From contig NZ_CP104040.1 in the NCBI RefSeq assembly GCF_025152745.1, positions 2,976,001-3,040,000 of the forward strand: a stretch of 64,000 nt of DNA, in the 5' to 3' direction. Source of the stretch: Rhizobium sp. WSM4643. Its GTDB lineage: Bacteria; Pseudomonadota; Alphaproteobacteria; Rhizobiales; Rhizobiaceae. The notes under the pieces are model-generated. The model was not told where the DNA came from and did no database searches. It saw only the letters and a program-made list of their open reading frames with translations. Of the stretch, positions 1 through 64,000 are shown one piece after another. Position 1 is the first letter of the stretch; each line of letters begins with the position of its first letter. Made by a program: the position numbers and the translations under genes.

Positions 1-740
1 GCATGCCAGTCGGGCTTCCGGAACCGCACGAAGATCTCGTAGCGTCGCGTCTCTTCCCGCCGCTGCACGAAAGCCAGGATGAACAGGAAGCCGGCCGTCT
101 GCACGGCGACCGAAACGATTGCAGCACCTTCGAGCCCCATCGCCGGAAAGCCGAAATGGCCGAGCACGAGCATATAGGCGAAGATCGCGTTCATCACCAG
201 CGTGGCGATGGTGACGTTGAGGATGATGCCCGCCTTGCCGATGGCGCTCACCAGGGCGCGCATGACATTGAAAAGCAGTGCCGGCAACACGCCGAACTGG
301 CCGATCATGATGTAGCCGTGAGCGAGCTTGGCCACCTCGGGCTTCTGCTGTGCCAAGAGAAGGATCTGCTCCGAGTTGAAGAAGGCCGGCTGCATGATGA
401 CCCAGTATGCGATCACCACCCACAGACCCATGCGCAGCGACCGGCGCACCGAGACGAGGTCGCCGCGGCCATAGGCCTGTGCCACCATCGGAATGACGGC
501 GATGGCAAAGCCCGAGCCGAAGATCAGGATCGTGAACAGGAACTGTGCCGCAAGCACCATTGCCGCCAGATGCTCGGCGCCGAGGCGGCCGACGATCATC
601 ACGTCGGTGGTGTTGATGCCGAGCTGGGCAAGCTGCGCGCCGATCAGCGGAACGCCGAGCGCCAGCGTGGCGCGGAAATGTGCGCCCCAACGATTATCGG
701 TTGTCGGCGCAAGCCTGCGCGCGTCGATCGGCGTGTCCAT
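1..740 (-). CDS. MATE family multidrug efflux protein (5' part, cut by window edge)
   Basis: The reading frame starts at the ATG at 740 and runs off the left edge without a stop, giving about 246 residues of a family that is usually 440-470 long. The protein begins MDTPIDARRL and contains repeated hydrophobic segments (for example LALGVPLIGAQLAQLGI and LIFGSGFAIAVIPMVAQAYG), with the MATE-style early motif around 'NTTDVMIVGRLG'. The family exports cationic drugs and metabolites across the inner membrane using a Na+ or H+ gradient. The Tet-type exporter at 883-2127 is on the same strand just upstream; whether they share a transcript is not clear. The family call is firm, the substrate unknown. 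Confidence 0.85.
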   Translation of the reverse strand, partial: MDTPIDARRLAPTTDNRWGAHFRATLALGVPLIGAQLAQLGINTTDVMIVGRLGAEHLAAMVLAAQFLFTILIFGSGFAIAVIPMVAQAYGRGDLVSVRRSLRMGLWVVIAYWVIMQPAFFNSEQILLLAQQKPEVAKLAHGYIMIGQFGVLPALLFNVMRALVSAIGKAGIILNVTIATLVMNAIFAYMLVLGHFGFPAMGLEGAAIVSVAVQTAGFLFILAFVQRREETRRYEIFVRFRKPDWH

Positions 741-882
741 GACACCAGTCCTGTGATTGAAATATGTGTCGCCGCAACTTGCGGCGAAATACCATCCGGG
801 CTTAGATCAAAGCCCTGCAAAGAACTACCCCAAATGAGGCAGATGATGAAAAATTCATCATCGCATCACCATTTCTGATCGG

Positions 883-2127
883 TCAGCCCGTGGCTTCCAG
901 CGCCTCGGCCGGCTCCCTCACCCGAACCCTTGTGAGGAATACCCCGGCGGCCAGAAGGATGAGCACGGCGGCCGTGAGATACGGCGCGCCGGCAAAAGTG
1001 ACAGGCGCCTCGGGCCGCGTGAAGTAGGAAAACATCAGCGTGAAGATCAGTGGCCCGACAATGGTGGTGATGCTGCTGAGACTGGTCAGCGCGCCCTGCA
1101 GCTCGCCCTGCGCCGACGGCGGCACCATGCCGGCGGCGATGCTGCGCAGCGGCGGGTCGGCGACGTTTTCGATGACGGTCGCGACGATGACAACGTAAAC
1201 CACCCAGCCCTCCCAGGCGAAGGCATAGCCGGTCAATCCTGCAGCTGAAAAGCAGAGGCCGAGAAGAGCGGTCTTCCACTCGCCGAGCACCGGCACGATC
1301 CGCGGCAGAACCAGCCCCATGACGGTCGCGGCGCCGATGCCGTAAATGCCGAGCGACAGGCCGATCTGTCCCTCGCTCCAACCGTAGCGATAGGTTGAGA
1401 CGAACGACCAGACCGAGGGATAGACGGCATGCGCCAGGAAGAATAGGAACATGACGAGGCTGACCCAGCCGATGCCGGGATAATGGCGCATCTGGCGCAA
1501 CGCGCCGAGCGGATTGGCGCGTTTCCATTCGAACCGGCGGCGGTTCTTCGCCTCCAGCGTTTCGGGCAAAAGGAAGCAGGCGGCGATGAAATTGACAAGC
1601 GACAGCGCAGCCGCGCCGAGGAATGGCACACGGGGGCCGAATTCGCCGAGGACACCGCCAACGACGGGGCCGATGGTGAAGCCGACGCCGAAGGCGATGC
1701 CGATCAGCCCGAAATTCTTCGCCCGGTTCTCCTCCGTGCTGATGTCGGCGATATAGGCCGAGCAGGTGGCGAAGCTGCCGCCGCTGATGCCGGCAAGCAC
1801 GCGGCCGACGAACAGCATCCAGAAACTGGTGGCGATGCCGCAGATGAAATTGTCGATCGCGAAGGTCAGCACCGAAAGCAAAAGGATCGGCCGGCGGCCG
1901 AAACGGTCGGACAGGTTTCCGAGCAGCGGCGCGAACAGGAATTGCATGCCGGCATAGACGAGCATCAGCCACCCGCCGTCGATCGCCGCATCGCTGACGC
2001 TGCCGCCGGTCAGTTGCTCCAGATAGGCGGGCAGCACCGGCATGATGATGGCGATGCCGATAATGTCGAGGAAAAGGATGATGAAGACCAGGAAAAGGCC
2101 GCGGCGAACAAATTTCGGGTCAAGCAT
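883..2127 (-). CDS. MFS transporter, TetA/TCR-like drug:H+ antiporter
   Basis: A 414-residue inner-membrane protein with about 12 hydrophobic segments. The loop between the second and third segments carries the MFS signature 'GNLSDRFGRRPILLL', and 'GRVLAGISGG' and 'GFTIGPVVGG' match the motif C region typical of antiporters. The first segment 'FLDIIGIAIIMPVLPAYL' is characteristic of the TetA group. Length fits the family. Export of a drug or toxic metabolite is inferred from the family; there is no TetR-type repressor next to it, so tetracycline specificity should not be assumed. The ATG at 2127 is the first in frame. Confidence 0.85.
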   Translation of the reverse strand: MLDPKFVRRGLFLVFIILFLDIIGIAIIMPVLPAYLEQLTGGSVSDAAIDGGWLMLVYAGMQFLFAPLLGNLSDRFGRRPILLLSVLTFAIDNFICGIATSFWMLFVGRVLAGISGGSFATCSAYIADISTEENRAKNFGLIGIAFGVGFTIGPVVGGVLGEFGPRVPFLGAAALSLVNFIAACFLLPETLEAKNRRRFEWKRANPLGALRQMRHYPGIGWVSLVMFLFFLAHAVYPSVWSFVSTYRYGWSEGQIGLSLGIYGIGAATVMGLVLPRIVPVLGEWKTALLGLCFSAAGLTGYAFAWEGWVVYVVIVATVIENVADPPLRSIAAGMVPPSAQGELQGALTSLSSITTIVGPLIFTLMFSYFTRPEAPVTFAGAPYLTAAVLILLAAGVFLTRVRVREPAEALEATG

Positions 2128-2524
2128 GAGGCATCTCTACAGCGGTTGGTCCTGAAAAGACGATCTCGTCGCCGAGAAAGTGACATAGCTCAGAAAAGAA
2201 ACCGAAACAATCCGTGAACATTTCAAAGCTTTTGATAATGCTGTACGGGAATTTATGAGAGATCTCAACCGGAGGGCGCGCGCTGCCGTTCCAGCTTCAG
2301 AAAATCGAGAGCCGCCCAGCGGATCGTCGGGCAACGCGTTCTCTTGCAATCGCCGCGACGGCATCCAGATCACAAGAGAGACCGGTCATTGTGCATTCCC
2401 CCGCACAGCCTGTTTGATACTCTCCGATTATCGCCCGAATGCGAAAGCGGTAGAACGGCAGCATCGATGACGACGCCCGGCGCGGATATGCGATCGCGCC
2501 GCGGCGCAGAAGATGGAGAAGACA
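2128..2524. other. Intergenic stretch with no supported gene
   Basis: About 400 bases lie between the divergent exporter and aldo/keto reductase genes. Short open frames exist on both strands but none has a convincing start signal and recognisable protein together. It should hold the promoters for both flanking genes; I cannot place them with confidence. Confidence 0.4.
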
Positions 2525-3520
2525 ATGCAGACCTATCGTTTGGGAAAGACCGGACCCGATGTCTCGGCCATCGGTCTCGGCTGCATGGGCATGTCGGGCA
2601 TGTACGGCCCGTCCGATCGCGCAGAAAGCATCGCGACGATCCATGCCGCCCTCGATGCCGGCATCAACCTGCTCGACACCGGCGATTTCTACGGCATGGG
2701 CCATAACGAAATGCTAATCGGCGAGGCATTGAAGGGCCGCAGGCGCGAAAACGCCGTCATCAGCGTCAAGTTCGGCGGCTTGCGCGATCCCGTCGGCGGC
2801 TGGAACGGCATTGACGCCCGCCCGGTCGCGGTGAAAAACTTCCTCAGCTATACGCTGCAGCGCCTCGGCGTCGACTATATCGACATCTATCGTCCTGCCC
2901 GCCTCGATCCGAACGTGCCGATCGAAGACACGGTCGGTGCCATCGCCGACATGGTCAAGGCGGGTTATGTCAGGCATATCGGCTTGTCGGAAGTCGGCGC
3001 CGATACCATCCGTCGCGCCGCCGCTGTCGCCCCGATCGTCGACCTGCAGATCGAGTATTCGCTGATCTCGCGCGGCATTGAGGAGAAGATCCTGCCGACG
3101 ACACGCGAACTCGGCATCTCGATCACCGCTTACGGCGTGCTCTCGCGCGGCCTGATCAGCGGCCACTGGCAAAAGGGCCACGGTGGGACGGCCGGCGATT
3201 TCCGCGCCTACAGCCCGCGCTTCCAGGAAGGGAATATCGAGCAGAACCTCGCTCTGGTGGAGAAGCTGCGTGAGATTGCCGAGGCAAAGAGCGTCTCTGT
3301 CGCCCAGATCGCCATCGCCTGGGTTGCCGCCAAGGGCAAGGATATCGTCCCGATCATCGGCGCTCGCCGCCGCGATCGATTGACGGAGGCGCTCGGCTCA
3401 CGCGCCGTCGATCTTTCACCGCAAGATTTCGCCATCATCGAACGCGCCGTGCCGAAAGATGCGGCCGCGGGTGGGCGTTATCCCGAACACATGCTGCAGC
3501 ATATGGACAGCGAGATATAA
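2525..3520 (+). CDS. Aldo/keto reductase family oxidoreductase
   Basis: A 331-residue TIM-barrel NADPH-dependent oxidoreductase. It opens 'MQTYRLGKTGPDVSAIGLGCMGMSG', shows the Asp-Tyr part of the active site in 'LLDTGDFYG' and the Lys in 'SVKFGG', and ends with cofactor-binding elements around 'VPIIGARRRDRL'. At the place where most family members have the catalytic His, this protein reads 'IDIYRPARLDP', so the tetrad is incomplete. I chose the ATG at 2525 because GGAG at 2515-2518 sits six bases upstream; an ATG at 2513 would add four residues. Substrate unknown. Divergent from the TetA-like exporter. Confidence 0.85.
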   Translation: MQTYRLGKTGPDVSAIGLGCMGMSGMYGPSDRAESIATIHAALDAGINLLDTGDFYGMGHNEMLIGEALKGRRRENAVISVKFGGLRDPVGGWNGIDARPVAVKNFLSYTLQRLGVDYIDIYRPARLDPNVPIEDTVGAIADMVKAGYVRHIGLSEVGADTIRRAAAVAPIVDLQIEYSLISRGIEEKILPTTRELGISITAYGVLSRGLISGHWQKGHGGTAGDFRAYSPRFQEGNIEQNLALVEKLREIAEAKSVSVAQIAIAWVAAKGKDIVPIIGARRRDRLTEALGSRAVDLSPQDFAIIERAVPKDAAAGGRYPEHMLQHMDSEI

Positions 3521-3576
3521 GGACGGATCGGGAGGGCCGCGATGAGTGTTGTGCCATGCGCCCTTCCTCTCCACTC

Positions 3577-4497
3577 CTAAATCGGCCCGGAGAACGTATC
3601 GCAGGCCGACAACTGGCCGCTGTCGAAGCCACGCTTGAACCATCTGACGCGCTGCTCCGAGGTGCCGTGGTTGAAGCTTTCCGGGACGACGTAACCCTGT
3701 GACCGCTTCTGCAGCGTATCGTCGCCGATCTGCTGGGCGGCGTTCAGCGCCTCCTCCAAGTCGCCGGACTCCAGCAGGCCCTTCTGCTGGGTATATTTGC
3801 CCCAGATGCCGGCGAAGCAGTCGGCCTGCAGCTCGACGCGCACGGACATCTTGTTGGCCTCGGCCTCGCTCATGCGCTGGCGGGCCTGGTTGAACTTCGG
3901 CAGGATGCCGAGCAAGTTCTGCACGTGATGGCCGACCTCGTGGGCAACGACATAGGCCTCGGCAAAATCGCCCGACGCGCCGAACCGGTCGGAAAGCTCC
4001 CGGAAGAACTCGGTGTCGAGATAGACCTTGTGGTCGCTCGGGCAGTAGAACGGACCTGTTGCCGCCGATGCCGAGCCGCAGGCCGAAGCCGTCGAGCCCG
4101 AGAACAGCACGAGGCGTGGCTCCTCGTAATTCTGGCCCTGCGCCTGGAAAATGCCCTGCCAGGTATCTTCGGTCTCGGCAAGAACGGTGCGCATGAAGGC
4201 GGTCATCTCGTCATTGGCAGGCGTGCGCGTGCCGCCGGACTGGCTCTGCTCGTAGCCGGGACCGCTCGTCGTGCCGCCGGTATCGAGCACCTGCATCAGG
4301 TCGATACCCATCGCCTTGAAGATAAAATAGATGACGACGAGGAAGATGATCGTGCCGATGCTGAGGCCACCGCCGGCCCGGCGAACGCCGCCGCCGGAGG
4401 GGAAATTAAAGCCGCCGCCGCGGCCGAAACCGCCGCCGGTCGGATCGCCACGGCGATCCTCGATATTGTCGGACTGACGCCGGCCTCTCCATTCCAT
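3577..4497 (-). CDS. ypfJ: Neutral zinc metallopeptidase, YpfJ family
   Basis: A 306-residue protein beginning MEWRGRRQSDN. A glycine/arginine-rich N-terminus (residues 10-40) is followed by one membrane helix (IGTIIFLVVIYFIF) and a C-terminal zinc peptidase domain. The motif HEVGHH begins at about residue 186, the HExxH zinc site of the family. The domain organisation and length match the YpfJ / 'neutral zinc metallopeptidase' family, whose substrate is not known. An upstream in-frame ATG at 4530 exists, but the family usually starts at MxWRGR, so 4497 is preferred. It converges on the aldo/keto reductase; a 50-residue gene lies upstream on the same strand. Confidence 0.88.
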   Translation of the reverse strand: MEWRGRRQSDNIEDRRGDPTGGGFGRGGGFNFPSGGGVRRAGGGLSIGTIIFLVVIYFIFKAMGIDLMQVLDTGGTTSGPGYEQSQSGGTRTPANDEMTAFMRTVLAETEDTWQGIFQAQGQNYEEPRLVLFSGSTASACGSASAATGPFYCPSDHKVYLDTEFFRELSDRFGASGDFAEAYVVAHEVGHHVQNLLGILPKFNQARQRMSEAEANKMSVRVELQADCFAGIWGKYTQQKGLLESGDLEEALNAAQQIGDDTLQKRSQGYVVPESFNHGTSEQRVRWFKRGFDSGQLSACDTFSGPI

Positions 4498-4607
4498 CTT
4501 CGCTCTCCCCGGCAATGCCCCTGCTTGCACTCAAGCAATCTATATATCCGTCGGCGGCCGGAATTCCAGCGACTTCATTCGCACCGAAAACAAACGTCTC
4601 GGCGGCC

Positions 4608-4760
4608 TCACTTGTTCGTTGAGCGTGGTTGCGGTGGTCCTTTCTGTCCGGCGCCTTTGTGGGCGATGCCTGGCCACTTTCCCTCCTCTTGGCGCGCCAA
4701 CTCCTTATCCACTGTCTCCCGCGAGCCTTCTGCCGGTTCTTTGTCTTTAGGATCTACCAT
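4608..4760 (-). CDS. Small hydrophilic hypothetical protein (50 aa)
   Basis: A short frame from the ATG at 4760 to the TGA at 4608-4610, 50 codons. The product starts MVDPKDKEPAEGSRETVDKE and is strongly charged, with a Gly/Pro/Lys-rich end (KGAGQKGPPQPRSTNK). A good ribosome site, CTGGAGA, sits just upstream on the minus strand, which is the main reason to believe it. No membrane segment, signal peptide or known domain is visible. It lies about 110 bases upstream of the ypfJ gene in the same direction and could be co-transcribed. Function unknown; it might be disordered. Confidence 0.55.
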   Translation of the reverse strand: MVDPKDKEPAEGSRETVDKELARQEEGKWPGIAHKGAGQKGPPQPRSTNK

Positions 4761-4901
4761 CACAGTCTCCAGTTTTTTCTCAGCCGCGAACTTTTACGGG
4801 CATGATATTGTTCCCGTAAATCAGCGGGCAGACCCGCATGATTGAACATTTCACCCACGGACGCACCACTGGATCTCTTCCTGTGACAGGATCATGGTTG
4901 A

Positions 4902-5006
4902 GCCGCCGAATCCAGACGGATCGGACTTGAGGAAGCGCCCGACGCCCTCACCAATCCGGCGGGTGACGGCGAAATCCAGGTGCTGGTCGTGTCTGACGAG
5001 AAGTAG
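4902..5006 (+). pseudogene. Possible C-terminal remnant of a lost gene
   Basis: Directly after an in-frame TGA, 34 sense codons run to TAG at 5004-5006 and read like a real protein end ('GLEEAPDALTNPAGDGEIQ' then 'VLVVSDEK'), with acidic and hydrophobic alternation and high GC at third positions. There is no start codon. The pattern resembles the tail of medium-chain dehydrogenases, but that is only a guess from a short segment. It may be chance. Confidence 0.2.
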
Positions 5007-5176
5007 CCCTTCGCGCCGTGTTGGATTCGTGTCGATTCCGCGATTTATGGGGTTCCGTTTGCAAATACATTTGCCTATAAGCCGCTTCTAGCCTGAAAAG
5101 ACCCAGCATGCGCGACCCGACCCGGTGATCTCCCACCCTGGCCGGCTTTCTGCGCAGCCAGAAAACGGAAGCACTC

Positions 5177-8100
5177 ATGCCGAAGCGCCAAGATATCAAA
5201 TCGATCCTCATCATCGGCGCGGGACCGATCGTCATCGGCCAGGCTTGCGAGTTCGACTATTCCGGCACCCAGGCCTGCAAGGCGCTGAAGGAGGAAGGCT
5301 ACCGCGTCATCCTCGTCAACTCCAACCCGGCGACGATCATGACCGATCCGGGCCTTGCCGACGCCACCTATGTCGAGCCGATCACCCCCGAAGTCGTCGC
5401 CAAGATCATCGCCAAGGAGCGCCCGGATGCGCTGCTGCCGACCATGGGCGGCCAGACGGCGCTGAACACCGCGCTTTCGCTGAAGCGCATGGGCGTGCTC
5501 GATCGCTACAATGTCGAGATGATCGGCGCCAAGCCCGCCGCCATCGACATGGCCGAGGACCGCGCGCTGTTCCGCGAGGCGATGGCCCGTATCGGGCTGG
5601 AAACCCCGCGCTCCATGCTGGCGAACGCCACCGACATCAAGGACCTCGACCGCAAGACGCACGAGGCCGAGCGCATCAAGCTGCGTGAAAGCCTTTCCGG
5701 CCCCGCCCTCGACACGGCACTGGACGAGCTGGAAAACCAGTGGAACCTCGGCGAGAGCGACCGCAAGCAGCGTTACATGAGCCATGCCATGGCGATTGCT
5801 GCCCAGGCGATCGATCATGTCGGCCTGCCCGCCATCATCCGCCCTTCCTTCACGCTCGGCGGCACCGGCGGCGGCATCGCCTACAATCGCTCGGAATTCT
5901 TCGAGATTGTCGGCGGTGGTCTCGATGCCTCGCCGACCACCGAAGTGCTGGTCGAGGAATCGGTGCTCGGCTGGAAGGAATATGAAATGGAGGTCGTCCG
6001 CGACAAGGCGGACAACTGCATCATCATCTGCTCGATCGAAAACATCGACCCGATGGGCGTCCATACCGGCGATTCGATCACCGTCGCGCCGGCGCTGACG
6101 CTGACCGACAAGGAATACCAGATCATGCGCAACGCCTCGATCGCGGTGCTACGCGAGATCGGGGTCGAGACCGGCGGCTCGAACGTCCAGTTCGCCGTCA
6201 ATCCGAAAGACGGCCGTCTCGTCGTCATCGAAATGAACCCGCGCGTTTCGCGCTCGTCGGCGCTCGCCTCCAAGGCCACCGGCTTCCCGATCGCCAAGAT
6301 CGCCGCCAAGCTCGCGATCGGCTATACGCTCGACGAACTGGAAAACGACATCACCGGCGGCGCAACGCCTGCCTCCTTCGAACCGTCGATCGACTACGTC
6401 GTCACCAAGATCCCACGTTTCGCCTTCGAGAAATTCCCCGGCGCCTCGCCGGTGCTGACGACCGCGATGAAGTCGGTCGGCGAAGTCATGGCAATCGGCC
6501 GCACCTTCGCCGAATCGCTGCAGAAGGCGCTGCGTGGCTTGGAAACCGGCCTGACCGGCCTCGACGAAATCGAGATCCCCGGCTTTGAAGAGGGCGAATC
6601 CAGCCAGAACGCCATCCGCGCTGCAATCGGCACACCGACGCCCGATCGGCTCCGCATGGTCGCCCAGGCGCTGCGCCAGGGCATGAGCGAAGCCGAAGTC
6701 CACGAAGGCTGCAAGATCGACCCCTGGTTCATCGCCGAGCTGAAGGCGATCGTCGAGATGGAGGCCCGTATTCGCGAGCAGGGCCTGCCGCAGGATGCCG
6801 CCAACCTGCGCATGCTGAAGGCCATGGGCTTTTCCGACGCGCGCCTGGCGACGCTGACCGGCAAGCGCCCGAAGGAAGTCGCCGAATTCCGCAACAGCCT
6901 GAACGTCCGCCCCGTCTTCAAGCGCATCGACACCTGTGCGGCCGAATTCGCCTCGCCGACGGCCTACATGTATTCGACCTACGAGACGCCCTTCGTCGGC
7001 GCCGCCCGCTCGGAGGCCGAGATTTCCGACCGCAAGAAAGTCGTCATCCTCGGCGGCGGCCCGAACCGCATCGGTCAGGGCATCGAGTTCGATTATTGCT
7101 GCTGCCATGCCGCCTTCGCGTTGAAGGATGCGGGTTATGAAGCGATCATGATCAACTGCAACCCGGAAACCGTCTCGACCGACTACGACACGTCGGACCG
7201 CCTCTATTTCGAGCCGCTAACGGCCGAAGACGTGATCGAGATCCTGCGGGCAGAACAGGAAAAGGGTGAGGTCGTCGGCGTCATCGTCCAGTTCGGCGGC
7301 CAGACGCCGCTGAAGCTTGCCGAGGCGCTGGAAAAGAACGGCATCCCGATCCTCGGTACCGCGCCCGACATGATCGACCTTGCCGAGGACCGCGACCGCT
7401 TCCAGAAGCTGCTGATGAAGCTCGACCTCAACCAGCCGAACAACGGCATCGCCTATTCGGTCGAGCAGGCCCGCATGGTCGCCACCGAAATCGGCTTCCC
7501 GCTGGTCGTGCGTCCCTCTTACGTGCTCGGCGGCCGCGCCATGCAGATCCTGCATTCGGAAGGCCAGTTGCAGAGCTACCTGCTCGATACCGTGCCTGAA
7601 CTGGTACCTGAGGATATCAAGCAGCGCTATCCCAACGACAAGACCGGCCAGATCAACACCCTGCTCGGCAAGAACCCGCTGCTCTTCGACAGCTATCTCA
7701 GCAACGCCATCGAAGTCGATGTCGACTGCCTTTCAGACGGCACCGACGTCTATGTCGCCGGCATCATGGAGCACATCGAGGAAGCCGGCATCCATTCCGG
7801 CGACAGCGCCTGCTCGCTGCCGCCGCGCTCGCTGTCGGTCGAACTGCTCGACGAACTCGAACGCCAAGCCAAGGCTATGGCCAAGGCGCTCAATGTCGGC
7901 GGCCTGATGAACGTCCAGTTCGCCATCAAGGACGGCACCGTCTACGTTCTCGAAGTCAATCCGCGCGCCTCGCGCACCGTGCCCTTCGTCGCCAAGACCA
8001 TCGGCGCGCCGATCGCCAAGATCGCCGCCCGCGTCATGGCCGGCGAGAAACTCGACGCCACCTTCGCCGCCTATGGTGAAAAGCCCGATCCGCGCAAGCT

Positions 8101-8665
8101 GAAGCACATTGCCGTCAAGGAAGCCGTCTTCCCCTTCGCCCGCTTCCCCGGCGTCGACACGCTGCTCGGCCCGGAAATGCGCTCGACCGGCGAAGTCATC
8201 GGCCTCGATACCGATTTTGCGCTGGCCTTCGCCAAGTCGCAGCTTGGCGCCGGCGTCGAGCTCCCGCGTGACGGCACGGTCTTCGTCTCCGTGCGCGACG
8301 CCGACAAGCCGCGCGTTCTCCCGGCGATTCGCATCCTCGTCGAACAGGGATTCAAGGTGCTGGCGACCGGCGGCACCGCCCGCTTCCTCGCCGAAAACGG
8401 CATCACCGCCACCAAGATCAACAAGGTGCTGGAAGGCCGTCCGCACATCGAGGACGCGATCCGCAACCGCCAGGTCCAGCTCGTCATCAACACGACCGAT
8501 GGCAACAAGGCGATCTCGGACTCCAAGTCGTTGCGCCGTGCGACGCTGATGCAGAAGGTGCCTTATTACACGACGATGGCAGGCGCCGAGGCCGCCGCCC
8601 AAGCGATCAAGGCGCTGAAGGCCGGCAATCTGGAAGTGCGGCCGCTGCAAAGCTACTTCGCCTGA
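5177..8665 (+). CDS. carB: Carbamoyl-phosphate synthase large subunit
   Basis: A 1162-residue cytoplasmic enzyme that makes carbamoyl phosphate from bicarbonate, two ATP and the ammonia delivered by the small subunit CarA, feeding arginine and pyrimidine synthesis. It has the duplicated architecture of the family: the first half opens '[22 protein letters not shown]', the second '[21 protein letters not shown]', each followed by an ATP-grasp domain (for example '[16 protein letters not shown]' and '[14 protein letters not shown]'). An oligomerisation region separates them and an MGS-like allosteric domain with '[18 protein letters not shown]' is at the C-terminus. Its length is that of alphaproteobacterial CarB. 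carA is not in the window, as is usual in rhizobia where the two are unlinked. Confidence 0.98.
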
Positions 8666-8803
8666 GATCGGTCCACAGGCGGGCGCAGCGCGCGCGCCTG
8701 CTCCTGTCCCGAATTCGAATGAGAAACAAGGCGCGGCCTTCGCGCTTCGTCCGATGCACATCTTTCGCGATCATGTTAGCATTCCCGCAAACAGGGGGCG
8801 AGC

Positions 8804-10069
8804 ATGAGCAAGAATATCGTCATCCTCTTCGATGGCACGTCGAATGAGATTGCGGCGGACCGCACCAATATCCTCAGGCTTTTCGGCGTTCTGAAACGTT
8901 CGTCGACGCAAATCGTCTACTACGATCCCGGTGTCGGCACATTTGGCGCGGCCAATGCCTGGTCCAGGGCCTATCGCAAGAGCATCGAAGTCTGGGGCCT
9001 GGCGACCGGGTGGGGTCTCGACCAGAACGTCAAGGAAGCCTACCGCTTCATCGTCGACAATTATGAGCACGCGCCACGCGGCAGCGGTGAGGATAGCGAC
9101 CGCATCCATATCTTCGGCTTCAGCCGCGGCGCCTATGGCGCCCGGGTTCTCGCCGGCTTCATCCATGCGCTGGGCATCGTCAGCCGGCACCATGTCAATC
9201 TCATCGATTATGCCTACAGGACCTACAAGGGCATCTCCGACAACGAAGCGAAGGCCGGCGGCTTCGCCGGCGCGACCGACGATGATGCTCCATCGGCCTT
9301 TTCCAGCATGCGGCTCTATGAAAGGACGCTGAAGACCTACCGGCCGAAGATCAAACTGCTCGGGCTTTTCGATACCGTAGCCTCGGTGATCGAGATGGGC
9401 AAATGGCTGCCGCAGCTAAGGACCCTGCCCTTCACCAGGAAGAATCCGAGCGTCGAATGGGTGCGCCATGCCATGGCAATCGACGAGCGGCGGACGATGT
9501 TCAACCCGATGCCCTGGACGCCGGGGCAGGAATATTGGGGCGGGCCATTCCGGCCGAAGGAGCCGGTGCCGCAGAACGTCAAGGAAGTCTGGTTTGCCGG
9601 CGTCCACGGCGACGTCGGCGGCGGCTACCCGGAAAAGGAAAGCGGCATCATCAAGATCCCGCTCGAATGGATGATCAGTGAAACCAAGCAGACCGGCCTC
9701 GACTATATCGACCAGACGGTCAAGGCAGTCGTGCTCGGGAACAACAGCAGGCCGATCCAGAACTACGTGGCCCCGAACGCGCAAGCCAATCCGCACCATT
9801 CGATGACCGCCGGATGGCGGCTTCTCGAATATATTCCCCGCCGCGTGCCCGAAACCTCCTGGCGCAAGCGCGGCAACAGGGAAGGGATCTACCTGCCGCT
9901 CCAGGATCGCCGTTTCATTCCTGACGGTGCGGTCATCCACCAGTCGGTGATCGATCGCGGAAATCTGTCCCCGAACCTGCCGCGGCAGGGAAGCTTCACG
10001 ATAGAGCCATGGTCGGACCGCCCACCGGCCAAGGATGGGCCGGACCATCCGCCTCCTGCACAATTTTGA
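8804..10069 (+). CDS. DUF2235 alpha/beta-hydrolase-like protein
   Basis: A 421-residue protein with the DUF2235 pattern: 'IVILFDGTSNE' at the N-terminus, the nucleophile elbow 'GFSRGAYGAR' with the putative catalytic serine at about residue 107, 'LLGLFDTVASV' near the middle, and 'VWFAGVHGDVGGGY' bearing the likely Asp/His partners. In other bacteria this domain is found in Tle1-type phospholipase effectors of type VI secretion and in many uncharacterised cytoplasmic proteins. No signal peptide and no T6SS genes are nearby, so an effector role is not supported here. The C-terminus is proline-rich and likely disordered. It lies between carB and greA on the same strand. Confidence 0.82.
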   Translation: MSKNIVILFDGTSNEIAADRTNILRLFGVLKRSSTQIVYYDPGVGTFGAANAWSRAYRKSIEVWGLATGWGLDQNVKEAYRFIVDNYEHAPRGSGEDSDRIHIFGFSRGAYGARVLAGFIHALGIVSRHHVNLIDYAYRTYKGISDNEAKAGGFAGATDDDAPSAFSSMRLYERTLKTYRPKIKLLGLFDTVASVIEMGKWLPQLRTLPFTRKNPSVEWVRHAMAIDERRTMFNPMPWTPGQEYWGGPFRPKEPVPQNVKEVWFAGVHGDVGGGYPEKESGIIKIPLEWMISETKQTGLDYIDQTVKAVVLGNNSRPIQNYVAPNAQANPHHSMTAGWRLLEYIPRRVPETSWRKRGNREGIYLPLQDRRFIPDGAVIHQSVIDRGNLSPNLPRQGSFTIEPWSDRPPAKDGPDHPPPAQF

Positions 10070-10125
10070 GGCGCATCACCTGATGTTGGGGCGGGCCGCG
10101 TTTCTTTCATGCGAATTTTCTGGAA

Positions 10126-10157
10126 ATCGGCCTTGGCGATCTGCTATAAGCGTCCGA
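10126..10157 (+). promoter_or_regulatory. Candidate greA promoter
   Basis: TATAAG at 10145-10150 makes a plausible -10 box, with TGGAAA about 18 bases upstream as a weak -35. Transcription would start near 10157 and give a leader of about 98 bases. The boxes are only moderate matches; the assignment rests mostly on their position ahead of the leader hairpin. Confidence 0.35.
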
Positions 10158-10172
10158 CTAAGATTGTGGCAC

Positions 10173-10209
10173 GGTTCCGAAGCTCCCCTTCGGGACCTGT
10201 TTTCTTTTG
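10173..10209 (+). terminator. Attenuator-like hairpin in the greA leader
   Basis: GGTTCCGAAG at 10173-10182 pairs with CTTCGGGACC at 10188-10197 around a five-base loop, with one G-T wobble, and is followed by TGTTTTCTTTTG. This is a good intrinsic terminator placed ahead of the greA start at 10255, not behind a gene. It would cut the leader to a short RNA of roughly 50 bases. E. coli greA also has a leader terminator that yields GraL RNAs; whether this is the same kind of control is inference. Confidence 0.55.
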
Positions 10210-10254
10210 TGTTCGCCGCTGATTGTGCGGATACAAGGATTGAAGGACAGAAAA

Positions 10255-10731
10255 ATGGTTGAAAAGGTACCGATGACACAGGGCGGTTTCGTCAAGCTGC
10301 AGGAAGAGCTGCGCTGGCGCCAGCAGGAGGAGCGCCCGCGAATCATCGAGGCGATCGCCGAAGCCCGTGCCCATGGCGACCTTTCCGAAAACGCCGAATA
10401 CCACGCCGCCAAGGAAGCCCAGAGCCACAATGAAGGCCGCATCAGCGAGCTGGAAGACCTGACGGCGCGCGCCGAGGTCATCGACCTCACCAAGATGTCG
10501 GGCGACAAGATCAAGTTCGGCGCCAAGGTGAAGCTCGTCGACGAGGACACCGAGGAAGAAAAGACCTACCAGATCGTTGGCGACCAGGAAGCCGACGTCA
10601 AGGCCGGCCGCATCTCCATCTCTTCGCCGATCGCCCGAGCGCTGATCGGCAAGGAAGTCGGCGATTCCATCGAGGTCAACGCGCCGGGTGGCTCCAAGGC
10701 CTACGAGATCCTTCAGGTTTCCTGGGGCTGA
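10255..10731 (+). CDS. greA: Transcription elongation factor GreA
   Basis: A 158-residue protein that binds the secondary channel of RNA polymerase and stimulates cleavage of backtracked RNA. The N-terminal coiled coil shows the tip signature '[16 protein letters not shown]' (the acidic D and E residues that reach the active site), and the C-terminal FKBP-like domain ends '[20 protein letters not shown]'. Length matches GreA exactly. The start at 10255 ([12 protein letters not shown]) is preceded by GAAGGA, while an upstream in-frame ATG at 10207 lies in the leader's U-rich tract. The 28-base gap to lpcC suggests co-transcription. Confidence 0.97.
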
Positions 10732-10758
10732 TCGCCCGCCAGCCGCGAGACCCCTCCC

Positions 10759-11817
10759 TTGCCGGATATTCGTGACGTCGAGATCATCGCGCCTAATTTC
10801 AAGCGCCGGCTCTCCGGCGTCACGTCGACCATCGTCCAGCTCATCCCGTGCCAGATCCGGCTCGGCATCAAGATCGCGACACTCGGTCCCGGCCTGCCGG
10901 AGGACCTGCCGAAACTTAAATGGCGGCAGCTCCTCGGCCTCTGGCGCCCGCCTGCGCGCCGGCGCCGGCGTATCTGGCACGCTCGCCGCAACAACGAGAT
11001 GGCCGTCGGCATCCTGCTTCGCCATCTCACGCGCATGCCGCTGAAGCTTCTCTTCACCTCGGCGGCGCAACGCCGCCACACCGCCTATACGAAATGGCTG
11101 ATCCGCCGCATGGACGCTGTCATCGCGACCAGTGACCGTTCCGGCTCGTTCCTCGAGGTGCCGCACACGGTCATCCAGCACGGCGTTGACCTTGCGCTGT
11201 TCCATCCGCCGGAAACCGCAGAGGACGGCATCGCCGCCACCGGCCTGCCCGGCCGCCATCTGGTCGGCTGTTTCGGCCGCGTGCGCCATCAGAAAGGCAC
11301 TGATCTTTTCGTCAGGGCGATGATCGAACTGCTGCCGCAGCACCCACAATGGACGGCCGTCGTCTCCGGCCGCGTGACCGCGGAGCACGCGGCATTCGCA
11401 GACAGTCTCAAGGCGGATGTCGCCGCCGCCGGGCTGAGCGACCGCATCCTCTTTCTCGGCGAAGTGCCTGACATCAAGGTCTGGTATCGCCGCCTGACGC
11501 TTTACGTCGCCCCTTCTCGCAACGAAGGCTTCGGCCTGACGCCGCTCGAAGCCATGGCTTCGCGCACCGCGGTGGTGGCATCGGATGCGGGCGCCTATGC
11601 CGAACTCATCGTCACGGGCGAGACAGGCTCGGTCGTCGCCGCCGGCGATGGCGAAGCGCTGACGCGGGCAATCGCGCCCTACATCGCAGAACCCGCTCTG
11701 GCGATCGCGCATGGCGAGAATGCGCTGCGGCATGTCAGGGCGAATTTCGCGCTGGAGAAGGAAGCGAGCGCGATCGGCGCCGTTTACAACAGCCTTCTCG
11801 GCGACAATCGCAGCTGA
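10759..11817 (+). CDS. lpcC: LPS core mannosyltransferase LpcC/LpsB (glycosyltransferase family 4)
   Basis: A 352-residue GT-B glycosyltransferase that adds mannose to the Kdo of the inner LPS core at the cytoplasmic face of the inner membrane. The C-terminal half has the family 4 nucleotide-sugar site: 'VGCFGRVRHQKGTDLFVRA' and 'YVAPSRNEGFGLTPLEAMA' with the E(x7)E motif. The N-terminal stretch 'VEIIAPNFKRRLSGVTSTIV' and the length are those of rhizobial LpcC/LpsB. The start is a TTG at 10759; no ATG fits. It follows greA and is convergent with dctA, a neighbourhood I associate with rhizobial dct loci. The gene symbol is from recognition, not from a search. Confidence 0.82.
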   Translation: MPDIRDVEIIAPNFKRRLSGVTSTIVQLIPCQIRLGIKIATLGPGLPEDLPKLKWRQLLGLWRPPARRRRRIWHARRNNEMAVGILLRHLTRMPLKLLFTSAAQRRHTAYTKWLIRRMDAVIATSDRSGSFLEVPHTVIQHGVDLALFHPPETAEDGIAATGLPGRHLVGCFGRVRHQKGTDLFVRAMIELLPQHPQWTAVVSGRVTAEHAAFADSLKADVAAAGLSDRILFLGEVPDIKVWYRRLTLYVAPSRNEGFGLTPLEAMASRTAVVASDAGAYAELIVTGETGSVVAAGDGEALTRAIAPYIAEPALAIAHGENALRHVRANFALEKEASAIGAVYNSLLGDNRS

Positions 11818-11830
11818 GGCGGAAAAGAGG

Positions 11831-11854
11831 ACGGCCCGTCGGATAACGGGCCGT
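11831..11854. terminator. Hairpin between convergent lpcC and dctA
   Basis: ACGGCCCGT (11831-11839) and ACGGGCCGT (11846-11854) form a perfect nine-base stem with a six-base loop. On the minus strand it is followed by CCTCTTTTCC, a poor but usable U-rich tail, so it can end dctA transcription; on the plus strand the tail is weaker. Confidence 0.55.
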
Positions 11855-11889
11855 TGCAAGAATTCTAGGACTGCGAACAGTCCGGCTGG

Positions 11890-13224
11890 TTATTCGGCCG
11901 GCTGCAACCCGGCAGCCGAAGTATCCTCTCCGCTCTGGCCACCCAGCGCCGCAGCAAGCTGCGCCGTATCCAGCTCGTTTTCCCAACGCGCCACGACGAT
12001 CGTTGCAACCGCATTGCCGACGAGGTTGGTCAGCGCCCGGCATTCCGACATGAAGCGGTCGATGCCGAGGATGAGCGCCATGCCGGCGACCGGCACGGAG
12101 GGCACGACGGAGAGCGTCGCGGCAAGCGTGATGAAGCCGGCGCCGGTGATACCTGCGGCACCCTTGGAGCTCAGCATCGCCACCAAGAGCAGCAGGATCT
12201 GGTCACCCCAGGAGAGATGGATGCCGGTTGCCTGGGCGATGAACAGCGCCGCCAGCGTCATGTAGATGTTGGTGCCGTCAAGATTGAAGGAATAGCCTGT
12301 CGGGATGACGAGACCGACAACCGAGCGCTTGCAGCCGGCCTTTTCCATCTTGTTCATCAGTCCCGGAAGGGCGGCCTCCGAAGACGACGTGCCGAGGACC
12401 AGTAGCAGTTCTTCCTTGATGTAGCGCAGCAGCGCCACGATCGAGAAGCCATTGTAGCGGGCAACAGCGCCGAGAACGACGAGGACGAAGAGCAGCGAGG
12501 TGAGGTAGAAGGTGCCGATCAGCATGGCGAGGTTGGCGATCGACCCGACGCCGTACTTGCCGATGGTGAATGCCATGGCGCCGAACGCACCGATCGGGGC
12601 AGCCTTCATCAGGATGGCGACAAGCTTGAACACGGGCGCAGTCAGGGCATTGAGGAAGTTGACGACCGGTTCGCTCTTTTCGCCGACCATCGCGAGCGCG
12701 ATACCAAAGAGCACCGAGAAGAACAGCACCTGCAGAATGTCGCCATCGGCAAAGGCGCCGACGATCGTCGTCGGGATGATGTTGGTCAGGAAACCGACGA
12801 CGCTCTGCTCATGCGCCTTTGCGGCGTAGCTGGCGACCGCCGCCGGGTCCAGCGAGGCCGGATCGATGTTCATGCCGGCCCCGGGCTGGACGACATTGGC
12901 GACGATCATGCCGATGATAAGCGCCGCCGTCGAGAAGGTCAGGAAGTAGAGCATCGCCTTGCCTGCGACGCGGCCGACCTTCTGCAGGTCGCTCATGCCG
13001 GCAATGCCGGTCGCGACCGTCAGGAAGATGACCGGGGCGATGATCATCTTGACGAGCTTGATGAAGGCATCACCAAGCGGCTTCAACTGGGTACCGAATT
13101 CGGGATAGAAATGGCCGAGCAGGATACCCGCGGCGATAGCCGCGAGAACCTGAACGTAAAGATGGCTATAAAAGGGCTTCTTGCCCTTGCTGCCTGCGAC
13201 TGCATCGAGTGGTGCTGCGATCAT
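11890..13224 (-). CDS. dctA: C4-dicarboxylate transport protein DctA
   Basis: A 444-residue inner-membrane symporter of the DAACS (glutamate/aspartate:H+) family that takes up succinate, fumarate and malate; in rhizobia it is essential for nitrogen fixation by bacteroids. Seen here: '[24 protein letters not shown]' near the N-terminus, the serine-rich re-entrant loop '[19 protein letters not shown]', and the substrate-binding '[19 protein letters not shown]'. Length is typical. The ribosome site AGGAGGA is immediately upstream of the ATG at 13224. It is divergent from dctBD and preceded by a clear sigma-54 promoter and paired palindromes (separate entries). Confidence 0.98.
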
Positions 13225-13317
13225 GATGTCCTCCTAATGGCTCGTCCGGAACGAACTCCGGCCTCCCGAGCCGTTCGCGTCAAGTCCAACAGCTCAGCCG
13301 TTGTTGGCATTCCTTTC

Positions 13318-13333
13318 GCAATCGGCGTGCCAG
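13318..13333 (-). promoter_or_regulatory. Sigma-54 (-24/-12) promoter of dctA
   Basis: Read on the minus strand the sequence is CTGGCACGCCGATTGC, a full match to TGGCACG-N4-TTGC. The -24 box is at 13326-13332 and the -12 box at 13318-13321. The expected start point is near 13307, giving an untranslated leader of about 80 bases before dctA. RpoN control of dctA by DctD is long established in rhizobia. Confidence 0.92.
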
Positions 13334-13406
13334 TTTTACGCCACCAGGCAAACAATTGGTTTCATTACAAAAAAAAGTTATCAAACTACGGATTGCTAAT
13401 TAAGAA

Positions 13407-13454
13407 TGCGGAAATCCGCACAAATCCGTTTGCGTTTCGTGCAGAAAAATGCAC
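13407..13454 (-). promoter_or_regulatory. Paired palindromes, probable DctD upstream activator sites
   Basis: Two inverted repeats lie upstream of the dctA promoter: TGCGGA-AA-TCCGCA at 13407-13420 and GTGCA-N6-TGCAC at 13439-13454. Their centres are 33 bases apart, about three helical turns, so two DctD dimers would sit on the same face. They are about 105 and 140 bases from the predicted dctA start point. The distal one overlaps the ATG of dctB at 13449. Assignment to DctD is from position and known biology. Confidence 0.75.
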
Positions 13455-15317
13455 AAATCTGCCATGTCCGTGTCGCCGAAATTGTGGCCTTCTCTACCCT
13501 TGCATCACCGCATCCGCCGGACATGGTGGGCCTATGCTGTGCTCGCCCTTGTCGCCGTCGTGGCCAGCCTGTGGGTAAGCGGCGAGATCGGCCGGCATCG
13601 GGCGGAGGCTGCCCTCGAGGAACAGGCCCGCATGGATGCGAGGCTGAATGCGGCTTTGCTGCGCACGGTTCTCGAAAAATACCGAGCGCTTCCCTTCGTG
13701 CTATCGCAGGACGTGGCTCTCGCCGCGGCGCTGGCGGGAAACGATGCCGGCACATTCGAGCGGCTCAGTCAGAAGCTGGAAATGCTGACGGCGGGCACGA
13801 AGGCCGCCGTCATCTATGTCATCGACAAGGACGGCATGGCGGTTTCGGCCAGCAACTGGCGCGAACCGACGAGCTTCGTCGGTAATGACTATCGTTTCCG
13901 CGAGTATTTTCAGGGGGCGGCCGAAAGAGGACAGGCCGAGCACTTCGCGCTCGGCACGGTCAGCAAGAAGCCGGGTCTCTATATCTCCCAGCGGATTTCG
14001 GGCAGCAATGGCCTGCTGGGCGTCGTTGTGGTCAAGGTCGAATTCGACGACGTCGAGGCGGATTGGAACGCCTCGGGCACCCCGTCCTACGTCGTTGACG
14101 AGCGCGGCATTGTCCTCATCACCAGCATCCCGTCATGGCGGTTCATGACGATCGGCCGGATCGCCAAAGACCGGCTGACGGCGATCCGCGAAAGCCTTCA
14201 ATTCGGCGCTGCGCCGCTTCAGCCTCTACCGCTCGACATGGTCCGAAATCTCGGCGACGGGCTCGATATCGTCGAGATCGTCATGCCGGGCGATGCCGGG
14301 AAAACCAGGTTTCTCGATGTCGCAACGTCGGTGCCGGCGACCGGATGGCATTTGCAGCACCTGGTGGCGCTGGGGCCATCCGTCGATGCGGGGATTCGCG
14401 AATCCCGCATGCTGGCATTGCTGATACTCCTGCCGCTGCTGGCCGGAGCAGCCTTCCTGTTGCGCCGCCGCCATATGATCACCCTGCGAATCTCCAGCGA
14501 ACAGCAGGCGCGGGAGGAACTGGAACGGCGGGTAGTCGAGCGGACGCTGGATCTCAGCCAGGCTCGGGACCGGCTGCAGGCTGAAATCATCGGCCACAAG
14601 AGCACGGAACAGAAGCTGCAGGCAGTGCAACAGGATCTGGTGCAGGCCAACCGGCTGGCCATCCTGGGTCAGGTGGCCGCCGGCGTCGCCCATGAAATCA
14701 ACCAGCCGGTCGCGACCATCCGCGCCTATGCCGATAACGCCCGCACCTTCCTCGATCGCGGCCAGACGGCGCCTGCCGGCGAAAATCTCGAAAGCATTGC
14801 GGCGCTGACGGAGCGCATAGGTTCGATCACCGAGGAACTGAAGACCTTTGCCCGCAAGGGCCGCGGCAGCGCCGAACCAACAGGATTGAAAGACGTCATC
14901 GAGGGTGCGGTGATGCTGTTGCGGAGCCGGTTTGCCGGCCGGATGGATACGCTCGACATCGACCTGCCGCCCCCTGACCTGCTAGTGATGGGAAACCGGA
15001 TCCGTCTCGAGCAGGTGCTGATCAATCTGCTTCAGAATGCCCTGGAGGCGGTAGCGCCGAAGGCCGGAGAGGGTCGCGTCGAGGTCAGAACATACACCGA
15101 TGCAGGGATGGTAACGGTCACGGTCGCCGACAACGGTCCCGGCATCCCGCCTGATATTCGGAAGGGCTTGTTCACGCCGTTCAATACCTCGAAGGAAAGC
15201 GGTCTCGGCCTCGGCCTGGTGATCTCCAAGGATATCGTCGGCGACTATGGCGGCCGGATGGAGGTTTTAAGCGACAATAGCGGAACCCGGTTCATCGTTC
15301 AGCTAAGGAAGGCTTGA
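13449..15317 (+). CDS. dctB: C4-dicarboxylate sensor histidine kinase DctB
   Basis: A 622-residue inner-membrane kinase. One membrane helix near residues 26-46 ([18 protein letters not shown]), a periplasmic double-PDC dicarboxylate sensor of about 270 residues, a second helix ([18 protein letters not shown]), a signalling helix, then the H-box '[20 protein letters not shown]' with the phospho-acceptor His at about 415. ATP-binding boxes follow: '[13 protein letters not shown]' (N), '[12 protein letters not shown]' (G1) and '[13 protein letters not shown]' (G2). It phosphorylates DctD when C4-dicarboxylates are present. A second in-frame ATG at 13464 is possible. It runs into dctD with four bases between them. 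Confidence 0.97.
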
Positions 15318-15321
15318 GATC

Positions 15322-16674
15322 ATGGAAACGCCGACCCCTGTTGCGCTGATCGACGACGACGAGGACCTGCGCCGCGCCACCGCGCAGACGCTCGAACTCG
15401 CAGGATTTTCCGTTTCCGCCTATGATGGCGCGAAAGCCGCGCTGGCGGATCTGCCGGCGGACTTTGCTGGCCCCGTCGTCACCGATATCCGCATGCCGGA
15501 GATCGACGGACTGCAACTCTTCGCCACGCTCCAGAGCGTCGATGCCGACCTGCCGGTAATCCTGATGACCGGCCACGGTGATATTCCCATGGCCGTTCAG
15601 GCGATCCAGGACGGCGCCTATGATTTCATCGCCAAGCCCTTCGCAGCCGATCGGCTCGTCCAGAGCGTGCGTCGCGCAAGCGAGAAGCGGCGGCTTGTTC
15701 TGGAAAACCGCATGCTGCGGAAAGCAGCCGAAGATGCGCAGGAGAATTTGCCGCTGATCGGCCAGACGCCTGTCATGGAAAATCTTAGAAACATCCTTCG
15801 CCACATCGCCGATACCGATGTGGACGTGCTTGTCGCCGGCGAAACGGGCAGCGGCAAGGAAGTGGTAGCCCAGATCCTGCATCAGTGGAGCCACCGCCGG
15901 AAGGGCAATTTCGTGGCGCTGAATTGTGGTGCCCTGCCCGAAACCGTCATCGAAAGCGAACTGTTCGGCCACGAGGCCGGCGCCTTTACCGGCGCCCAGA
16001 AGCGCCGCACGGGCCGCATCGAACATGCGAGCGGCGGCACGCTGTTCCTCGACGAGATCGAAAGCATGCCGGCCGCCACCCAGGTCAAGATGCTGAGGGT
16101 GCTGGAGATGCGCGAGATCACGCCGCTCGGCACCAATGAGGTGCGTCCGGTCGATCTTCGCGTCGTCGCGGCCGCCAAGATCGACCTCGGGGATCCTTCG
16201 GTGCGCGGCGATTTTCGCGAGGATCTCTATTACAGGCTGAACGTCGTGACGATCTCCATTCCGCCGCTGAGAGAACGCCGCGACGACATTCCGCTGCTGT
16301 TTTCCCACTTCGCCGCTCGCGCCGCGGAGCGTTTCCGTCGCGGTGTCCCGCCGCTTTCCCCGGATGTGCGGCAGCATCTCGCCTCGCACACATGGCCGGG
16401 GAATGTCCGCGAACTCTCGCATTATGCCGAACGCGTCGCGCTTGGCGTGGAAGGCGGTGGAACGGCAGCGGTCCCTCCGCAGCCGACGGATGCGACGCTT
16501 CCCGAACGGCTGGAGCGCTACGAGGCGGAGATCATTCGCGACGCGCTGTCGGCCAATGACGGCGACGTCCGCCGCACCATCGAGGCGCTCGGCATTCCGA
16601 GAAAGACGTTTTATGACAAACTCCAGCGCCACGGCATCAACCGAGGCGGTTTCACCGCGCGAAAGTCTCGATAA
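15322..16674 (+). CDS. dctD: C4-dicarboxylate response regulator DctD (sigma-54 activator)
   Basis: A 450-residue NtrC-type regulator. The receiver domain (residues 1-120) has the acidic pocket 'LIDDDED' and the phospho-acceptor Asp at about 55 in '[12 protein letters not shown]'. The central AAA+ domain has Walker A '[10 protein letters not shown]', the sigma-54 contact loop 'GAFTGA' at about 220-225, and Walker B '[10 protein letters not shown]'. The C-terminus carries a Fis-type helix-turn-helix ('[20 protein letters not shown]'). When phosphorylated by DctB it binds upstream of dctA and opens the sigma-54 promoter. It is convergent with the Lrp gene, 11 bases away. Confidence 0.97.
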
Positions 16675-16685
16675 TCTGCGCGGCG

Positions 16686-17153
16686 TTAGACTTCCACCAG
16701 TCCCAGCTTCTTCACCTGCCGGATCGTCAGCATGGTGCGCACGGTATCGACATGTTCGTTCGCCGTCAGCACCTCGATGACGAAATCCTGAAAGCGGGTG
16801 AGGTTCTCCGCCACGCAATGCAGCAGGAAATCGCTGTCGCCGGAGACCATCCAGGCCTGGCGCACCAGCGGCCATTCGGCGGTGGCGGCGGCAAACGCCT
16901 TGAGGTTGCCTTCCGACTGATGCTTGAGGCCCACCATGCAAAAAGCGACGAGGTCGAATCCGAGCTTCGGGCTATTCAGCATCGCGTGATAGCCCTCGAT
17001 GATGCCGGCTTCCTCGAGCTTGCGCACCCGGCGCAGGCACGGCGGCGCCGAGATGCCGACGCGATCGGCAAGCTCCACATTGGTCATGCGGCCGTCGGCC
17101 TGCAGCTCCCGGAGTATCTTTATATCGATGACGTCGAGTTCCGCACGACCCAC
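16686..17153 (-). CDS. Lrp/AsnC family transcriptional regulator
   Basis: A 155-residue protein with an N-terminal winged helix ('LDVIDIKILRELQADGRMTNVELADRVGISAPPCLRRVRKLE') and a C-terminal RAM/ligand domain ('WMVSGDSDFLLHCVAEN'). Length is standard for Lrp proteins if the GTG at 17153 is used; an AAAGG lies just upstream of it. Longer in-frame starts up to 17339 would add a non-family extension. Such regulators sense amino acids. It is divergent from trxB with about 230 bases between them. Confidence 0.85.
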   Translation of the reverse strand: MGRAELDVIDIKILRELQADGRMTNVELADRVGISAPPCLRRVRKLEEAGIIEGYHAMLNSPKLGFDLVAFCMVGLKHQSEGNLKAFAAATAEWPLVRQAWMVSGDSDFLLHCVAENLTRFQDFVIEVLTANEHVDTVRTMLTIRQVKKLGLVEV

Positions 17154-17383
17154 ATCATTGCCTTTCTTTAATTCTCCGCGGCGAGCTTCTATATAAAGCC
17201 GCGGAATACGCAAGAAAGTTTCACGCCGATGACGGATTCTTGCACATCTGGGCGATTTGCCTTGTTGGTAACGCAAGGCTGCCCTTGAATAAAAGCATTG
17301 GACGTTCATAAATGGCGCAGGACCGCGAAACGGCCGCAATCGCTCATTAGCCGCCGCCCTCCTGCCAGTCGAAAGGAAATGAC

Positions 17384-18358
17384 ATGCCCGCCCGCCATAC
17401 CAAGGTGCTCATCATCGGTTCCGGACCCGCAGGCTATACCGCCGCGGTCTATGCCGCGCGCGCCATGCTGAAACCGGTTTTGATCGCCGGTCTCGAACAG
17501 GGCGGCCAGCTGATGATCACCACTGATGTCGAAAACTATCCGGGCTTTGCCGATCCGATCCAAGGTCCCTGGTTGATGGAACAGATGCTGCAGCAGGCAA
17601 AACATGTCGGCGCCGAGATCGTCAACGACCTCGTGACCGAAGTCGACATGAACCAGCGTCCTTTCGTAGCCCGCACCGACAGCGGCCAGGTCTGGACCGC
17701 CGATACGCTGATCATTGCCACCGGCGCCAAGGCCAAATGGCTCGGCATCGAGAGCGAGCAGCATTTCCAGGGCTTTGGCGTTTCGGCCTGCGCCACCTGC
17801 GACGGTTTCTTCTATCGCAACAAGGATGTGATCGTGGTTGGCGGCGGCAACAGCGCCGTCGAGGAGGCGCTCTATCTCTCCAACATCGCCAAGTCGGTGA
17901 CATTAGTGCACCGCCGCGACTTCTTCCGAGCCGAGAAGATTCTGCAGGAACGCCTGTTCTCCAAGGACAATGTCAAGGTGCTGTGGAATACCGAAGTGGC
18001 CGAGATTACCGGCACGCCGGCCAAGCCGCCGATGCCGCAATCCGTATCCGGCGCGCGCCTGCGCGACGTCAGAACCGGCACGATCACCGAAGTGGCGATC
18101 GATGGCGTCTTCGTCGCGATCGGCCATGCGCCGGCAACCGAGCTCTTCAAGGACAAGCTGAAGCTGAAGGACAATGGTTATCTCTGGACTGCGCCGGATT
18201 CGACCGCGACCAGCCTGGAGGGGGTCTATGCAGCGGGCGACGTGACGGATGACACATTCCGCCAGGCGATCACTGCCGCCGGCTTGGGGTGCATGGCTGC
18301 ACTTGAAGCCGAGCGATACTTGACGGGCCACATGCCCGTCGCCGTGGCCGCGGAGTAA
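17384..18358 (+). CDS. trxB: Thioredoxin-disulfide reductase
   Basis: A 324-residue cytoplasmic flavoprotein that passes electrons from NADPH to thioredoxin. The FAD Rossmann motif 'IIGSGPAGYTAAVYAARA' is at the N-terminus, the redox-active pair is in 'SACATCDGFF' (Cys at about 136 and 139), and the NADPH motif 'VVGGGNSAVEEALYL' follows. The closing FAD segment is 'GVYAAGDVTDDTFRQAITAAGLGCMAA'. Length and order are typical of the low-molecular-weight enzyme. lsrB starts 22 bases downstream, so the two may form one transcript. Confidence 0.96.
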   Translation: MPARHTKVLIIGSGPAGYTAAVYAARAMLKPVLIAGLEQGGQLMITTDVENYPGFADPIQGPWLMEQMLQQAKHVGAEIVNDLVTEVDMNQRPFVARTDSGQVWTADTLIIATGAKAKWLGIESEQHFQGFGVSACATCDGFFYRNKDVIVVGGGNSAVEEALYLSNIAKSVTLVHRRDFFRAEKILQERLFSKDNVKVLWNTEVAEITGTPAKPPMPQSVSGARLRDVRTGTITEVAIDGVFVAIGHAPATELFKDKLKLKDNGYLWTAPDSTATSLEGVYAAGDVTDDTFRQAITAAGLGCMAALEAERYLTGHMPVAVAAE

Positions 18359-18380
18359 GATCGGCATGAGGGGTGGGGGA

Positions 18381-19277
18381 ATGCCATTGGATTGGGACAA
18401 GCTGCGTATTTTTCACGCAGCTGCCGAGGCGGGTTCGTTCACGCATGCGGCGGATAAACTGCATCTGTCCCAATCCGCCATCAGCCGCCAGGTCAGCGCC
18501 CTGGAGCAGGATGTCGGCACCAAGCTGTTTCACCGCCATGCACGCGGCCTGATTCTGACGGAACAGGGCGAGTTGCTTTACCGCACCGCCCATGACGTGC
18601 TGCTGAAGCTCGAAACCGTGAAGATGCAGCTCACCGAGACGACCGAGACGCCATCCGGCAAGCTGCGCGTCACGACGACGGTCGGCCTCGGCCAGGGCTG
18701 GCTGACCGACAAGATCCAGGAATTCCTGCAGCTTTATCCCGATGTGCAGATCCAGCTGATCCTCGACAACGAGGAAGTGGATGTGAACATGCGTCATGCC
18801 GACTGCGCCATCCGCCTGCGCCAGCCGCAGCAATCCGACCTCATCCAGCGCAAACTCTTCACCGTGCACATGCACGTCTATGCGGCCCCGTCCTACATCA
18901 ATCGTCATGGCGAGCCGCAAAAGGTCGAGGATCTCGACAGTCACCGCATCATCACCTTCGGCGAGCCGGCGCCAAGCTACCTGCTCGACGTCAACTGGCT
19001 TGAGGTCGCCGGTCGCTCGTCCGACAACAAGCGTATTCCGCATCTGCAGATCAACAGCCAGACCTCGATCAAACGCGCTGCCCTGCTCGGCATCGGCGTC
19101 GCCTGCCTGCCGGATTACATCGTCGGCCGCGACCCAGGCCTGATTCAACTGGCGATCAACGCCGACGTCCCTTCCTTCGACACGTATTTCTGCTATCCCG
19201 ACGAGATCAAGAACGCCGCCAAGCTGAAGGCCTTCCGCGATTTCATCGTCAGCAAGGCCAGAAACTGGAACTTTTAA
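18381..19277 (+). CDS. lsrB: LysR family regulator LsrB/VtlR
   Basis: A 298-residue LysR regulator starting MPLDWDKLRIFHAAAEAGSF, with the helix-turn-helix 'AADKLHLSQSAISRQVSALE' and a periplasmic-binding-like effector domain. The N-terminus, the trxB neighbour and the small RNA genes downstream match the alphaproteobacterial LsrB (Sinorhizobium) / VtlR (Brucella) group, which controls oxidative stress, LPS and symbiosis or virulence, and in Brucella activates abcR2. Cysteines at about 142, 242 and 271 are candidates for redox sensing. ATG 18381 is chosen because GAGGGG lies seven bases upstream; ATG 18366 would add five residues. The assignment is from recognition. Confidence 0.8.
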   Translation: MPLDWDKLRIFHAAAEAGSFTHAADKLHLSQSAISRQVSALEQDVGTKLFHRHARGLILTEQGELLYRTAHDVLLKLETVKMQLTETTETPSGKLRVTTTVGLGQGWLTDKIQEFLQLYPDVQIQLILDNEEVDVNMRHADCAIRLRQPQQSDLIQRKLFTVHMHVYAAPSYINRHGEPQKVEDLDSHRIITFGEPAPSYLLDVNWLEVAGRSSDNKRIPHLQINSQTSIKRAALLGIGVACLPDYIVGRDPGLIQLAINADVPSFDTYFCYPDEIKNAAKLKAFRDFIVSKARNWNF

Positions 19278-19324
19278 GCTTGGTTTTATTGAAGAATTGC
19301 CGACTATGCAGAACACGCATGACT

Positions 19325-19370
19325 GGCATGCACAAATGAGGGTTGCCGTTTGCCCATTAAACCACCATAT
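19325..19370 (+). promoter_or_regulatory. Promoter and shared upstream box of first AbcR-like sRNA
   Basis: GCATGCACAAA at 19326-19336 precedes TTGCCG (-35, 19343-19348) and, 16 bases on, CCATAT (-10, 19365-19370). The same order and spacing recur ahead of the second sRNA. The CATGCACAAA box is a candidate binding site for LsrB, encoded just upstream. ATGC-N7-GCAT at 19306-19320 may add a second contact. Confidence 0.55.
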
Positions 19371-19376
19371 CGCACA

Positions 19377-19492
19377 CAGCTGATGCACATGGTGGCTTTT
19401 CCTCCCAGTTCCACCGCATTAGCTGTTCCCCTCTGGAGGTTTTTGACCTTCACACTTATAAGGGCCCTGGTTTTCCAGTGGCCCTCTTTTTT
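19377..19492 (+). ncRNA. abcR1: AbcR-like trans-acting small RNA, copy 1
   Basis: About 116 bases, from a start predicted seven bases after the -10 box to the end of an intrinsic terminator (AGGGCC-CTGG-TTTT-CCAG-T-GGCCCT, 19461-19485, then CTTTTTTT). It contains the CU-rich anti-ribosome-site segments 'CCTCCCAGT' and 'TTCCCCTCTGGAGG' typical of the AbcR / alpha-r15 family, which with Hfq silences many ABC-transporter mRNAs in Agrobacterium, Brucella and Sinorhizobium. It is a near duplicate of the RNA at 19601-19717. Which copy corresponds to AbcR1 or AbcR2 elsewhere is not decided. Confidence 0.8.
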
Positions 19493-19549
19493 TGCCTTTC
19501 TTCGTCAACGAAATGCCGCACCGCAAAAAATTTGTGCGGCGCATAGCAG

Positions 19550-19594
19550 ACATGCACAAAAAAGCATTGAAACCTGCTCAAGGAAGCACCATAT
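19550..19594 (+). promoter_or_regulatory. Promoter and shared upstream box of second AbcR-like sRNA
   Basis: ACATGCACAAA at 19550-19560, TTGAAA (-35) at 19567-19572, 16-base spacer, CCATAT (-10) at 19589-19594. The distance from the box to the -35 is the same as in copy 1, while the sequence in between is not conserved, which points to a selected regulator site. Confidence 0.55.
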
Positions 19595-19600
19595 CCACCT

Positions 19601-19717
19601 CAGCTGATGCACCTTGTGGTTTCTCTCCCAGTACCACCGCATTAGCTGTTCCCCTCTGGAGGTTTTTTGACCTTCACAATTATAAGGGCCCTGGTTTTCC
19701 AGTGGCCCTCTTTTTTT
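19601..19717 (+). ncRNA. abcR2: AbcR-like trans-acting small RNA, copy 2
   Basis: About 117 bases, nearly identical to copy 1 from the CU-rich region onward. It has 'TCTCCCAGT' and 'TTCCCCTCTGGAGG' as likely single-stranded pairing segments and the same terminator stem (19685-19709) with a seven-T tail. The 5' hairpin differs from copy 1 (the bases after CTGATGCAC), so the two may prefer different targets. Tandem AbcR pairs are known from other rhizobia, though at a different place relative to lsrB in some. Confidence 0.8.
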
Positions 19718-19771
19718 GCCCAAAATTTGCTCATTCAATAAAACCCATCGCCTCACGCCTCCGTGATTTGC

Positions 19772-19799
19772 ATATCGAAGTCAGACGATCGATATATCG
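19772..19799 (+). promoter_or_regulatory. Candidate ArsR-family operator
   Basis: ATATCGA (19772-19778) and TCGATAT (19789-19795) form an inverted repeat with a 10-base spacer, next to a perfect palindrome CGATATATCG (19790-19799). It sits 33-60 bases ahead of the ArsR start at 19832, where an autoregulatory site is expected. Confidence 0.45.
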
Positions 19800-19831
19800 G
19801 TCAGAAACGATTTATAATTCGGCGAACCACG

Positions 19832-20125
19832 ATGGATAAAGACGAAATTATCAAGGCGCTCGCCCATCCGACCCGGATGGACATTCTGAACTGGCTGAAA
19901 AATCCCGAGGAGCATTTCCCCTCGCAGGAGCATCCTTTTGAAATGGGCGTCTGCGCCAGCCAGTTCGAGCGCTGCGGCCTGTCACAGTCGACGGTCTCGG
20001 CCCATCTCGGCACGCTGCATCGCGCCGGCCTCGTCACCACCAAACGCGTCGGCCAGTGGATCTTTTACAAGCGCAACGAAGAAACCATCGCCGCCTTCCT
20101 CAAGCAGCTGACGCAGGACCTCTAG
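19832..20125 (+). CDS. ArsR family winged-helix repressor
   Basis: A 97-residue winged-helix protein: 'MDKDEIIKALAHPTRMDILNWLKNP' followed by the recognition helix 'CGLSQSTVSAHLGTLHRAGLV' and the wing 'TKRVGQWIFYKRNEE'. It lacks an obvious CxC metal site; single cysteines (in 'GVCASQFERCG') could sense electrophiles or thiol stress instead. The likely start is 19832; an in-frame ATG at 19763 would place the operator inside the gene. It ends one base before the MFS gene and almost certainly represses this three-gene operon. Confidence 0.85.
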   Translation: MDKDEIIKALAHPTRMDILNWLKNPEEHFPSQEHPFEMGVCASQFERCGLSQSTVSAHLGTLHRAGLVTTKRVGQWIFYKRNEETIAAFLKQLTQDL

Positions 20126-20126
20126 A

Positions 20127-21293
20127 ATGCCTCTCGCCCTCCTCGTTCTTGCCTTGAGCTCGTTTGCGATAGGCACCACCGAATTCGTCATCATGGGTCT
20201 GTTGCCGGAGGTTGCCGCCGATCTCTCGGTCAGCATCCCGCAGGCCGGATGGCTGGTGACCGGTTATGCCCTTGCGGTCGCGATCGGGGCACCTGTGATG
20301 GCGATTTCGACCGCGAAGCTGAAGCGCCGCACCGCCCTGATTGCGCTGATGGCCTTCTTCATCGCCGGCAACCTGCTTTGCGCACTGGCGAGCGACTATT
20401 GGGTGCTGATGATCGCCCGTGTCGTGACGGCACTTTGCCACGGCGCCTTTTTCGGCATCGGCTCGGTGGTCGCCGCCGGCCTCGTTGCCGAAGACCGAAA
20501 GGCCCGCGCCGTCGCGCTGATGTTTACCGGCCGGACGCTTGCGAATGTTCTCGGCGTGCCGCTCGGCACCGCGATCGGCCAAGCCTATGGCTGGCGCGCC
20601 ACCTTTGTCATCGTCACTGTCATCGGCATCGTCACCATATCAGGCCTGATCGTCATCCTGCCCAAGGATAAGCAGCAGGAAAACGGCAGCATTCTGCGTG
20701 AGATCGCAGCCCTGCGGAATGGCCGCCTGTGGCTGGCGCTCTCCACCACCGTTTTCTTCGCCGCCTCTATGTTCGCCCTCTTCACCTATATCGCGCCGCT
20801 GCTGCGCGACATCACCGGCGCGTCGCCGGAAGGCGTCACCTGGACGCTGTTCCTGATCGGCCTTGGGCTGACCATCGGCAACCTCGTCGGCGGCAAGCTT
20901 GCCGATTGGCGGCTCGGCGCAACGCTTGCCGGCGTCTTCGCCGCGATCGCCATCACTTCGATCGCCTTCAGCTATACGAGCCGCTTCTTCATCCCGGCCG
21001 AAATCACCCTCTTCCTTTGGGCGATGGCAAGCTTTGCCGCCGTGCCGGCGCTTCAGGTCGGCGTCGTCGGCTACGGCAAGGATGCGCCGAATCTCGTCTC
21101 CACGATCAACATCGGCGCATTCAACACCGGAAATGCGCTCGGCGCCTGGGTGGGCGGCCTCGTCATCGACGCCGGCTTCGATCTCACCCGCGTTCCGCTC
21201 GCCGCAGCCTTGATGGCCCTGATCGGCCTCGGCGCGACGGCGCTCACCTATCTCTCCGCCAGGGGCCGGGCCGCCCTCGCCCCTGCAGAGTGA
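20127..21293 (+). CDS. MFS exporter, AraJ/YdhP-like
   Basis: A 388-residue inner-membrane protein with 12 predicted helices. It begins 'LALSSFAIGTTEFVIMGLLPEVAADL', the hallmark of the sugar-efflux / AraJ-YdhP drug:H+ antiporter group, and has 'ARVVTALCHGAFFGIGSVVA' and 'GRTLANVLGVPLGTAIGQAYGWRATF' (motif C region). Substrate unknown. It sits between an ArsR repressor and an ene reductase, so export of a reactive compound is a fair inference. Confidence 0.88.
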   Translation: MPLALLVLALSSFAIGTTEFVIMGLLPEVAADLSVSIPQAGWLVTGYALAVAIGAPVMAISTAKLKRRTALIALMAFFIAGNLLCALASDYWVLMIARVVTALCHGAFFGIGSVVAAGLVAEDRKARAVALMFTGRTLANVLGVPLGTAIGQAYGWRATFVIVTVIGIVTISGLIVILPKDKQQENGSILREIAALRNGRLWLALSTTVFFAASMFALFTYIAPLLRDITGASPEGVTWTLFLIGLGLTIGNLVGGKLADWRLGATLAGVFAAIAITSIAFSYTSRFFIPAEITLFLWAMASFAAVPALQVGVVGYGKDAPNLVSTINIGAFNTGNALGAWVGGLVIDAGFDLTRVPLAAALMALIGLGATALTYLSARGRAALAPAE

Positions 21294-21318
21294 TCCTCCC
21301 GCAAAAGAAAGGACCATC

Positions 21319-22443
21319 ATGGCCAAGCTTTTCGAACCCGCGAAAGTCGGCGACATATCAGTCAAGAACCGCGTCGTCATGGCGCCGCTCACCCGCAACC
21401 GCTCGCCGGGCGCAGTTCCTAACGACCTCAACGTCGAATACTACCGCCAGCGCGCCACAGCAGGCCTGATCATCACCGAAGCAACCGCGATCACCCATCA
21501 GGGCCAGGGATATGCCAACGTGCCTGGTCTCTACAGCAAAGAGGCTCTCGACGGCTGGAAGCGCGTCACCGACGCCGTTCACGCAGCCGGTGGCAAGATC
21601 GTCGTCCAGATGTGGCATGTCGGCCGCATCTCGCACACGACGCTGCAGCCGAACGATGGCAAGCCAGTTTCCGCGACCAATCGCATTGCCAAAGCCAAGA
21701 CCTATCTGGTCAATGCCGACGGCACCGGCAGCTTTGCCGACACCTCCGAGCCGCGCGCGCTCGATACCGCCGAAATCCCCGGCATCATCGAGGATTACCG
21801 CAAGGCTGCCCGTGCGGCGATCGACGCCGGCTTCGACGGTGTCGAGATCCACGGCGCCAACGGCTACCTGCTCGACCAGTTCATCCGCGACGGTATCAAT
21901 GACCGTACTGATGCATATGGCGGCTCGATCGAAAACCGCACCCGCCTGACCTTCGAAGTCGTCGATGCCGTGGTGAAGGAAATCGGCGCGGGCCGCACGG
22001 CGATCCGGATCTCGCCGGTGACGCCGTCAGGCGAAAGCTACGATTCCAATCCGCAGGCGACCTTCACCCATGTCGTCGAAGGCCTGGCCAAATACGATCT
22101 CGCTTATATCCATGTCATCGAAGGTCAGACCGGCGGCGACCGCGACTACAAGCAGGGCGACAATCCCTCCTTCGATTACAAGGCGCTGCGCCAGACTTAT
22201 GAAGAGGCCGGCGGCAAGGCCGACTGGATGGTCAACAATGGCTACGATCGCGATCTGGCGATCGACGCTGTCGAAAGCGGCCGCGCCGATCTCGTCGCCT
22301 TCGGTAAGCCCTTCATCGCCAATCCCGATCTCGTCGAGCGCCTGGAACACAATCTGCCGCTCAACACGCCCGACCAGTCGACCTTCTACGGCGGCACCGG
22401 CAAGGGCTATATCGACTATCCCATCCTCGAAAAGGTCGCTTGA
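21319..22443 (+). CDS. Old yellow enzyme family alkene reductase (NemA-like)
   Basis: A 374-residue FMN-dependent TIM-barrel enzyme. It reads 'LFEPAKVGDISVKNRVVMAPLTRNRS' at the N-terminus, has the substrate-binding His-x-x-Asn pair in 'GVEIHGANGYLLDQFIRDGINDRTDAYGGS' and the FMN-binding 'GRADLVAFGKPFIANPDL'. Such enzymes reduce activated C=C bonds and nitro compounds (N-ethylmaleimide, nitrate esters). It is the last gene of the ArsR-MFS operon and is followed by a strong terminator. Confidence 0.92.
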   Translation: MAKLFEPAKVGDISVKNRVVMAPLTRNRSPGAVPNDLNVEYYRQRATAGLIITEATAITHQGQGYANVPGLYSKEALDGWKRVTDAVHAAGGKIVVQMWHVGRISHTTLQPNDGKPVSATNRIAKAKTYLVNADGTGSFADTSEPRALDTAEIPGIIEDYRKAARAAIDAGFDGVEIHGANGYLLDQFIRDGINDRTDAYGGSIENRTRLTFEVVDAVVKEIGAGRTAIRISPVTPSGESYDSNPQATFTHVVEGLAKYDLAYIHVIEGQTGGDRDYKQGDNPSFDYKALRQTYEEAGGKADWMVNNGYDRDLAIDAVESGRADLVAFGKPFIANPDLVERLEHNLPLNTPDQSTFYGGTGKGYIDYPILEKVA

Positions 22444-22463
22444 AGCTTTCACACGCGAACGCG

Positions 22464-22494
22464 AATCCCGCCGAAAGGCGGGATTTCCATTTTC
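22464..22494 (+). terminator. Intrinsic terminator after the ene reductase
   Basis: AATCCCGCC / GGCGGGATT (22464-22472, 22477-22485) with a GAAA tetraloop, followed by TCCATTTTC. It closes the ArsR-MFS-OYE operon. Confidence 0.75.
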
Positions 22495-22518
22495 GACGGG
22501 TTTTTGTAGGGTGCCGCC

Positions 22519-23319
22519 ATGTTCGCTCCCTATCTTGACCGCTGGTCGCTAATATCAGACGGCGAGCCCATCATCACCCATTCAAGCCGCCTGCTCCCGG
22601 TCCTTTGGCGGGATAAGCCCGCTATGCTGAAAGTCGCGGCAGATATCGACGAACGATACGGCGCTCTTCTGATGCAGTGGTGGGACGGTGACGGCGCAGC
22701 CTATGTCTACGCCCATGAGGGCGACGCCGTGCTGCTGGAACGGGCGACGGGAAAACGCTCGCTGCTTGCCATGGCAATGAACGGCGAGGACGATGAGGCA
22801 AGCCGCATCCTCTGCGGCACGGCGGCACGGCTGCATGCGTCGCGCGAAAAACCACTTCCCGATCCCATCCCTCTCACCCGCTGGTTTCGGGATCTGGAAC
22901 CGGCAGCGGGCAAGCATGGCGGCACGTTTGCCGATTGCTCGGTGATCGCCAACGTCCTCCTTGCCGATCAGCGTGATGTCACCATTCTTCACGGCGACAT
23001 CCACCACGGCAACATCCTCGATTTCGAGGCACGCGGCTGGCTGGCGATCGATCCGAAGCGGCTTCATGGCGAGCGTGGCTTCGATTTCGCCAATATCTTC
23101 GCCAACGAGGAACTGCCTGTCATCACCGATCCCGCCCGTTTCCGCCGCCAGCTCGCCATCGTCTCAGCGGAGGCGAAGCTGGAGCCGAAGCGGCTGCTGC
23201 AATGGATCGCCGCCTATTCCGGCCTTTCCGCCGCCTGGTTCCTCGGTGATCCGAATATTCAGCAGGCAGAAACCGCCCTGACGGTCGCCCGGATCGCGCT
23301 GGCCGAACTCGAGAGCTAA
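22519..23319 (+). CDS. Aminoglycoside/hydroxyurea kinase family protein, APH(6)-like
   Basis: A 266-residue cytoplasmic kinase of the streptomycin 6-phosphotransferase type. Visible are the catalytic loop 'ILHGDIHHGNILDF', the metal-binding 'LAIDPKRLHGERGFDFANIFANE', and the N-terminal 'PAMLKVAADIDE' nucleotide lysine. Length fits the family. It could phosphorylate streptomycin, but chromosomal homologues are common in soil rhizobia and the native substrate may differ. The terminal codons overlap those of the convergent SDR gene by three bases. Confidence 0.85.
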   Translation: MFAPYLDRWSLISDGEPIITHSSRLLPVLWRDKPAMLKVAADIDERYGALLMQWWDGDGAAYVYAHEGDAVLLERATGKRSLLAMAMNGEDDEASRILCGTAARLHASREKPLPDPIPLTRWFRDLEPAAGKHGGTFADCSVIANVLLADQRDVTILHGDIHHGNILDFEARGWLAIDPKRLHGERGFDFANIFANEELPVITDPARFRRQLAIVSAEAKLEPKRLLQWIAAYSGLSAAWFLGDPNIQQAETALTVARIALAELES

Positions 23320-24338
23320 CCCGCGTTCTGCGACGGGTGCCCGATAAGGTCTGCCGCGGCTTGATGGTGCGATTCGGGCAGGCAGCCAAGTGCCACGAGC
23401 GAAGTCCTGACCGCTTCGTCGATCGGCGTCTGCGGCTCCTTGCCGAGTTCGGCCACAAGCCTGGTGTTCCGCATCCGCACCGGCAGCTTCCAGAGATAGC
23501 GCATCTCCTTGATCTCCCGCATCACCGGAACGAAGGGCGCCGCCAGCGGCACGATCCACCAAGGAAAGCCGCCGATCTTTGCTTTGCCGCCGGCGACGCG
23601 CTTGATTGCTTCGGCCATCTGCATGCCGTCCGCATCCCAGAAGCCCTCCATATGATAGACGGAGAAAGGCGGCAGCCGATCGGCCCGCTCGATGAGCTGG
23701 GCGATGGTTTCCGCCATGTCTGGCAGGTAGGCCCATTGATGACCGATGCCGCGCCGACCCGGGTTCCTGATCGTGGCGACGGGCTTGCCTGGGGTCACGA
23801 GACCGGACGAAAACCAGCTGTTGGCCGTCGTGCCTGGACCGAAGAAATCCCCTGCCCTGACGATGATGGCGCCGGCGCCGGACTGCGAGGCCGCCTTCAG
23901 CCGCTCCTCCATTTCGACGCGGATCGCCCCCTTCTTCGTCGTCGGATGCTGCGGGCTTTCTTCCGTCGGCGTCGGCAGGGCATCGGGACCAAAATTATAG
24001 ATGTTGCCCGGCAGCACGATTCGCGCGCCGACGGCGCGAGCAGCGGCGATGGTATTGTCGAGCATCGGCAGCACCAGCGTTTCCCAGTCGCGGTAGCCGG
24101 GTGGGTTGACGGCATGGACGATAAGGCCGACGCCTTCAGCCGCCTTCAGGACGTCGCCGGCATTCATCGCATCGCCCTGCATCCAGTCGAAGGCTGGCTC
24201 GTTCCTCGACACCTTGGCGGCATCACGATTGAGCGCCCGGATGCGCCAGCCGCGCGCAAGCAGCCTGCGGGCAACCGCGCCGCCGATACCGCCGGTGGCG
24301 CCGAGAACGAGGGCCGTCGTTTTCATTTCGCTATTCAT
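23316..24338 (-). CDS. NAD(P)-binding SDR-family oxidoreductase/epimerase
   Basis: A 340-residue protein with the extended-SDR nucleotide motif 'ALVLGATGGIGGAVARRLL' at the N-terminus and 'GVGLIVHAVNPPGY' after strand 4. The usual YxxxK is not obvious, which places it with atypical NmrA-like or epimerase-like members. The start at 24338 (MNSEMKTT) has AAGGAG nine bases ahead; 24347 is too close to it. It is divergent from a LysR gene that probably regulates it. Confidence 0.8.
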   Translation of the reverse strand: MNSEMKTTALVLGATGGIGGAVARRLLARGWRIRALNRDAAKVSRNEPAFDWMQGDAMNAGDVLKAAEGVGLIVHAVNPPGYRDWETLVLPMLDNTIAAARAVGARIVLPGNIYNFGPDALPTPTEESPQHPTTKKGAIRVEMEERLKAASQSGAGAIIVRAGDFFGPGTTANSWFSSGLVTPGKPVATIRNPGRRGIGHQWAYLPDMAETIAQLIERADRLPPFSVYHMEGFWDADGMQMAEAIKRVAGGKAKIGGFPWWIVPLAAPFVPVMREIKEMRYLWKLPVRMRNTRLVAELGKEPQTPIDEAVRTSLVALGCLPESHHQAAADLIGHPSQNAG

Positions 24339-24432
24339 GACAATCATCTCCTTCGATTGGATGAGAGGATCATGCCATCAGAGGGAGATAAACGAAATTG
24401 ACGAAAGAAGTGCATCTGCTATACGAAAATAC

Positions 24433-25332
24433 ATGAACTCCGAACCGAGCTGGGATTTCTACCGCAGTTTCCTGACCGTGCTCCAACAGGGATCGCTGTC
24501 GGCCGCCGCCCGCGAACTGGGGCTGACCCAGCCGACCATAGGCCGCCATGTCGACGCACTGGAACTGGCGATCGGCGCCGAACTCTTCACCCGCTCGCCG
24601 AATGGGCTGCTGCCAACCGACGCCGCACTGGCGCTGAGGCCTTACGCCGAGACGCTGGCGGCAACCACGGCCGCCCTTTTACGCACCGCATCCGGCCAGC
24701 GCGAGCGCGTGGCTGGAACGGTCAGGATCAGCGCCAGTGAGGTCATCGCCGTCGAAGTGCTGCCCGGAATTCTCGGACCGCTGCAGGAAACCTATCCCGA
24801 ATTGCAGATCGAGCTCTCGGCATCCGATACGATCGAGGACCTGGTGAACCGCGAGGCCGATATCGCCGTGCGCATGGCCGAGCCGCAGCAGACTGCACTC
24901 GTCGTGCGCCGCATCGGCGATATCCCGCTCGGCTTTCACGCCCATCGCCGCTATCTCGAACGATACGGCATTCCGCAAACCCTGGCTGACCTCGCAAACC
25001 ACCGCCTCATCGGCTTCGACCGGCAGACGGCCTATGTCCGTATGGTGATGAAACGCTATGCGGTGCCTGGCATCGAATTCTCCTTCCGCTCCGACAACAA
25101 CCTCGCCCAGCTTTCGGCGATCCGTGCCGGCGTTGGCATCGGCATCTGCCAGACAGGACTCGCGCGCGAAAATCCCGACCTGGTTCACATCCTGCCTGAT
25201 GCCTTCAGCCTACCGCTCGGCACGTGGGTGGCAATGCATGAGAGCCTGAAGTCTTCGCCGCGCTGCCGCGCTACCTTTGACGTATTGGTCAAGGGGCTTC
25301 AGGACTATCTCCGATATTCGACCAGCGCATAA
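24433..25332 (+). CDS. LysR family transcriptional regulator
   Basis: A 299-residue regulator: 'WDFYRSFLTVLQQGSLSAAARELGLTQPTIGRHVDALE' is the winged helix, followed by a linker helix and the effector domain ('IRISASEVIAVEVLPGILGPL', 'NREADIAVRMAEP'). The start at 24433 leaves about 95 bases to the divergent SDR gene, the usual arrangement for a LysR regulator and its target. Confidence 0.87.
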   Translation: MNSEPSWDFYRSFLTVLQQGSLSAAARELGLTQPTIGRHVDALELAIGAELFTRSPNGLLPTDAALALRPYAETLAATTAALLRTASGQRERVAGTVRISASEVIAVEVLPGILGPLQETYPELQIELSASDTIEDLVNREADIAVRMAEPQQTALVVRRIGDIPLGFHAHRRYLERYGIPQTLADLANHRLIGFDRQTAYVRMVMKRYAVPGIEFSFRSDNNLAQLSAIRAGVGIGICQTGLARENPDLVHILPDAFSLPLGTWVAMHESLKSSPRCRATFDVLVKGLQDYLRYSTSA

Positions 25333-25425
25333 TCGCAAAAATCAGAATCGATTTTCGCAAAGAATCATGCGCAAATTTCGAAGCAATAGAGCCTCCTTAA
25401 CGCGTCTTATCGGACGCGCACCCCG
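25333..25425. repeat. Decayed rhizobial intergenic repeat
   Basis: The stretch contains 'AGAATCGATTTTCGCAAAG', 'AATCATGCGCAAATTTC' and 'GCGTcttatcggACGC', a pattern I recognise from repeated intergenic sequences in Rhizobium and Agrobacterium chromosomes. Only the last stem is still well paired. It lies between the LysR and GrpB-family genes. Confidence 0.4.
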
Positions 25426-25430
25426 GCGGG

Positions 25431-25952
25431 ATGCAAATGACAAAGCACCATGCGGTTGAACTCGTGCCCTGCGATCCGCGATGGCCGCAAGCCTTTCAGC
25501 GTATCCGCGGCAAGCTTCTAACCTTGCTGCCGCAGGCGCTCGCCATCGATCACATCGGCAGCACGTCCATACCGGGCATGATGGCCAAGCCGCTTATCGA
25601 CATCGACATCGTTCTTCCCGGCCTCGAGCATATCGAGGACGCCACACGCGTGCTTCTGGCCGAAGGCTACGAGCCGCGCGGCAATCGCTATGACGACGAT
25701 GTCTGGGCTTTTCTATCGAGAGGTTCGGTGCCGGCGGAACGGGTCTACCTTTGCCCTTCCGGCAACGGCACGCATCGAAACAGGCTGGCTTTCCGGGATT
25801 ATCTCATCGCGCATCCGCAAGCGGCAGCCGATTATGCCGCGCTCAAAAGCAGGCTGGCAGCCGAATTCCGGATGGACGGCGACCGCTATACTGCGCACAA
25901 GCGCGAATTCGTCGATGCGATCGTCGCGCGGGCATTGACGGGCGATGGTTAG
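25431..25952 (+). CDS. GrpB family protein (UPF0157)
   Basis: A 173-residue protein of the GrpB / nucleotidyltransferase-like family, shown by 'VELVPCDPRWPQAFQRI', 'IDHIGSTSIPGMMAKPLIDIDIVL' and 'RLAFRDYLIAHPQAAADYAALKSRLAAEF'. The GSTS...KPxxDI core resembles the nucleotidyltransferase fold. Some members are fused to kinases; cellular function is uncertain. The ATG at 25437 (MTKHH) is six bases further and better spaced from GGCGGG. Confidence 0.85.
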   Translation: MQMTKHHAVELVPCDPRWPQAFQRIRGKLLTLLPQALAIDHIGSTSIPGMMAKPLIDIDIVLPGLEHIEDATRVLLAEGYEPRGNRYDDDVWAFLSRGSVPAERVYLCPSGNGTHRNRLAFRDYLIAHPQAAADYAALKSRLAAEFRMDGDRYTAHKREFVDAIVARALTGDG

Positions 25953-25954
25953 CT

Positions 25955-26236
25955 TCAGATGCCTTGCGAGGCTTCGGCTGTACGGTCCTTCCACAAGCCG
26001 TCCACCACCTCGGTTTCCGGCCGATCGCCGCCCTCGGCATATTCCTCATGCCATTTGCCGTTCTCGTCCTGCCAACTGATCTCGGCGGAATCGCCGCCGA
26101 CCTGCTGTTCGGCCGCGACGATGCGTGCAGCTTCGAGCGCCTCGGCATGGGTCGGGAATGCCTCGGAATAGACACCTCCCAGCCTGTAGGCCCAGCCGCC
26201 GTCATGCGGCACGACTTCATAGACCACCTTGATCAT
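25955..26236 (-). CDS. DUF2188-type small protein
   Basis: A 93-residue acidic protein: 'YEVVPHDGGWAYRLGGVYSEAFPTHAEALEAARIVAAEQQ' fits the DUF2188 layout, a small beta-beta-alpha domain found in many proteobacteria. No catalytic residues are known. It is convergent with the GrpB-family gene (two bases apart). Confidence 0.7.
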   Translation of the reverse strand: MIKVVYEVVPHDGGWAYRLGGVYSEAFPTHAEALEAARIVAAEQQVGGDSAEISWQDENGKWHEEYAEGGDRPETEVVDGLWKDRTAEASQGI

Positions 26237-26443
26237 GCATCCGTCTCCTCATCTTCTTGTTGCGCATCCGCACGCTTCCGGACAGGATCCGGATCATCGC
26301 GGCCGCTTGACGAGAATTCGAGGACGCCGCGATCTGCTTTCCGGCCCCGATGACGTTCAGTATTCCATTAAACGCCGAAGACTGCAAATGGCACTCGACC
26401 GCGGCTTTCTTGATAGGCGAAATCAGTGACTTAGATAAAATGT

Positions 26444-27565
26444 ATGAATCTGAACAGGAGCAGAGGCTTGGGGATCGCGTCACGCCTTAAAGAGGAAAAG
26501 TTTCTGGTCGCCGCACTTGTCGTTGCAGTGATCGCCTATCTCTTGGAACACGCAGTGATCGAGATGGGGCGCGGCGTCGCGCTGGTTGCCGCCGCGGCCC
26601 TGGTCGGCACCATCGTGCTCGCCTCGATCCGCGTTGCCCATCATGCCGAGCTGCTCGCCGTCAAGGTCGGCGACCCCTACGGCACGATGATCCTGACGCT
26701 CTCGGCCGTTGCCGTCGAAGTCATCATCCTCGCCATTATGATGAGCGGCGAGAGCTCGCCGACGCTGGTGCGCGACACGATCTATTCGGCCCTGATGCTC
26801 GATATCAACGGCATTCTCGGCCTGGCCGCCCTGCTCGGCGGCCTCAAGCATGGCGAACAGCCCTATAACGACAATTCCGGCAAGACTTACGGCGTGATGA
26901 TCCTCACCGCGATGGGCATCTCGATGATCGTGCCGGAATTCGTGCCCAGCGACAAATGGCACTATTATTCCGCCTTCACCATCGCCGCGATGATCGCGCT
27001 TTACGGCCTCTTCCTGCGCATGCAGGTTGGCCAGCACAGCTATTTCTTCAGCTACAGTTACCCGCGCTCCGAACGAAAGAAGGAAAGTCCCGACGAGCAT
27101 GGCGACGACGAGTCGGCCGCGATCTCGATCGCCACCATTCTCATCGGCGTCGTCATTATCGGCCTGCTGGCGGAGTTCATGGCGGCCTTCATGACCGAAG
27201 GCCTGCGCGATAGCGGCGCGCCGATCGCCGTGACCGCCGTGGTCGTCGCAGCGATTTCGGCCGCACCCGAGATCCTGACCGCATTAAGGGCGGCACTCAG
27301 GAACCGCATGCAGGCGACGGTCAACATCGCCATGGGCGCCTCGCTGTCGACGGTCATCTTGACCGTGCCCGTGATGGAAGCGATCGCGCTCTATACCGGC
27401 CAGCCCTTCATCATGGCGATGACCCCGGTGCAGACGGTGATGGTGGCGGTCACGCTGATTGCCGCCGCGATCAACCTCAACGACGGCGAGACCAACGCTA
27501 TCGAGGGCATGACGCATTTCATCCTCTTCGCCACCTTCGTCATGCTGACCGCGCTGGGGCTTTGA
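26444..27565 (+). CDS. chaA: Calcium/proton antiporter, ChaA-like
   Basis: A 373-residue inner-membrane protein of the CaCA superfamily with about 11 helices. The two alpha-repeats are visible: 'LTLSAVAVEVIILAIMMSGE' in the first half and 'VVVAAISAAPEILTALRAALRNRMQATVNIAMG' in the second, carrying the acidic residues that bind the cation. An acidic cytoplasmic loop ('SPDEHGDDES') separates the halves. It exchanges Ca2+ or Na+/K+ for protons. A TTG start at 26468 has AGGAG seven bases upstream and may be the true start. Confidence 0.88.
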   Translation: MNLNRSRGLGIASRLKEEKFLVAALVVAVIAYLLEHAVIEMGRGVALVAAAALVGTIVLASIRVAHHAELLAVKVGDPYGTMILTLSAVAVEVIILAIMMSGESSPTLVRDTIYSALMLDINGILGLAALLGGLKHGEQPYNDNSGKTYGVMILTAMGISMIVPEFVPSDKWHYYSAFTIAAMIALYGLFLRMQVGQHSYFFSYSYPRSERKKESPDEHGDDESAAISIATILIGVVIIGLLAEFMAAFMTEGLRDSGAPIAVTAVVVAAISAAPEILTALRAALRNRMQATVNIAMGASLSTVILTVPVMEAIALYTGQPFIMAMTPVQTVMVAVTLIAAAINLNDGETNAIEGMTHFILFATFVMLTALGL

Positions 27566-27610
27566 AGGCTCCCGCCCCCGCCCCGCGGAGGAAGGGAAAG
27601 CACAGTCTGT

Positions 27611-28300
27611 TTAGGCGGGCTGTTGGGCGAAGAGCATGCGTTCGCGGGCTGCGAACCATTCCTCGGCGTAATCGTCGTTCTTGTATTCCTCGAAATACGG
27701 CCCGCCATCGGTGAAATGGACGTTCTTGGCGTCTTCGCAGTAGTCGTATTCATTGACGAGGTAATTCCACGTCACCGGCAATTCGCCGATGAGCTCTTCA
27801 TTCTCCAGCCATTTGAACTGATGCAGTTGCAGCCCGGTCGCGGTATTGACGTAGTCGGGCGTCAGTGCGCGGCATTCGTCATTGTTGAAGAGGATGAAGC
27901 TCGACCAGTTCTTCTTTTCGTACTTGGTCTGCGCCTGCCCGAGGAACTTGGTGTCGATCTTCGGCTGGTAATCATGTTTGACGCACATGACGGCGTAACG
28001 CTCGTCGCGCAATGCCCAAAGCTCGGCGATATCGGCACGCATCAGCATGTCGCAATCCATGAAGATGCTCCAGCCCTCGTAACCGCTCAGATAGGGCGTC
28101 AGGAAACGCGAGAAGGAGAACTCCGTGGATTGCAGCGCGTTGCGCTGGCGGGTGAAAATCCCGCCAAGATTGGAGAGCGCAATGGGCGAGAACTCGACCG
28201 GAATCGACGACTTCTCGATGATGCTCTGCACGAGAACGTGGTAGGCAACCACTTCCTTGGGATCGAATCCCACGAAAATTCGGACGTTCTGTTGTTCCAT
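27611..28300 (-). CDS. Glycosyltransferase-like protein (GT-A type)
   Basis: A 229-residue cytoplasmic protein starting MEQQNVRIFVGFDPKEVVAYHVLVQSI. 'SIFMDCDMLMRADIAELW' is a DxD-type metal and nucleotide-sugar site, and 'HFTDGGPYFEEY' a likely acceptor-side motif. This is the fold of family 8-like transferases. It is the last of three same-strand genes that look like a polysaccharide or LPS decoration cluster. Donor and acceptor unknown. Confidence 0.72.
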   Translation of the reverse strand: MEQQNVRIFVGFDPKEVVAYHVLVQSIIEKSSIPVEFSPIALSNLGGIFTRQRNALQSTEFSFSRFLTPYLSGYEGWSIFMDCDMLMRADIAELWALRDERYAVMCVKHDYQPKIDTKFLGQAQTKYEKKNWSSFILFNNDECRALTPDYVNTATGLQLHQFKWLENEELIGELPVTWNYLVNEYDYCEDAKNVHFTDGGPYFEEYKNDDYAEEWFAARERMLFAQQPA

Positions 28301-28395
28301 TGTCCACCTCGATCGCCAGTATAGAGAGATGAATTGATTGGTATCGGAAACAGCATTTTTGGCCACCCACGCCTGTAAGCAAAGGCCTGCGACAG

Positions 28396-29265
28396 TCATC
28401 CTTTCGACTTATCGAGAAAACGCTGCTTGCGGGTTTTCGGTTTGAACCGCCGAAAGAAATTGTCGACGGCGCGGATGAATTTGGTGACGGACATCAGCCT
28501 GTCGATCTGGCTATTCGTATTGTCGAGCCGCTCCGACAAGACCTCGGCCGCAGTCATCGCGATCTCAACCGGCGGCACCTCAGGAAACCGTTTGGCGAGC
28601 GCCGAATAGGGGCTGGCATCGACGCCGCCCAGCATGGAGATCGACCCCATGCGAGCAAAGAGACGCAGAAAGATCTGCTCGAACGTCCAATCGTGCACGT
28701 CGAACACCTTCCACTTCTCACTCCGCTTCGCCGAAAAGCCGGCAAGCAGGATATTGCCCGGCAGCTGCAGATCGGCGAGCCACAGCGCTACCGCAAAGCC
28801 GCTCGTCGCGATCTTGCCGATCGGATAGAGATCGGCGAGCATTTGTGTCAGATCAAGGTGACGGGCCTCAGCGCCTTCGAAGCAGCTCTTTTCGCTGAGA
28901 TTTTCCTCGACGGAGACCCGGATGTTGACGACGCCGAGGAAATCGTCGCCGCCAAAGAAGCGCAAGACATCCGCCGCTTCGCGCCGATGGACGATATGGG
29001 CGCCCATGACGTCGCTGCGGGCAACCAGCATGGAATGGCCGACGAAGGGTTCGTCGAGCACCTTATAGACCTTGTTGAAGAAGACGTAGAGCGCCGTCTC
29101 CGGCAATTCGCTCCGCAGCCGTTCGAGATCGACCGCCTCGCTGTTTGCGACCAGCACGACATGGGAATAGCCCGACAACAGCGCCTTCCACGCTTCCGGC
29201 GTCAAGAAATTGAAGCCTCCGTCCGGAGCGGTCGTAGCCTTGTTATCGCTAGGGATTGCTTCCAT
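28396..29265 (-). CDS. Uncharacterised protein of a glycan cluster
   Basis: A 289-residue protein I cannot assign to a named family. No signal peptide or membrane helix. Notable segments are 'LPETALYVFFNKVYKVLDEPFVGHSMLVARS', 'TSGFAVALWLADLQLPGNILLAGFSAKRS' and 'WKVFDVHDWTFEQIFLRLF', with a basic C-terminus (RRFKPKTRKQRFLDKSKG). The 'TSGFAVALWL...LLAGF' then 'HDWTFE' pattern is reminiscent of sialyltransferase-like or Kdo-related enzymes that place His near the end, but this is a weak impression. It lies between two glycosyltransferase genes on the same strand, so a role in sugar transfer or activation is inferred. Confidence 0.6.
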   Translation of the reverse strand: MEAIPSDNKATTAPDGGFNFLTPEAWKALLSGYSHVVLVANSEAVDLERLRSELPETALYVFFNKVYKVLDEPFVGHSMLVARSDVMGAHIVHRREAADVLRFFGGDDFLGVVNIRVSVEENLSEKSCFEGAEARHLDLTQMLADLYPIGKIATSGFAVALWLADLQLPGNILLAGFSAKRSEKWKVFDVHDWTFEQIFLRLFARMGSISMLGGVDASPYSALAKRFPEVPPVEIAMTAAEVLSERLDNTNSQIDRLMSVTKFIRAVDNFFRRFKPKTRKQRFLDKSKG

Positions 29266-29308
29266 ATCGGCTCACATGCACTTTCCAAGGACGACGCGGT
29301 CCGCCCGA

Positions 29309-30238
29309 CTAGCTGTTGCTGAAATAGGCGCGCATCCGGGCAAGCCGCGTCAGCCCGCCGATCTGCTTTCCCACATGCGAGAGGAAGCCCGCCACTCGGT
29401 CCGTCATCGACGGTTGCCTGCAGAAAGACGCCCAGGGTGTGTTGCGAAGATCTTCGGCATAACGATTGGCCATCCGCCGGTGCACCCAGGGCACGGTGGC
29501 CTGCCACGGCTTTTTCCGGCCGGTGAAATGAAAGATGGCCGGCCGATCGACGAAGGGCAGCAAGCCCGTCTGTGTATTCCAGCGCGGATCGAGCACCAGC
29601 CAGTCGCGGTCGAACGTGACGTTCAACGCATCCTGGTCATTGTTCTCGAACAGATGCGACCGCTCCTCGAAGATTTCCCGGGTCCTGGCGAAAAGCCCCC
29701 TCGCCCGGCAGACGGACCAGTCGAACAGCAGTACGCCGGCATTGAAGTAGCGGCCGCCCTGGCCCATGCCGATCTTGCGCTGCCGCGCCCCGGCCTTCTC
29801 GGGAAAGGCCATGACATAGTCGTCGACCGCAGCAAGCGCCTTGCCCTGCAGATCCATCGCGAAGAGATCGTCGACCGGCGCAACCGTAAGCACATCGGCA
29901 TCGAGATAGAGCAGCCGCTCGACATGATCGGGAATGTACAGATCCATGTAGAGCCGCGCCAGCGTCGCCCCCGACCAGCGACCCCGCGCTTGCAGCGCCG
30001 TATCCGGCGTATTGTAGGGCAGCACCCTGATCGCCATGTCGTGCAGCCGCGCGAAATTTCCGACCTCGGCGATCTCGTTCGGCTTGAGGTCGATGCCGAG
30101 AAGCAGGAACTCAACAGTGGAACCTGAGAGATTGCGCTTGACCGAAAGCAGGGTGCAGCAGGCGGCCGGCAGCATGTTGACATCCGAACAGACGATCACG
30201 GCACTCTGCTGCAAAATCCCAGCCCCCCGAAGCGGCAA
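29309..30238 (-). CDS. Glycosyltransferase family 8 protein
   Basis: A protein of up to 309 residues. The first strand is 'AVIVCSDVNMLPAACCTLLSV', the DxD site is 'ERLLYLDADVLTVAPVDDLF', and the family 8 'YFNAGVLLFDW' and 'NNDQDALN' motifs follow, with the metal-binding His in 'AIFHFTGRKKPW'. It transfers glucose or galactose from a UDP sugar onto LPS or another glycan. The start is uncertain: the TTG at 30238 and a TTG at 30214 (after a G-rich ribosome site) are both possible; ATG at 30175 would remove the first strand. First gene of the cluster. Confidence 0.85.
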   Translation of the reverse strand: MPLRGAGILQQSAVIVCSDVNMLPAACCTLLSVKRNLSGSTVEFLLLGIDLKPNEIAEVGNFARLHDMAIRVLPYNTPDTALQARGRWSGATLARLYMDLYIPDHVERLLYLDADVLTVAPVDDLFAMDLQGKALAAVDDYVMAFPEKAGARQRKIGMGQGGRYFNAGVLLFDWSVCRARGLFARTREIFEERSHLFENNDQDALNVTFDRDWLVLDPRWNTQTGLLPFVDRPAIFHFTGRKKPWQATVPWVHRRMANRYAEDLRNTPWASFCRQPSMTDRVAGFLSHVGKQIGGLTRLARMRAYFSNS

Positions 30239-30396
30239 TTTAAACTTGATGCCGGATATCTAGTTGGTTTGATGCCAACCCGCAACCGCAGATCACCCGC
30301 CGGACCGTCGCTCTGCGTCACGTTTTGAATCGGATTTCAACGACTTGCAAGGCAAAGCGGATTCAGATGAGGAGCATATTGAATCGGAACGTGAAC

Positions 30397-30789
30397 TTAG
30401 AGCCGCAGCGCCAATGGATGATCGACGAGCAGCCGGTCCACTGTCGCAAGCTGCAGCCCCTCGACCTTGCATTGCGCAAGCAGCAAGCGATCGAAGGGAT
30501 CGCGCGTCTCCGGCTCGGGGTTGGCGGCGGTGATGACGTGCGCGATATCGATGGGCAGGATCGTCAGCCCGGTCTCCCCGAGATAAACGGGAATGGTCTC
30601 GAGGGGCAATCCGGGCTGCAATTTTCCAAGCCTTGTCTTGATGGCAATTTCCCAGAGGCTGGCGACGCTGACGAAACCGATGGCGGCACCGTCCGAAAGC
30701 ACCCGCTCGACACGCGGAAAACGCTCCGCCAGTTTCTTCTGGGCAATTGCAATCACCATGTGCGTGTCAAGCAGCAGACGCATGATCAC
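30397..30789 (-). CDS. vapC: PIN-domain toxin, VapC family
   Basis: A 130-residue PIN-domain RNase. The first metal Asp is in 'RLLLDTHMVIA', the conserved Glu in 'SLWEIAIK' and further acidic residues in 'ETRDPFDRLLLAQC' and 'LATVDRLL'. VapC toxins cut tRNA or rRNA when not held by the antitoxin. The GTG start at 30789 overlaps the antitoxin stop by four bases (GTGA); an ATG at 30783 is an alternative. Confidence 0.88.
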   Translation of the reverse strand: MIMRLLLDTHMVIAIAQKKLAERFPRVERVLSDGAAIGFVSVASLWEIAIKTRLGKLQPGLPLETIPVYLGETGLTILPIDIAHVITAANPEPETRDPFDRLLLAQCKVEGLQLATVDRLLVDHPLALRL

Positions 30790-31046
30790 GGCAGCGGCTT
30801 GAGAAGAAAATCTTCCGGCAAAGGATCGTCGAAGTCGTCGGCGATATACATCTCCGTGCGGGTGATACCCTTGGAACGAAGATAGGCTTCACCGGCCTCC
30901 AGGTTCAAACCGCCGCGTTTTTGATGCGGCACGAGATCGAACACCGGCCGGCCGTTGCGTGTCACGACAATGGTTTCACCTTCCTCGACCTCACGGGCGA
31001 GTTCGGTCAGGCGGTTCTTCGCATCGCGGATCGAGACGGTCTTCAT
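30786..31046 (-). CDS. vapB: Phd/YefM-type antitoxin partner of VapC
   Basis: An 86-residue antitoxin: 'MKTVSIRDAKNRLTELAREVEEGETIVVTRNGRPVFDLVPHQ' is the Phd/YefM DNA-binding domain, and the acidic C-terminus ('YIADDFDDPLPEDFLL') should cover the toxin's active site. It overlaps the toxin gene and is expected to repress its own promoter. Confidence 0.88.
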   Translation of the reverse strand: MKTVSIRDAKNRLTELAREVEEGETIVVTRNGRPVFDLVPHQKRGGLNLEAGEAYLRSKGITRTEMYIADDFDDPLPEDFLLKPLP

Positions 31047-31096
31047 GATGCCAAATGTAGCTACATGCGGCTACATCGTCAATGTCAGCGCAATTG

Positions 31097-31123
31097 AAAA
31101 AGGCCCGCCGTCACCGGCAGGCC
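31097..31123 (-). terminator. Intrinsic terminator of aatA
   Basis: Minus-strand GGCCTGCCG-GTGA-CGGCGGGCC (one wobble) followed by TTTTTC, 25 bases after the aatA stop. Confidence 0.8.
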
Positions 31124-31148
31124 CTCAATCGGCGTTACAGTAAGCCGC

Positions 31149-32735
<1,587 letters not shown>

Positions 32736-35120
32736 ATGTTTCTGGAAGATGAGTTTGCCATCAGGCGCATGCGCATGCGTCGGATCTCCATTTCATGTCT
32801 CGTTGCCATCACCGCTTTTGCCGCCTGCATCACCGCGATGCTGGGGCTTGCCTCCGCCGCTCGCGCCGATGCGCAGCCGGCATCCGGCCAACTCGCGGCT
32901 CTTGTCCGGCCGAACGACGTCAACAGAGGCTCGCTGCTCTTTCCGTCGAAGGAACCGGGCTTCTATGTCGAAGCGCCGCGGCTGAACACCGATGTCGCCA
33001 TCGATGTCTCCGGCCCGATCGCCAGGGTAAAGGTGACGCAGCGCTTCCAAAATCCGAGCCAGGGCTGGGTCGAGGGCACCTACGTTTTCCCGTTGCCGGA
33101 TAATTCCGCCGTCGACGCGCTGAAAATGCAGATCGGCGAACGTTTCATCGAAGGCCAGATCAAGCCTCGCCAGGAAGCCCGTGAGATCTACGCGCAGGCC
33201 AAGGCCGAGGGCAAGAAGACGGCGTTGCTCGAACAGCAGCGGCCGAACATCTTCACCAACCAGGTCGCCAATATCGCTCCCGGCGAAACCATCGTCGTCC
33301 AGATCGAATACCAGCAGACGATCCACCAGTCGGGCGGCGAGTTCTCGCTGCGCTTCCCGTTGGTCGTCGCCCCGCGCTACAATCCGCCGCCGATCGTCCA
33401 GACCGTCGAGTTCAACAACGGCGCCGGTTTTGCCACGCCGCGCGACCCCGTGGAAAACCGGGACAAGATCGAAGCCCCCGCGCTTGATCCGCGTGAGAAC
33501 GCAAGGATCAATCCGGTTTCGCTGACCGTAGACCTCAAGGCCGGTTTCCCGCTCGGCGACGTCAAATCTTCCTTCCACGCGGTCGATATCAGCCAGGACG
33601 GCGACCAGGCGAGGACGATCAGCCTGAAGGCGGAAACCGTTCCCGCCGATAAGGATTTTGAGCTCACCTGGAAGGCCGCTCCCGGCAAGATGCCGAGTGC
33701 CGGCCTCTTCCGCGAAGTGATTGATGGTAAGACCTATCTGCTCGCCTTCGTCACCCCGCCCACGGCCCCGGATACGGCAGCGCCGCCGGCAAAACGCGAG
33801 GTGGTCTTCGTCATCGACAATTCCGGCTCCATGTCCGGTCCCTCGATCGAGCAGGCAAGGCAGAGCCTGGCGCTTGCCATCTCCAAGCTGAACCCCGGAG
33901 ACCGCTTCAACGTCATCCGTTTCGACGATACGATGACCGATTATTTCAAGGGTCTCGTCGCAGCCACCCCTGACAATCGCGAAAAGGCGATCGCCTATGT
34001 CAGAGGCCTGACCGCTGACGGCGGCACGGAAATGCTGCCTGCCTTGCAGGCTGCGCTGCGCAACCAGGGACCGGTCGCAAGCGGAGCGTTGCGCCAGGTC
34101 GTATTCCTGACGGATGGTGCGATCGGCAACGAACAGCAGCTTTTTGAGGAAATCACCGCGAACCGAGCCGATGCCCGCGTCTTCACCGTCGGCATCGGCT
34201 CGGCACCGAACACCTATTTCATGACCAAGGCCGCCGAAGTCGGCCGCGGCACCTTCACGGCGATCGGCTCGACCGATCAGGTGGCAAGCCGCATGGGCGA
34301 GCTTTTCGCTAAGCTGCAGAACCCAACCATGACCGATATCACCGCCACCTTCGAAGGCATCGAGGCCGAGGATATCACGCCGAACCCGATGCCGGACCTC
34401 TACAGCGGCGAGCCGGTCGTGCTGACCGCGCAGCTGCCTGACGATCAGCCCGCCGGCAAGCTGCAGATCATCGGCAAGACAGGCGACCAGCCGTGGCGCG
34501 TCGAAATGGATATCGCCAATGCCGCCAACGGCAACGGCATCTCCAAGCTCTGGGCGCGGCGCAAGATCGACGATTTCGAGGCGCGCGCCTATGAACGTCA
34601 GGATCCGGCCGCGCTCGACAAGGATATCGAGACCGTGGCGCTCGCCCATCATCTCGTCTCTCGCGTCACCAGCCTGGTTGCCGTCGACGTCACTCCGTCT
34701 CGTCCGGTCGACCAGCCACTCGGCTCAACCAAGCTGCCGCTCAACCTGCCGGAAGGTTGGGACTTTGATAAGGTCCTCGGCGAAACCCCTGCTCCTCTTG
34801 GCGGCACGGAGCGCCATGGCTCGGCTACGCCGACAGGAAACCCCGGATCGGTGCAGGCTGCGGCCGAAACACGGGAGCTCGCCGCGTCGCCTGAGATCGC
34901 AAACATGATGGCCGCAGCCCCGACCGCCAAAGCGGCCACCATGATCGCGCAAAAAAGCACGACCGTGAACCTGCCGCAGACGGCGACGCGCGCCGACGAG
35001 CAGATCATCCGCGGTCTGACCATGCTGCTCGTGGCGCTGACGGCGGCAAGCGGGCTTGCCGTGTGGCGGCGACGCCTAAAGGGCATTATTGCTGTCGGGG
35101 TCAAGCGAAATGGTCTCTAG
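32736..35120 (+). CDS. VIT/von Willebrand A surface protein with LPXTG-like sorting signal
   Basis: A 794-residue exported protein. The N-terminal signal peptide (basic 'RRMRMRRISISCLV' then a hydrophobic run ending 'SAARA') is followed by a VIT domain ('VKVTQRFQNPSQGWVEGTYVFPLPD'), and a VWA domain at about 354-530 with an intact MIDAS motif 'VFVIDNSGSMSG'. Near the end it has LPQTA at 746-750, a hydrophobic helix (GLTMLLVALTAASGLAVW) and a basic tail (RRRLKG): a cell-wall sorting signal in a Gram-negative. This matches the proteobacterial 'sortase target protein' family. The ATG at 32736 has GAGGG seven bases upstream. It overlaps the sortase gene, its evident processing enzyme. Confidence 0.9.
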   Translation: MFLEDEFAIRRMRMRRISISCLVAITAFAACITAMLGLASAARADAQPASGQLAALVRPNDVNRGSLLFPSKEPGFYVEAPRLNTDVAIDVSGPIARVKVTQRFQNPSQGWVEGTYVFPLPDNSAVDALKMQIGERFIEGQIKPRQEAREIYAQAKAEGKKTALLEQQRPNIFTNQVANIAPGETIVVQIEYQQTIHQSGGEFSLRFPLVVAPRYNPPPIVQTVEFNNGAGFATPRDPVENRDKIEAPALDPRENARINPVSLTVDLKAGFPLGDVKSSFHAVDISQDGDQARTISLKAETVPADKDFELTWKAAPGKMPSAGLFREVIDGKTYLLAFVTPPTAPDTAAPPAKREVVFVIDNSGSMSGPSIEQARQSLALAISKLNPGDRFNVIRFDDTMTDYFKGLVAATPDNREKAIAYVRGLTADGGTEMLPALQAALRNQGPVASGALRQVVFLTDGAIGNEQQLFEEITANRADARVFTVGIGSAPNTYFMTKAAEVGRGTFTAIGSTDQVASRMGELFAKLQNPTMTDITATFEGIEAEDITPNPMPDLYSGEPVVLTAQLPDDQPAGKLQIIGKTGDQPWRVEMDIANAANGNGISKLWARRKIDDFEARAYERQDPAALDKDIETVALAHHLVSRVTSLVAVDVTPSRPVDQPLGSTKLPLNLPEGWDFDKVLGETPAPLGGTERHGSATPTGNPGSVQAAAETRELAASPEIANMMAAAPTAKAATMIAQKSTTVNLPQTATRADEQIIRGLTMLLVALTAASGLAVWRRRLKGIIAVGVKRNGL

Positions 35121-35883
35121 GCTCTCCGCAAGCCAGAATGAGGAAGCGGCCGAATTCGAGCCGCTTCCGACCTATCTGGAACTCGCCATGGCCGCCGCTA
35201 CGGCCTATGATCGACCGAAGATGCGCCAGAAGAAGGGTTTCTTCCTCTGGCGCCTTTCCTCAATCGAAAAAGCAATTGCCTTTGCCATCGCCGGCCTTGC
35301 CCTCTATGGCCTGGCGCTGATGGGTGACGGCTTCCTGCTGAAGGTGAAGGCAGAGCTTTCCCAGGTTCTGCTGAAACGCGCCTTCGCTGCCGAATTGCGG
35401 GGCGAAGAAACAAAACCCTGGCCCTGGGCGGATTTTACCACCGAGGCCAAGGTGCGCGCCCCGCGCCTCGGCAAGGAGGCGATCGTGCTCTCCGGCGCCT
35501 CCGGCGAGGCTCTCGCCTTCGGTCCGGCCTGGCTCGCCAATACGCCGCAACCGGGCGAGGAAGGCACCTCCGTCATCGCTGCCCATCGCGACACGCACTT
35601 CCGCTGGCTGCAATATATAAGGCCCGGCGATACGATCGAGGTCACTCGCCGCGACGGCAAACTATTGACCTTCAAGGCCGGCGAGGGCCGCATCGCCCCG
35701 TGGGATGCCAACGGCATCGATCCCTCCTCCGATGGCCGCCGCCTGGTGCTGACCACCTGCTGGCCCTTCAATGCCACCGAACGCGGGCCGCTGCGCTACA
35801 TCCTTGAGGCAGAATTGGTCGACGACCAGGCGACGGGATCGGTTCAACCGGTAAACACAAAGCCGTTATTGCAGGTCGAATGA
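35110..35883 (+). CDS. Class GN-type sortase (Gram-negative, single-substrate)
   Basis: A 257-residue membrane-anchored transpeptidase. One helix near residues 50-75 (AIAFAIAGLALYGLALMG) is followed by the sortase beta-barrel, with catalytic His at about 159 ('IAAHRDTHF'), Cys at about 217 ('LTTCWPF') and Arg at about 229 ('PLRYILEA'). It should cleave LPQTA in the upstream protein and attach it to an unknown acceptor. Its ATG overlaps the substrate's stop by 11 bases, so translation is coupled. The 50-residue cytoplasmic N-terminal extension is polar and of unknown role. Confidence 0.92.
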   Translation: MVSRLSASQNEEAAEFEPLPTYLELAMAAATAYDRPKMRQKKGFFLWRLSSIEKAIAFAIAGLALYGLALMGDGFLLKVKAELSQVLLKRAFAAELRGEETKPWPWADFTTEAKVRAPRLGKEAIVLSGASGEALAFGPAWLANTPQPGEEGTSVIAAHRDTHFRWLQYIRPGDTIEVTRRDGKLLTFKAGEGRIAPWDANGIDPSSDGRRLVLTTCWPFNATERGPLRYILEAELVDDQATGSVQPVNTKPLLQVE

Positions 35884-35943
35884 GGGTTGAAGCCCTCCCC
35901 TGCCCGCTCCACGTTCAACCTGGAGAGACCACAGGGAAGCAAG

Positions 35944-37086
35944 ATGAAGAGAATATCCGCCTTCCATTTCGCCACAGCGCTGGTCCTGTTCGGCACCGTA
36001 TCGGCGGATGCAGCCGACACCATCAAGACGCAGGATCTCGCAGTGCGGATCGACAAGCTCGCCGACCACCTCGAACATCCCTGGGCGGTCGAGGTCTTGC
36101 CCGACGGGGCGTATCTCGTGACCGAGCGGCCTGGCCGCATGCGCATCGTCCGCGACGGCAAGGTTTCAGGCCCGATCGGCGGCGTGCCCAAGGTGAGCGC
36201 CCGTGGTCAGGGAGGCCTGATGGATGTGGCGCTCGCTCCGGACTTTGCGACATCCAGAAAGCTCTATTTCACCGCCGCCATCGCCAACAGCCAGGGCTCC
36301 GGCACCGAGGCCTTCAGCGCCATGCTTTCAACTGACGAAAAGACGCTCCATGCCGTGACGCCTGTTTTCACCATGCGGCGCTTCACGCCAGGCAACATCC
36401 AGTACGGTTCGCGCATCGCGATTGCCCGCGACGGTTCGCTGTTCATCAGCGTCGGCGACCGTGGCGACCGCGACCGCTCGCAGGACTGGCAGGACGATGC
36501 CGGATCGATCATCCACATCAATGCCGACGGCAGCATCCCTGCAGACAATCCGTTCAAAGACGGCGGCAAGGCGCTGCCGGAAATCTGGTCGAAAGGCCAC
36601 CGCAACCCGCAGGGCATCACCTTCGACGCCAAGGATGGCAAGCTCTATACCGCAGAGCACGGCGCGCGCGGCGGCGACGAGATCAACCAGCCCGAGGCCG
36701 GCAAGAATTACGGCTGGCCGATCATCACCTATGGCCGCGACTATTCGGGCGCCGAAATCGGCGAAGGCACCGCCAAGGAAGGGCTGGAACAGCCGCTGCA
36801 TTATTGGGATCCTTCAATTGCGCCCGGCGCGCTCGCCGTCTATCGCGGCGCCATGTTCCCGGAATGGGACGGCAATTTCCTCGTCGCGGCGCTGAAGTTC
36901 CAGCTGCTCTCGCGCATGCAGCGTGACGATAGCGGCGCCTTTGTTGCCGAAGAGCGCCTGTTCGAGGGCGAATACGGCCGCATCCGCGACGTTGTCATCG
37001 CACCCGACGGTGCGCTGCTGATGGTGACGGACGAGGATAACGGCGCGCTGCTCAGGGTCTCAAGAGCGCGAGCCCGTAACGGCTGA
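35944..37086 (+). CDS. PQQ-dependent sugar (aldose) dehydrogenase, soluble GDH-like
   Basis: A 380-residue periplasmic six-bladed beta-propeller. A signal peptide (MKRISAFHFATALVLFGTVSADA) leads to 'LEHPWAVEVLPDGAYLVTERPGRMRIV', the family signature, with 'GQGGLMDVALAPDF', 'YTAEHGARGGDEINQPEAGKNYGWP' and 'RIRDVVIAPDGALLMVTDE'. The catalytic His of soluble glucose dehydrogenase aligns with 'RGQGG'/'HPWA' regions only loosely, so the sugar specificity is open. PQQ may come from elsewhere, as pqq genes are not in the window. It starts 60 bases after the sortase. Confidence 0.88.
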   Translation: MKRISAFHFATALVLFGTVSADAADTIKTQDLAVRIDKLADHLEHPWAVEVLPDGAYLVTERPGRMRIVRDGKVSGPIGGVPKVSARGQGGLMDVALAPDFATSRKLYFTAAIANSQGSGTEAFSAMLSTDEKTLHAVTPVFTMRRFTPGNIQYGSRIAIARDGSLFISVGDRGDRDRSQDWQDDAGSIIHINADGSIPADNPFKDGGKALPEIWSKGHRNPQGITFDAKDGKLYTAEHGARGGDEINQPEAGKNYGWPIITYGRDYSGAEIGEGTAKEGLEQPLHYWDPSIAPGALAVYRGAMFPEWDGNFLVAALKFQLLSRMQRDDSGAFVAEERLFEGEYGRIRDVVIAPDGALLMVTDEDNGALLRVSRARARNG

Positions 37087-37090
37087 GCGA

Positions 37091-37561
37091 TCACAACGCG
37101 CCGCGCAGCTGCTTGCGGATGACGAACTTCAGCCCGGACCAGATCTCGTCGACGGCGCAGACCTTGACGTCGACCAGACCGGTTGGGAGCAGAACCGCCC
37201 GCACTACGTCCTCCGTGATGTCAGTCGGCACGCGTGAACTCTTCTTCGGCCAGGATATCCAGACCATGCCGTCCCGCCTCAAGACACGGAAAAGCGCTGG
37301 CGCAACAGCCTCCAGCGCCGGCCGTTCGGTCGTAAACAGATGCACATAGTCAAACGCACGCTGAGGCGTCTCGGGAAGCACGCGGACGACCGAAGCAAAA
37401 CCGTCGAAGCCATAGATGTCACCGATCGTTTCCGGAATGCCGAGAAGAGCGGCGGTCTGCCCGTGTGCAAGGCCGAGTTTCCTGACAAGCGGCGTGCGGG
37501 AATAACCTGCCGTACTAGGCGCCGCCGCATCGCCGGCCGGCTTCCGTTCCTCGTGTCGCAT
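37091..37561 (-). CDS. DUF3052 family protein
   Basis: A 156-residue protein: 'TAGYSRTPLVRKLGLAHGQTAALLGIPE' at the start and 'RRDGMVWISWPKKSSRVPTDITEDVVRAVLLPTGLVDVKVCAVDEIWSGLKFVIRK' at the end are the DUF3052 features. Function not established. The ATG at 37561 follows GGAG; the longer frame to 37663 would run into the divergent transporter's start region. Confidence 0.8.
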   Translation of the reverse strand: MRHEERKPAGDAAAPSTAGYSRTPLVRKLGLAHGQTAALLGIPETIGDIYGFDGFASVVRVLPETPQRAFDYVHLFTTERPALEAVAPALFRVLRRDGMVWISWPKKSSRVPTDITEDVVRAVLLPTGLVDVKVCAVDEIWSGLKFVIRKQLRGAL

Positions 37562-37661
37562 GCATTCATCTCCGTCAACCGACACGAAGTCTTCACCCTT
37601 GCCGAAAGGAAACGCAACTGCTAACCGCTTGGGCACATCTCCCTTCCCCATTGAGGACGAC

Positions 37662-38552
37662 ATGACGCGCGTTCAGGCGAACCTCCTCCTATTGCTTGCA
37701 GCCGCCATCTGGGGCGGCGGCTTCGTCGCGCAGTCGACGGCGATGAAGGCGATCGGCCCCTTCTGGTTCATCGGCCTGCGCTTTGCCGTCGCCACCCTGG
37801 CCGTGCTGCCTTTTGTCCTTTTCGAAGCGCGCAAGGCAACGGAGAAGACAAGCGCGCGCCATGCCAAGCTCTACATCCTGATCGGCCTTGCCCTTTTCGG
37901 CGGTGCAGCCACGCAGCAGGTCGGACTGCAGACGACGACGGTGACGAATTCCAGCTTCATCACCGGCCTCTACGTCGTTTTCGTGCCGCTGATCGCCGTG
38001 TTCTTCCTGCGCCGTGCTCCGCACTGGATCATCTGGCCGGGCGCGCTGATGGCGATCACCGGCATCTACCTTCTGTCCGGCGGCCATCTCTCGGCGATGG
38101 CGCCTGGCGATCTGCTGACCGTCGTCTGCGCCGTCTTCTGGGCGATCCAGATCACCCTTGCCGGCACGACCGTTTCGGAGACCGGAAGGCCGCTCGCGCT
38201 CTCCGCCGTGCAATTCGCCGTCACCGCGGTCTGGGCGCTGGCCGTTGCCGCAGCCGTCGAACCGGTCAGCCTTTCGGCGATACAGGCCGCGGCGCCGGAG
38301 ATCCTTTATGTCGGTATCTTCTCCTCCGGCGTGGCTTTCGTGCTGCAGGTGATCGGCCAGCGCTACACGACGCCCTCGCAGGCAGCGATCTTTCTTTCTT
38401 CCGAAGCGCTCTTCGGTGCCTCACTTGCAGCCCTGCTGCTCGGCGAAACGATGCCGGCAACAGGTTATGCAGGTTGCGCGCTAATGTTTATCGCTATGCT
38501 TGTGGTCGAGCTTGTGCCCGGGTTCACCCGGCGGCGCCTGCCAGCCGCGTGA
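37662..38552 (+). CDS. DMT superfamily exporter (EamA domains)
   Basis: A 296-residue inner-membrane protein with ten predicted helices in two EamA repeats: 'LLLLLAAAIWGGGFVAQSTAMKAIGPFWFIGLRFAVA' in the first and 'ILYVGIFSSGVAFVLQVIGQRYTTPSQAAIFLSSEALFGASLAALLLGE' in the second. Such proteins export amino acids or other metabolites. The ATG at 37662 follows TGAGGA; divergent from the DUF3052 gene with 100 bases between. Confidence 0.87.
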   Translation: MTRVQANLLLLLAAAIWGGGFVAQSTAMKAIGPFWFIGLRFAVATLAVLPFVLFEARKATEKTSARHAKLYILIGLALFGGAATQQVGLQTTTVTNSSFITGLYVVFVPLIAVFFLRRAPHWIIWPGALMAITGIYLLSGGHLSAMAPGDLLTVVCAVFWAIQITLAGTTVSETGRPLALSAVQFAVTAVWALAVAAAVEPVSLSAIQAAAPEILYVGIFSSGVAFVLQVIGQRYTTPSQAAIFLSSEALFGASLAALLLGETMPATGYAGCALMFIAMLVVELVPGFTRRRLPAA

Positions 38553-38683
38553 TCACCCGTCCAGATATGGGCGAGTCACCCATCGGAAAAAAAATTATCC
38601 GATGCGGGAGACGCGTTGGCGTTGCATTTTTGGGAAAATCTGCTCGGAACTTATATTGCCGACGATATAAAACGTTAATCATT

Positions 38684-38736
38684 CCCTGTCGACGAAGGAA
38701 ATTTTGCGTTTTTGCGCAAATTGGAGATCGACAGGG
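38684..38736. repeat. Two-tier inverted repeat upstream of cspA
   Basis: Outer arms CCCTGTCGA (38684-38692) and TCGACAGGG (38728-38736) pair perfectly. Inside, AATTTTGCG and CGCAAATT pair with a single bulge. The whole 53-base element could be a stable hairpin or a binding site. It lies in the 485-base gene-free stretch 38553-39037, where I see no protein gene. Confidence 0.6.
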
Positions 38737-38900
38737 GTGTGCCCGGAACGACACGTTAAAAAACTTTTGCTTGCCAAAATCCTTTAAACGCAGCACTCTC
38801 AGCGCGTTCGGGCATTTTGCGAGCATGGGAAGTCCTTAAGTATTTGCGCGCCGGGAACGCTAATATTCCGGTCAGCCGGTTCCGAAAATGGCGGGAGAAA

Positions 38901-38939
38901 CTCCTACCTGGAACAGGCCGAGGTAGAGGGGACCTTTTT
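38901..38939 (+). terminator. Terminator-like hairpin ahead of cspA
   Basis: CTACCT (38904-38909) pairs with AGGTAG (38921-38926), then GGGGACC and TTTTT at 38935-38939. It may end a short upstream RNA or act as an attenuator in the cspA leader. Confidence 0.35.
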
Positions 38940-38995
38940 CTCAAATTTCAAGAATTGCCTGCCAACACCTCCCGCAAGGGGGCAATGCTATGATG

Positions 38996-39018
38996 CTGCC
39001 CGTGTGGATGGCGGGCAG
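38996..39018 (+). promoter_or_regulatory. Hairpin in the cspA leader next to the ribosome site
   Basis: CTGCCCG (38996-39002) and CGGGCAG (39012-39018) form a seven-base GC-rich stem ending seven bases before the ribosome site AAGGA (39025-39029). Cold-shock mRNAs often use leader structure to control translation; here that is inference. Confidence 0.4.
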
Positions 39019-39037
39019 AGAGAAAAGGACCTGACGC

Positions 39038-39253
39038 ATGGCAGAGACTGGCACTGTAAAATTCTTCAATACCGACAAAGGCTTCGGCTTCATCAAGCCG
39101 GACCGGGGCGGCGCTGATATCTTCGTTCACATTTCTGCCGTTCAGGCCTCTGGCCTGGCCGGTCTGACGGAAAACCAGAAGGTAAGCTTCGACACGGAGC
39201 CGGATCGCCGCGGCAAGGGCCCGAAGGCCGTCAATCTGCAGATTGCGGGCTGA
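39038..39253 (+). CDS. cspA: Cold-shock protein CspA family
   Basis: A 71-residue single-domain OB-fold protein that binds single-stranded RNA and DNA. The RNP1 motif 'KGFGFIKPD' and RNP2 motif 'DIFVHISAV' are intact. It opens 'MAETGTVKFFNTDKGFGF', as rhizobial Csps do. A structured leader precedes it and an intrinsic terminator follows, so it is a single-gene unit. Confidence 0.96.
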   Translation: MAETGTVKFFNTDKGFGFIKPDRGGADIFVHISAVQASGLAGLTENQKVSFDTEPDRRGKGPKAVNLQIAG

Positions 39254-39284
39254 ACCCTTAACAAGGCTGGCGAGTTCGAGTTGA

Positions 39285-39310
39285 AGCCCGGCAGCAATGC
39301 CGGGTTTTGT
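39285..39310 (+). terminator. Intrinsic terminator of cspA
   Basis: CCCGGCA-GCAA-TGCCGGG (39287-39304) followed by TTTTGT. Confidence 0.85.
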
Positions 39311-39400
39311 CGTTCAGCCTTCGTTCAGCTACAAATCTGTACGACTGTGACCATCGAGAAAGGGACCGGCTTTCGGTTCCCGGGATTAGGATTTACACTT

Positions 39401-39871
39401 ATGAACAGGCTCGCCAAGACCCTTCTGCTGACGGCAACCGCTGCTGCACTCACGCTTTCCGCCATTGGTGAAGCGTCGGCCGGTGACCGCCACTGGCGCC
39501 ACGATAATCATCACGGCAACAACGATGCGTGGGTCGGCGGCGCCGTTGGGCTGGCCACCGGCCTGATCGTCGGCTCTGCCATTGCCAATGCCAATAACGG
39601 TCCGGGTTACGAAGAGCGCCGCTACATCGATCCGGCCTATGAGCCTGATTACTACGAGCCCGCTCCGGTCTATCGCGCCCCGCGTCGTGTTTATGTCGAG
39701 CAGCCGCAATATGTCGAGCAGCCGCGATACTATGCGCCGGTTCGCACGGCGGTAGAACCCTGGTCGCCGCAATGGGAGCGCTACTGCTCTTACCGCTACC
39801 GCTCCTTTGATCCGCGCAGTGGCACCTATATCGGCAATGACGGCCGCAGCCACTTCTGCACCGCCGGCTGA
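39401..39871 (+). CDS. BA14K family secreted protein
   Basis: A 156-residue exported protein. A signal peptide (MNRLAKTLLLTATAAALTLSAIGEASA) is followed by a His/Asn-rich patch (HWRHDNHHGNNDAW), a glycine-rich membrane-like segment (VGGAVGLATGLIVGSAIANA), a Tyr/Pro-rich stretch with a short repeat (EQPQYVEQPRY), and the C-terminal BA14K signature 'WERYCSYRYRSFDPRSGTYIGNDGRSHFC'. The Brucella 14-kDa homologue is immunoreactive and lectin-like. Two Cys near the end may form a disulfide. Confidence 0.88.
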   Translation: MNRLAKTLLLTATAAALTLSAIGEASAGDRHWRHDNHHGNNDAWVGGAVGLATGLIVGSAIANANNGPGYEERRYIDPAYEPDYYEPAPVYRAPRRVYVEQPQYVEQPRYYAPVRTAVEPWSPQWERYCSYRYRSFDPRSGTYIGNDGRSHFCTAG

Positions 39872-39894
39872 TTGCACGACAATCCCTGCTACAA

Positions 39895-39926
39895 AGCGCC
39901 GCTTCTCAGCGGCGCTTTTGTTTTTT
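39895..39926 (+). terminator. Intrinsic terminator of the BA14K gene
   Basis: AGCGCCGC (39895-39902), loop TTCTCA, GCGGCGCT (39909-39916), then TTTGTTTTTT. Confidence 0.88.
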
Positions 39927-39932
39927 GCCTCG

Positions 39933-40805
39933 TCAACCGGCCTCCTTTTCCCAAGGCATCGGTCCTGCCTCGGCATCCGGCTCAAAATCGGTCGAGACGC
40001 TGACGGCGCGCCATTCACGATCGGCCTCGATACGCGCCGCATCCGCTTTCTCGACATTGCGCACGGCATCGCTGCCGAGCAGCAGCCTGAGCGGCGGCTC
40101 GTCGAGACCGGCAATGTGGATGACGACCGCAGCCGCTTTGGCGGGATCGCCGGGTTGGCGGCCGTTGTACGCATGCTGGAAGCGCGCCGTAACGCCGACC
40201 GTCTCTGCATAGTCCTGCCGCCCTTCGGCAAGCACCGTCGAGGAGCCGGCGAAATCGGTCCTGAAGCCGCCGGGCTCGATCACCGTCACCTTGATCCCGA
40301 ATGGCGCTACCTCCTTCGCCAGCACCTCGGAAAAGCCCTCAACACCGAATTTCGCCGCCGAATAGGCGCCGCGCCCGGCAGGTCCGATCCGGCCGCCGAC
40401 GGATGAGAACTGGATGATGTGCCCCGCTCCCTGCCCGCGCATCAGGGCGATAACTGCCTTGGTCATGATGATCGTGCCGAACAGGTTGGTCTCGATCTGG
40501 GCGCGAAAATCGGCAAGGCTAGTATCCTCGATCGAGCCCACATTGCCGTAGCCGGCATTGTTGACAAGCACGTCGATGCGCCCGAACCGCTTCACACTCG
40601 CCTCGATTGCCGCCGCTGCCGCCGCATCGTCAGTCACGTCAAGCGCCAGCGTCAGCACCTGATCGCCATACTGCTCGTAAAGATCGGCAAGCTGGCCGGG
40701 ATCGCGCGCCGTCGCCACCAGATTGTCGCCGGAGGCCAGAACCGCCTCCGCCAGCGCCCGGCCGAGACCGCGCGAACTCCCTGTTATCAACCAGACCCTG
40801 GGCAT
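39933..40805 (-). CDS. Classical short-chain dehydrogenase/reductase
   Basis: A 290-residue NAD(P)-dependent oxidoreductase: cofactor motif 'WLITGSSRGLGRALAEA', 'DVLVNNAGYGNVG', the catalytic Ser in 'IQFSSVGGRIG' and 'YSAAKFGVEGF' with Tyr and Lys. Arg in 'ATARDPGQ' suggests NADP(H). Substrate unknown. Divergent from an HxlR-type regulator that likely controls it. Confidence 0.9.
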   Translation of the reverse strand: MPRVWLITGSSRGLGRALAEAVLASGDNLVATARDPGQLADLYEQYGDQVLTLALDVTDDAAAAAAIEASVKRFGRIDVLVNNAGYGNVGSIEDTSLADFRAQIETNLFGTIIMTKAVIALMRGQGAGHIIQFSSVGGRIGPAGRGAYSAAKFGVEGFSEVLAKEVAPFGIKVTVIEPGGFRTDFAGSSTVLAEGRQDYAETVGVTARFQHAYNGRQPGDPAKAAAVVIHIAGLDEPPLRLLLGSDAVRNVEKADAARIEADREWRAVSVSTDFEPDAEAGPMPWEKEAG

Positions 40806-40905
40806 CGGAAACCCTCCTTCTGTGGTTCCCGGCCCATGTATGGTCTACTGTATCCGATTGAAAGAAGGTACCCATACGATCTATACACACCTTGAGGTAA
40901 CTGAC

Positions 40906-41298
40906 GTGAGCAGCGACATGTTCGATTTCTGCAGCAGCATGACCGACGAGCAGGATGCGCGGGCCCGCGAACTGATCGAACGGGCGGCGGCGAAATGGCC
41001 GCTGCGCATCCTGCATGTGCTCTCCGATGCCGGCGCACCCCTGCGCTTCTCGCGCCTTATGGAGAGGGTCGAGGGCATCAGCCAGAAAGTGCTGACGCAG
41101 ACGCTGCGCACCCTCGAAAGAGATGGCCTCATCATCCGCACACTCTATCCCGAAGTGCCGCCGCGCGTCGAATATGAGTTGACGCCGCTCGGACGCGACC
41201 TTCTCATGCAAGTCGCCGCGCTCTGGCGCTGGATCGTCGAACACCTGGACGATTTCGATGCACGCAAAGCCGTGAAGCTGACGGCGGCCCGTGCCTGA
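40906..41298 (+). CDS. HxlR family transcriptional regulator
   Basis: A 130-residue winged-helix regulator: 'WPLRILHVLSDAGAPLRFSRLMERVEGISQKVLTQTLRTLERDGLIIRTLYPEVPPRVEYELTPLG' is the HxlR domain. It lacks the usual first cysteine position just before the helix ('MFDFCSS' has one upstream), so redox sensing is possible. GTG 40906 has TTGAGG eight bases upstream; ATG 40918 is an alternative. About 100 bases separate it from the SDR gene. Confidence 0.85.
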   Translation: MSSDMFDFCSSMTDEQDARARELIERAAAKWPLRILHVLSDAGAPLRFSRLMERVEGISQKVLTQTLRTLERDGLIIRTLYPEVPPRVEYELTPLGRDLLMQVAALWRWIVEHLDDFDARKAVKLTAARA

Positions 41299-41345
41299 AG
41301 CGCGTCGCGATCTTTCAAACCGCTGCACAGTTTTGCGCGACATGT

Positions 41346-42722
41346 TTAGGCCGGAATGCGGACCGTTGCCCTCAGTCCACCGAGCGGGCTGTCGCCGAGC
41401 GTGACGTTGCCGCCATGGCTGCGGGCGATGTCTCGGGCGATCGCAAGGCCGAGGCCGGTGCCCGACGCATCGAGATTACGCGCCGTATCTAGCCGGAAGA
41501 ATGGCTTGAACACGTCCTCGCGATTCTTTTCCGGAATGCCCGGCCCGTCATCGTCGAAGATGACGGTCAGCCATTTGGCATTATGCTTGGCCTCGATGTC
41601 GAGCCTATCCGCGTAACGACGCGCGTTCGAGGCCAGGTTGGTGACGAGACGCATGAAGGCGTTCGGCCGGACGGATATGTCGTCATCGCCTTCGATGGAA
41701 TAGCTGAATTTTTTACCATGCAGGGCGAAATCGGATTCCAGCTTCGCAAAGATCTCGCTGAGTTTGAGTTCGCCGACATCCTCTTCGACCTCGCCGCGCG
41801 CAAAGGCCATATAGGCTTCCAGCATGGTCTGCATGTCGTTGACGTCGTCATTCAGACCATGCAGGTCGGGATTGTCGCCGGCGAGCGCCAATTGCAGCTT
41901 GAAGCGGGTGAGGATGGTGCGCAGATCATGGCTGACACCGGAGAGCATCGCGGTGCGCTGCTCGATCTGCCGTTCGATTCGCTCGCGCATCAGGATGAAG
42001 GCAAGACCGGCACGCCTGACCTCGTCGGCGCCGCGCGGATAGAAATCATCAGGCTTCTGCCCCTTGCCGAAACTTTCAGCCGCTCGCGCCAAGGTGAGGA
42101 TCGGCCGGATCTGCCCGCGCAGGAAGAGGATCGAGATGCCGATCAGCACCAGTGAGGTGCCGACCATCCAGACGATGAAGATATGGGTGTTCGACGCATA
42201 GGTCTGGCTGCGCTTGGTCAGCACCCGCAGGATCTTGTTGTCGAGTTTGATGCGGATCTCGACGAGGTTCGAGTTGCCGACCGTGTCGATCCAGAAGGGC
42301 CGGTGAATCTCGTCGGTGATCTCGTCGCTGAGGATGCCGTCGAGGATCGAGAAGAACGGCTTGACGCGCGGTGGCGGCAGGTCGCCGTCCGGCTCGATCG
42401 AGATCTGCAGGCTGAGTTGGTCGCGGGCGATACGGATGATCTCGCTATAATCCGAATTTTGCGGATAGGTCTCGATGATCTCGATGATCGCGGCGATGTC
42501 ACGGGTGACGGCAAGCGACAGCCGCTCCGTCACCATTTGCCAGTGGCGCTCCATGAAGACGGCGGCGACGACGGATTGCAAGAGCACCATCGGAATGATG
42601 ATGATCAGCAACGAGCGCGCGTAAAGTCCGGTCGGCAGCCGGCGGCGCAGCCAGCGGACGACCCAGCGCCAGCCCGGCGCAGAAGTGCGGTCTTCCCGCC
42701 GCAAGCTGTCGATCGTCACCAT
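41346..42722 (-). CDS. Sensor histidine kinase, EnvZ-like
   Basis: A 458-residue inner-membrane kinase. An N-terminal helix (YARSLLIIIIPMVLLQSVVAAVF), a short periplasmic domain, a second helix (IFIVWMVGTSLVLIGISILFL), HAMP, the H-box 'MLSGVSHDLRTILTRFKLQLAL', then 'LVTNLASNARRYAD' (N), 'IFDDDGPGIPEKNR' (G1) and 'GTGLGLAIARDIARSHGG' (G2). It pairs with the OmpR-type regulator 23 bases upstream. The overall layout is that of EnvZ; the signal is unknown. Confidence 0.92.
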   Translation of the reverse strand: MVTIDSLRREDRTSAPGWRWVVRWLRRRLPTGLYARSLLIIIIPMVLLQSVVAAVFMERHWQMVTERLSLAVTRDIAAIIEIIETYPQNSDYSEIIRIARDQLSLQISIEPDGDLPPPRVKPFFSILDGILSDEITDEIHRPFWIDTVGNSNLVEIRIKLDNKILRVLTKRSQTYASNTHIFIVWMVGTSLVLIGISILFLRGQIRPILTLARAAESFGKGQKPDDFYPRGADEVRRAGLAFILMRERIERQIEQRTAMLSGVSHDLRTILTRFKLQLALAGDNPDLHGLNDDVNDMQTMLEAYMAFARGEVEEDVGELKLSEIFAKLESDFALHGKKFSYSIEGDDDISVRPNAFMRLVTNLASNARRYADRLDIEAKHNAKWLTVIFDDDGPGIPEKNREDVFKPFFRLDTARNLDASGTGLGLAIARDIARSHGGNVTLGDSPLGGLRATVRIPA

Positions 42723-42745
42723 CAGCGCCGGTCCCGAACCTTGAG

Positions 42746-43447
42746 TTAGTCGATGCTCAGCCTGTATCCGATACCGCGCACGGTCTGCAGCCAGACGGGA
42801 TTGGCGGGATCATCCTCGATCTTACGCCGCAGCCGGTTGATCTGCACGTCGATCGTCCGTTCGCCGACTTCGGTGTCGTTGCCGATCAGTTCATGGCGGG
42901 GGATCGTGTCGCCGGCACGCCGTGCAAAGAGCAGCATGATCTCCTGCTCGCGGTCGGTGAGCCGGATCACCTCGCTGGCTTTCTTCAGCTCCTTGCGGGT
43001 CAAGGAGAAAGTGTAAGGCCCAAACATAACCTGTTCGATCTTCAGCCCCTCGCCGTTGGCGTTGCGGCGCAGGATATTGTTGATGCGCAGCACCAGCTCG
43101 CGCGGATCGAAGGGTTTGGAGAGATAGTCGTCGGCGCCGGCTTCGAGGCCTTCGATGCGGTTGCCCGATTCCGCCAGCGCCGTCAGCATGATGATCGGGA
43201 CGTTCTTGATGGCGCGAAGCCCGCGGGTGACAACGATTCCGGATTCGCCGGGCATCATCACGTCCATGATGATGAGGTCGAAATCCAGACCGGTGAGCTT
43301 GCGCTGCGCCTCGGCGCCGTCGGCGGCGACAGTAACGCGGAAGCCGTTCTCGGCGAGATAACGATTGAGCAGCGCGCGGATGCGGGAGTCGTCATCGACC
43401 ACCAGCAAATGCGCCGCATCGTCGGAAATACCTGTCTTGACTGCCAT
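42746..43447 (-). CDS. OmpR family response regulator, PetR-like
   Basis: A 233-residue regulator with receiver domain ('LLVVDDDSRIRALLNRYL', phospho-Asp in 'DLIIMDVMMPGESG', Lys in 'YLSKPFDPREL') and a winged-helix output domain ('LTDREQEIMLLFARRAGDTIPRHELI...RTIDVQINRLRRKIEDDP'). With the MarR gene directly before it, the pair resembles PetP-PetR of Rhodobacter, where PetR is needed for cytochrome bc1-related growth; the same role here is not shown. It starts on the base after the MarR stop codon. Confidence 0.9.
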   Translation of the reverse strand: MAVKTGISDDAAHLLVVDDDSRIRALLNRYLAENGFRVTVAADGAEAQRKLTGLDFDLIIMDVMMPGESGIVVTRGLRAIKNVPIIMLTALAESGNRIEGLEAGADDYLSKPFDPRELVLRINNILRRNANGEGLKIEQVMFGPYTFSLTRKELKKASEVIRLTDREQEIMLLFARRAGDTIPRHELIGNDTEVGERTIDVQINRLRRKIEDDPANPVWLQTVRGIGYRLSID

Positions 43448-43963
43448 TCAATCCGCCCTTTGTCTATCCCGCATTCCGCTGAGGAAAGCTTTTACGCCCT
43501 CCCGCACCTCCGCAGAAGCCCCTTCGAATGCCCGCTCAATGCGGCGCGATTGCGGCTCAGCAAGGGCAAGCGCCAGCTCTCGTCCCGATTTCGTCGGATA
43601 AAGCTTGCGCTGCCGCCGATCCTCAGGGCCGGCCACTTGGCGAATATAGCCTGAATCGATCAGCTGTTTCAGCACCCTTGCGAGGCTCTGCTTGGTGATC
43701 TTTAAGGTATCGAGAAGATCGGCAACCGTCATGCCGGGGTTGCGGTTGACGAAATGCACGACGCGATGGTGCGCCCGGCCGAAGCCGCTCTTTTCGAGGA
43801 TGGCGTCAGGATCGGAAACGAAATCGCGATAGGCGAAGAAGAACAGCTCGATGATCTCGAAATCGATAATCCCCGTATCTTCCATCGGCGTGGCCAGCGG
43901 CACTGGCTTGCTTGCTTTCGGGCCGGTCTGTCGTGGCACTCGGCACTTCCTTCTCTCTGTCAT
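43448..43963 (-). CDS. MarR family regulator, PetP-like
   Basis: A 171-residue winged-helix protein: 'GFGRAHHRVVHFVNRNPGMTVADLLDTLKITKQSLARVLKQLIDSGYIRQVAGPEDRRQRKLYPTKSG' is the MarR DNA-binding core. First gene of a three-gene operon with the response regulator and kinase, with no spacing to the next gene. The first 25 residues (basic, Pro-rich) may be an over-extended start; the next Met is at residue 27. A remnant of ilvE lies upstream on the other strand. Confidence 0.87.
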   Translation of the reverse strand: MTERRKCRVPRQTGPKASKPVPLATPMEDTGIIDFEIIELFFFAYRDFVSDPDAILEKSGFGRAHHRVVHFVNRNPGMTVADLLDTLKITKQSLARVLKQLIDSGYIRQVAGPEDRRQRKLYPTKSGRELALALAEPQSRRIERAFEGASAEVREGVKAFLSGMRDRQRAD

Positions 43964-44160
43964 CTTTACTGAGATAAATTTGCGTCGCTGCTAACTTTCC
44001 TGAACTCTGCGCGAGCGCCGCACGGTCTCGCATTCTCCTGGAAACCAAGGCCCGTCCGGCACTCCGACGCAATAGGCGATTTCCCCTTGCGTCTGTGGAT
44101 AAAACGTAATGGTGACAACAATCAACAGGCATGGCGCTCAAGCACCGGAGGAGTTTAGGG

Positions 44161-44251
44161 AGGGCTTCAGTTCCTTTCGACCAGCTGGACGGCGAAATCT
44201 GGTTCAACGGCGAGTTCGTCGCCTGGGAAAGACGCTAAGATCCACGTACTG
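44161..44251 (+). pseudogene. ilvE: 5' remnant of branched-chain aminotransferase ilvE
   Basis: The frame reads ASVPFDQLDGEIWFNGEF then VAWE, followed after one extra A (44228-44230) by DAKIHVL. This is the N-terminus of rhizobial IlvE. GGAGGA at 44147-44152 is still correctly placed, but the start codon position now reads AGG. After 44251 the similarity stops abruptly, so the rest of the gene is lost. Three independent lesions (start codon, frameshift, truncation) make it a dead fragment. The remaining gene-free sequence from 43964 to 44461 shows nothing else I can name. Confidence 0.75.
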
Positions 44252-44461
44252 ATCCGCCTCTATATCGCCGAATATCGCCGTCCCGATCCGAAGACTCGGC
44301 GATCTCCCAATCGCCCAGCTACGCCGATCTGCGCATCAGATTTCATTATATTTGGGAGGAAAAGGTTATAAAAATCAACCATACTGGCGGGAAGGTAGGC
44401 GGAGAACCTGCGAAAAGCGAGGCGACCTGATGGCCGCCCCGTTTGCACTTCGCTGAGTGCG

Positions 44462-45079
44462 TCACTGATAGACGTAGACGATCCGGCGGGTCCCCGGATC
44501 CACCAGCACGGGCCGGTCGTTGATCCTGGTGTATCGATACTCGTAGTCCGGGATCGTCTGGAAGGTGACATCGTCAGGCACCTCAGCGCCGACGACGACA
44601 TCGCCGCCGAGCTGCACCGTCTGGCCCGGATTGGTTTCGATATAAGTGCGGACCGTCTCCGGCGGGGTGATGGTCTCGACCGCTCCGACGGGGCCGAGCA
44701 ACTCGTCGCCAGGTGCCGGCTGTGGCTCGGCCGGCACGACACTCGCGGTCGACTCATAAGTCACGCTGGGTACGCCGATCTCGGCACGGTGCTGCTCGAC
44801 GATGACAGGACTGCCGCCTTGATCGACCTGCAGATAATCGGCATAGACCCAACCGCGCATGCCGTTGACGTCGACACGGCACCAGCGGCTGCCTTCGATG
44901 CAGCCGTCGAGGACCGCTGTCGAGCCGCGGGTAGCAAGGCCGACTGCCGGATATTGCGGACCCGGACCGGCGCGGACGTTGAGATCGTTGACCGTCGTCG
45001 CTATAATCTCAGCCTGCGCGACACCGCCGCTCGCCAGGAGCACGGCTCCAGCCAACAGAATGTTTCTCTTCAAGGTCAT
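44462..45079 (-). CDS. Secreted SH3-domain protein with DUF1236 tail
   Basis: A 205-residue exported protein. Signal peptide MTLKRNILLAGAVLLASGGVAQA, a bacterial SH3 domain ('TTVNDLNVRAGPGPQYPAVGLATRGSTAVLDGCIEGSRWCRVDVNGMRGWVYADYL') with two cysteines that could pair, a Pro-rich linker, and a C-terminal DUF1236-like part ('IPDYEYRYTRINDRPVLVDPGTRRIVYVYQ'). Such proteins may bind peptidoglycan. The ATG at 45079 is chosen over 45178 because the signal peptide starts there. Confidence 0.85.
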   Translation of the reverse strand: MTLKRNILLAGAVLLASGGVAQAEIIATTVNDLNVRAGPGPQYPAVGLATRGSTAVLDGCIEGSRWCRVDVNGMRGWVYADYLQVDQGGSPVIVEQHRAEIGVPSVTYESTASVVPAEPQPAPGDELLGPVGAVETITPPETVRTYIETNPGQTVQLGGDVVVGAEVPDDVTFQTIPDYEYRYTRINDRPVLVDPGTRRIVYVYQ

Positions 45080-45366
45080 GTGAGCGTCTCCTTGGTTTCG
45101 ATGGGCTGACAACGCGTGGGGTTCCACGATGTTCCCATGCGCTCCGCCGAGCGAAATGCGGCTTATGGGGGATTTCATCCAAGTGCTTCGAAGAATTGAA
45201 CAAAATTCAATTTTTCCGCTCTATTACAATGGCGGAGAGGGGCGTAAATTCTTGTTGCAGTCCGTCGTTTTGCCGTGAGGCGGACCGCAATGGCGGAAGA
45301 TTCCGGCTGCCCTTGCCACGGTTTCGGACTATACCCCACGCAGTAGAGACACCAAGCGAGGCACTT

Positions 45367-46062
45367 ATGGGCATGCTCCAGGCCGGCATCATTCCGGTGA
45401 CACCCTTCCAGCAGAATTGCACGATCTTCTTCGATCCCGATACCAAGGAAGGCGTCGTCGTCGATCCCGGCGGCGACGTGCCGCTCATTCTGCAGGCGAT
45501 TGCCCAGAACGGCCTGACCATCAAGGAAATCTGGCTGACGCACGGCCATCTCGACCATGCCGGCGGTGCCCGCGAACTGAAGGAAGCTCTCGGCATCGAC
45601 GTGGTCGGCCCGCATCAGGACGACCTGCCGCTGCTGCAGCGGATCGAGACCCAGGCCGCGAAATACGGCATATCAGGATTGCGTAACGTCGTGCCCGACC
45701 GCTGGCTGAAGGATGGCGACAAGATCTCTTTCGGCGCCCATGAATTCGAGGTCTATCACACACCCGGCCATGCCCCCGGCCACGTCATCTATTTCAACCG
45801 TGCGCAGAATTTCGCCCATCTCGGCGATGTCCTCTTCAACGGCTCGATCGGTCGCACCGACCTGCCCGGCGGCGATCATCAGCAGCTTCTCGATTCGATC
45901 CGCGACAAGGTATTGCCGCTCGGCGACGACGTCGGATTCATCTGCGGCCACGGCCCGGGCAGCCGCATCGGCGACGAGCGGCGAAGCAATCCATTTCTGC
46001 AGGAAATCAGATCTCGTGGAGGATCCGATGCCGGCGCATCGGGCGAAGCCCCGAACAACTAG
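45367..46062 (+). CDS. MBL-fold metallohydrolase (glyoxalase II-like, YcbL type)
   Basis: A 231-residue cytoplasmic enzyme with the metal motif 'LTHGHLDHAGG', and further ligands in 'YHTPGHAPGHVIYF', 'LGDVLFNGSIGRTDL' and 'FICGHGPGS'. The compact length and the start 'LQAGIIPVTPFQQNCTIFFD' match YcbL-type type-II glyoxalases, which hydrolyse S-lactoylglutathione or related thioesters. Its TAG stop overlaps the first base pair of the RIME repeat at 46061, so the repeat may have supplied the stop and altered the C-terminus ('GASGEAPNN'). Confidence 0.88.
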   Translation: MGMLQAGIIPVTPFQQNCTIFFDPDTKEGVVVDPGGDVPLILQAIAQNGLTIKEIWLTHGHLDHAGGARELKEALGIDVVGPHQDDLPLLQRIETQAAKYGISGLRNVVPDRWLKDGDKISFGAHEFEVYHTPGHAPGHVIYFNRAQNFAHLGDVLFNGSIGRTDLPGGDHQQLLDSIRDKVLPLGDDVGFICGHGPGSRIGDERRSNPFLQEIRSRGGSDAGASGEAPNN

Positions 46063-46275
46063 AGCATGATGCCGAAAAGTGTGCGCGGTTTTCGGACGAC
46101 ATCATGCTCTATTTCTTTGATTTAGATCTGGGTGATTTAAGGCCGATCAGGCCTAAAATCACCCTGATCTAATGCATGTCGACAAAAAGTGCGCAGCGGT
46201 TTTGGGATAACGACTTGCATAAAGACCTAAAGCGGATCGCATGAATCCGATTCGACGCGACGCGCTTTAAGTGTG
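46061..46275. repeat. RIME-like rhizobial intergenic mosaic element
   Basis: A chain of palindromes: AGAGCATGAT (46061-46070) with ATCATGCTCT (46101-46110); TGGGTGATTT with AAAATCACCC around a GGCC-rich centre (about 46125-46170); ATGCATGTCG (46172-46181) with CGACTTGCAT (46211-46220); and AAAGCGGATCGC to GCGACGCGCTTT (about 46230-46270). The first and third units ('GCCGAAAAGTGTG', 'CGACAAAAAGTGCG') are typical RIME sequence. Confidence 0.85.
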
Positions 46276-46284
46276 AGCTCGCGC

Positions 46285-46626
46285 TCACATCATCTTTCGG
46301 CCGTTTGGCACCGGCTGTTCGACCGCAGCAAGCACGATCGCGCCGTTCTCGTCTTCGAATCCCAGCGTCAGCACTTCCGAGCGGAACGGCCCGATCTGGC
46401 GCGGCGGGAAATTGACGACGCCGAGCACTTGCCGGCCCAGCAGGCTTTCCGGCGTATAATGCACGGTGATCTGTGCCGAGGATTTTTTAACGCCGATCTC
46501 CGGGCCGAAATCGATCACCAGCTTGATTGCCGGCTTGCGCGCTTCCGGAAAGGGACTGGCCTCGATGATCGTGCCGACACGAATGTCGACCCGCTCGAAA
46601 TCGGCGTAGTTGATCTCTTCTACCAT
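46285..46626 (-). CDS. csaA: tRNA-binding domain protein, CsaA family
   Basis: A 113-residue OB-fold protein: '[33 protein letters not shown]', '[42 protein letters not shown]' are the CsaA/EMAP-type tRNA-binding signatures. The B. subtilis homologue has export-chaperone activity. The ATG at 46626 follows GGAGA; it is ten bases downstream of proC on the same strand. Confidence 0.9.
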
Positions 46627-46636
46627 ATGGTCTCCG

Positions 46637-47464
46637 TCAGCCGGCCAGTTCCTCGGCCCGCTTGCGCGCCGCCGCAAGGGCTGCGTCGAACAGAGGCTGC
46701 ATGCCATTCTCGGCCATCAGCACGGCGAGCGCCGCCGCCGTTGTGCCGCCGGGAGAAGTCACGTTCTCTCGCAGCCGCGAAGCGTCGTCGGGGGACTGGT
46801 GCATGAGTTCACCAGCCCCCGCGACTGTTTCCCGCGCGAGACGCATGGCGAGGTCCGCCTGCAGACCGAGTTTGCGGCCTGCCTCCGCCATACATTCGAC
46901 GAGATAGAATACGTAGGCCGGACCGCTGCCCGAAAGCGCCGTCACGGCATCGATATCGGCTTCCGCCGGCACCCATTCGACCGGGCCCGAGACGCGCAGA
47001 AGAGAATGGACGCGTTTGCGCTGCTGATCGCTGACCCCTGAATTGGCAAAGGCGCCGGTGATGCCGCGCCCGACCATGGCCGGCGTGTTCGGCATGGCGC
47101 GCACCATGGCGGCCTTGCCGAGATGTCTCTCGAGGAAACCGAGCGTCTTGCCGGCTGCGACCGAGACGACGACCGTGCCCGACCCGACCGCACTTTTCAC
47201 CGCGGGTAGCACAGTTTCCATCACCTGCGGCTTGACCGCCAGGAACAGCACGCTTGCCTTCAAATCCATGGGAAGCGCAGTCAGATGGGTCGCGCCGGCC
47301 TCGTTGATCGCCGCCAGCATCGCCGGCGACGGGCCGGGATCGACGACAATGACGGCCGAGCCCGGAACGCCGCTTTTCAGCCAGCCGGAGAGCATCGCCC
47401 CACCCATGTTTCCGGCGCCGATCAGGACGACGGGATGTGTCGAGGAGAAAGGAGTCGTTGGCAT
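46637..47464 (-). CDS. proC: Pyrroline-5-carboxylate reductase
   Basis: A 275-residue NADPH enzyme, the last step of proline synthesis. The Rossmann motif '[21 protein letters not shown]' is near the N-terminus; the C-terminal dimer domain has '[28 protein letters not shown]' and '[14 protein letters not shown]'. The ATG at 47464 is one base after the ybjN stop, so the genes are co-transcribed. Confidence 0.95.
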
Positions 47465-47465
47465 C

Positions 47466-47966
47466 TTATGCCTCGCCGACCGTTTCAAACAGCACGGCTT
47501 CCATCGCCTTCGTCGCTTCCATGCCGGACCATACGACGAACTGGAATGCCTGGAAATAGGCTTCGCAGGTGTCGAGCGCACTGGAAAGCAGCACCTCCAC
47601 CTGGCGATTGGTAGGCTCGGCACCGCCGGCAAGCAGCAGCGATTGGCGGAAAATGACCACATCTTCCTGACGCCAGAGGTCGAAATGACCCATCAGCACC
47701 TGCCCGTTGATCGCCGAGAGCAGCTTGACAACCTCGTTGACCCTGATGTCGGGAACTTTGATATCGAAGGCGCAGCCAAGATGCAGCGCCTCGAACTCCT
47801 CCATCCAGGAGAAGGAGATGTGATAGTCCGTCCAGCGGCCCTCAACCGTCATCGCGATCTCGTCCTCGCCGGACCGTTCGAACGACCAGTCGTTGTTGGA
47901 GGCAACGTACTCGATCATATCGACCGGGTTCGACTGACGCTCGACTTCCAATTCCATCAGGTTCAT
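47466..47966 (-). CDS. ybjN: YbjN domain protein
   Basis: A 166-residue protein of the YbjN / T3SS chaperone-like fold: 'NPVDMIEYVASNNDWSFERSGEDEIAMTVEGRWTDYHISFSWMEEFEALHLGCAFDIKVP' is the core. YbjN is a stress-related regulator in E. coli; mechanism unclear. It starts at 47966 (MNLMELE) behind AAGAAGG and is the first gene of ybjN-proC-csaA. Confidence 0.88.
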   Translation of the reverse strand: MNLMELEVERQSNPVDMIEYVASNNDWSFERSGEDEIAMTVEGRWTDYHISFSWMEEFEALHLGCAFDIKVPDIRVNEVVKLLSAINGQVLMGHFDLWRQEDVVIFRQSLLLAGGAEPTNRQVEVLLSSALDTCEAYFQAFQFVVWSGMEATKAMEAVLFETVGEA

Positions 47967-48141
47967 GCAGCACCTTCTTGACCGGAACGAATGCGACCTA
48001 ACTTCGTGTACGAACACAAGAAAGACACACGCAAAATACCGGAACCACCACTCGGATGATCGTTGAACCGCTGCCAGACTTAACGCAGATAACCTGCCCG
48101 GAGCTTACCAAGTCGCTTCGAATCATCATTTAAAATCAGTG

Positions 48142-48300
48142 TATAGCGCCCCTTGCCCCCTGCCAGCCCCCCGAACGGAAAATAGGACCGGCCACTGTGG
48201 AAAGGCTCTTCGAAATTCAATTCAGAAGGGAGAATAAGCGACTCTGCGAATTGGCTTTTTTGGCAGTGTCCACAGGTGGAAAACTCACCTGGTTTTTTTT
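48142..48300 (+). ncRNA. Candidate intergenic small RNA between ybjN and ubiK
   Basis: TATAGC at 48142-48147 may be a -10 box, with TTCGAA 19 bases upstream as a weak -35. The predicted RNA starts near 48154. CTGCCA (48160-48165) can pair with TGGCAG (48261-48266), folding the ends together, and the RNA would end at the terminator at 48273-48300. No protein is seen in this 390-base stretch (47967-48356). Confidence 0.4.
48273..48300 (+). terminator. Intrinsic terminator with no upstream gene
   Basis: CAGGTG (48273-48278), loop GAAAACT, CACCTG (48286-48291), then G and eight Ts. No plus-strand protein gene ends here, which points to an RNA gene. On the other side lies a 10-base perfect stem GATGCGGCGT / ACGCCGCATC (48307-48340) near the ubiK end. 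Confidence 0.65.
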
Positions 48301-48356
48301 ACGGAAGATGCGGCGTGTGGCACGAAGGCAACGCCGCATCTGTGTCGTATCGGGAC

Positions 48357-48617
48357 TTAAGCGCCCTCGCCGGCAAGTTTCGCCTCGAGCACGGCGATGC
48401 GGGCGGCAAGCGCCTCGTTCTCGTCGCGTGCCTTGATCGCCATCTCGCGCACGGCCTCGAACTCCTCGCGCTTGACGATGTCCATGCTGTTCAGCCAACG
48501 CTCGGCCTGGGCGTTGAAGGCGGTTTCGATCTCCTTGCGGACGCCCTGGGCGGCACCGGCCGCATCGGTCATCAGCTTGGCGAATTCGTCCATGATGCGG
48601 TTCGTTCCGGTCGTCAT
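48357..48617 (-). CDS. ubiK: Ubiquinone biosynthesis accessory factor UbiK (BMFP family)
   Basis: An 86-residue coiled-coil protein: 'MDEFAKLMTDAAGAAQGVRKEIETAFNAQAERWLNSMDIVKREEFEAVREMAIKARDENEALAARIAVLEAKL'. This is the UbiK / BMFP layout, which in E. coli helps UbiJ in aerobic ubiquinone synthesis and fuses membranes in Brucella. ATG 48617 follows a GGGAGAA site. Divergent from lgt, as in other rhizobia. Confidence 0.88.
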   Translation of the reverse strand: MTTGTNRIMDEFAKLMTDAAGAAQGVRKEIETAFNAQAERWLNSMDIVKREEFEAVREMAIKARDENEALAARIAVLEAKLAGEGA

Positions 48618-48818
48618 GGCGTTTTTCTCCCTTCGCATGAGGTGAATTCAGCCCTTCAGGGCCTCGAGGATTGAGGTAGGGCTTCGCCACCGACGATGCA
48701 AGCGCTTTGCACGGGATAAGCTTGCCGGCACCGGCCAGGAACGAGCCATCACGAACAATGGACTTGACCGTCCGGGATCGCAGCGGCATGTTCCGCGCAA
48801 CTCAACAGGTGGAAAACC

Positions 48819-49667
48819 TTGCCGATAGCAGCCGATCTCCTTGCCATCATGCCTTTCCCGGATATCGATCCGATTGCCTTTTCGATCGGTCCGCTGGCGA
48901 TTCACTGGTACGGCCTCGCCTACGTCGCCGGCATCCTGCTCGGCTGGGCCTATGCGCGCCGCATCGCCGCCAATGACAGTCTCTGGCCCGGCAACGTCTC
49001 GCCGATATCAAAGACGCAGCTCGACGATTTCATCGTCTGGGCAGCGCTTGGCGTCGTCCTCGGCGGCCGTCTCGGCTATATTTTCTTCTATGATCTCCCC
49101 GCCGTCCTGCGCAGTCCCGTCCGTGCGCTCGAGATCTGGAACGGTGGCATGTCCTTCCATGGCGGCCTGACCGGCACGACGATTGCCATGATCCTCTTTG
49201 CGCGCCGCAATGCCATACCGATCTGGAGCCTGTTCGACATCGTCGCCACCGTCGTTCCCTTCGGTCTGTTTTTCGGCCGCATCGCCAATTTCATCAATGG
49301 CGAGCTGTGGGGCCGGTTGACCGACGTGCCCTGGGCCGTAGTCTTCCCGACCGGCGGTCCCTTCGCCCGCCACCCAAGCCAGCTTTACGAAGCCGGCCTC
49401 GAAGGCATTGTTCTGCTCGTGGTGCTGGCCGCCCTTGTCTACGGCATGCGCGCGCTGAAAAGCCCCGGCTTCATTACAGGCGTCTTCGTCTGCGGCTATG
49501 CGCTGTCACGCATCTTCGTCGAATTCTTCCGCGAGCCCGACGCCCAACTCGGCTACCTCCTGGGCACGAACTGGCTGACCATGGGCATGGTGCTCTCCTC
49601 CCCGATGATCCTGCTCGGCCTCTGGGCGATGCTGCGGGCCCGCCGCCAGGCTGCACTGCAGCTTTGA
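48819..49667 (+). CDS. lgt: Prolipoprotein diacylglyceryl transferase
   Basis: A 282-residue inner-membrane enzyme with seven helices that adds diacylglycerol to the lipobox cysteine of lipoproteins. Family signatures are '[19 protein letters not shown]', '[12 protein letters not shown]', '[11 protein letters not shown]' and '[16 protein letters not shown]' (the Lgt signature with the essential Arg), then '[12 protein letters not shown]'. The start is the TTG at 48819 behind AGGTGGA; ATG 48849 would shorten it by 10. It is followed 20 bases on by the midA-like gene. Confidence 0.94.
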
Positions 49668-49686
49668 AAACGGCAGGACGCGCGAC

Positions 49687-50787
49687 ATGACCACCGCTCT
49701 AGGCAAAAAGATCAAGGCAATCATCCAGGCCAACGGCCCGATCAGCGTCACCGATTATTTCTCGCTCTGCCTCGCCGATCCCGAACACGGCTATTACCGG
49801 ACGCGCGAGCCCTTCGGCCGTTCCGGCGATTTCGTCACCGCGCCCGAGGTCAGCCAGATCTTCGGCGAGATGATCGGCGTTTTCATCGTCCATGCCTGGC
49901 AGCGCCACGGCGCACCGACGGATGTGCGCCTCGTCGAGATCGGCCCCGGCCGCGGCACGATGATGGCTGACATGCTGCGCGTCATCTCCCGGATCGCCCC
50001 GCCACTCCTGGACGCTATGAGCGTGCATCTCGTCGAAACCAGCGAGCGCCTGCGCGACGTCCAGAGCCAGACACTCGAGCCTTACGGCGAGAAAATCGCC
50101 TGGCATAATGGATTCGACGAAGTGCCGCCCGGCTTCACGCTGATGGCCGCCAACGAACTCTTCGACGCCATCCCGATCCGCCAGTTCGTCCGCATGCCGA
50201 CGGGTTTCCGCGAGCGCATGGTCGGCATCGACGCCGATGGCGAGCTGACCTTTGCCGCCGGCGTCGCGGGTCTCGATCCCGCGCTTCTTCCCGAACCGGT
50301 GCAGAACGTTCCGGTCGGCACCCTCTTTGAAATCTCGCCGGCCCGCCAGGCGGTGATGATCGCGATCTGCGAGCGGCTGCGCGTCTTCGGCGGCACGGCG
50401 CTTACGGTCGACTACGGCCATCTCGTCACCGGCTTCGGCGATACGCTCCAGGCCGTGCGCATGCATGAATTCGACCCGCCGCTCGCCCATCCCGGCGAAG
50501 CCGATCTGACAAGTCATGTCGACTTCCAGCAGCTCGCCGAAACGGCGCTTGCGGCTGGCGTCCATCTGAACGGCGCCCTGCATCAAGGTGATTTTCTAAG
50601 TGGCCTCGGCATTCTCGAACGTGCGGCGGCCCTCGGTCGGGATCGCGAGCCGCAAACCCGGCAGGTCATCCAGGCGGCAGTCGAAAGGCTTGCCGGCGCC
50701 GGTGAAGGCCGGATGGGCGAACTCTTCAAGGTGATGGCGGTCTCCCATCCCGCCATCGATCTCATGCCCTTTCGTCCGGTGGATTGA
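49687..50787 (+). CDS. Class I SAM-dependent methyltransferase, MidA/NDUFAF7 family
   Basis: A 366-residue methyltransferase. 'ISVTDYFSLCLADPEHGYYRTREPFGRSGDFVTAPEVSQIFGEMIGVF' and 'LVEIGPGRGTMMADMLRV' (SAM-binding), 'AANELFDAIPIRQFV' and 'VDYGHL' are the DUF185/MidA signatures. The mitochondrial homologue NDUFAF7 dimethylates an arginine of complex I subunit NDUFS2; a similar target in rhizobial complex I is plausible. It lies in the lgt-midA-pgeF-M24 run. Confidence 0.9.
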   Translation: MTTALGKKIKAIIQANGPISVTDYFSLCLADPEHGYYRTREPFGRSGDFVTAPEVSQIFGEMIGVFIVHAWQRHGAPTDVRLVEIGPGRGTMMADMLRVISRIAPPLLDAMSVHLVETSERLRDVQSQTLEPYGEKIAWHNGFDEVPPGFTLMAANELFDAIPIRQFVRMPTGFRERMVGIDADGELTFAAGVAGLDPALLPEPVQNVPVGTLFEISPARQAVMIAICERLRVFGGTALTVDYGHLVTGFGDTLQAVRMHEFDPPLAHPGEADLTSHVDFQQLAETALAAGVHLNGALHQGDFLSGLGILERAAALGRDREPQTRQVIQAAVERLAGAGEGRMGELFKVMAVSHPAIDLMPFRPVD

Positions 50788-50897
50788 CAGGGCGCACGCG
50801 GCTGGTTCAACATCGGCCCGAAACAAGAACTTGAAGCGCGCCGCATATGCGATGCGCTTGGGACAATGACAACCCCCTCGAAAACCCGGAATCACAG

Positions 50898-51692
50898 ATG
50901 CAGGACGCGGCCTCTCCCGCACCGATCGAAAGCGCGCTCCTGAACGAAGCGGCGGGCAGCACTATCCGGCACGGTTATTTCACGCGGGCCGGCGGCGTTT
51001 CCGAAGGGCTGTATCGTGGCCTCAATGTCGGCCTCGGCTCCAGCGACGAACGTGACAAGGTCCTCGAAAACCGGCGCCGTGTCGCCGCCTGGTTCGGCTT
51101 GCCGGTCGAGCGGCTGGCAACCGTGCATCAGGTCCATTCTCCCGATGTCGTGATGGTCGGTGCCGATTATGACGGCGCCCGCCCTGACGCCGATGCGATG
51201 GTAACGCGCAGCCCGGGAATCGCGCTTGGCGTGCTCGCCGCCGATTGCGGGCCGATCCTCTTTGCCGATCCCGATAACCGCGTCATCGGCGCAGCCCATG
51301 CCGGCTGGAAGGGCGCGCTGACGGGCGTGATCGAAAATACCATCGCCGCCATGGAGGCTCTCGGTGCGGACCGCGCTCGCATCGTCGCCTGTCTCGGCCC
51401 CTCGATCAGCCAGGCAAGTTATGAGGTCGGTCCCGAGTTCGTCGAGCGTTTCGTCGCCGAAAACCCGGAGGACGTGCGCTTTTTTGTGCCTTCCGCGACG
51501 CCCGGCCATGCCATGTTCAACCTGCCGGGGTTAACCGTCGACCGACTGACGAAAGCCGGCGTGCGTGCCGAAAGCCTCGGCCTCTGCACCTATCCGGATA
51601 GCGAGCGCTTCTTTTCCTACCGCAGGACGACACATCGCAAGGAGCCGGATTACGGCCGCCAGATTTCCGCGATATCAATCAGGGAGACTTGA
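50898..51692 (+). CDS. pgeF: Peptidoglycan editing factor PgeF (laccase-domain, YfiH family)
   Basis: A 264-residue protein. It carries the His/Cys/His catalytic set in 'ATVHQVHSPDVV', 'VLAADCGPILF' and 'GAAHAGWKG', with 'CLGPSISQASYEVG' following. The E. coli homologue removes mis-incorporated L-Ser from murein precursors; others show purine nucleoside phosphorylase activity. ATG 50898 (MQDAASPAP) chosen by family length; an upstream frame from 50847 is possible. The M24 gene begins six bases after the stop. Confidence 0.9.
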   Translation: MQDAASPAPIESALLNEAAGSTIRHGYFTRAGGVSEGLYRGLNVGLGSSDERDKVLENRRRVAAWFGLPVERLATVHQVHSPDVVMVGADYDGARPDADAMVTRSPGIALGVLAADCGPILFADPDNRVIGAAHAGWKGALTGVIENTIAAMEALGADRARIVACLGPSISQASYEVGPEFVERFVAENPEDVRFFVPSATPGHAMFNLPGLTVDRLTKAGVRAESLGLCTYPDSERFFSYRRTTHRKEPDYGRQISAISIRET

Positions 51693-51697
51693 GCAGA

Positions 51698-52849
51698 ATG
51701 GCACTGCATTTCGAAAAGGCCGAATTCGCAAGCCGGCTTGCGCGCCTCACCGAGAAGATGAAGGAAGAAAAGCTCGACGCCTTGCTGCTCTTCGCCCAGG
51801 AAAGCATGTACTGGCTGACCGGCTACGACACCTTCGGCTACTGCTTCTTCCAGACGCTGGTCGTCAAGAGCGACGGCACCATGGCGCTGATGACCCGCTC
51901 GGCCGATCTTCGCCAGGCGAGGCATACCTCGATCCTCGATGACATCCATATCTGGGTCGACCGGGTCAATGCCGATCCGACGCTCGACCTGAAGAACCTG
52001 CTGGTCGAGATGGATCTGCTTGGCGCCCGCATCGGTGTCGAATATGATACGCACGGCATGACCGGCCGCGTCGCCCGTCTGCTCGACGCGCAATTGACCA
52101 TCTTCGGCCAGATCGTCGATGCTTCCTATCTCGTCAGCCGCCTGCGCCTGATCAAGAGCCCGACGGAGGTCGCCTATGTCGAGCGCGCCGCCGTTCTCGC
52201 CGACGATGCGCTCGATGCGGCGATCCGGCTGACGAAACCCGGCGCCGACGAGGCCGATATCCTTGCTGCCATGCAGGGCGCGGTCTTTTCCGGCGGCGGC
52301 GACTACCCCGCCAACGAGTTCATCATCGGCTCCGGCGCCGACGCGCTGCTCTGCCGCTACAAGGCCGGCCGCCGCAAGCTCGACGCCAGCGACCAGCTGA
52401 CGCTCGAATGGGCCGGCGCCTATGCGCATTACCACGCCGCCATGATGCGCACGATCGTCATCGGCGCGCCGACGCACCGCCACCGCGAGCTCTACAACGC
52501 CTGCCGCGAAACCATCGAGGCGATCGAGACCGTGCTGAAGCCCGGCCAGACCTTTGGCGATGTCTTCGACATGCATGCCAAGATCATCGACGAGCGCGGC
52601 CTGGCCCGCCACCGGCTGAATGCCTGCGGTTATTCGCTCGGCGCCCGCTTCTCGCCCTCCTGGATGGAGCATCAGATGTTCCATGTCGGCAATCCGCAGC
52701 CGATCGAGCCGAACATGTCGCTCTTCGTGCACATGATCATCGCCGATTCCGATACGGGCACGGCGATGACGCTCGGCCAGACTTATTTGACGACAACGGA
52801 TGCGCCGCGCGCGCTGTCCCGCCATCCGCTCGATTTCATCGGCCTCTGA
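51698..52849 (+). CDS. M24-fold protein (creatinase/ectoine hydrolase-like) lacking metal ligands
   Basis: A 383-residue two-domain protein: a creatinase N-terminal domain ('LARLTEKMKEEKLDALLLFAQESMYWLTGYDT') and a pita-bread C-terminal domain ('IKSPTEVAYVERAAVLADDALDAAIRL'). In metal aminopeptidases the five ligands are D, D, H, E, E. Here the matching segments read 'LTLEWAGAYAHYHAAMMRT', 'CGYSLGARFSPSW', 'IEPNMSLFVHMII' and 'TLGQTYLTT', so none of the five is kept. It is therefore more likely a metal-free hydrolase like creatinase or DoeA than an Xaa-Pro aminopeptidase. TTG 51689 is an alternative start. Confidence 0.82.
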   Translation: MALHFEKAEFASRLARLTEKMKEEKLDALLLFAQESMYWLTGYDTFGYCFFQTLVVKSDGTMALMTRSADLRQARHTSILDDIHIWVDRVNADPTLDLKNLLVEMDLLGARIGVEYDTHGMTGRVARLLDAQLTIFGQIVDASYLVSRLRLIKSPTEVAYVERAAVLADDALDAAIRLTKPGADEADILAAMQGAVFSGGGDYPANEFIIGSGADALLCRYKAGRRKLDASDQLTLEWAGAYAHYHAAMMRTIVIGAPTHRHRELYNACRETIEAIETVLKPGQTFGDVFDMHAKIIDERGLARHRLNACGYSLGARFSPSWMEHQMFHVGNPQPIEPNMSLFVHMIIADSDTGTAMTLGQTYLTTTDAPRALSRHPLDFIGL

Positions 52850-52940
52850 CCGGTGAGAATCCGGAATTGACAGACGACCGTCCCCACCCGCATAAATTCG
52901 GGTGGGGCTGATTGCGATTGTGGGAAGGACGGATCAAGGG

Positions 52941-53762
52941 ATGACGCGAGCTGCGATTGTGCCCACGCTCCTATTCGTCATGGCTCTGCTGACCGCCTGC
53001 AATACCACCGATGCGCTGACCCCGCAGGTCGATATCGGCGATTCCTCAGGGGCGGCACCTTCGAGTCCGGTGACGCAGAGCGAGGCCGAGCGTTTGGCGG
53101 GTACCCGCCAGCCGAGTTTCTCGGGAAGCTCGCAACAGCGCGGCTACCATCCAGCCTATGATCAGTCGCAGCAGGCCTATCGACCCGGCACCGGCGCGCC
53201 ACCGACGACGATGCAGGAGCAGGCAAACGCCCTATCGAGGAGCGGCTCCTCGCCGGCCGCCTCCACCCCGATCGAGGGACAATCGCTGCCACCGCCGGCG
53301 GCCAGTGGTAGGCTCCCCGCACAGTCGGCTGAACCGGCCGAGACGCAACAGCCGCAACAGACCGCCGCCCTCAGCCCCGCCCCCTCCTCCGCCCGGGGCA
53401 AAACCGTGCGCTTCCTGCCGATCATCGGCGCGCCGGTGCAGGCCGTGACCCCGCTCTCGCGCCAGCTCGGCGCCGAGGCACGCGCGCATGGCCTTTCCAT
53501 CAAGAGTTCCAACGACGCGAGCAGCGATTACATCCTCAAAGGCTATCTCTCGGCCTTCAGCGATGATGGCAAGGTCACCGTGGTCTATGTCTGGGATATT
53601 CTCGACAGCGGCGGGGGTCGCCTGCACCGCATCCAGGGGCAAGAAAGCGTGCCGACGGCTGCGACCGATCCCTGGGCGGGCGTTCCGGCCTCGGTGATGC
53701 AGCAGATCGGCTCAAAAACGATAGCGGAATTCTCCTCCTGGCGGCAGACTCAGGGTGGTTAG
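52941..53762 (+). CDS. Lipoprotein of unknown function
   Basis: A 273-residue exported lipoprotein. Signal peptide MTRAAIVPTLLFVMALLTAC ends in the lipobox LTAC, with Cys at 20, so it is a substrate of the Lgt encoded nearby. Residues 30-165 are low complexity (Ser, Pro, Gln, Ala-rich); a folded C-terminal part follows ('VRFLPIIGAPVQAVTPLSRQLGAEARAHGL', 'DYILKGYLSAFSDDGKVTVVYVWDILD'), resembling a beta-rich domain found in alphaproteobacterial envelope proteins. Asn at +2/+3 suggests outer-membrane destination is possible. No known function. Confidence 0.85.
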   Translation: MTRAAIVPTLLFVMALLTACNTTDALTPQVDIGDSSGAAPSSPVTQSEAERLAGTRQPSFSGSSQQRGYHPAYDQSQQAYRPGTGAPPTTMQEQANALSRSGSSPAASTPIEGQSLPPPAASGRLPAQSAEPAETQQPQQTAALSPAPSSARGKTVRFLPIIGAPVQAVTPLSRQLGAEARAHGLSIKSSNDASSDYILKGYLSAFSDDGKVTVVYVWDILDSGGGRLHRIQGQESVPTAATDPWAGVPASVMQQIGSKTIAEFSSWRQTQGG

Positions 53763-53867
53763 TCACAAACTTTTTGCAAATATGGAAGCCTGTGGCGCCT
53801 TTGCCCTTGCATTCACGGGGAAGCTGACTAAAAAGCGCGGCTATCAGCGCGTAACAGGCGGACCAAA

Positions 53868-54800
53868 ATGAAGGTTTTCGCAGGCAATTCGAACCGGCAA
53901 CTCGCCGAAGCGATCTGCAACTATCTCAATGTTCCCTTGGGGAAAGCCAGTGTTCGAAGGTTTGCCGATCAGGAAATCTTCGTGGAGATCCAGGAAAATG
54001 TGCGCGGTGAGGATGTTTTCCTCGTGCAGCCGACCGCCTTTCCCGCCAACGATCATCTGATGGAACTGCTGATCATGATCGACGCCATGCGTCGTTCGTC
54101 AGCCCGCCGCATCACCGCCGTCCTGCCCTATTTCGGCTATGCCCGTCAGGACCGCCGGGCTTCCGGCCGTACGCCGATCTCCGCCAAGCTGGTCGCAAAC
54201 CTCATTACAGAGGCCGGCGCTGACCGCGTCATGACGCTCGATCTTCATGCCGGGCAGATCCAGGGCTTCTTCGATATACCCACCGACAACCTCTTTGCCA
54301 TGCCCGTGCTGACCCGCGACATCAAGAGCCACTATGACCTCAGCAACGTCGTGGTCGTCTCGCCCGACGTCGGCGGCGTGGTTCGCGCCCGCGCGCTCGC
54401 GAAGCGCCTGGACTGTCTTCTGGCCATCGTCGACAAGCGCCGCGATCGGCCGGGTGACTCCGAAGTCATGAACATCATCGGCGACATTGCCGGCAAGGAC
54501 TGCCTGCTGATTGACGATATCGTCGATTCCGGCGGCACGCTCTGCAACGCGGCCGACGCGATGCTGGCCAAGGGTGCGTCCAGCGTCACCGCCTATATCA
54601 CCCACGGCGTTCTTTCCGGCGGCGCGGTTACCCGCGTCACCTCCTCAAAGCTGCGCGAACTCGTCATCACGGATTCGATCCAGCCGACCACGGCCGTGCT
54701 TTCGGCACACAATATCCGCGTCGTAACGACGGCGCCCCTGATCGGCGAAGCCATCAGCCGAACGGCCCAGGAAGAGTCCGTCTCCAGCCTGTTTGACTGA
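53868..54800 (+). CDS. prs: Ribose-phosphate pyrophosphokinase
   Basis: A 310-residue enzyme making PRPP from ribose 5-phosphate and ATP, for nucleotide, His and Trp synthesis. Signatures: '[25 protein letters not shown]', '[27 protein letters not shown]', '[13 protein letters not shown]', and the PRPP loop '[17 protein letters not shown]'. Length is that of class I enzymes. It is an isolated gene after the lipoprotein; no clear terminator before the convergent monooxygenase gene. Confidence 0.97.
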
Positions 54801-54852
54801 AAACATCAGGCATCCGACGAACTTCCGGATTTTGCTGATTGTCAGCGACTAT

Positions 54853-56151
54853 CTAGTTTTCGCCGCGAACTCGCATCATCTGCCGAAAGGCGCGCCGCTT
54901 GAGTGCAGGTATTGCATTGACGGTGCGCATTACGCTGCGCATGAAAGCGAGCTGAACTGTGCCGATAATCGGTCGATGAGCCAGATCATTAGCATCCATC
55001 TGCTTTTTCGATTCTTGGACTGCTTCGGTACTGTAGCGAAGCATCTCGACTTCGTAGGCATGTATGGCTTCGACGAGCGGCTTTCGTCCCCGGTCCGCTT
55101 CGACCAGCATGCGTCCAAGCAGAGCGGCATCGCGAAGCGCTGTATTGGCGCCCGCGCCTCGTCCGGGTGTCATCGTGTGGACGGCGTCACCGAGCAGAGT
55201 GACATTCGAACTCGCCCAAGGCGTCAGCGGGACCGAGGTCCTGACCTTGACATCGTGGATCGTCGAGGGCTCCGTCATATGGATGAGAGCACGTAAGTGC
55301 GGATGCCAGTCTTGAGCGAGCTCCAAGCCCAGCTCTCTCAATTGTTCTCCGTTCAGGCCGGACGGATCCCGCGGGCAATTCTGCCGAGCGCCCCAGATAC
55401 CCCAGCCGATGCTGTCCTCGTCGAGTGCTTCGACGAAATCCGGCCAACGCGAAGCAAACCCGGGGTCACTTCGGCTATCGGCGAACTCGAGCGAGTGAAT
55501 GATTGCGCCGAAGCCCATCGGCGCCATAATCAGCGACATGCCTTTGAACATTTTGTCCGACAGCAGAGCTTTCGTCTCGGCCGACATAGGAATTTTGCCT
55601 CCGAGCGACACGATCCCAGTGTCTTCCAGACGCGCGTCCGGCAAGCGTTGCTTGCATACAGTGGAACCCGTGCCGTCAGCACCCACCAAGACATCTCCCG
55701 TCGCGAGGCTTCCATCCTGAAAGCACGCGGTGACGGACCCGTCCGCGTTACTTGTGTAACCGTGAAGCGCCTTCCCAAAGAACACGTCGTCTTCAAGTCC
55801 CCGGAGCAGAACCCGCCTCAGCGTCTTTCGAACCACGTTCTTTTCACCGTCGAGAGCATTCGGGTCTGCATCATCGACGTCGAAGCTCAGCACTTCGCCG
55901 AGCTGTTCCGTGAGCATGTTGAAATAGCGCGGCGACCTAGCGCAGGTGGCGACATAGAGGTCGTAGAGTTCGCCGGGGATACAGGCTTTTAGCGCTCGGC
56001 TTCCAGCCGGGCTGATGCCGACGCGATAGCCACCGGTGTCGGCGTTCGGCGCGAAGTCGCGCTCATACACCGCTATGCAAACCCCAGCCTGCTTAAGCAG
56101 GTGGGCGAGTGCCAAACCGCCGGTCCCGGCGCCGATAATCAAAACTTTCAT
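54853..56151 (-). CDS. FAD-dependent monooxygenase (PHBH-fold, TetX-like)
   Basis: A 432-residue flavoprotein. The FAD dinucleotide motif 'KVLIIGAGTGGLALAHLLKQAG' is N-terminal, 'DVLVGADGTGSTVCKQRLP' is the DG motif and 'VTLLGDAVHTMTPGRGAGANTALRDAALLGRML' the GD motif. Such enzymes hydroxylate aromatic or polycyclic compounds and include TetX, which inactivates tetracyclines. Substrate unknown. It starts at 56151, four bases after the PadR stop at 56156, so the two are one operon. Its base composition looks a little less GC-rich than its neighbours, hinting at transfer. Confidence 0.88.
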   Translation of the reverse strand: MKVLIIGAGTGGLALAHLLKQAGVCIAVYERDFAPNADTGGYRVGISPAGSRALKACIPGELYDLYVATCARSPRYFNMLTEQLGEVLSFDVDDADPNALDGEKNVVRKTLRRVLLRGLEDDVFFGKALHGYTSNADGSVTACFQDGSLATGDVLVGADGTGSTVCKQRLPDARLEDTGIVSLGGKIPMSAETKALLSDKMFKGMSLIMAPMGFGAIIHSLEFADSRSDPGFASRWPDFVEALDEDSIGWGIWGARQNCPRDPSGLNGEQLRELGLELAQDWHPHLRALIHMTEPSTIHDVKVRTSVPLTPWASSNVTLLGDAVHTMTPGRGAGANTALRDAALLGRMLVEADRGRKPLVEAIHAYEVEMLRYSTEAVQESKKQMDANDLAHRPIIGTVQLAFMRSVMRTVNAIPALKRRAFRQMMRVRGEN

Positions 56152-56155
56152 GGTA

Positions 56156-56785
56156 CTAGTCCGGGTCAAGGTTGCGGTCGATCGAGAACTTCGCGGCGAT
56201 TTGCCTCAGCCACTCGTCTGTCCAGGTGATGCGCTCGGCGCTGAGGTCCTCGACAACGCCGTTGACCCAAGACAGTTCGGTTGCGTGAAGCGCCCGGAGA
56301 TATTCCATCTCCAGAAGGAAGAGCCTTGGTACGGCCTGCGCCTCCCGTAGGACTCCGTCGATCCGGCGGAGCTCTGACTCGATGGTATTTGCCCTGTGCT
56401 CAAGCCGACCCAACACATCATTCGGTGTGAGCAGAGGAAGAAATGATATGGCTGCGGGGAATTCCGGATATTCCCGCGTCACGGTCGACAACATCTCGCG
56501 CATCCATTCCAGCGCGATGTCGCGGCCCTTCTCGGTTATCTCGTACACGGTCCGCTCGGGACGCTTGTCATCCCGGACCGTTTTCTGCGGAGTGATCAAA
56601 CCCTCGCGTTCGAGCCGCTGGATTGTTTGATAGAGGCTCGCCCTCTGCGTTACATTGATCACCTCGTCCTTGCCGCGCTCCTTAATGAGCCGCTGCATCC
56701 GGTAAGGATGCAGCGGCTCCTCCATGAGCATTCCAAGAACAGCGAGCGCGGTTGGAGAGCGTTTGATTGTCATAGTCATAGTCAT
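56156..56785 (-). CDS. PadR family transcriptional repressor
   Basis: A 209-residue protein with the PadR winged helix ('SPTALAVLGMLMEEPLHPYRMQRLIKERG...VTQRASLYQTIQRLEREGLITPQKTV', 'RTVYEITEKGRDIALEWM') and a C-terminal coiled dimer domain ending near 'IDRNLDPD'. PadR repressors sense phenolic or other aromatic compounds. Start is ambiguous: the mRNA begins with ATGACTATGACTATGACA, giving in-frame ATGs at 56785, 56779 and 56773, with no ribosome site. The promoter predicts a start point near 56780, so translation may be leaderless from 56779. It probably represses itself and the monooxygenase. Confidence 0.87.
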   Translation of the reverse strand: MTMTMTIKRSPTALAVLGMLMEEPLHPYRMQRLIKERGKDEVINVTQRASLYQTIQRLEREGLITPQKTVRDDKRPERTVYEITEKGRDIALEWMREMLSTVTREYPEFPAAISFLPLLTPNDVLGRLEHRANTIESELRRIDGVLREAQAVPRLFLLEMEYLRALHATELSWVNGVVEDLSAERITWTDEWLRQIAAKFSIDRNLDPD

Positions 56786-56786
56786 A

Positions 56787-56815
56787 GTAATACTAGTTAT
56801 TTTACGACTAGTCAA
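56787..56815 (-). promoter_or_regulatory. PadR operon promoter with overlapping ACTAGT operator
   Basis: On the minus strand TTGACT (56815-56810), a 17-base spacer and TATTAC (56792-56787) form a near-consensus sigma-70 promoter. Two ACTAGT hexamers (56807-56812 and 56792-56797), 15 bases apart, lie between and over the two boxes, where a repressor would block polymerase. Confidence 0.7.
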
Positions 56816-56905
56816 TGCGATGATGATTGCCGGAGCCCCGGCTCGACGTCAGTTCGACCCAATGGCGTGGCGACGCGCCTCTTGCGACAAATCCTCTATC
56901 GGCGG

Positions 56906-57934
56906 TCAGCGGCCGAGGGCCGCCTTCTGCGGCTGGTCGACGAGATTGTCGATGAACCAATTCGGATAGACCGGCGCCGGCTCAGTCGCCGCATCGAGCG
57001 CTGCAAGGTCGCCTTCATCAAGCACCAGCTCCGCCGCACCGAGATTGTCGGCCAGTTGATGCGGTTTCGAGGCGCCGAGCAACACGCTTGAGACCGTCTT
57101 TTTCGTAAGCACCCAGGCGATCGCCACCTGGGCGACGCTCGCCCCGTTCGCGGCGGCGATCACCCGCATGCGCTCGATCAGCGCGAAGCCCCGTTCCTTG
57201 TCAAAGGGCAGGATGTCGAAACCGGAATAGCGGTTGTCGGGATCGCCGAGCGTTTCGCGGGTGTACTTGCCGGAAAGAAAGCCGGAGGCGAGCGGGCTCC
57301 AGACGGTCAGCCCGAGGCCGTAACGCTGCATCATCGGAAGAATGTCGCGCTCGACGTCGCGGCCAAGCAGCGAATAATACATCTGTCCATGCGTGAAGGG
57401 CGCCAGCCCCTTCGCCTTCTGGATTTCAAGCGCCGCCGCCACCTTCCAGGCCGACCAGTTGGAAAAGCCGATATAACGCACCTTGCCGGAACGCACCACG
57501 GCATCGAGCGCCGCGAGCGTCTCTTCGAGCGGCGTGAACGGATCCTCCTTGTGGACGATATAGACGTCGATCCAGTCCGTTCTGAGCCGTTTCAGGCTTT
57601 CCTCGACCGACCAGAGGATGTGGCGGCGGGAGAGCCCGGCCCGGCCGAGAGGCGTACCGGTGCGGAAGCCGACCTTGGTGGCAATAACCACCTCGCTGCG
57701 CCGCGCCATCAGCACCTGTCCGAGGATCGTTTCCGACTGGCCGGATGCGTAGGCGTCTGCCGTATCGAAGAAGTTGATGCCGGCATCAAGTGCCTGTCCG
57801 ACAAGCGCATCGGCAACATCGGCATCGGTCTTGTAGATCGCGCTTAAGCTGCGGTCGCCCGATGTGAAAGTCATCGCGCCGAAGGCAAGCCTGGAAACGG
57901 CAAGGCCGCTCCGGCCGAGGGTCGTATATTGCAT
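56906..57934 (-). CDS. Aldo/keto reductase family oxidoreductase
   Basis: A 342-residue TIM-barrel enzyme: 'YTTLGRSGLAVSRLAFGAMTF', catalytic Asp and Tyr in 'FFDTADAYASGQSE', Lys in 'VIATKVGF', and His in 'DVYIVHKED'. All four tetrad residues are present, unlike the other reductase in this window. The ATG at 57934 follows GGAGG by six bases. Divergent from a LysR gene that likely regulates it. Confidence 0.9.
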   Translation of the reverse strand: MQYTTLGRSGLAVSRLAFGAMTFTSGDRSLSAIYKTDADVADALVGQALDAGINFFDTADAYASGQSETILGQVLMARRSEVVIATKVGFRTGTPLGRAGLSRRHILWSVEESLKRLRTDWIDVYIVHKEDPFTPLEETLAALDAVVRSGKVRYIGFSNWSAWKVAAALEIQKAKGLAPFTHGQMYYSLLGRDVERDILPMMQRYGLGLTVWSPLASGFLSGKYTRETLGDPDNRYSGFDILPFDKERGFALIERMRVIAAANGASVAQVAIAWVLTKKTVSSVLLGASKPHQLADNLGAAELVLDEGDLAALDAATEPAPVYPNWFIDNLVDQPQKAALGR

Positions 57935-58051
57935 GTCATCCTCCATCCATTGGATTGTCGTGATCGGATGGAAAGATAATGCCTCAAAACATTATTGCGA
58001 AAAATCCGCCGAATCGATAAGGCTTATGAAGTTCAACTTCATAATAGACCG

Positions 58052-58963
58052 ATGGCGCCCGACCCCTTCAACGGTTTGACGGAATTCCTGGCCGTCGCCG
58101 ACGCCAGGAGCTTCACCGCTGCCGCCGCATCGCTCGGCGTCACGCCGACTGCCGTCAGCCAGACGATCCGCGCGCTCGAGGTGAAGCTCGGCGTGCCGCT
58201 CTTCGTCCGCACCACGCGGCGCGTCGCGCTCACCGAAGCCGGTGCCGCGCTCTTCCAGCGCGTCCGTCCGGCTGCCGCCGATATATCAGATGCGTTCGAC
58301 ATGCTGGGTGGCTTCCGCGACCGCCCGCTCGGGCACCTGCGCCTCACCGTGCCGCGCATGGCCGTGCCGCTGATCGTGACGCCGCTGCTGCCGCAATTTC
58401 GCAACGCCTATCCCGATATCTCCGTCGAGATCTCGGTCGATGATGCGGCAATCGATATCACCGAACGCGGTTTCGACGCCGGCATCCGCATCGGCGAGGC
58501 GATCGAAAAGGACATGATCGTCATGCGGCTGACATCTGACATCATCTGGACGGTCGTCGGCTCGCCCGGCTATTTCGCCCGATACGGTCGGCCGGTGACG
58601 CCGGAGGACCTCACCCGCCATCAGGCGATCCGCTACCGCTATCCGACATCGGGCGTCATCTATCGCTGGGAATTCGAGCGAGACGGCCACGACTTCTCCG
58701 TCGATGCGCCGGGCAGCCTGATGGTCAACGACTTCCTGCTGCTGCTCGAGCTCGCGGAGGCCGGGCTCGGTCTTGCCTATTTGCCGGATATTTCCGTCGG
58801 CGAGGCCGTGACATCAGGGCGGCTCGAACGCGTGCGATCCCTTCTTGCCGACCACGCCCGGTCTCTTTGCCTATTTCCCCGCCCGCTCGCAGACGCAGCT
58901 GAAGTTGCGCGTCTTTCTCGACATGGCAACGGCGCTGCTGCGCCGCAAAGGGTGATACCCTAG
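58052..58963 (+). CDS. LysR family regulator with a probable 3' frameshift
   Basis: A LysR regulator (303 codons as it stands): 'GLTEFLAVADARSFTAAAASLGVTPTAVSQTIRALEVKLGVPLF' is the winged helix, and 'EISVDDAAIDITERGFDAGIRIGEAIEKDMIVMRLTSD' the effector domain of the aromatic/AKR-linked subgroup. The natural end is in another frame: if one C of the CCC at 58857-58859 is removed, the tail reads GLFAYFPARSQTQLKLRVF and on to TGA at 58953-58955, the usual family ending. As it stands the last 35 residues are unrelated. Either a real mutation or a sequence error. Divergent from the aldo/keto reductase. Confidence 0.82.
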   Translation: MAPDPFNGLTEFLAVADARSFTAAAASLGVTPTAVSQTIRALEVKLGVPLFVRTTRRVALTEAGAALFQRVRPAAADISDAFDMLGGFRDRPLGHLRLTVPRMAVPLIVTPLLPQFRNAYPDISVEISVDDAAIDITERGFDAGIRIGEAIEKDMIVMRLTSDIIWTVVGSPGYFARYGRPVTPEDLTRHQAIRYRYPTSGVIYRWEFERDGHDFSVDAPGSLMVNDFLLLLELAEAGLGLAYLPDISVGEAVTSGRLERVRSLLADHARSLCLFPRPLADAAEVARLSRHGNGAAAPQRVIP

Positions 58964-59003
58964 CCGGCGCATCTGCTCTTCGGTCGAAAGACCCCAGTAT
59001 ACG

Positions 59004-60479
59004 CTATTGCGGCTGGACCGTTTCCTGGTCCGCTTCCTTGACCACCTGGCCGTTAACGGTGATCGCGCCGTCGCGGCCGATGCTGATGTCCCAGCGCGAA
59101 CGGCCATCCGCATCGGTCTTGGCGAAGCCCTTCACCATCATCATGCCGAAGGAGACTTGGTTGAGGTCGGGATCCGTCTTGGCAAGCTCCTGAACTGCGG
59201 CAATCGTCTTGTCGAGATCGCGGGCAAGGATCGTCGCCTCCATCGAATAGTCCTTCTGGGTATCGACCCGTCCCTCGATCTTGCCCGTCATGTCGACGTC
59301 GTAGACATCGGACCTGGCGCTGACCTTCGGAAACTCGATGGTGAGCCGGCCATCGCGGAAGAGCTTTTTCGCCATCTCGTCGCCGCTTTGCTCTGGCGGC
59401 TTGGCGTTGAAATCCATCGCCATGAGCGCGTCGCCGAAGGTGGCGAAATCCAGATTCGGAATGGCGAGTTGCAGATCGAAATTGGTCGGCACGAAGGGCG
59501 AATAACTTGCCGGCATTGCCGGACTGTCGAGGCTGATATCCTGCGCATCGATGCCGAAGCCGAAACGCATGGCGTCGCTCGGCCCATCCATAACCAGTTT
59601 GTAACCGAATGCCTTGACTCCGCCATTGCCCATCTGGTTGCTGACGGTCAGATTATTGACCCCGATCGTCTCGCTGAACGAGGCAAGAATCGGAAAGGCT
59701 TGCTTGAGCATTCCCTTTATCTTGCCGCTGTTTTCCGGGCTTAGTTCTTTCTCCTCGAGATGGTCGAGAATGAAAAGGACGATCTCGCGGATTTGCTTGG
59801 CCGGCAGGCCGTTCACCTTGGCATCGAAATCGATCGAGTCGGCACGGATTTCAACAGGCGGCATTTGCAGGCCGGAAACCTGCTCGACGAAAGTCGACAT
59901 GGAGCCGCTGCCCGCAAAATCGATACGCCCATTGCCGCCTGCGCTGTCCGTCGAGGTCAGCTTTTGGTCCATCCCGGCAAAGCTGGCATGGACTTCCTCG
60001 GTGTCGGACTTGCTGGCGACCTTGATGTCCTTGGCGGTGAAGGTGCCGGAGCGCAGGTAGCTGATCGCCGGGTCGAAGACGCCGGTATAGACAAGTGAAG
60101 CGATGGAGTAGGAGAAATCCGTCGGCTTCTGGTCGGGGCCGTTGAAATGGCCGGAGACATTGAGCTTGTTGTCACCCTCAATGTTCCAGAGGCCGCTATC
60201 GAGCGGCGTAGCGAACATCGAGAACGGCGTCAGCCCGCTGATCGCAAATGTCGCTGGATCGGCCTTGGCAAGCAGCTTCGCCAGATCGTAGATGATCTCG
60301 TAACGTGTGCCCGCCGGATTGACGGTGACCATGCCGCTCTTCGCCAGATCCTCGGGAAGCAGCTTCGTCAGATTGTCCTTGACCGCATTGGCGCCATCCT
60401 GATTGATCTCGACGCCCCGGGCCGTGGTGACAAGGCAAAGTGCCAGCAAGCTCGTTGCCGTGACAAGTTTGAGACGCAT
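59004..60479 (-). CDS. Large secreted protein of unknown function
   Basis: A 491-residue exported protein with signal peptide MRLKLVTATSLLALCLVTTARG. I do not recognise a named domain with confidence. It has long alternating beta-strand character ('RYEIIYDLAKLLAKADPATFAISGLTPFSMFATPLDSGLWNIEG', 'SYSIASLVYTGVFDPAISYLRSGTFTAKDIKV') and repeated clauses about 'VNGLPAKQIREIVLFILDHLEEKEL', consistent with a periplasmic AsmA/YdgA- or DUF2125-type beta-rich protein. It is a single minus-strand gene. Confidence 0.65.
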   Translation of the reverse strand: MRLKLVTATSLLALCLVTTARGVEINQDGANAVKDNLTKLLPEDLAKSGMVTVNPAGTRYEIIYDLAKLLAKADPATFAISGLTPFSMFATPLDSGLWNIEGDNKLNVSGHFNGPDQKPTDFSYSIASLVYTGVFDPAISYLRSGTFTAKDIKVASKSDTEEVHASFAGMDQKLTSTDSAGGNGRIDFAGSGSMSTFVEQVSGLQMPPVEIRADSIDFDAKVNGLPAKQIREIVLFILDHLEEKELSPENSGKIKGMLKQAFPILASFSETIGVNNLTVSNQMGNGGVKAFGYKLVMDGPSDAMRFGFGIDAQDISLDSPAMPASYSPFVPTNFDLQLAIPNLDFATFGDALMAMDFNAKPPEQSGDEMAKKLFRDGRLTIEFPKVSARSDVYDVDMTGKIEGRVDTQKDYSMEATILARDLDKTIAAVQELAKTDPDLNQVSFGMMMVKGFAKTDADGRSRWDISIGRDGAITVNGQVVKEADQETVQPQ

Positions 60480-60578
60480 AGTCCGATTTCTCCTCAGCCC
60501 TTTTTGAACGCGGCCATCCAAAGATGCGAAGCGCGCCGATGTCAACCTCAGCTGCGGCAGAGAATGGCAATTTGCCAC

Positions 60579-62672
60579 TCACGCGGCCGCGGATTTCTTC
60601 ACGGCGGGCGCAAGAACCGTTTCCTGCTGTACTGCCGGCACCTCGCCGTTGACGATCGCCTCGATGCCCGAGCGCGGTCTCGGCTTACCGAAGAGGAAGC
60701 CCTGCACCTGCAGGCAGCCTTCCCGTCGAAGGAAGTCGATATGGTCTTCGTTTTCGACGCCTTCAGCAAGCACCGGTATGTCGAGGCTTGCCGCAAGAAT
60801 GAGCGTCGAACGCACGATCGCCGCAGACTGCTTGTTGGTGACAACGCCGTCGACGAAGGCGCGGTCGATCTTGATCTTGTCGAACGGGAAGCTCTGCAGT
60901 GTCGACAGTGACGAATAACCCGTGCCGTAATCGTCCATCGCCACCTTTACGCCCAGCGCTTTCAGCCGGCGGATTGCCTGCAGCGCATGTTGATGATCGG
61001 CGATGATGCCGGATTCGGTGATCTCGATCTCGAGTCGCGCCGCCGGCAGGCCGGTGTCGAGCAGGATCCGATGCACGATCTGCGGTAGGCGGTTGTCGCC
61101 GAGCTGCTGCGGCGCGACATTGACGGCGATGCGTAATGGGTTCTTCCAGGTCACCGCTTCCGCGCAAGCGGCCCGCAGCACCCATTCACCAAGCTCAATG
61201 ATAAAGCCGGTCTTTTCCGCGATCGGAATGAATTCGACGGGTGAGATGTAGCCGCGCGCGGGATGTCTCCAGCGCAGGAGCACTTCCAGGCCAACGATGT
61301 CGCGCGTCACCGTGTCATTCTGCTGCTGGTAGAATAGCTCGAATTCGCCGCGCGCCAATCCCTCCCGCATCTCGCTCGCCAGCGCGTTGCGTTCGCGCGC
61401 TGCCTGGTCCATCGAGGGCTCGTAGAAGCATATGCTGTTGGTCGCCGTCGATTTTGCCCGATACATGGCGATATCGGCCTGCGACAACAGGTCGTCCAAA
61501 TTGTCCGCCAGTCCGGGATAGGTGGAGATACCGATGCTGGAGCCGACGGTCAGCGCATGGCCGTTCCATTCGATCGGCCGAGCGATCTCGTCGAGCATGC
61601 GTTGGGCCAGTCCCTTGGCGTCCGAACGGACGAAATAATCGCACATGACGGCCACGAACTCGTCGCCGCCGACCCGCGCGACGAACTGGCCGTCCTGCAT
61701 GATCTTGAACAGCCGCTCGGCGACGGCGCGCAGCACGGCATCGCCGGCGGCGTGACCGTGAACGTCGTTGATTTCCTTGAAACGGTCGAGGTCGAAGGAG
61801 AGCACGGCGATATTGGCCGCCATGTCCGTCGGTTTATTGACCAGCGCCGACAGATGCTCGTTGAAGGCGGCGCGATTGGCAAGATTGGTCAGCGGGTCAT
61901 GCAGCGACAGATGGCGGTAACGCTCGACGGCTGCCTGCGTCGACTGCATGTCGATGATATAGGTGGAGGCACCCAGCGCCAGTATGATGATCATGACGGC
62001 GCTAACGAGACCGGTCATGATGCCGTCCGAGATGATCTCGGTGGGCGCCGCAACAGTGGCATCCGGCTGGATCGTCAGCCCCGCCATGCCGGTGAAATGC
62101 GTAAGCACGATCGCAAGGATCAGCGAAAGGGCAGCTCCGTGGCGGCAGAAACGTGTGATCGGCCGGCCGACGCGATTGGTGGCGACCGCGCCGAACAAGC
62201 CGGCCAAGACCAGCGAGGCGACGACATAAGAGGCCTGCCATTCGAGACGACCCTCGACCTCGTACCCGGCGATCCCGACATAGTGCATGACCGCGATGCC
62301 GAGGCCGACGATCACGCCGCCTGCCTCGATAAGCGCGCTCTTCTGCGCGATTGACGCGATGGCAAAGCCGGTCATCGTCGTCGCGACGGCGGCAAACAGC
62401 GACAGCAGCGTCAGCGTCGGCTCATAGCCGTTCGCCACCGTCGTCTGGTAGCCGAGCATGGCGATGAAATGCGTCGTCCAGATGGTCGAGCCGCCAACGA
62501 ATCCGGAGAGAAACAGCCAGTTGGTTTTCTGCAGCCCCTGCGATCGGCGCACCCGGGTGAAGAGGCGCATCGACAGCATCGATCCGAGCACACAAATAAC
62601 GGTGGCGAAGATCAGATGCGGAAGGCTATGTTCGACGGTGATGCAGGAAAGGACGCGCAACATGAGAGGCAA
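60579..62672 (-). CDS. MHYT-GGDEF-EAL cyclic-di-GMP protein
   Basis: A 697-residue inner-membrane signalling protein. Seven helices form the MHYT sensor with its motifs 'THFIAML', 'AVMHYVG' and 'THFTGMAG', proposed to bind copper or diatomic gas. A GGDEF domain with an intact 'VGGDEFVAV' and an EAL domain with 'GLEVLLRW' (EVL in place of EAL but catalytic Glu kept), 'EITESG', 'DDYGTGYSSL' and 'KIKIDRAF' follow. Both activities may be present, so it may make and break c-di-GMP. Start ATG 62672 or 62663. Confidence 0.93.
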   Translation of the reverse strand: MPLMLRVLSCITVEHSLPHLIFATVICVLGSMLSMRLFTRVRRSQGLQKTNWLFLSGFVGGSTIWTTHFIAMLGYQTTVANGYEPTLTLLSLFAAVATTMTGFAIASIAQKSALIEAGGVIVGLGIAVMHYVGIAGYEVEGRLEWQASYVVASLVLAGLFGAVATNRVGRPITRFCRHGAALSLILAIVLTHFTGMAGLTIQPDATVAAPTEIISDGIMTGLVSAVMIIILALGASTYIIDMQSTQAAVERYRHLSLHDPLTNLANRAAFNEHLSALVNKPTDMAANIAVLSFDLDRFKEINDVHGHAAGDAVLRAVAERLFKIMQDGQFVARVGGDEFVAVMCDYFVRSDAKGLAQRMLDEIARPIEWNGHALTVGSSIGISTYPGLADNLDDLLSQADIAMYRAKSTATNSICFYEPSMDQAARERNALASEMREGLARGEFELFYQQQNDTVTRDIVGLEVLLRWRHPARGYISPVEFIPIAEKTGFIIELGEWVLRAACAEAVTWKNPLRIAVNVAPQQLGDNRLPQIVHRILLDTGLPAARLEIEITESGIIADHQHALQAIRRLKALGVKVAMDDYGTGYSSLSTLQSFPFDKIKIDRAFVDGVVTNKQSAAIVRSTLILAASLDIPVLAEGVENEDHIDFLRREGCLQVQGFLFGKPRPRSGIEAIVNGEVPAVQQETVLAPAVKKSAAA

Positions 62673-62805
62673 CCGGCAAATTGAGACGGCCCTGCTTATA
62701 TTGGCGGGTAAACGCAGGATTTATTAATCGCCGCCGATTTCGTTTTCGATGGTTAAACCTTGGCGAAAGCGTGTATCTTGGCAAAAAACAACCCGAATCC
62801 GCAAC

Positions 62806-62829
62806 TTGCGTTTCCGATCGACTTATAAT
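62806..62829 (+). promoter_or_regulatory. Candidate rplY promoter
   Basis: TATAAT at 62824-62829 is a perfect -10 box. The -35 is unclear: TTGCGT at 62806-62811 is too close (12 bases). The start would be near 62836, giving a leader of about 125 bases. Confidence 0.4.
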
Positions 62830-62959
62830 ATAGGCCACCGGTCCGTGTAGACACCCTTGGAGGCAACGCGGATGAGGTCGGGTCATACCGCCTCCGGTTC
62901 GTCGGAACAAGGCTTTTGCCCGCCGCCGAACTCTCCAAATAACCTCGAAAGGAATAGCC

Positions 62960-63568
62960 ATGAGCCAGGAAACTTACGAGCTCAAGGCCGAGGCGCGCGA
63001 ACGGGTTGGTAAGGGGTCCGCCCGTGAACTTCGCCGCAACGGTTTGATTCCCGCTGTCATCTATGGTGACAAGCAGGCCCCCATTACCATCGCTCTCAAC
63101 ACCAATGAGGTGACGAAGCGCATTCACGCCGGTGGTTTCATGACCACCGTGGCGACGATCGAAGTCGACGGCAAGAAGCACAAGGTTCTGCCGAAGGACT
63201 ACCAGCTCGATCCGGTCCGTGACTTCACCATGCATGTCGATTTCCTGCGCGTCTCCGGCAACACCCAGGTGACGGTCGAAATCCCGGTTCACTTCATCAA
63301 TGAAGAGAAGTCCCCGGGCCTCAAGGTCGGCGGCGTTCTGAACATCGTTCGCCATGAAGTCGAAGTTCATTGCCCGGCCGATGCGATCCCTGAGTTCTTC
63401 AACATTGATCTCAGCGGCAAGAAGATCGGCGACAGCATCCATATCGCGGAAGTCACTCTGCCGAAGGGCGTCACCCCGGTCATCGACCGCGACTTCACGA
63501 TCGCGACGATTATCGCTCCGGCTGCCGGCATTGACGAGAGCGCCGCGGAAGGCGAAGCCGAAGCCTGA
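62960..63568 (+). CDS. rplY: 50S ribosomal protein L25/general stress protein Ctc
   Basis: A 202-residue protein that binds 5S rRNA. The L25 domain (residues 1-95, '[30 protein letters not shown]') is followed by the longer Ctc/TL5 C-terminal domain ('[48 protein letters not shown]'). The tail is Glu/Ala-rich. In rhizobia the pth gene usually follows; here a giant hairpin and a sensor gene do. Confidence 0.95.
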
Positions 63569-63596
63569 TCGCTTCGACGGATTTGTAAAGCATATG

Positions 63597-63675
63597 GCCC
63601 GCTTTCCCGTGAACTGGCTCCTGAAAGGTTGTCGTCCAACTTTCAGGAGCCAGTTCACTGGGAAAGCGGGCTTTT
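63597..63675 (+). terminator. Exceptionally long hairpin after rplY
   Basis: The arms 63597-63627 and 63640-63671 pair over 31 base pairs with a single bulged T, with a 12-base loop, followed by TTTT. It can serve as the rplY terminator, but its length far exceeds a normal terminator stem. Confidence 0.8.
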
Positions 63676-63802
63676 CATTGTCCCGTAAGGCCCCGTTTCA
63701 GCAACATTTAACAAATTCGTGAAAGCATGTTCCGTCAGCTGCAAAGAAGCCCGCCTTAATGCGCGACGGCAAATATGGCGGCCTGGGGGAGTAGACGGAA
63801 AC

Positions 63803-64000
63803 ATGAACAATTCCGTTGAGAACAGATTTTTTGCGATAGTTTGCGGAGCGCTGCTTGTTTTTGTCGCTCCCCTTTTTGTTCTCTTCCTTTTTCTTTCCTC
63901 GGAACGGGCCGACAAGGAAATACGCGATCATATCTCCGTTCTTCTCGTCGCCAATGCCCAGGCGCTGGCCAAACCGCTGTGGGACCTCGATGAGGAGAGC
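63803..64000 (+). CDS. N-terminus of a membrane sensor protein (cut by window edge)
   Basis: The frame starts at ATG 63803 and runs off the right end (66 codons). A membrane helix (FFAIVCGALLVFVAPLFVLFLFL) is followed by 'ERADKEIRDHISVLLVANAQALAKPLWDLDEES', a stretch typical of the periplasmic sensor of GGDEF/EAL proteins or hybrid histidine kinases. The output domain lies outside the window, so the type is not decided. Confidence 0.65.
   Translation, partial: MNNSVENRFFAIVCGALLVFVAPLFVLFLFLSSERADKEIRDHISVLLVANAQALAKPLWDLDEES

Follow-up and report, generated by a model that had tools for sequence, protein, structure and literature searches.

Background

In Sinorhizobium meliloti the genes of the small RNAs AbcR1 and AbcR2 lie in tandem between lsrB, which encodes a LysR-type regulator, and an ArsR gene (PMC8844928), and the order in Agrobacterium tumefaciens is trxB-vtlR-abcR1-abcR2-arsR (PMC7486931). 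The account given here follows excerpts of the cited papers. The box proposed for LsrB/VtlR reads GCAT-N3-TG-N3-T (PMC7486931, PMC8844928). It is placed at -61 to -49 of S. meliloti abcR1, whose promoter was bound by LsrB in gel shifts and became more than 22-fold weaker when trimmed of the box (PMC8844928). AbcR2 of the same species is described as RpoH1-dependent and LsrB-independent; the RpoH1 consensus is given as CTTGAA-N16-CCTATAT, and the excerpt on aligned abcR2 promoters of several alphaproteobacteria names no conserved motif besides an RpoH1-like core (PMC8844928). In A. tumefaciens, VtlR binds and activates abcR1, AbcR2 is reported as unaffected, and abcR2 promoter DNA as not competing for VtlR (PMC7486931). 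Control of AbcR1 and AbcR2 by unrelated factors had already been suggested in PMC3712013. The sources conflict on one point: PMC7486931 reports no effect of LsrB on either AbcR RNA in S. meliloti 1021, whereas PMC8844928 reports an effect on AbcR1 in strain 2011. In Brucella abortus the two abcR genes reside on separate chromosomes; VtlR positively regulates abcR2 on chromosome I but, as far as the excerpt goes, not abcR1 on chromosome II (as reported in PMC7486931).

The S. meliloti RNAs carry two anti-Shine-Dalgarno octamers, aSD1 CUCCUCCC and aSD2 UUCCCCUC. Their specificity is ascribed largely to expression and less to targeting, with a possible contribution of the bases beside aSD1 (PMC8844928). 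Another LsrB-controlled RNA of S. meliloti, NfeR1, has a site of the form TGCA-N6-GCAT that is supported by gel shift and point mutation (PMC10746234). Copies of the ar15 family, to which the AbcR RNAs belong, have already been mentioned on plasmids, in a supplementary legend of PMC3712013.

Results

The locus and its regulator gene

The region 17384-20125 of the window (by which we mean the whole analysed stretch of 64 kb) is the trxB-lsrB-abcR1-abcR2-arsR locus of a Rhizobium sensu stricto. Its features are collected in Table 1. The thioredoxin reductase gene is the upstream neighbour expected from conserved synteny, and the LysR-type protein is encoded 3´ of it and 5´ of the abcR genes, as LsrB and VtlR are. 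The initial annotation had placed lsrB/vtlR directly upstream of the RNAs, and a gene with both domains of this regulator type is indeed found there. The starts of the regulator gene and of the ArsR-family gene were picked by eye; for the former, an in-frame ATG is present at 18366 as well. Further upstream, at window positions 13449-16674, two adjoining open reading frames encode a sensor-kinase-like and a sigma-54-activator-like protein, which may be DctB/DctD-like.

Table 1. Features of the trxB-lsrB-abcR-arsR region (window coordinates; promoter positions relative to the model start of each RNA)
Feature	Position	Strand	Evidence
trxB, thioredoxin reductase	17384..18358	+	NCBIfam TIGR01292, 400.2 bits (cutoff 343.45)
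lsrB/vtlR-type LysR regulator gene	18381..19277	+	open reading frame; Pfam HTH_1 and LysR_substrate
TGCA half-site of abcR1, -71	19307..19310	+	left half of published TGCA-N6-GCAT
abcR1 LsrB-type operator GCATGACTGGCATGCACAAA, -61 to -42	19317..19336	+	sequence, matrix
abcR1 core promoter: TTGCCG, 17 bp, CATATC (19366)	19343..19371	+	sequence
abcR1 (ar15) sRNA	19378-19490	+	RF02345, 127 bits; fold z -5.2
abcR2 LsrB-type operator GCATAGCAGACATGCACAAA, -61 to -42	19541..19560	+	sequence, matrix
abcR2 core promoter: TTGAAA, 17 bp, CATATC (19590)	19567..19595	+	sequence
abcR2 (ar15) sRNA	19602-19714	+	RF02345, 117.4 bits; fold z -5.6
ArsR-family regulator gene	19832..20125	+	NCBIfam NF033788, 65.7 bits (cutoff 55)

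Named genomes yielded 589 loci related to the lsrB-type gene, of which the 80 best were retained. Nearest among these are the loci of Rhizobium sophorae and of a Rhizobium sp., each with 100% identity over 295 residues. Over the first 65 residues read, the protein shares 64 with two Agrobacterium loci, 63 with two Sinorhizobium/Ensifer loci and 59 with one Brucella-titled locus, which makes the DNA-binding part almost the same as in the relatives from Agrobacterium and Sinorhizobium/Ensifer. As candidate redox-sensing residues it has three cysteines, at 139, 239 and 268 in the numbering of the fragment read and not of published residues. Cys139 recurs in all five relatives compared, Cys268 in the four from Agrobacterium and Sinorhizobium/Ensifer, and Cys239 in the two from Agrobacterium only.

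When the 80 relatives and the window (81 loci) were searched with Rfam, 47 contained two copies of the RNA, 32 one copy and two (L065, L075) none. The clade of the window, as used below, consists of 18 named loci (the window, L003-L014, L016-L018, L021 and L029), 17 of them with two copies. It was drawn after the promoters had been seen and is not delimited by name, as eight of the 30 outside loci with two copies are titled Rhizobium as well.

Two AbcR RNAs with nearly the same target-pairing motifs

The initial annotation had proposed twin AbcR-like RNAs with common CU-rich segments and terminators. A covariance search with Rfam RF02345 (ar15) bore this out, since both RNAs span the whole model (1-112 of 112) far above its gathering score of 40, and they are the only two matches in the genome (6.44 Mb, E up to 0.001). 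Their 5´ ends had been put at 19377 and 19601, which is within one base of the model starts 19378 and 19602, though not exactly on them. Each RNA folds into three stem-loops with a minimum energy of -44.3 kcal/mol, and none of 200 shuffles of either was as stable. The terminator stem, which is the last of the three, and the CU-rich stretches are present in both RNAs. A generic terminator scan of 19270-19840 found no terminators, perhaps because the stem is bulged.

With regard to pairing motifs, aSD2 UUCCCCUC is exact in both RNAs and does not vary among the 35 copies of the clade. For aSD1, abcR1 agrees with the S. meliloti octamer in seven of eight bases (UUCCUCCC), whereas the motif of abcR2 is altered (UCUCUCCC). 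By analogy with the family, both RNAs are predicted to repress ABC-transporter mRNAs through these motifs together with Hfq.

A difference between the 5´ hairpins had been taken as a hint that AbcR1 and AbcR2 serve distinct sets of targets. The hairpins do differ by a few bases of the loop: UCCUCCC is found in abcR1, as in every first copy of the clade (18/18), and CUCUCCC in abcR2, as in 13 of the 17 second copies, so that the loops differ in 13 of 17 two-copy loci including the window. This agrees with the role considered for bases beside aSD1 in S. meliloti (PMC8844928). The folds as such are alike, however, and in the other four pairs UCCUCCC is common to both copies. Because aSD2 is exact throughout, aSD1 is nearly the same and specificity in S. 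meliloti was ascribed largely to differential expression in the excerpt of PMC8844928, we regard divided targets as a weak possibility and rather doubtful.

The same element precedes both promoters

A shared box 6 bp ahead of each -35 had been reported, with differing sequence in between, and both statements hold. The 10-mer CATGCACAAA precedes TTG-type -35 hexamers at 19343 and 19567, separated from them by TGAGGG in abcR1 and AAAGCA in abcR2. The window contains two exact copies of it (19327-19336 and 19551-19560), against 0.04 expected by shuffling. The 10-mer was nevertheless rejected as the whole site, since the conserved element begins at -61 and a further TGC lies at -27 (19351 in abcR1 and 19575 in abcR2, both within the spacer). 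Both promoters have GCAT-N7-ATGCACAAA from -61 to -42, and the whole element GCATNNNWGNNNTGCNCAAA is again found only at 19317-19336 and 19541-19560 of the window (0.02 expected from shuffles). A chance origin of the box was rejected on the grounds of window shuffles, matrix background and conservation in the genus.

The two elements are not equally complete. Ahead of abcR1, the published GCAT-N3-TG-N3-T is exact at 19317-19329, and TGCA-N6-GCAT, as known from the S. meliloti NfeR1 site of another sRNA family (ar14; excerpt of PMC10746234), is present at 19307-19320. The abcR2 element departs from the former consensus by one base, AG instead of TG at 19548-19549, and lacks the TGCA half; its upstream TGC is at -67, not at -71.

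When both strands of the window were scanned with a matrix for the element, slightly different from the one applied to second copies below, the two abcR boxes ranked highest (24.1 and 25.8). No convincing further LsrB site was found in the window; the best other position, 62280 on the minus strand, scores 19.4 and is without the WG and CAAA parts. A generic sigma-70 scan of 19270-19840 did not find the abcR promoters, which are not of the E. coli type.

Conservation of the second box

A matrix was trained on the first copy, or the sole one, of each of the 61 loci outside the clade and then applied to second copies. All 17 second copies of the clade score 22.6-26.2, each at exactly -61, while background (38,682 positions in six loci) reaches at most 11.5. 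Outside the clade, 26 of the 30 second copies are without a box (best score 6.4 within 150 bp) and four have one (L015, L055, L059, L069); none of the eight Rhizobium-titled loci mentioned above has a second box. The box-less copies include those of the Sinorhizobium/Ensifer-titled loci L040, L042, L044 and L048 and the diverged ones of the Agrobacterium-titled L019 and L022 (75.1 and 68.5 bits), all of which thus differ from the window. In a leave-one-out control of the 61 training promoters, 56 score at least 14 at -61; the remaining five are L048 and L055, whose box is at -62, and L073, L074 and L076.

Within the clade, 15 of 18 first copies have TGC at -71, and none of the 17 second copies does. 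TG at -54 is kept in 16 of 18 first copies and 4 of 17 second ones, the rest having AG; the published consensus is exact in 4/17 second copies. The same AG occurs in 11 of the 61 promoters on which the matrix was trained. All 17 second copies retain GCAT at -61 and TGC at -49, and TGC at -27 is found in every first (18/18) and second (17/17) copy.

As the clade had been drawn with the promoters in view, the test was repeated on genomes picked by genus code, for which a slightly different matrix was used (45 distinct 20-mers instead of 61 promoters). The exact 20-base pattern is present in 146 of 148 such genomes, and 146 of the 148 have two to six ar15 matches. Forty of these genomes (G000-G039) were checked copy by copy. 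Their 145 ar15 matches include 80 that form one tandem pair per genome, and a box precedes all 80: the pattern is exact at -61 in 37 of 40 first copies and 38 of 40 second copies, and the remaining five score 24.4-24.6 at -61 or -62. Every second copy is thus preceded by a box (38 exact, two by matrix).

A search for double boxes in 297 genomes of the family gave 5/5 genomes of the genus and 15 of 292 others, a count that misses divergent boxes and includes genomes without tandem copies among the 292. Seven of these 15 have an ar15 start behind a box in the printed part of the match. One stretch from another genus code, G323:C15:26952-27383, gave two overlapping double-box matches, which amounts to three boxes in a row; an ar15 start follows the first two, and the stretch possibly contains three tandem AbcR genes.

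Stress control of the second copy as an alternative

We also considered that LsrB drives abcR1 only, that abcR2 is under RpoH1 or another stress factor, and that its box is a leftover of an abcR1 duplication. RpoH1 dependence of abcR2 is on record for S. meliloti (excerpt of PMC8844928). Moreover, abcR2 of the window can be read as ATTGAA-N16-ACCATAT, which is near the RpoH1 consensus, and within the clade TTGA stands at the -35 of 13/17 second copies against 3/18 first copies. A leftover box should decay, however, whereas this one keeps its invariant positions in all 17 clade copies and is present in 40 of 40 genus genomes, although the bases around it differ. The cores of second copies in the clade are also nearer to first-copy cores than to those of the 26 box-less second copies (median log-odds +16.5; the -24.4 median of the box-less cores themselves is that of the training data of the matrix). 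For the window, the abcR2 core scores 30.3 on the first-copy matrix and 16.3 on the second-copy matrix. We therefore consider control of abcR1 alone unlikely. Because the -35 region TTGAAA can be read as part of a near-RpoH1 promoter, a double input of LsrB and RpoH1 at abcR2, i.e. a mixed promoter, is possible. That a LysR-type regulator other than LsrB reads the abcR2 box is highly improbable: boxes of this type resemble one another, but the element resembles the LsrB sites of AbcR1 and NfeR1, and the gene adjoins lsrB.

Origin of the second copy

In a tree of 112 distinct sRNA copies, from which ten distant or Brucella-side loci with matches were left out, first and second copies of the clade fall into one weakly supported group (31 rows, 83/67) that takes in one foreign row and leaves out one clade second copy. 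The group is apart from 11 second copies of the Agrobacterium/Neorhizobium side and eight of the Sinorhizobium/Shinella side. AU tests rejected neither of the alternative groupings (p 0.077 and 0.134). The 125 columns are too few to decide between a fresh duplication of abcR1 and conversion of an older abcR2.

Extra copies and plasmids

The other 65 ar15 matches of the 40 genus genomes are not part of the tandem pair, and 61 are on a different contig from it; the genome of the window has no such extra copy. The exact box precedes 20 of the 65 (12 at -61 and eight at -62), and 51 score at least 14 at -62 to -60. This limit was chosen after the scores had been seen; it is reached at any of 102 positions by 3 of 3,250 shuffled upstream regions, and by one of 127,358 positions of the window outside 19280-19580. 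Of the 14 extra copies without a box, 13 are ar15 matches of at most 82 bits. Most of the boxed extra copies have no TTG -35: TTG at -39 to -31 is found in 3/51 boxed extra copies, and TTTTCC or TTTTACC near there in 36/51.

One copy (L101, 262 bases) matches 390 of 72,556 plasmid records, 274 of them typed as conjugative; by genus, 176 are from Rhizobium, 84 from Agrobacterium, 60 from Sinorhizobium and the rest from others. A sample of 19 (L167-L185; 16 of the 24 "spread" rows of the listing and three best-row matches), all typed as conjugative, was inspected. In 17 of them the box scores at least 14 at -60 to -62, the exceptions being L171 (9.8) and L183 (1.0). The neighbourhoods, counted over all 19 although one record carries no annotation, are recurrent. 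A ParB-like or partition gene follows AbcR on the same strand within 4 kb in 9/19, and a very large gene ends at the start of the matched stretch or just before it in seven, six times named helicase or methylase. Both genes flank the RNA in six plasmids (R. etli p42a, three from Agrobacterium, one each from Shinella and Allorhizobium). On two others, pRapFH23a and pRphaN831c, AbcR is located beside virB genes.

Other boxes in the genome

Genome-wide, the exact pattern has three sites: abcR1, abcR2 and one upstream of a nadE-type NAD synthase gene. The latter (L083:1501-1520, i.e. G000:C1:1041897-1041916) is 70 bp upstream of the gene at 1591-2424, with CATAGT, noted by eye, near the place of a -10; its 20-mer is identical in three of the 40 genus genomes, own genome included. 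The nadE-type gene is a possible redox-linked target of LsrB. A box one mismatch off the abcR pattern precedes the ar14/nfeR1 gene (L094:1344-1520, minus strand, 113.4 bits), which also displays TGCA-N6-GCAT; this fits the status of NfeR1 as an LsrB target in S. meliloti. Ten other sites have one mismatch. As a reversed control pattern also yields four matches when one mismatch is allowed, some of these sites are attributable to chance.

Discussion

Relatives are already known to have this locus, its two sRNAs and an abcR1 under LsrB control. The S. meliloti genes (SMc01226-lsrB intergenic region; excerpt of PMC8844928) belong to the same sRNA family, in the same order and tandem layout and with the abcR1 box at -61, and the order in A. 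tumefaciens is likewise that of the window (excerpt of PMC7486931). The part beyond the known is the second box: whereas LsrB is described as not controlling abcR2 of S. meliloti, a box precedes both RNAs here. Among titles and opening lines of abstracts in the open-access literature, we found no report of an LsrB box at Rhizobium abcR2 or at a plasmid-borne AbcR gene.

We suggest that LsrB drives both AbcR RNAs in this clade through a dyad operator at each promoter, and assign to this reading a probability of roughly 0.72. LsrB, encoded next door, would bind the dyad GCAT-N7-ATGCNCAAA centred near -54 of each promoter and recruit vegetative RNA polymerase, so that AbcR1 and AbcR2 would rise together. 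Their CU-rich anti-Shine-Dalgarno motifs would then pair with ribosome sites and keep mRNAs for ABC transporters and metabolic functions from being translated. That LsrB binds and activates at abcR1, and that the RNAs silence in this way, is carried over from papers on relatives and presumably holds here. Family identity, the element, its fixed spacing and its conservation were observed directly. Speaking against the reading are the reported independence of AbcR2 from VtlR in A. tumefaciens and from LsrB in S. meliloti, although the second copies of all six loci inspected from these groups are box-less, as well as the abcR2 promoter alignment of PMC8844928 and the conflict between that paper and PMC7486931.

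The initial annotation had proposed that LsrB switches both RNAs, and the two halves of this claim fared differently. Identification as AbcR RNAs and, for abcR1, control by LsrB are strongly supported by Rfam, synteny and the published consensus at the published position. For abcR2, direct LsrB control in this lineage is a reasonable prediction backed by conservation in 80 of 80 tandem copies, with the consensus one base off and TGC at -71 absent. The abcR1 operator would be the full one (TGCA-N6-GCAT-N7-ATGC) and that of abcR2 incomplete. As the latter has no outer TGCA half-site and one changed core base, a weaker response than that of abcR1, or one at a different level of LsrB, might be expected; perhaps it is the weaker one. 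Since the TGCA half-site is present in one promoter only, the tandem pair offers a built-in test of the requirements of an LsrB operator.

A wider reading is that LsrB serves as common switch of a multicopy AbcR family, comprising both chromosomal copies of the clade and copies on conjugative plasmids across Rhizobiaceae, often at a recurrent spot of the plasmid backbone. We put it forward tentatively, at somewhat less than even odds. To judge from the plasmid copies, mobile elements may connect to LsrB. If this is true, a further sRNA would enter the cell with an incoming plasmid, respond to the LsrB of the host and reset nutrient uptake.

In the picture drawn from the two plant-associated model species, LsrB drives AbcR1, and AbcR2 is under another control, namely RpoH1 in S. 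meliloti. If the clade of the window puts both under LsrB, this division of labour would be lineage-specific. Results on AbcR1 and AbcR2 would then not be simply transferable to the symbionts of this clade, in which redundancy of the two RNAs may mask the effect of single-gene knockouts.
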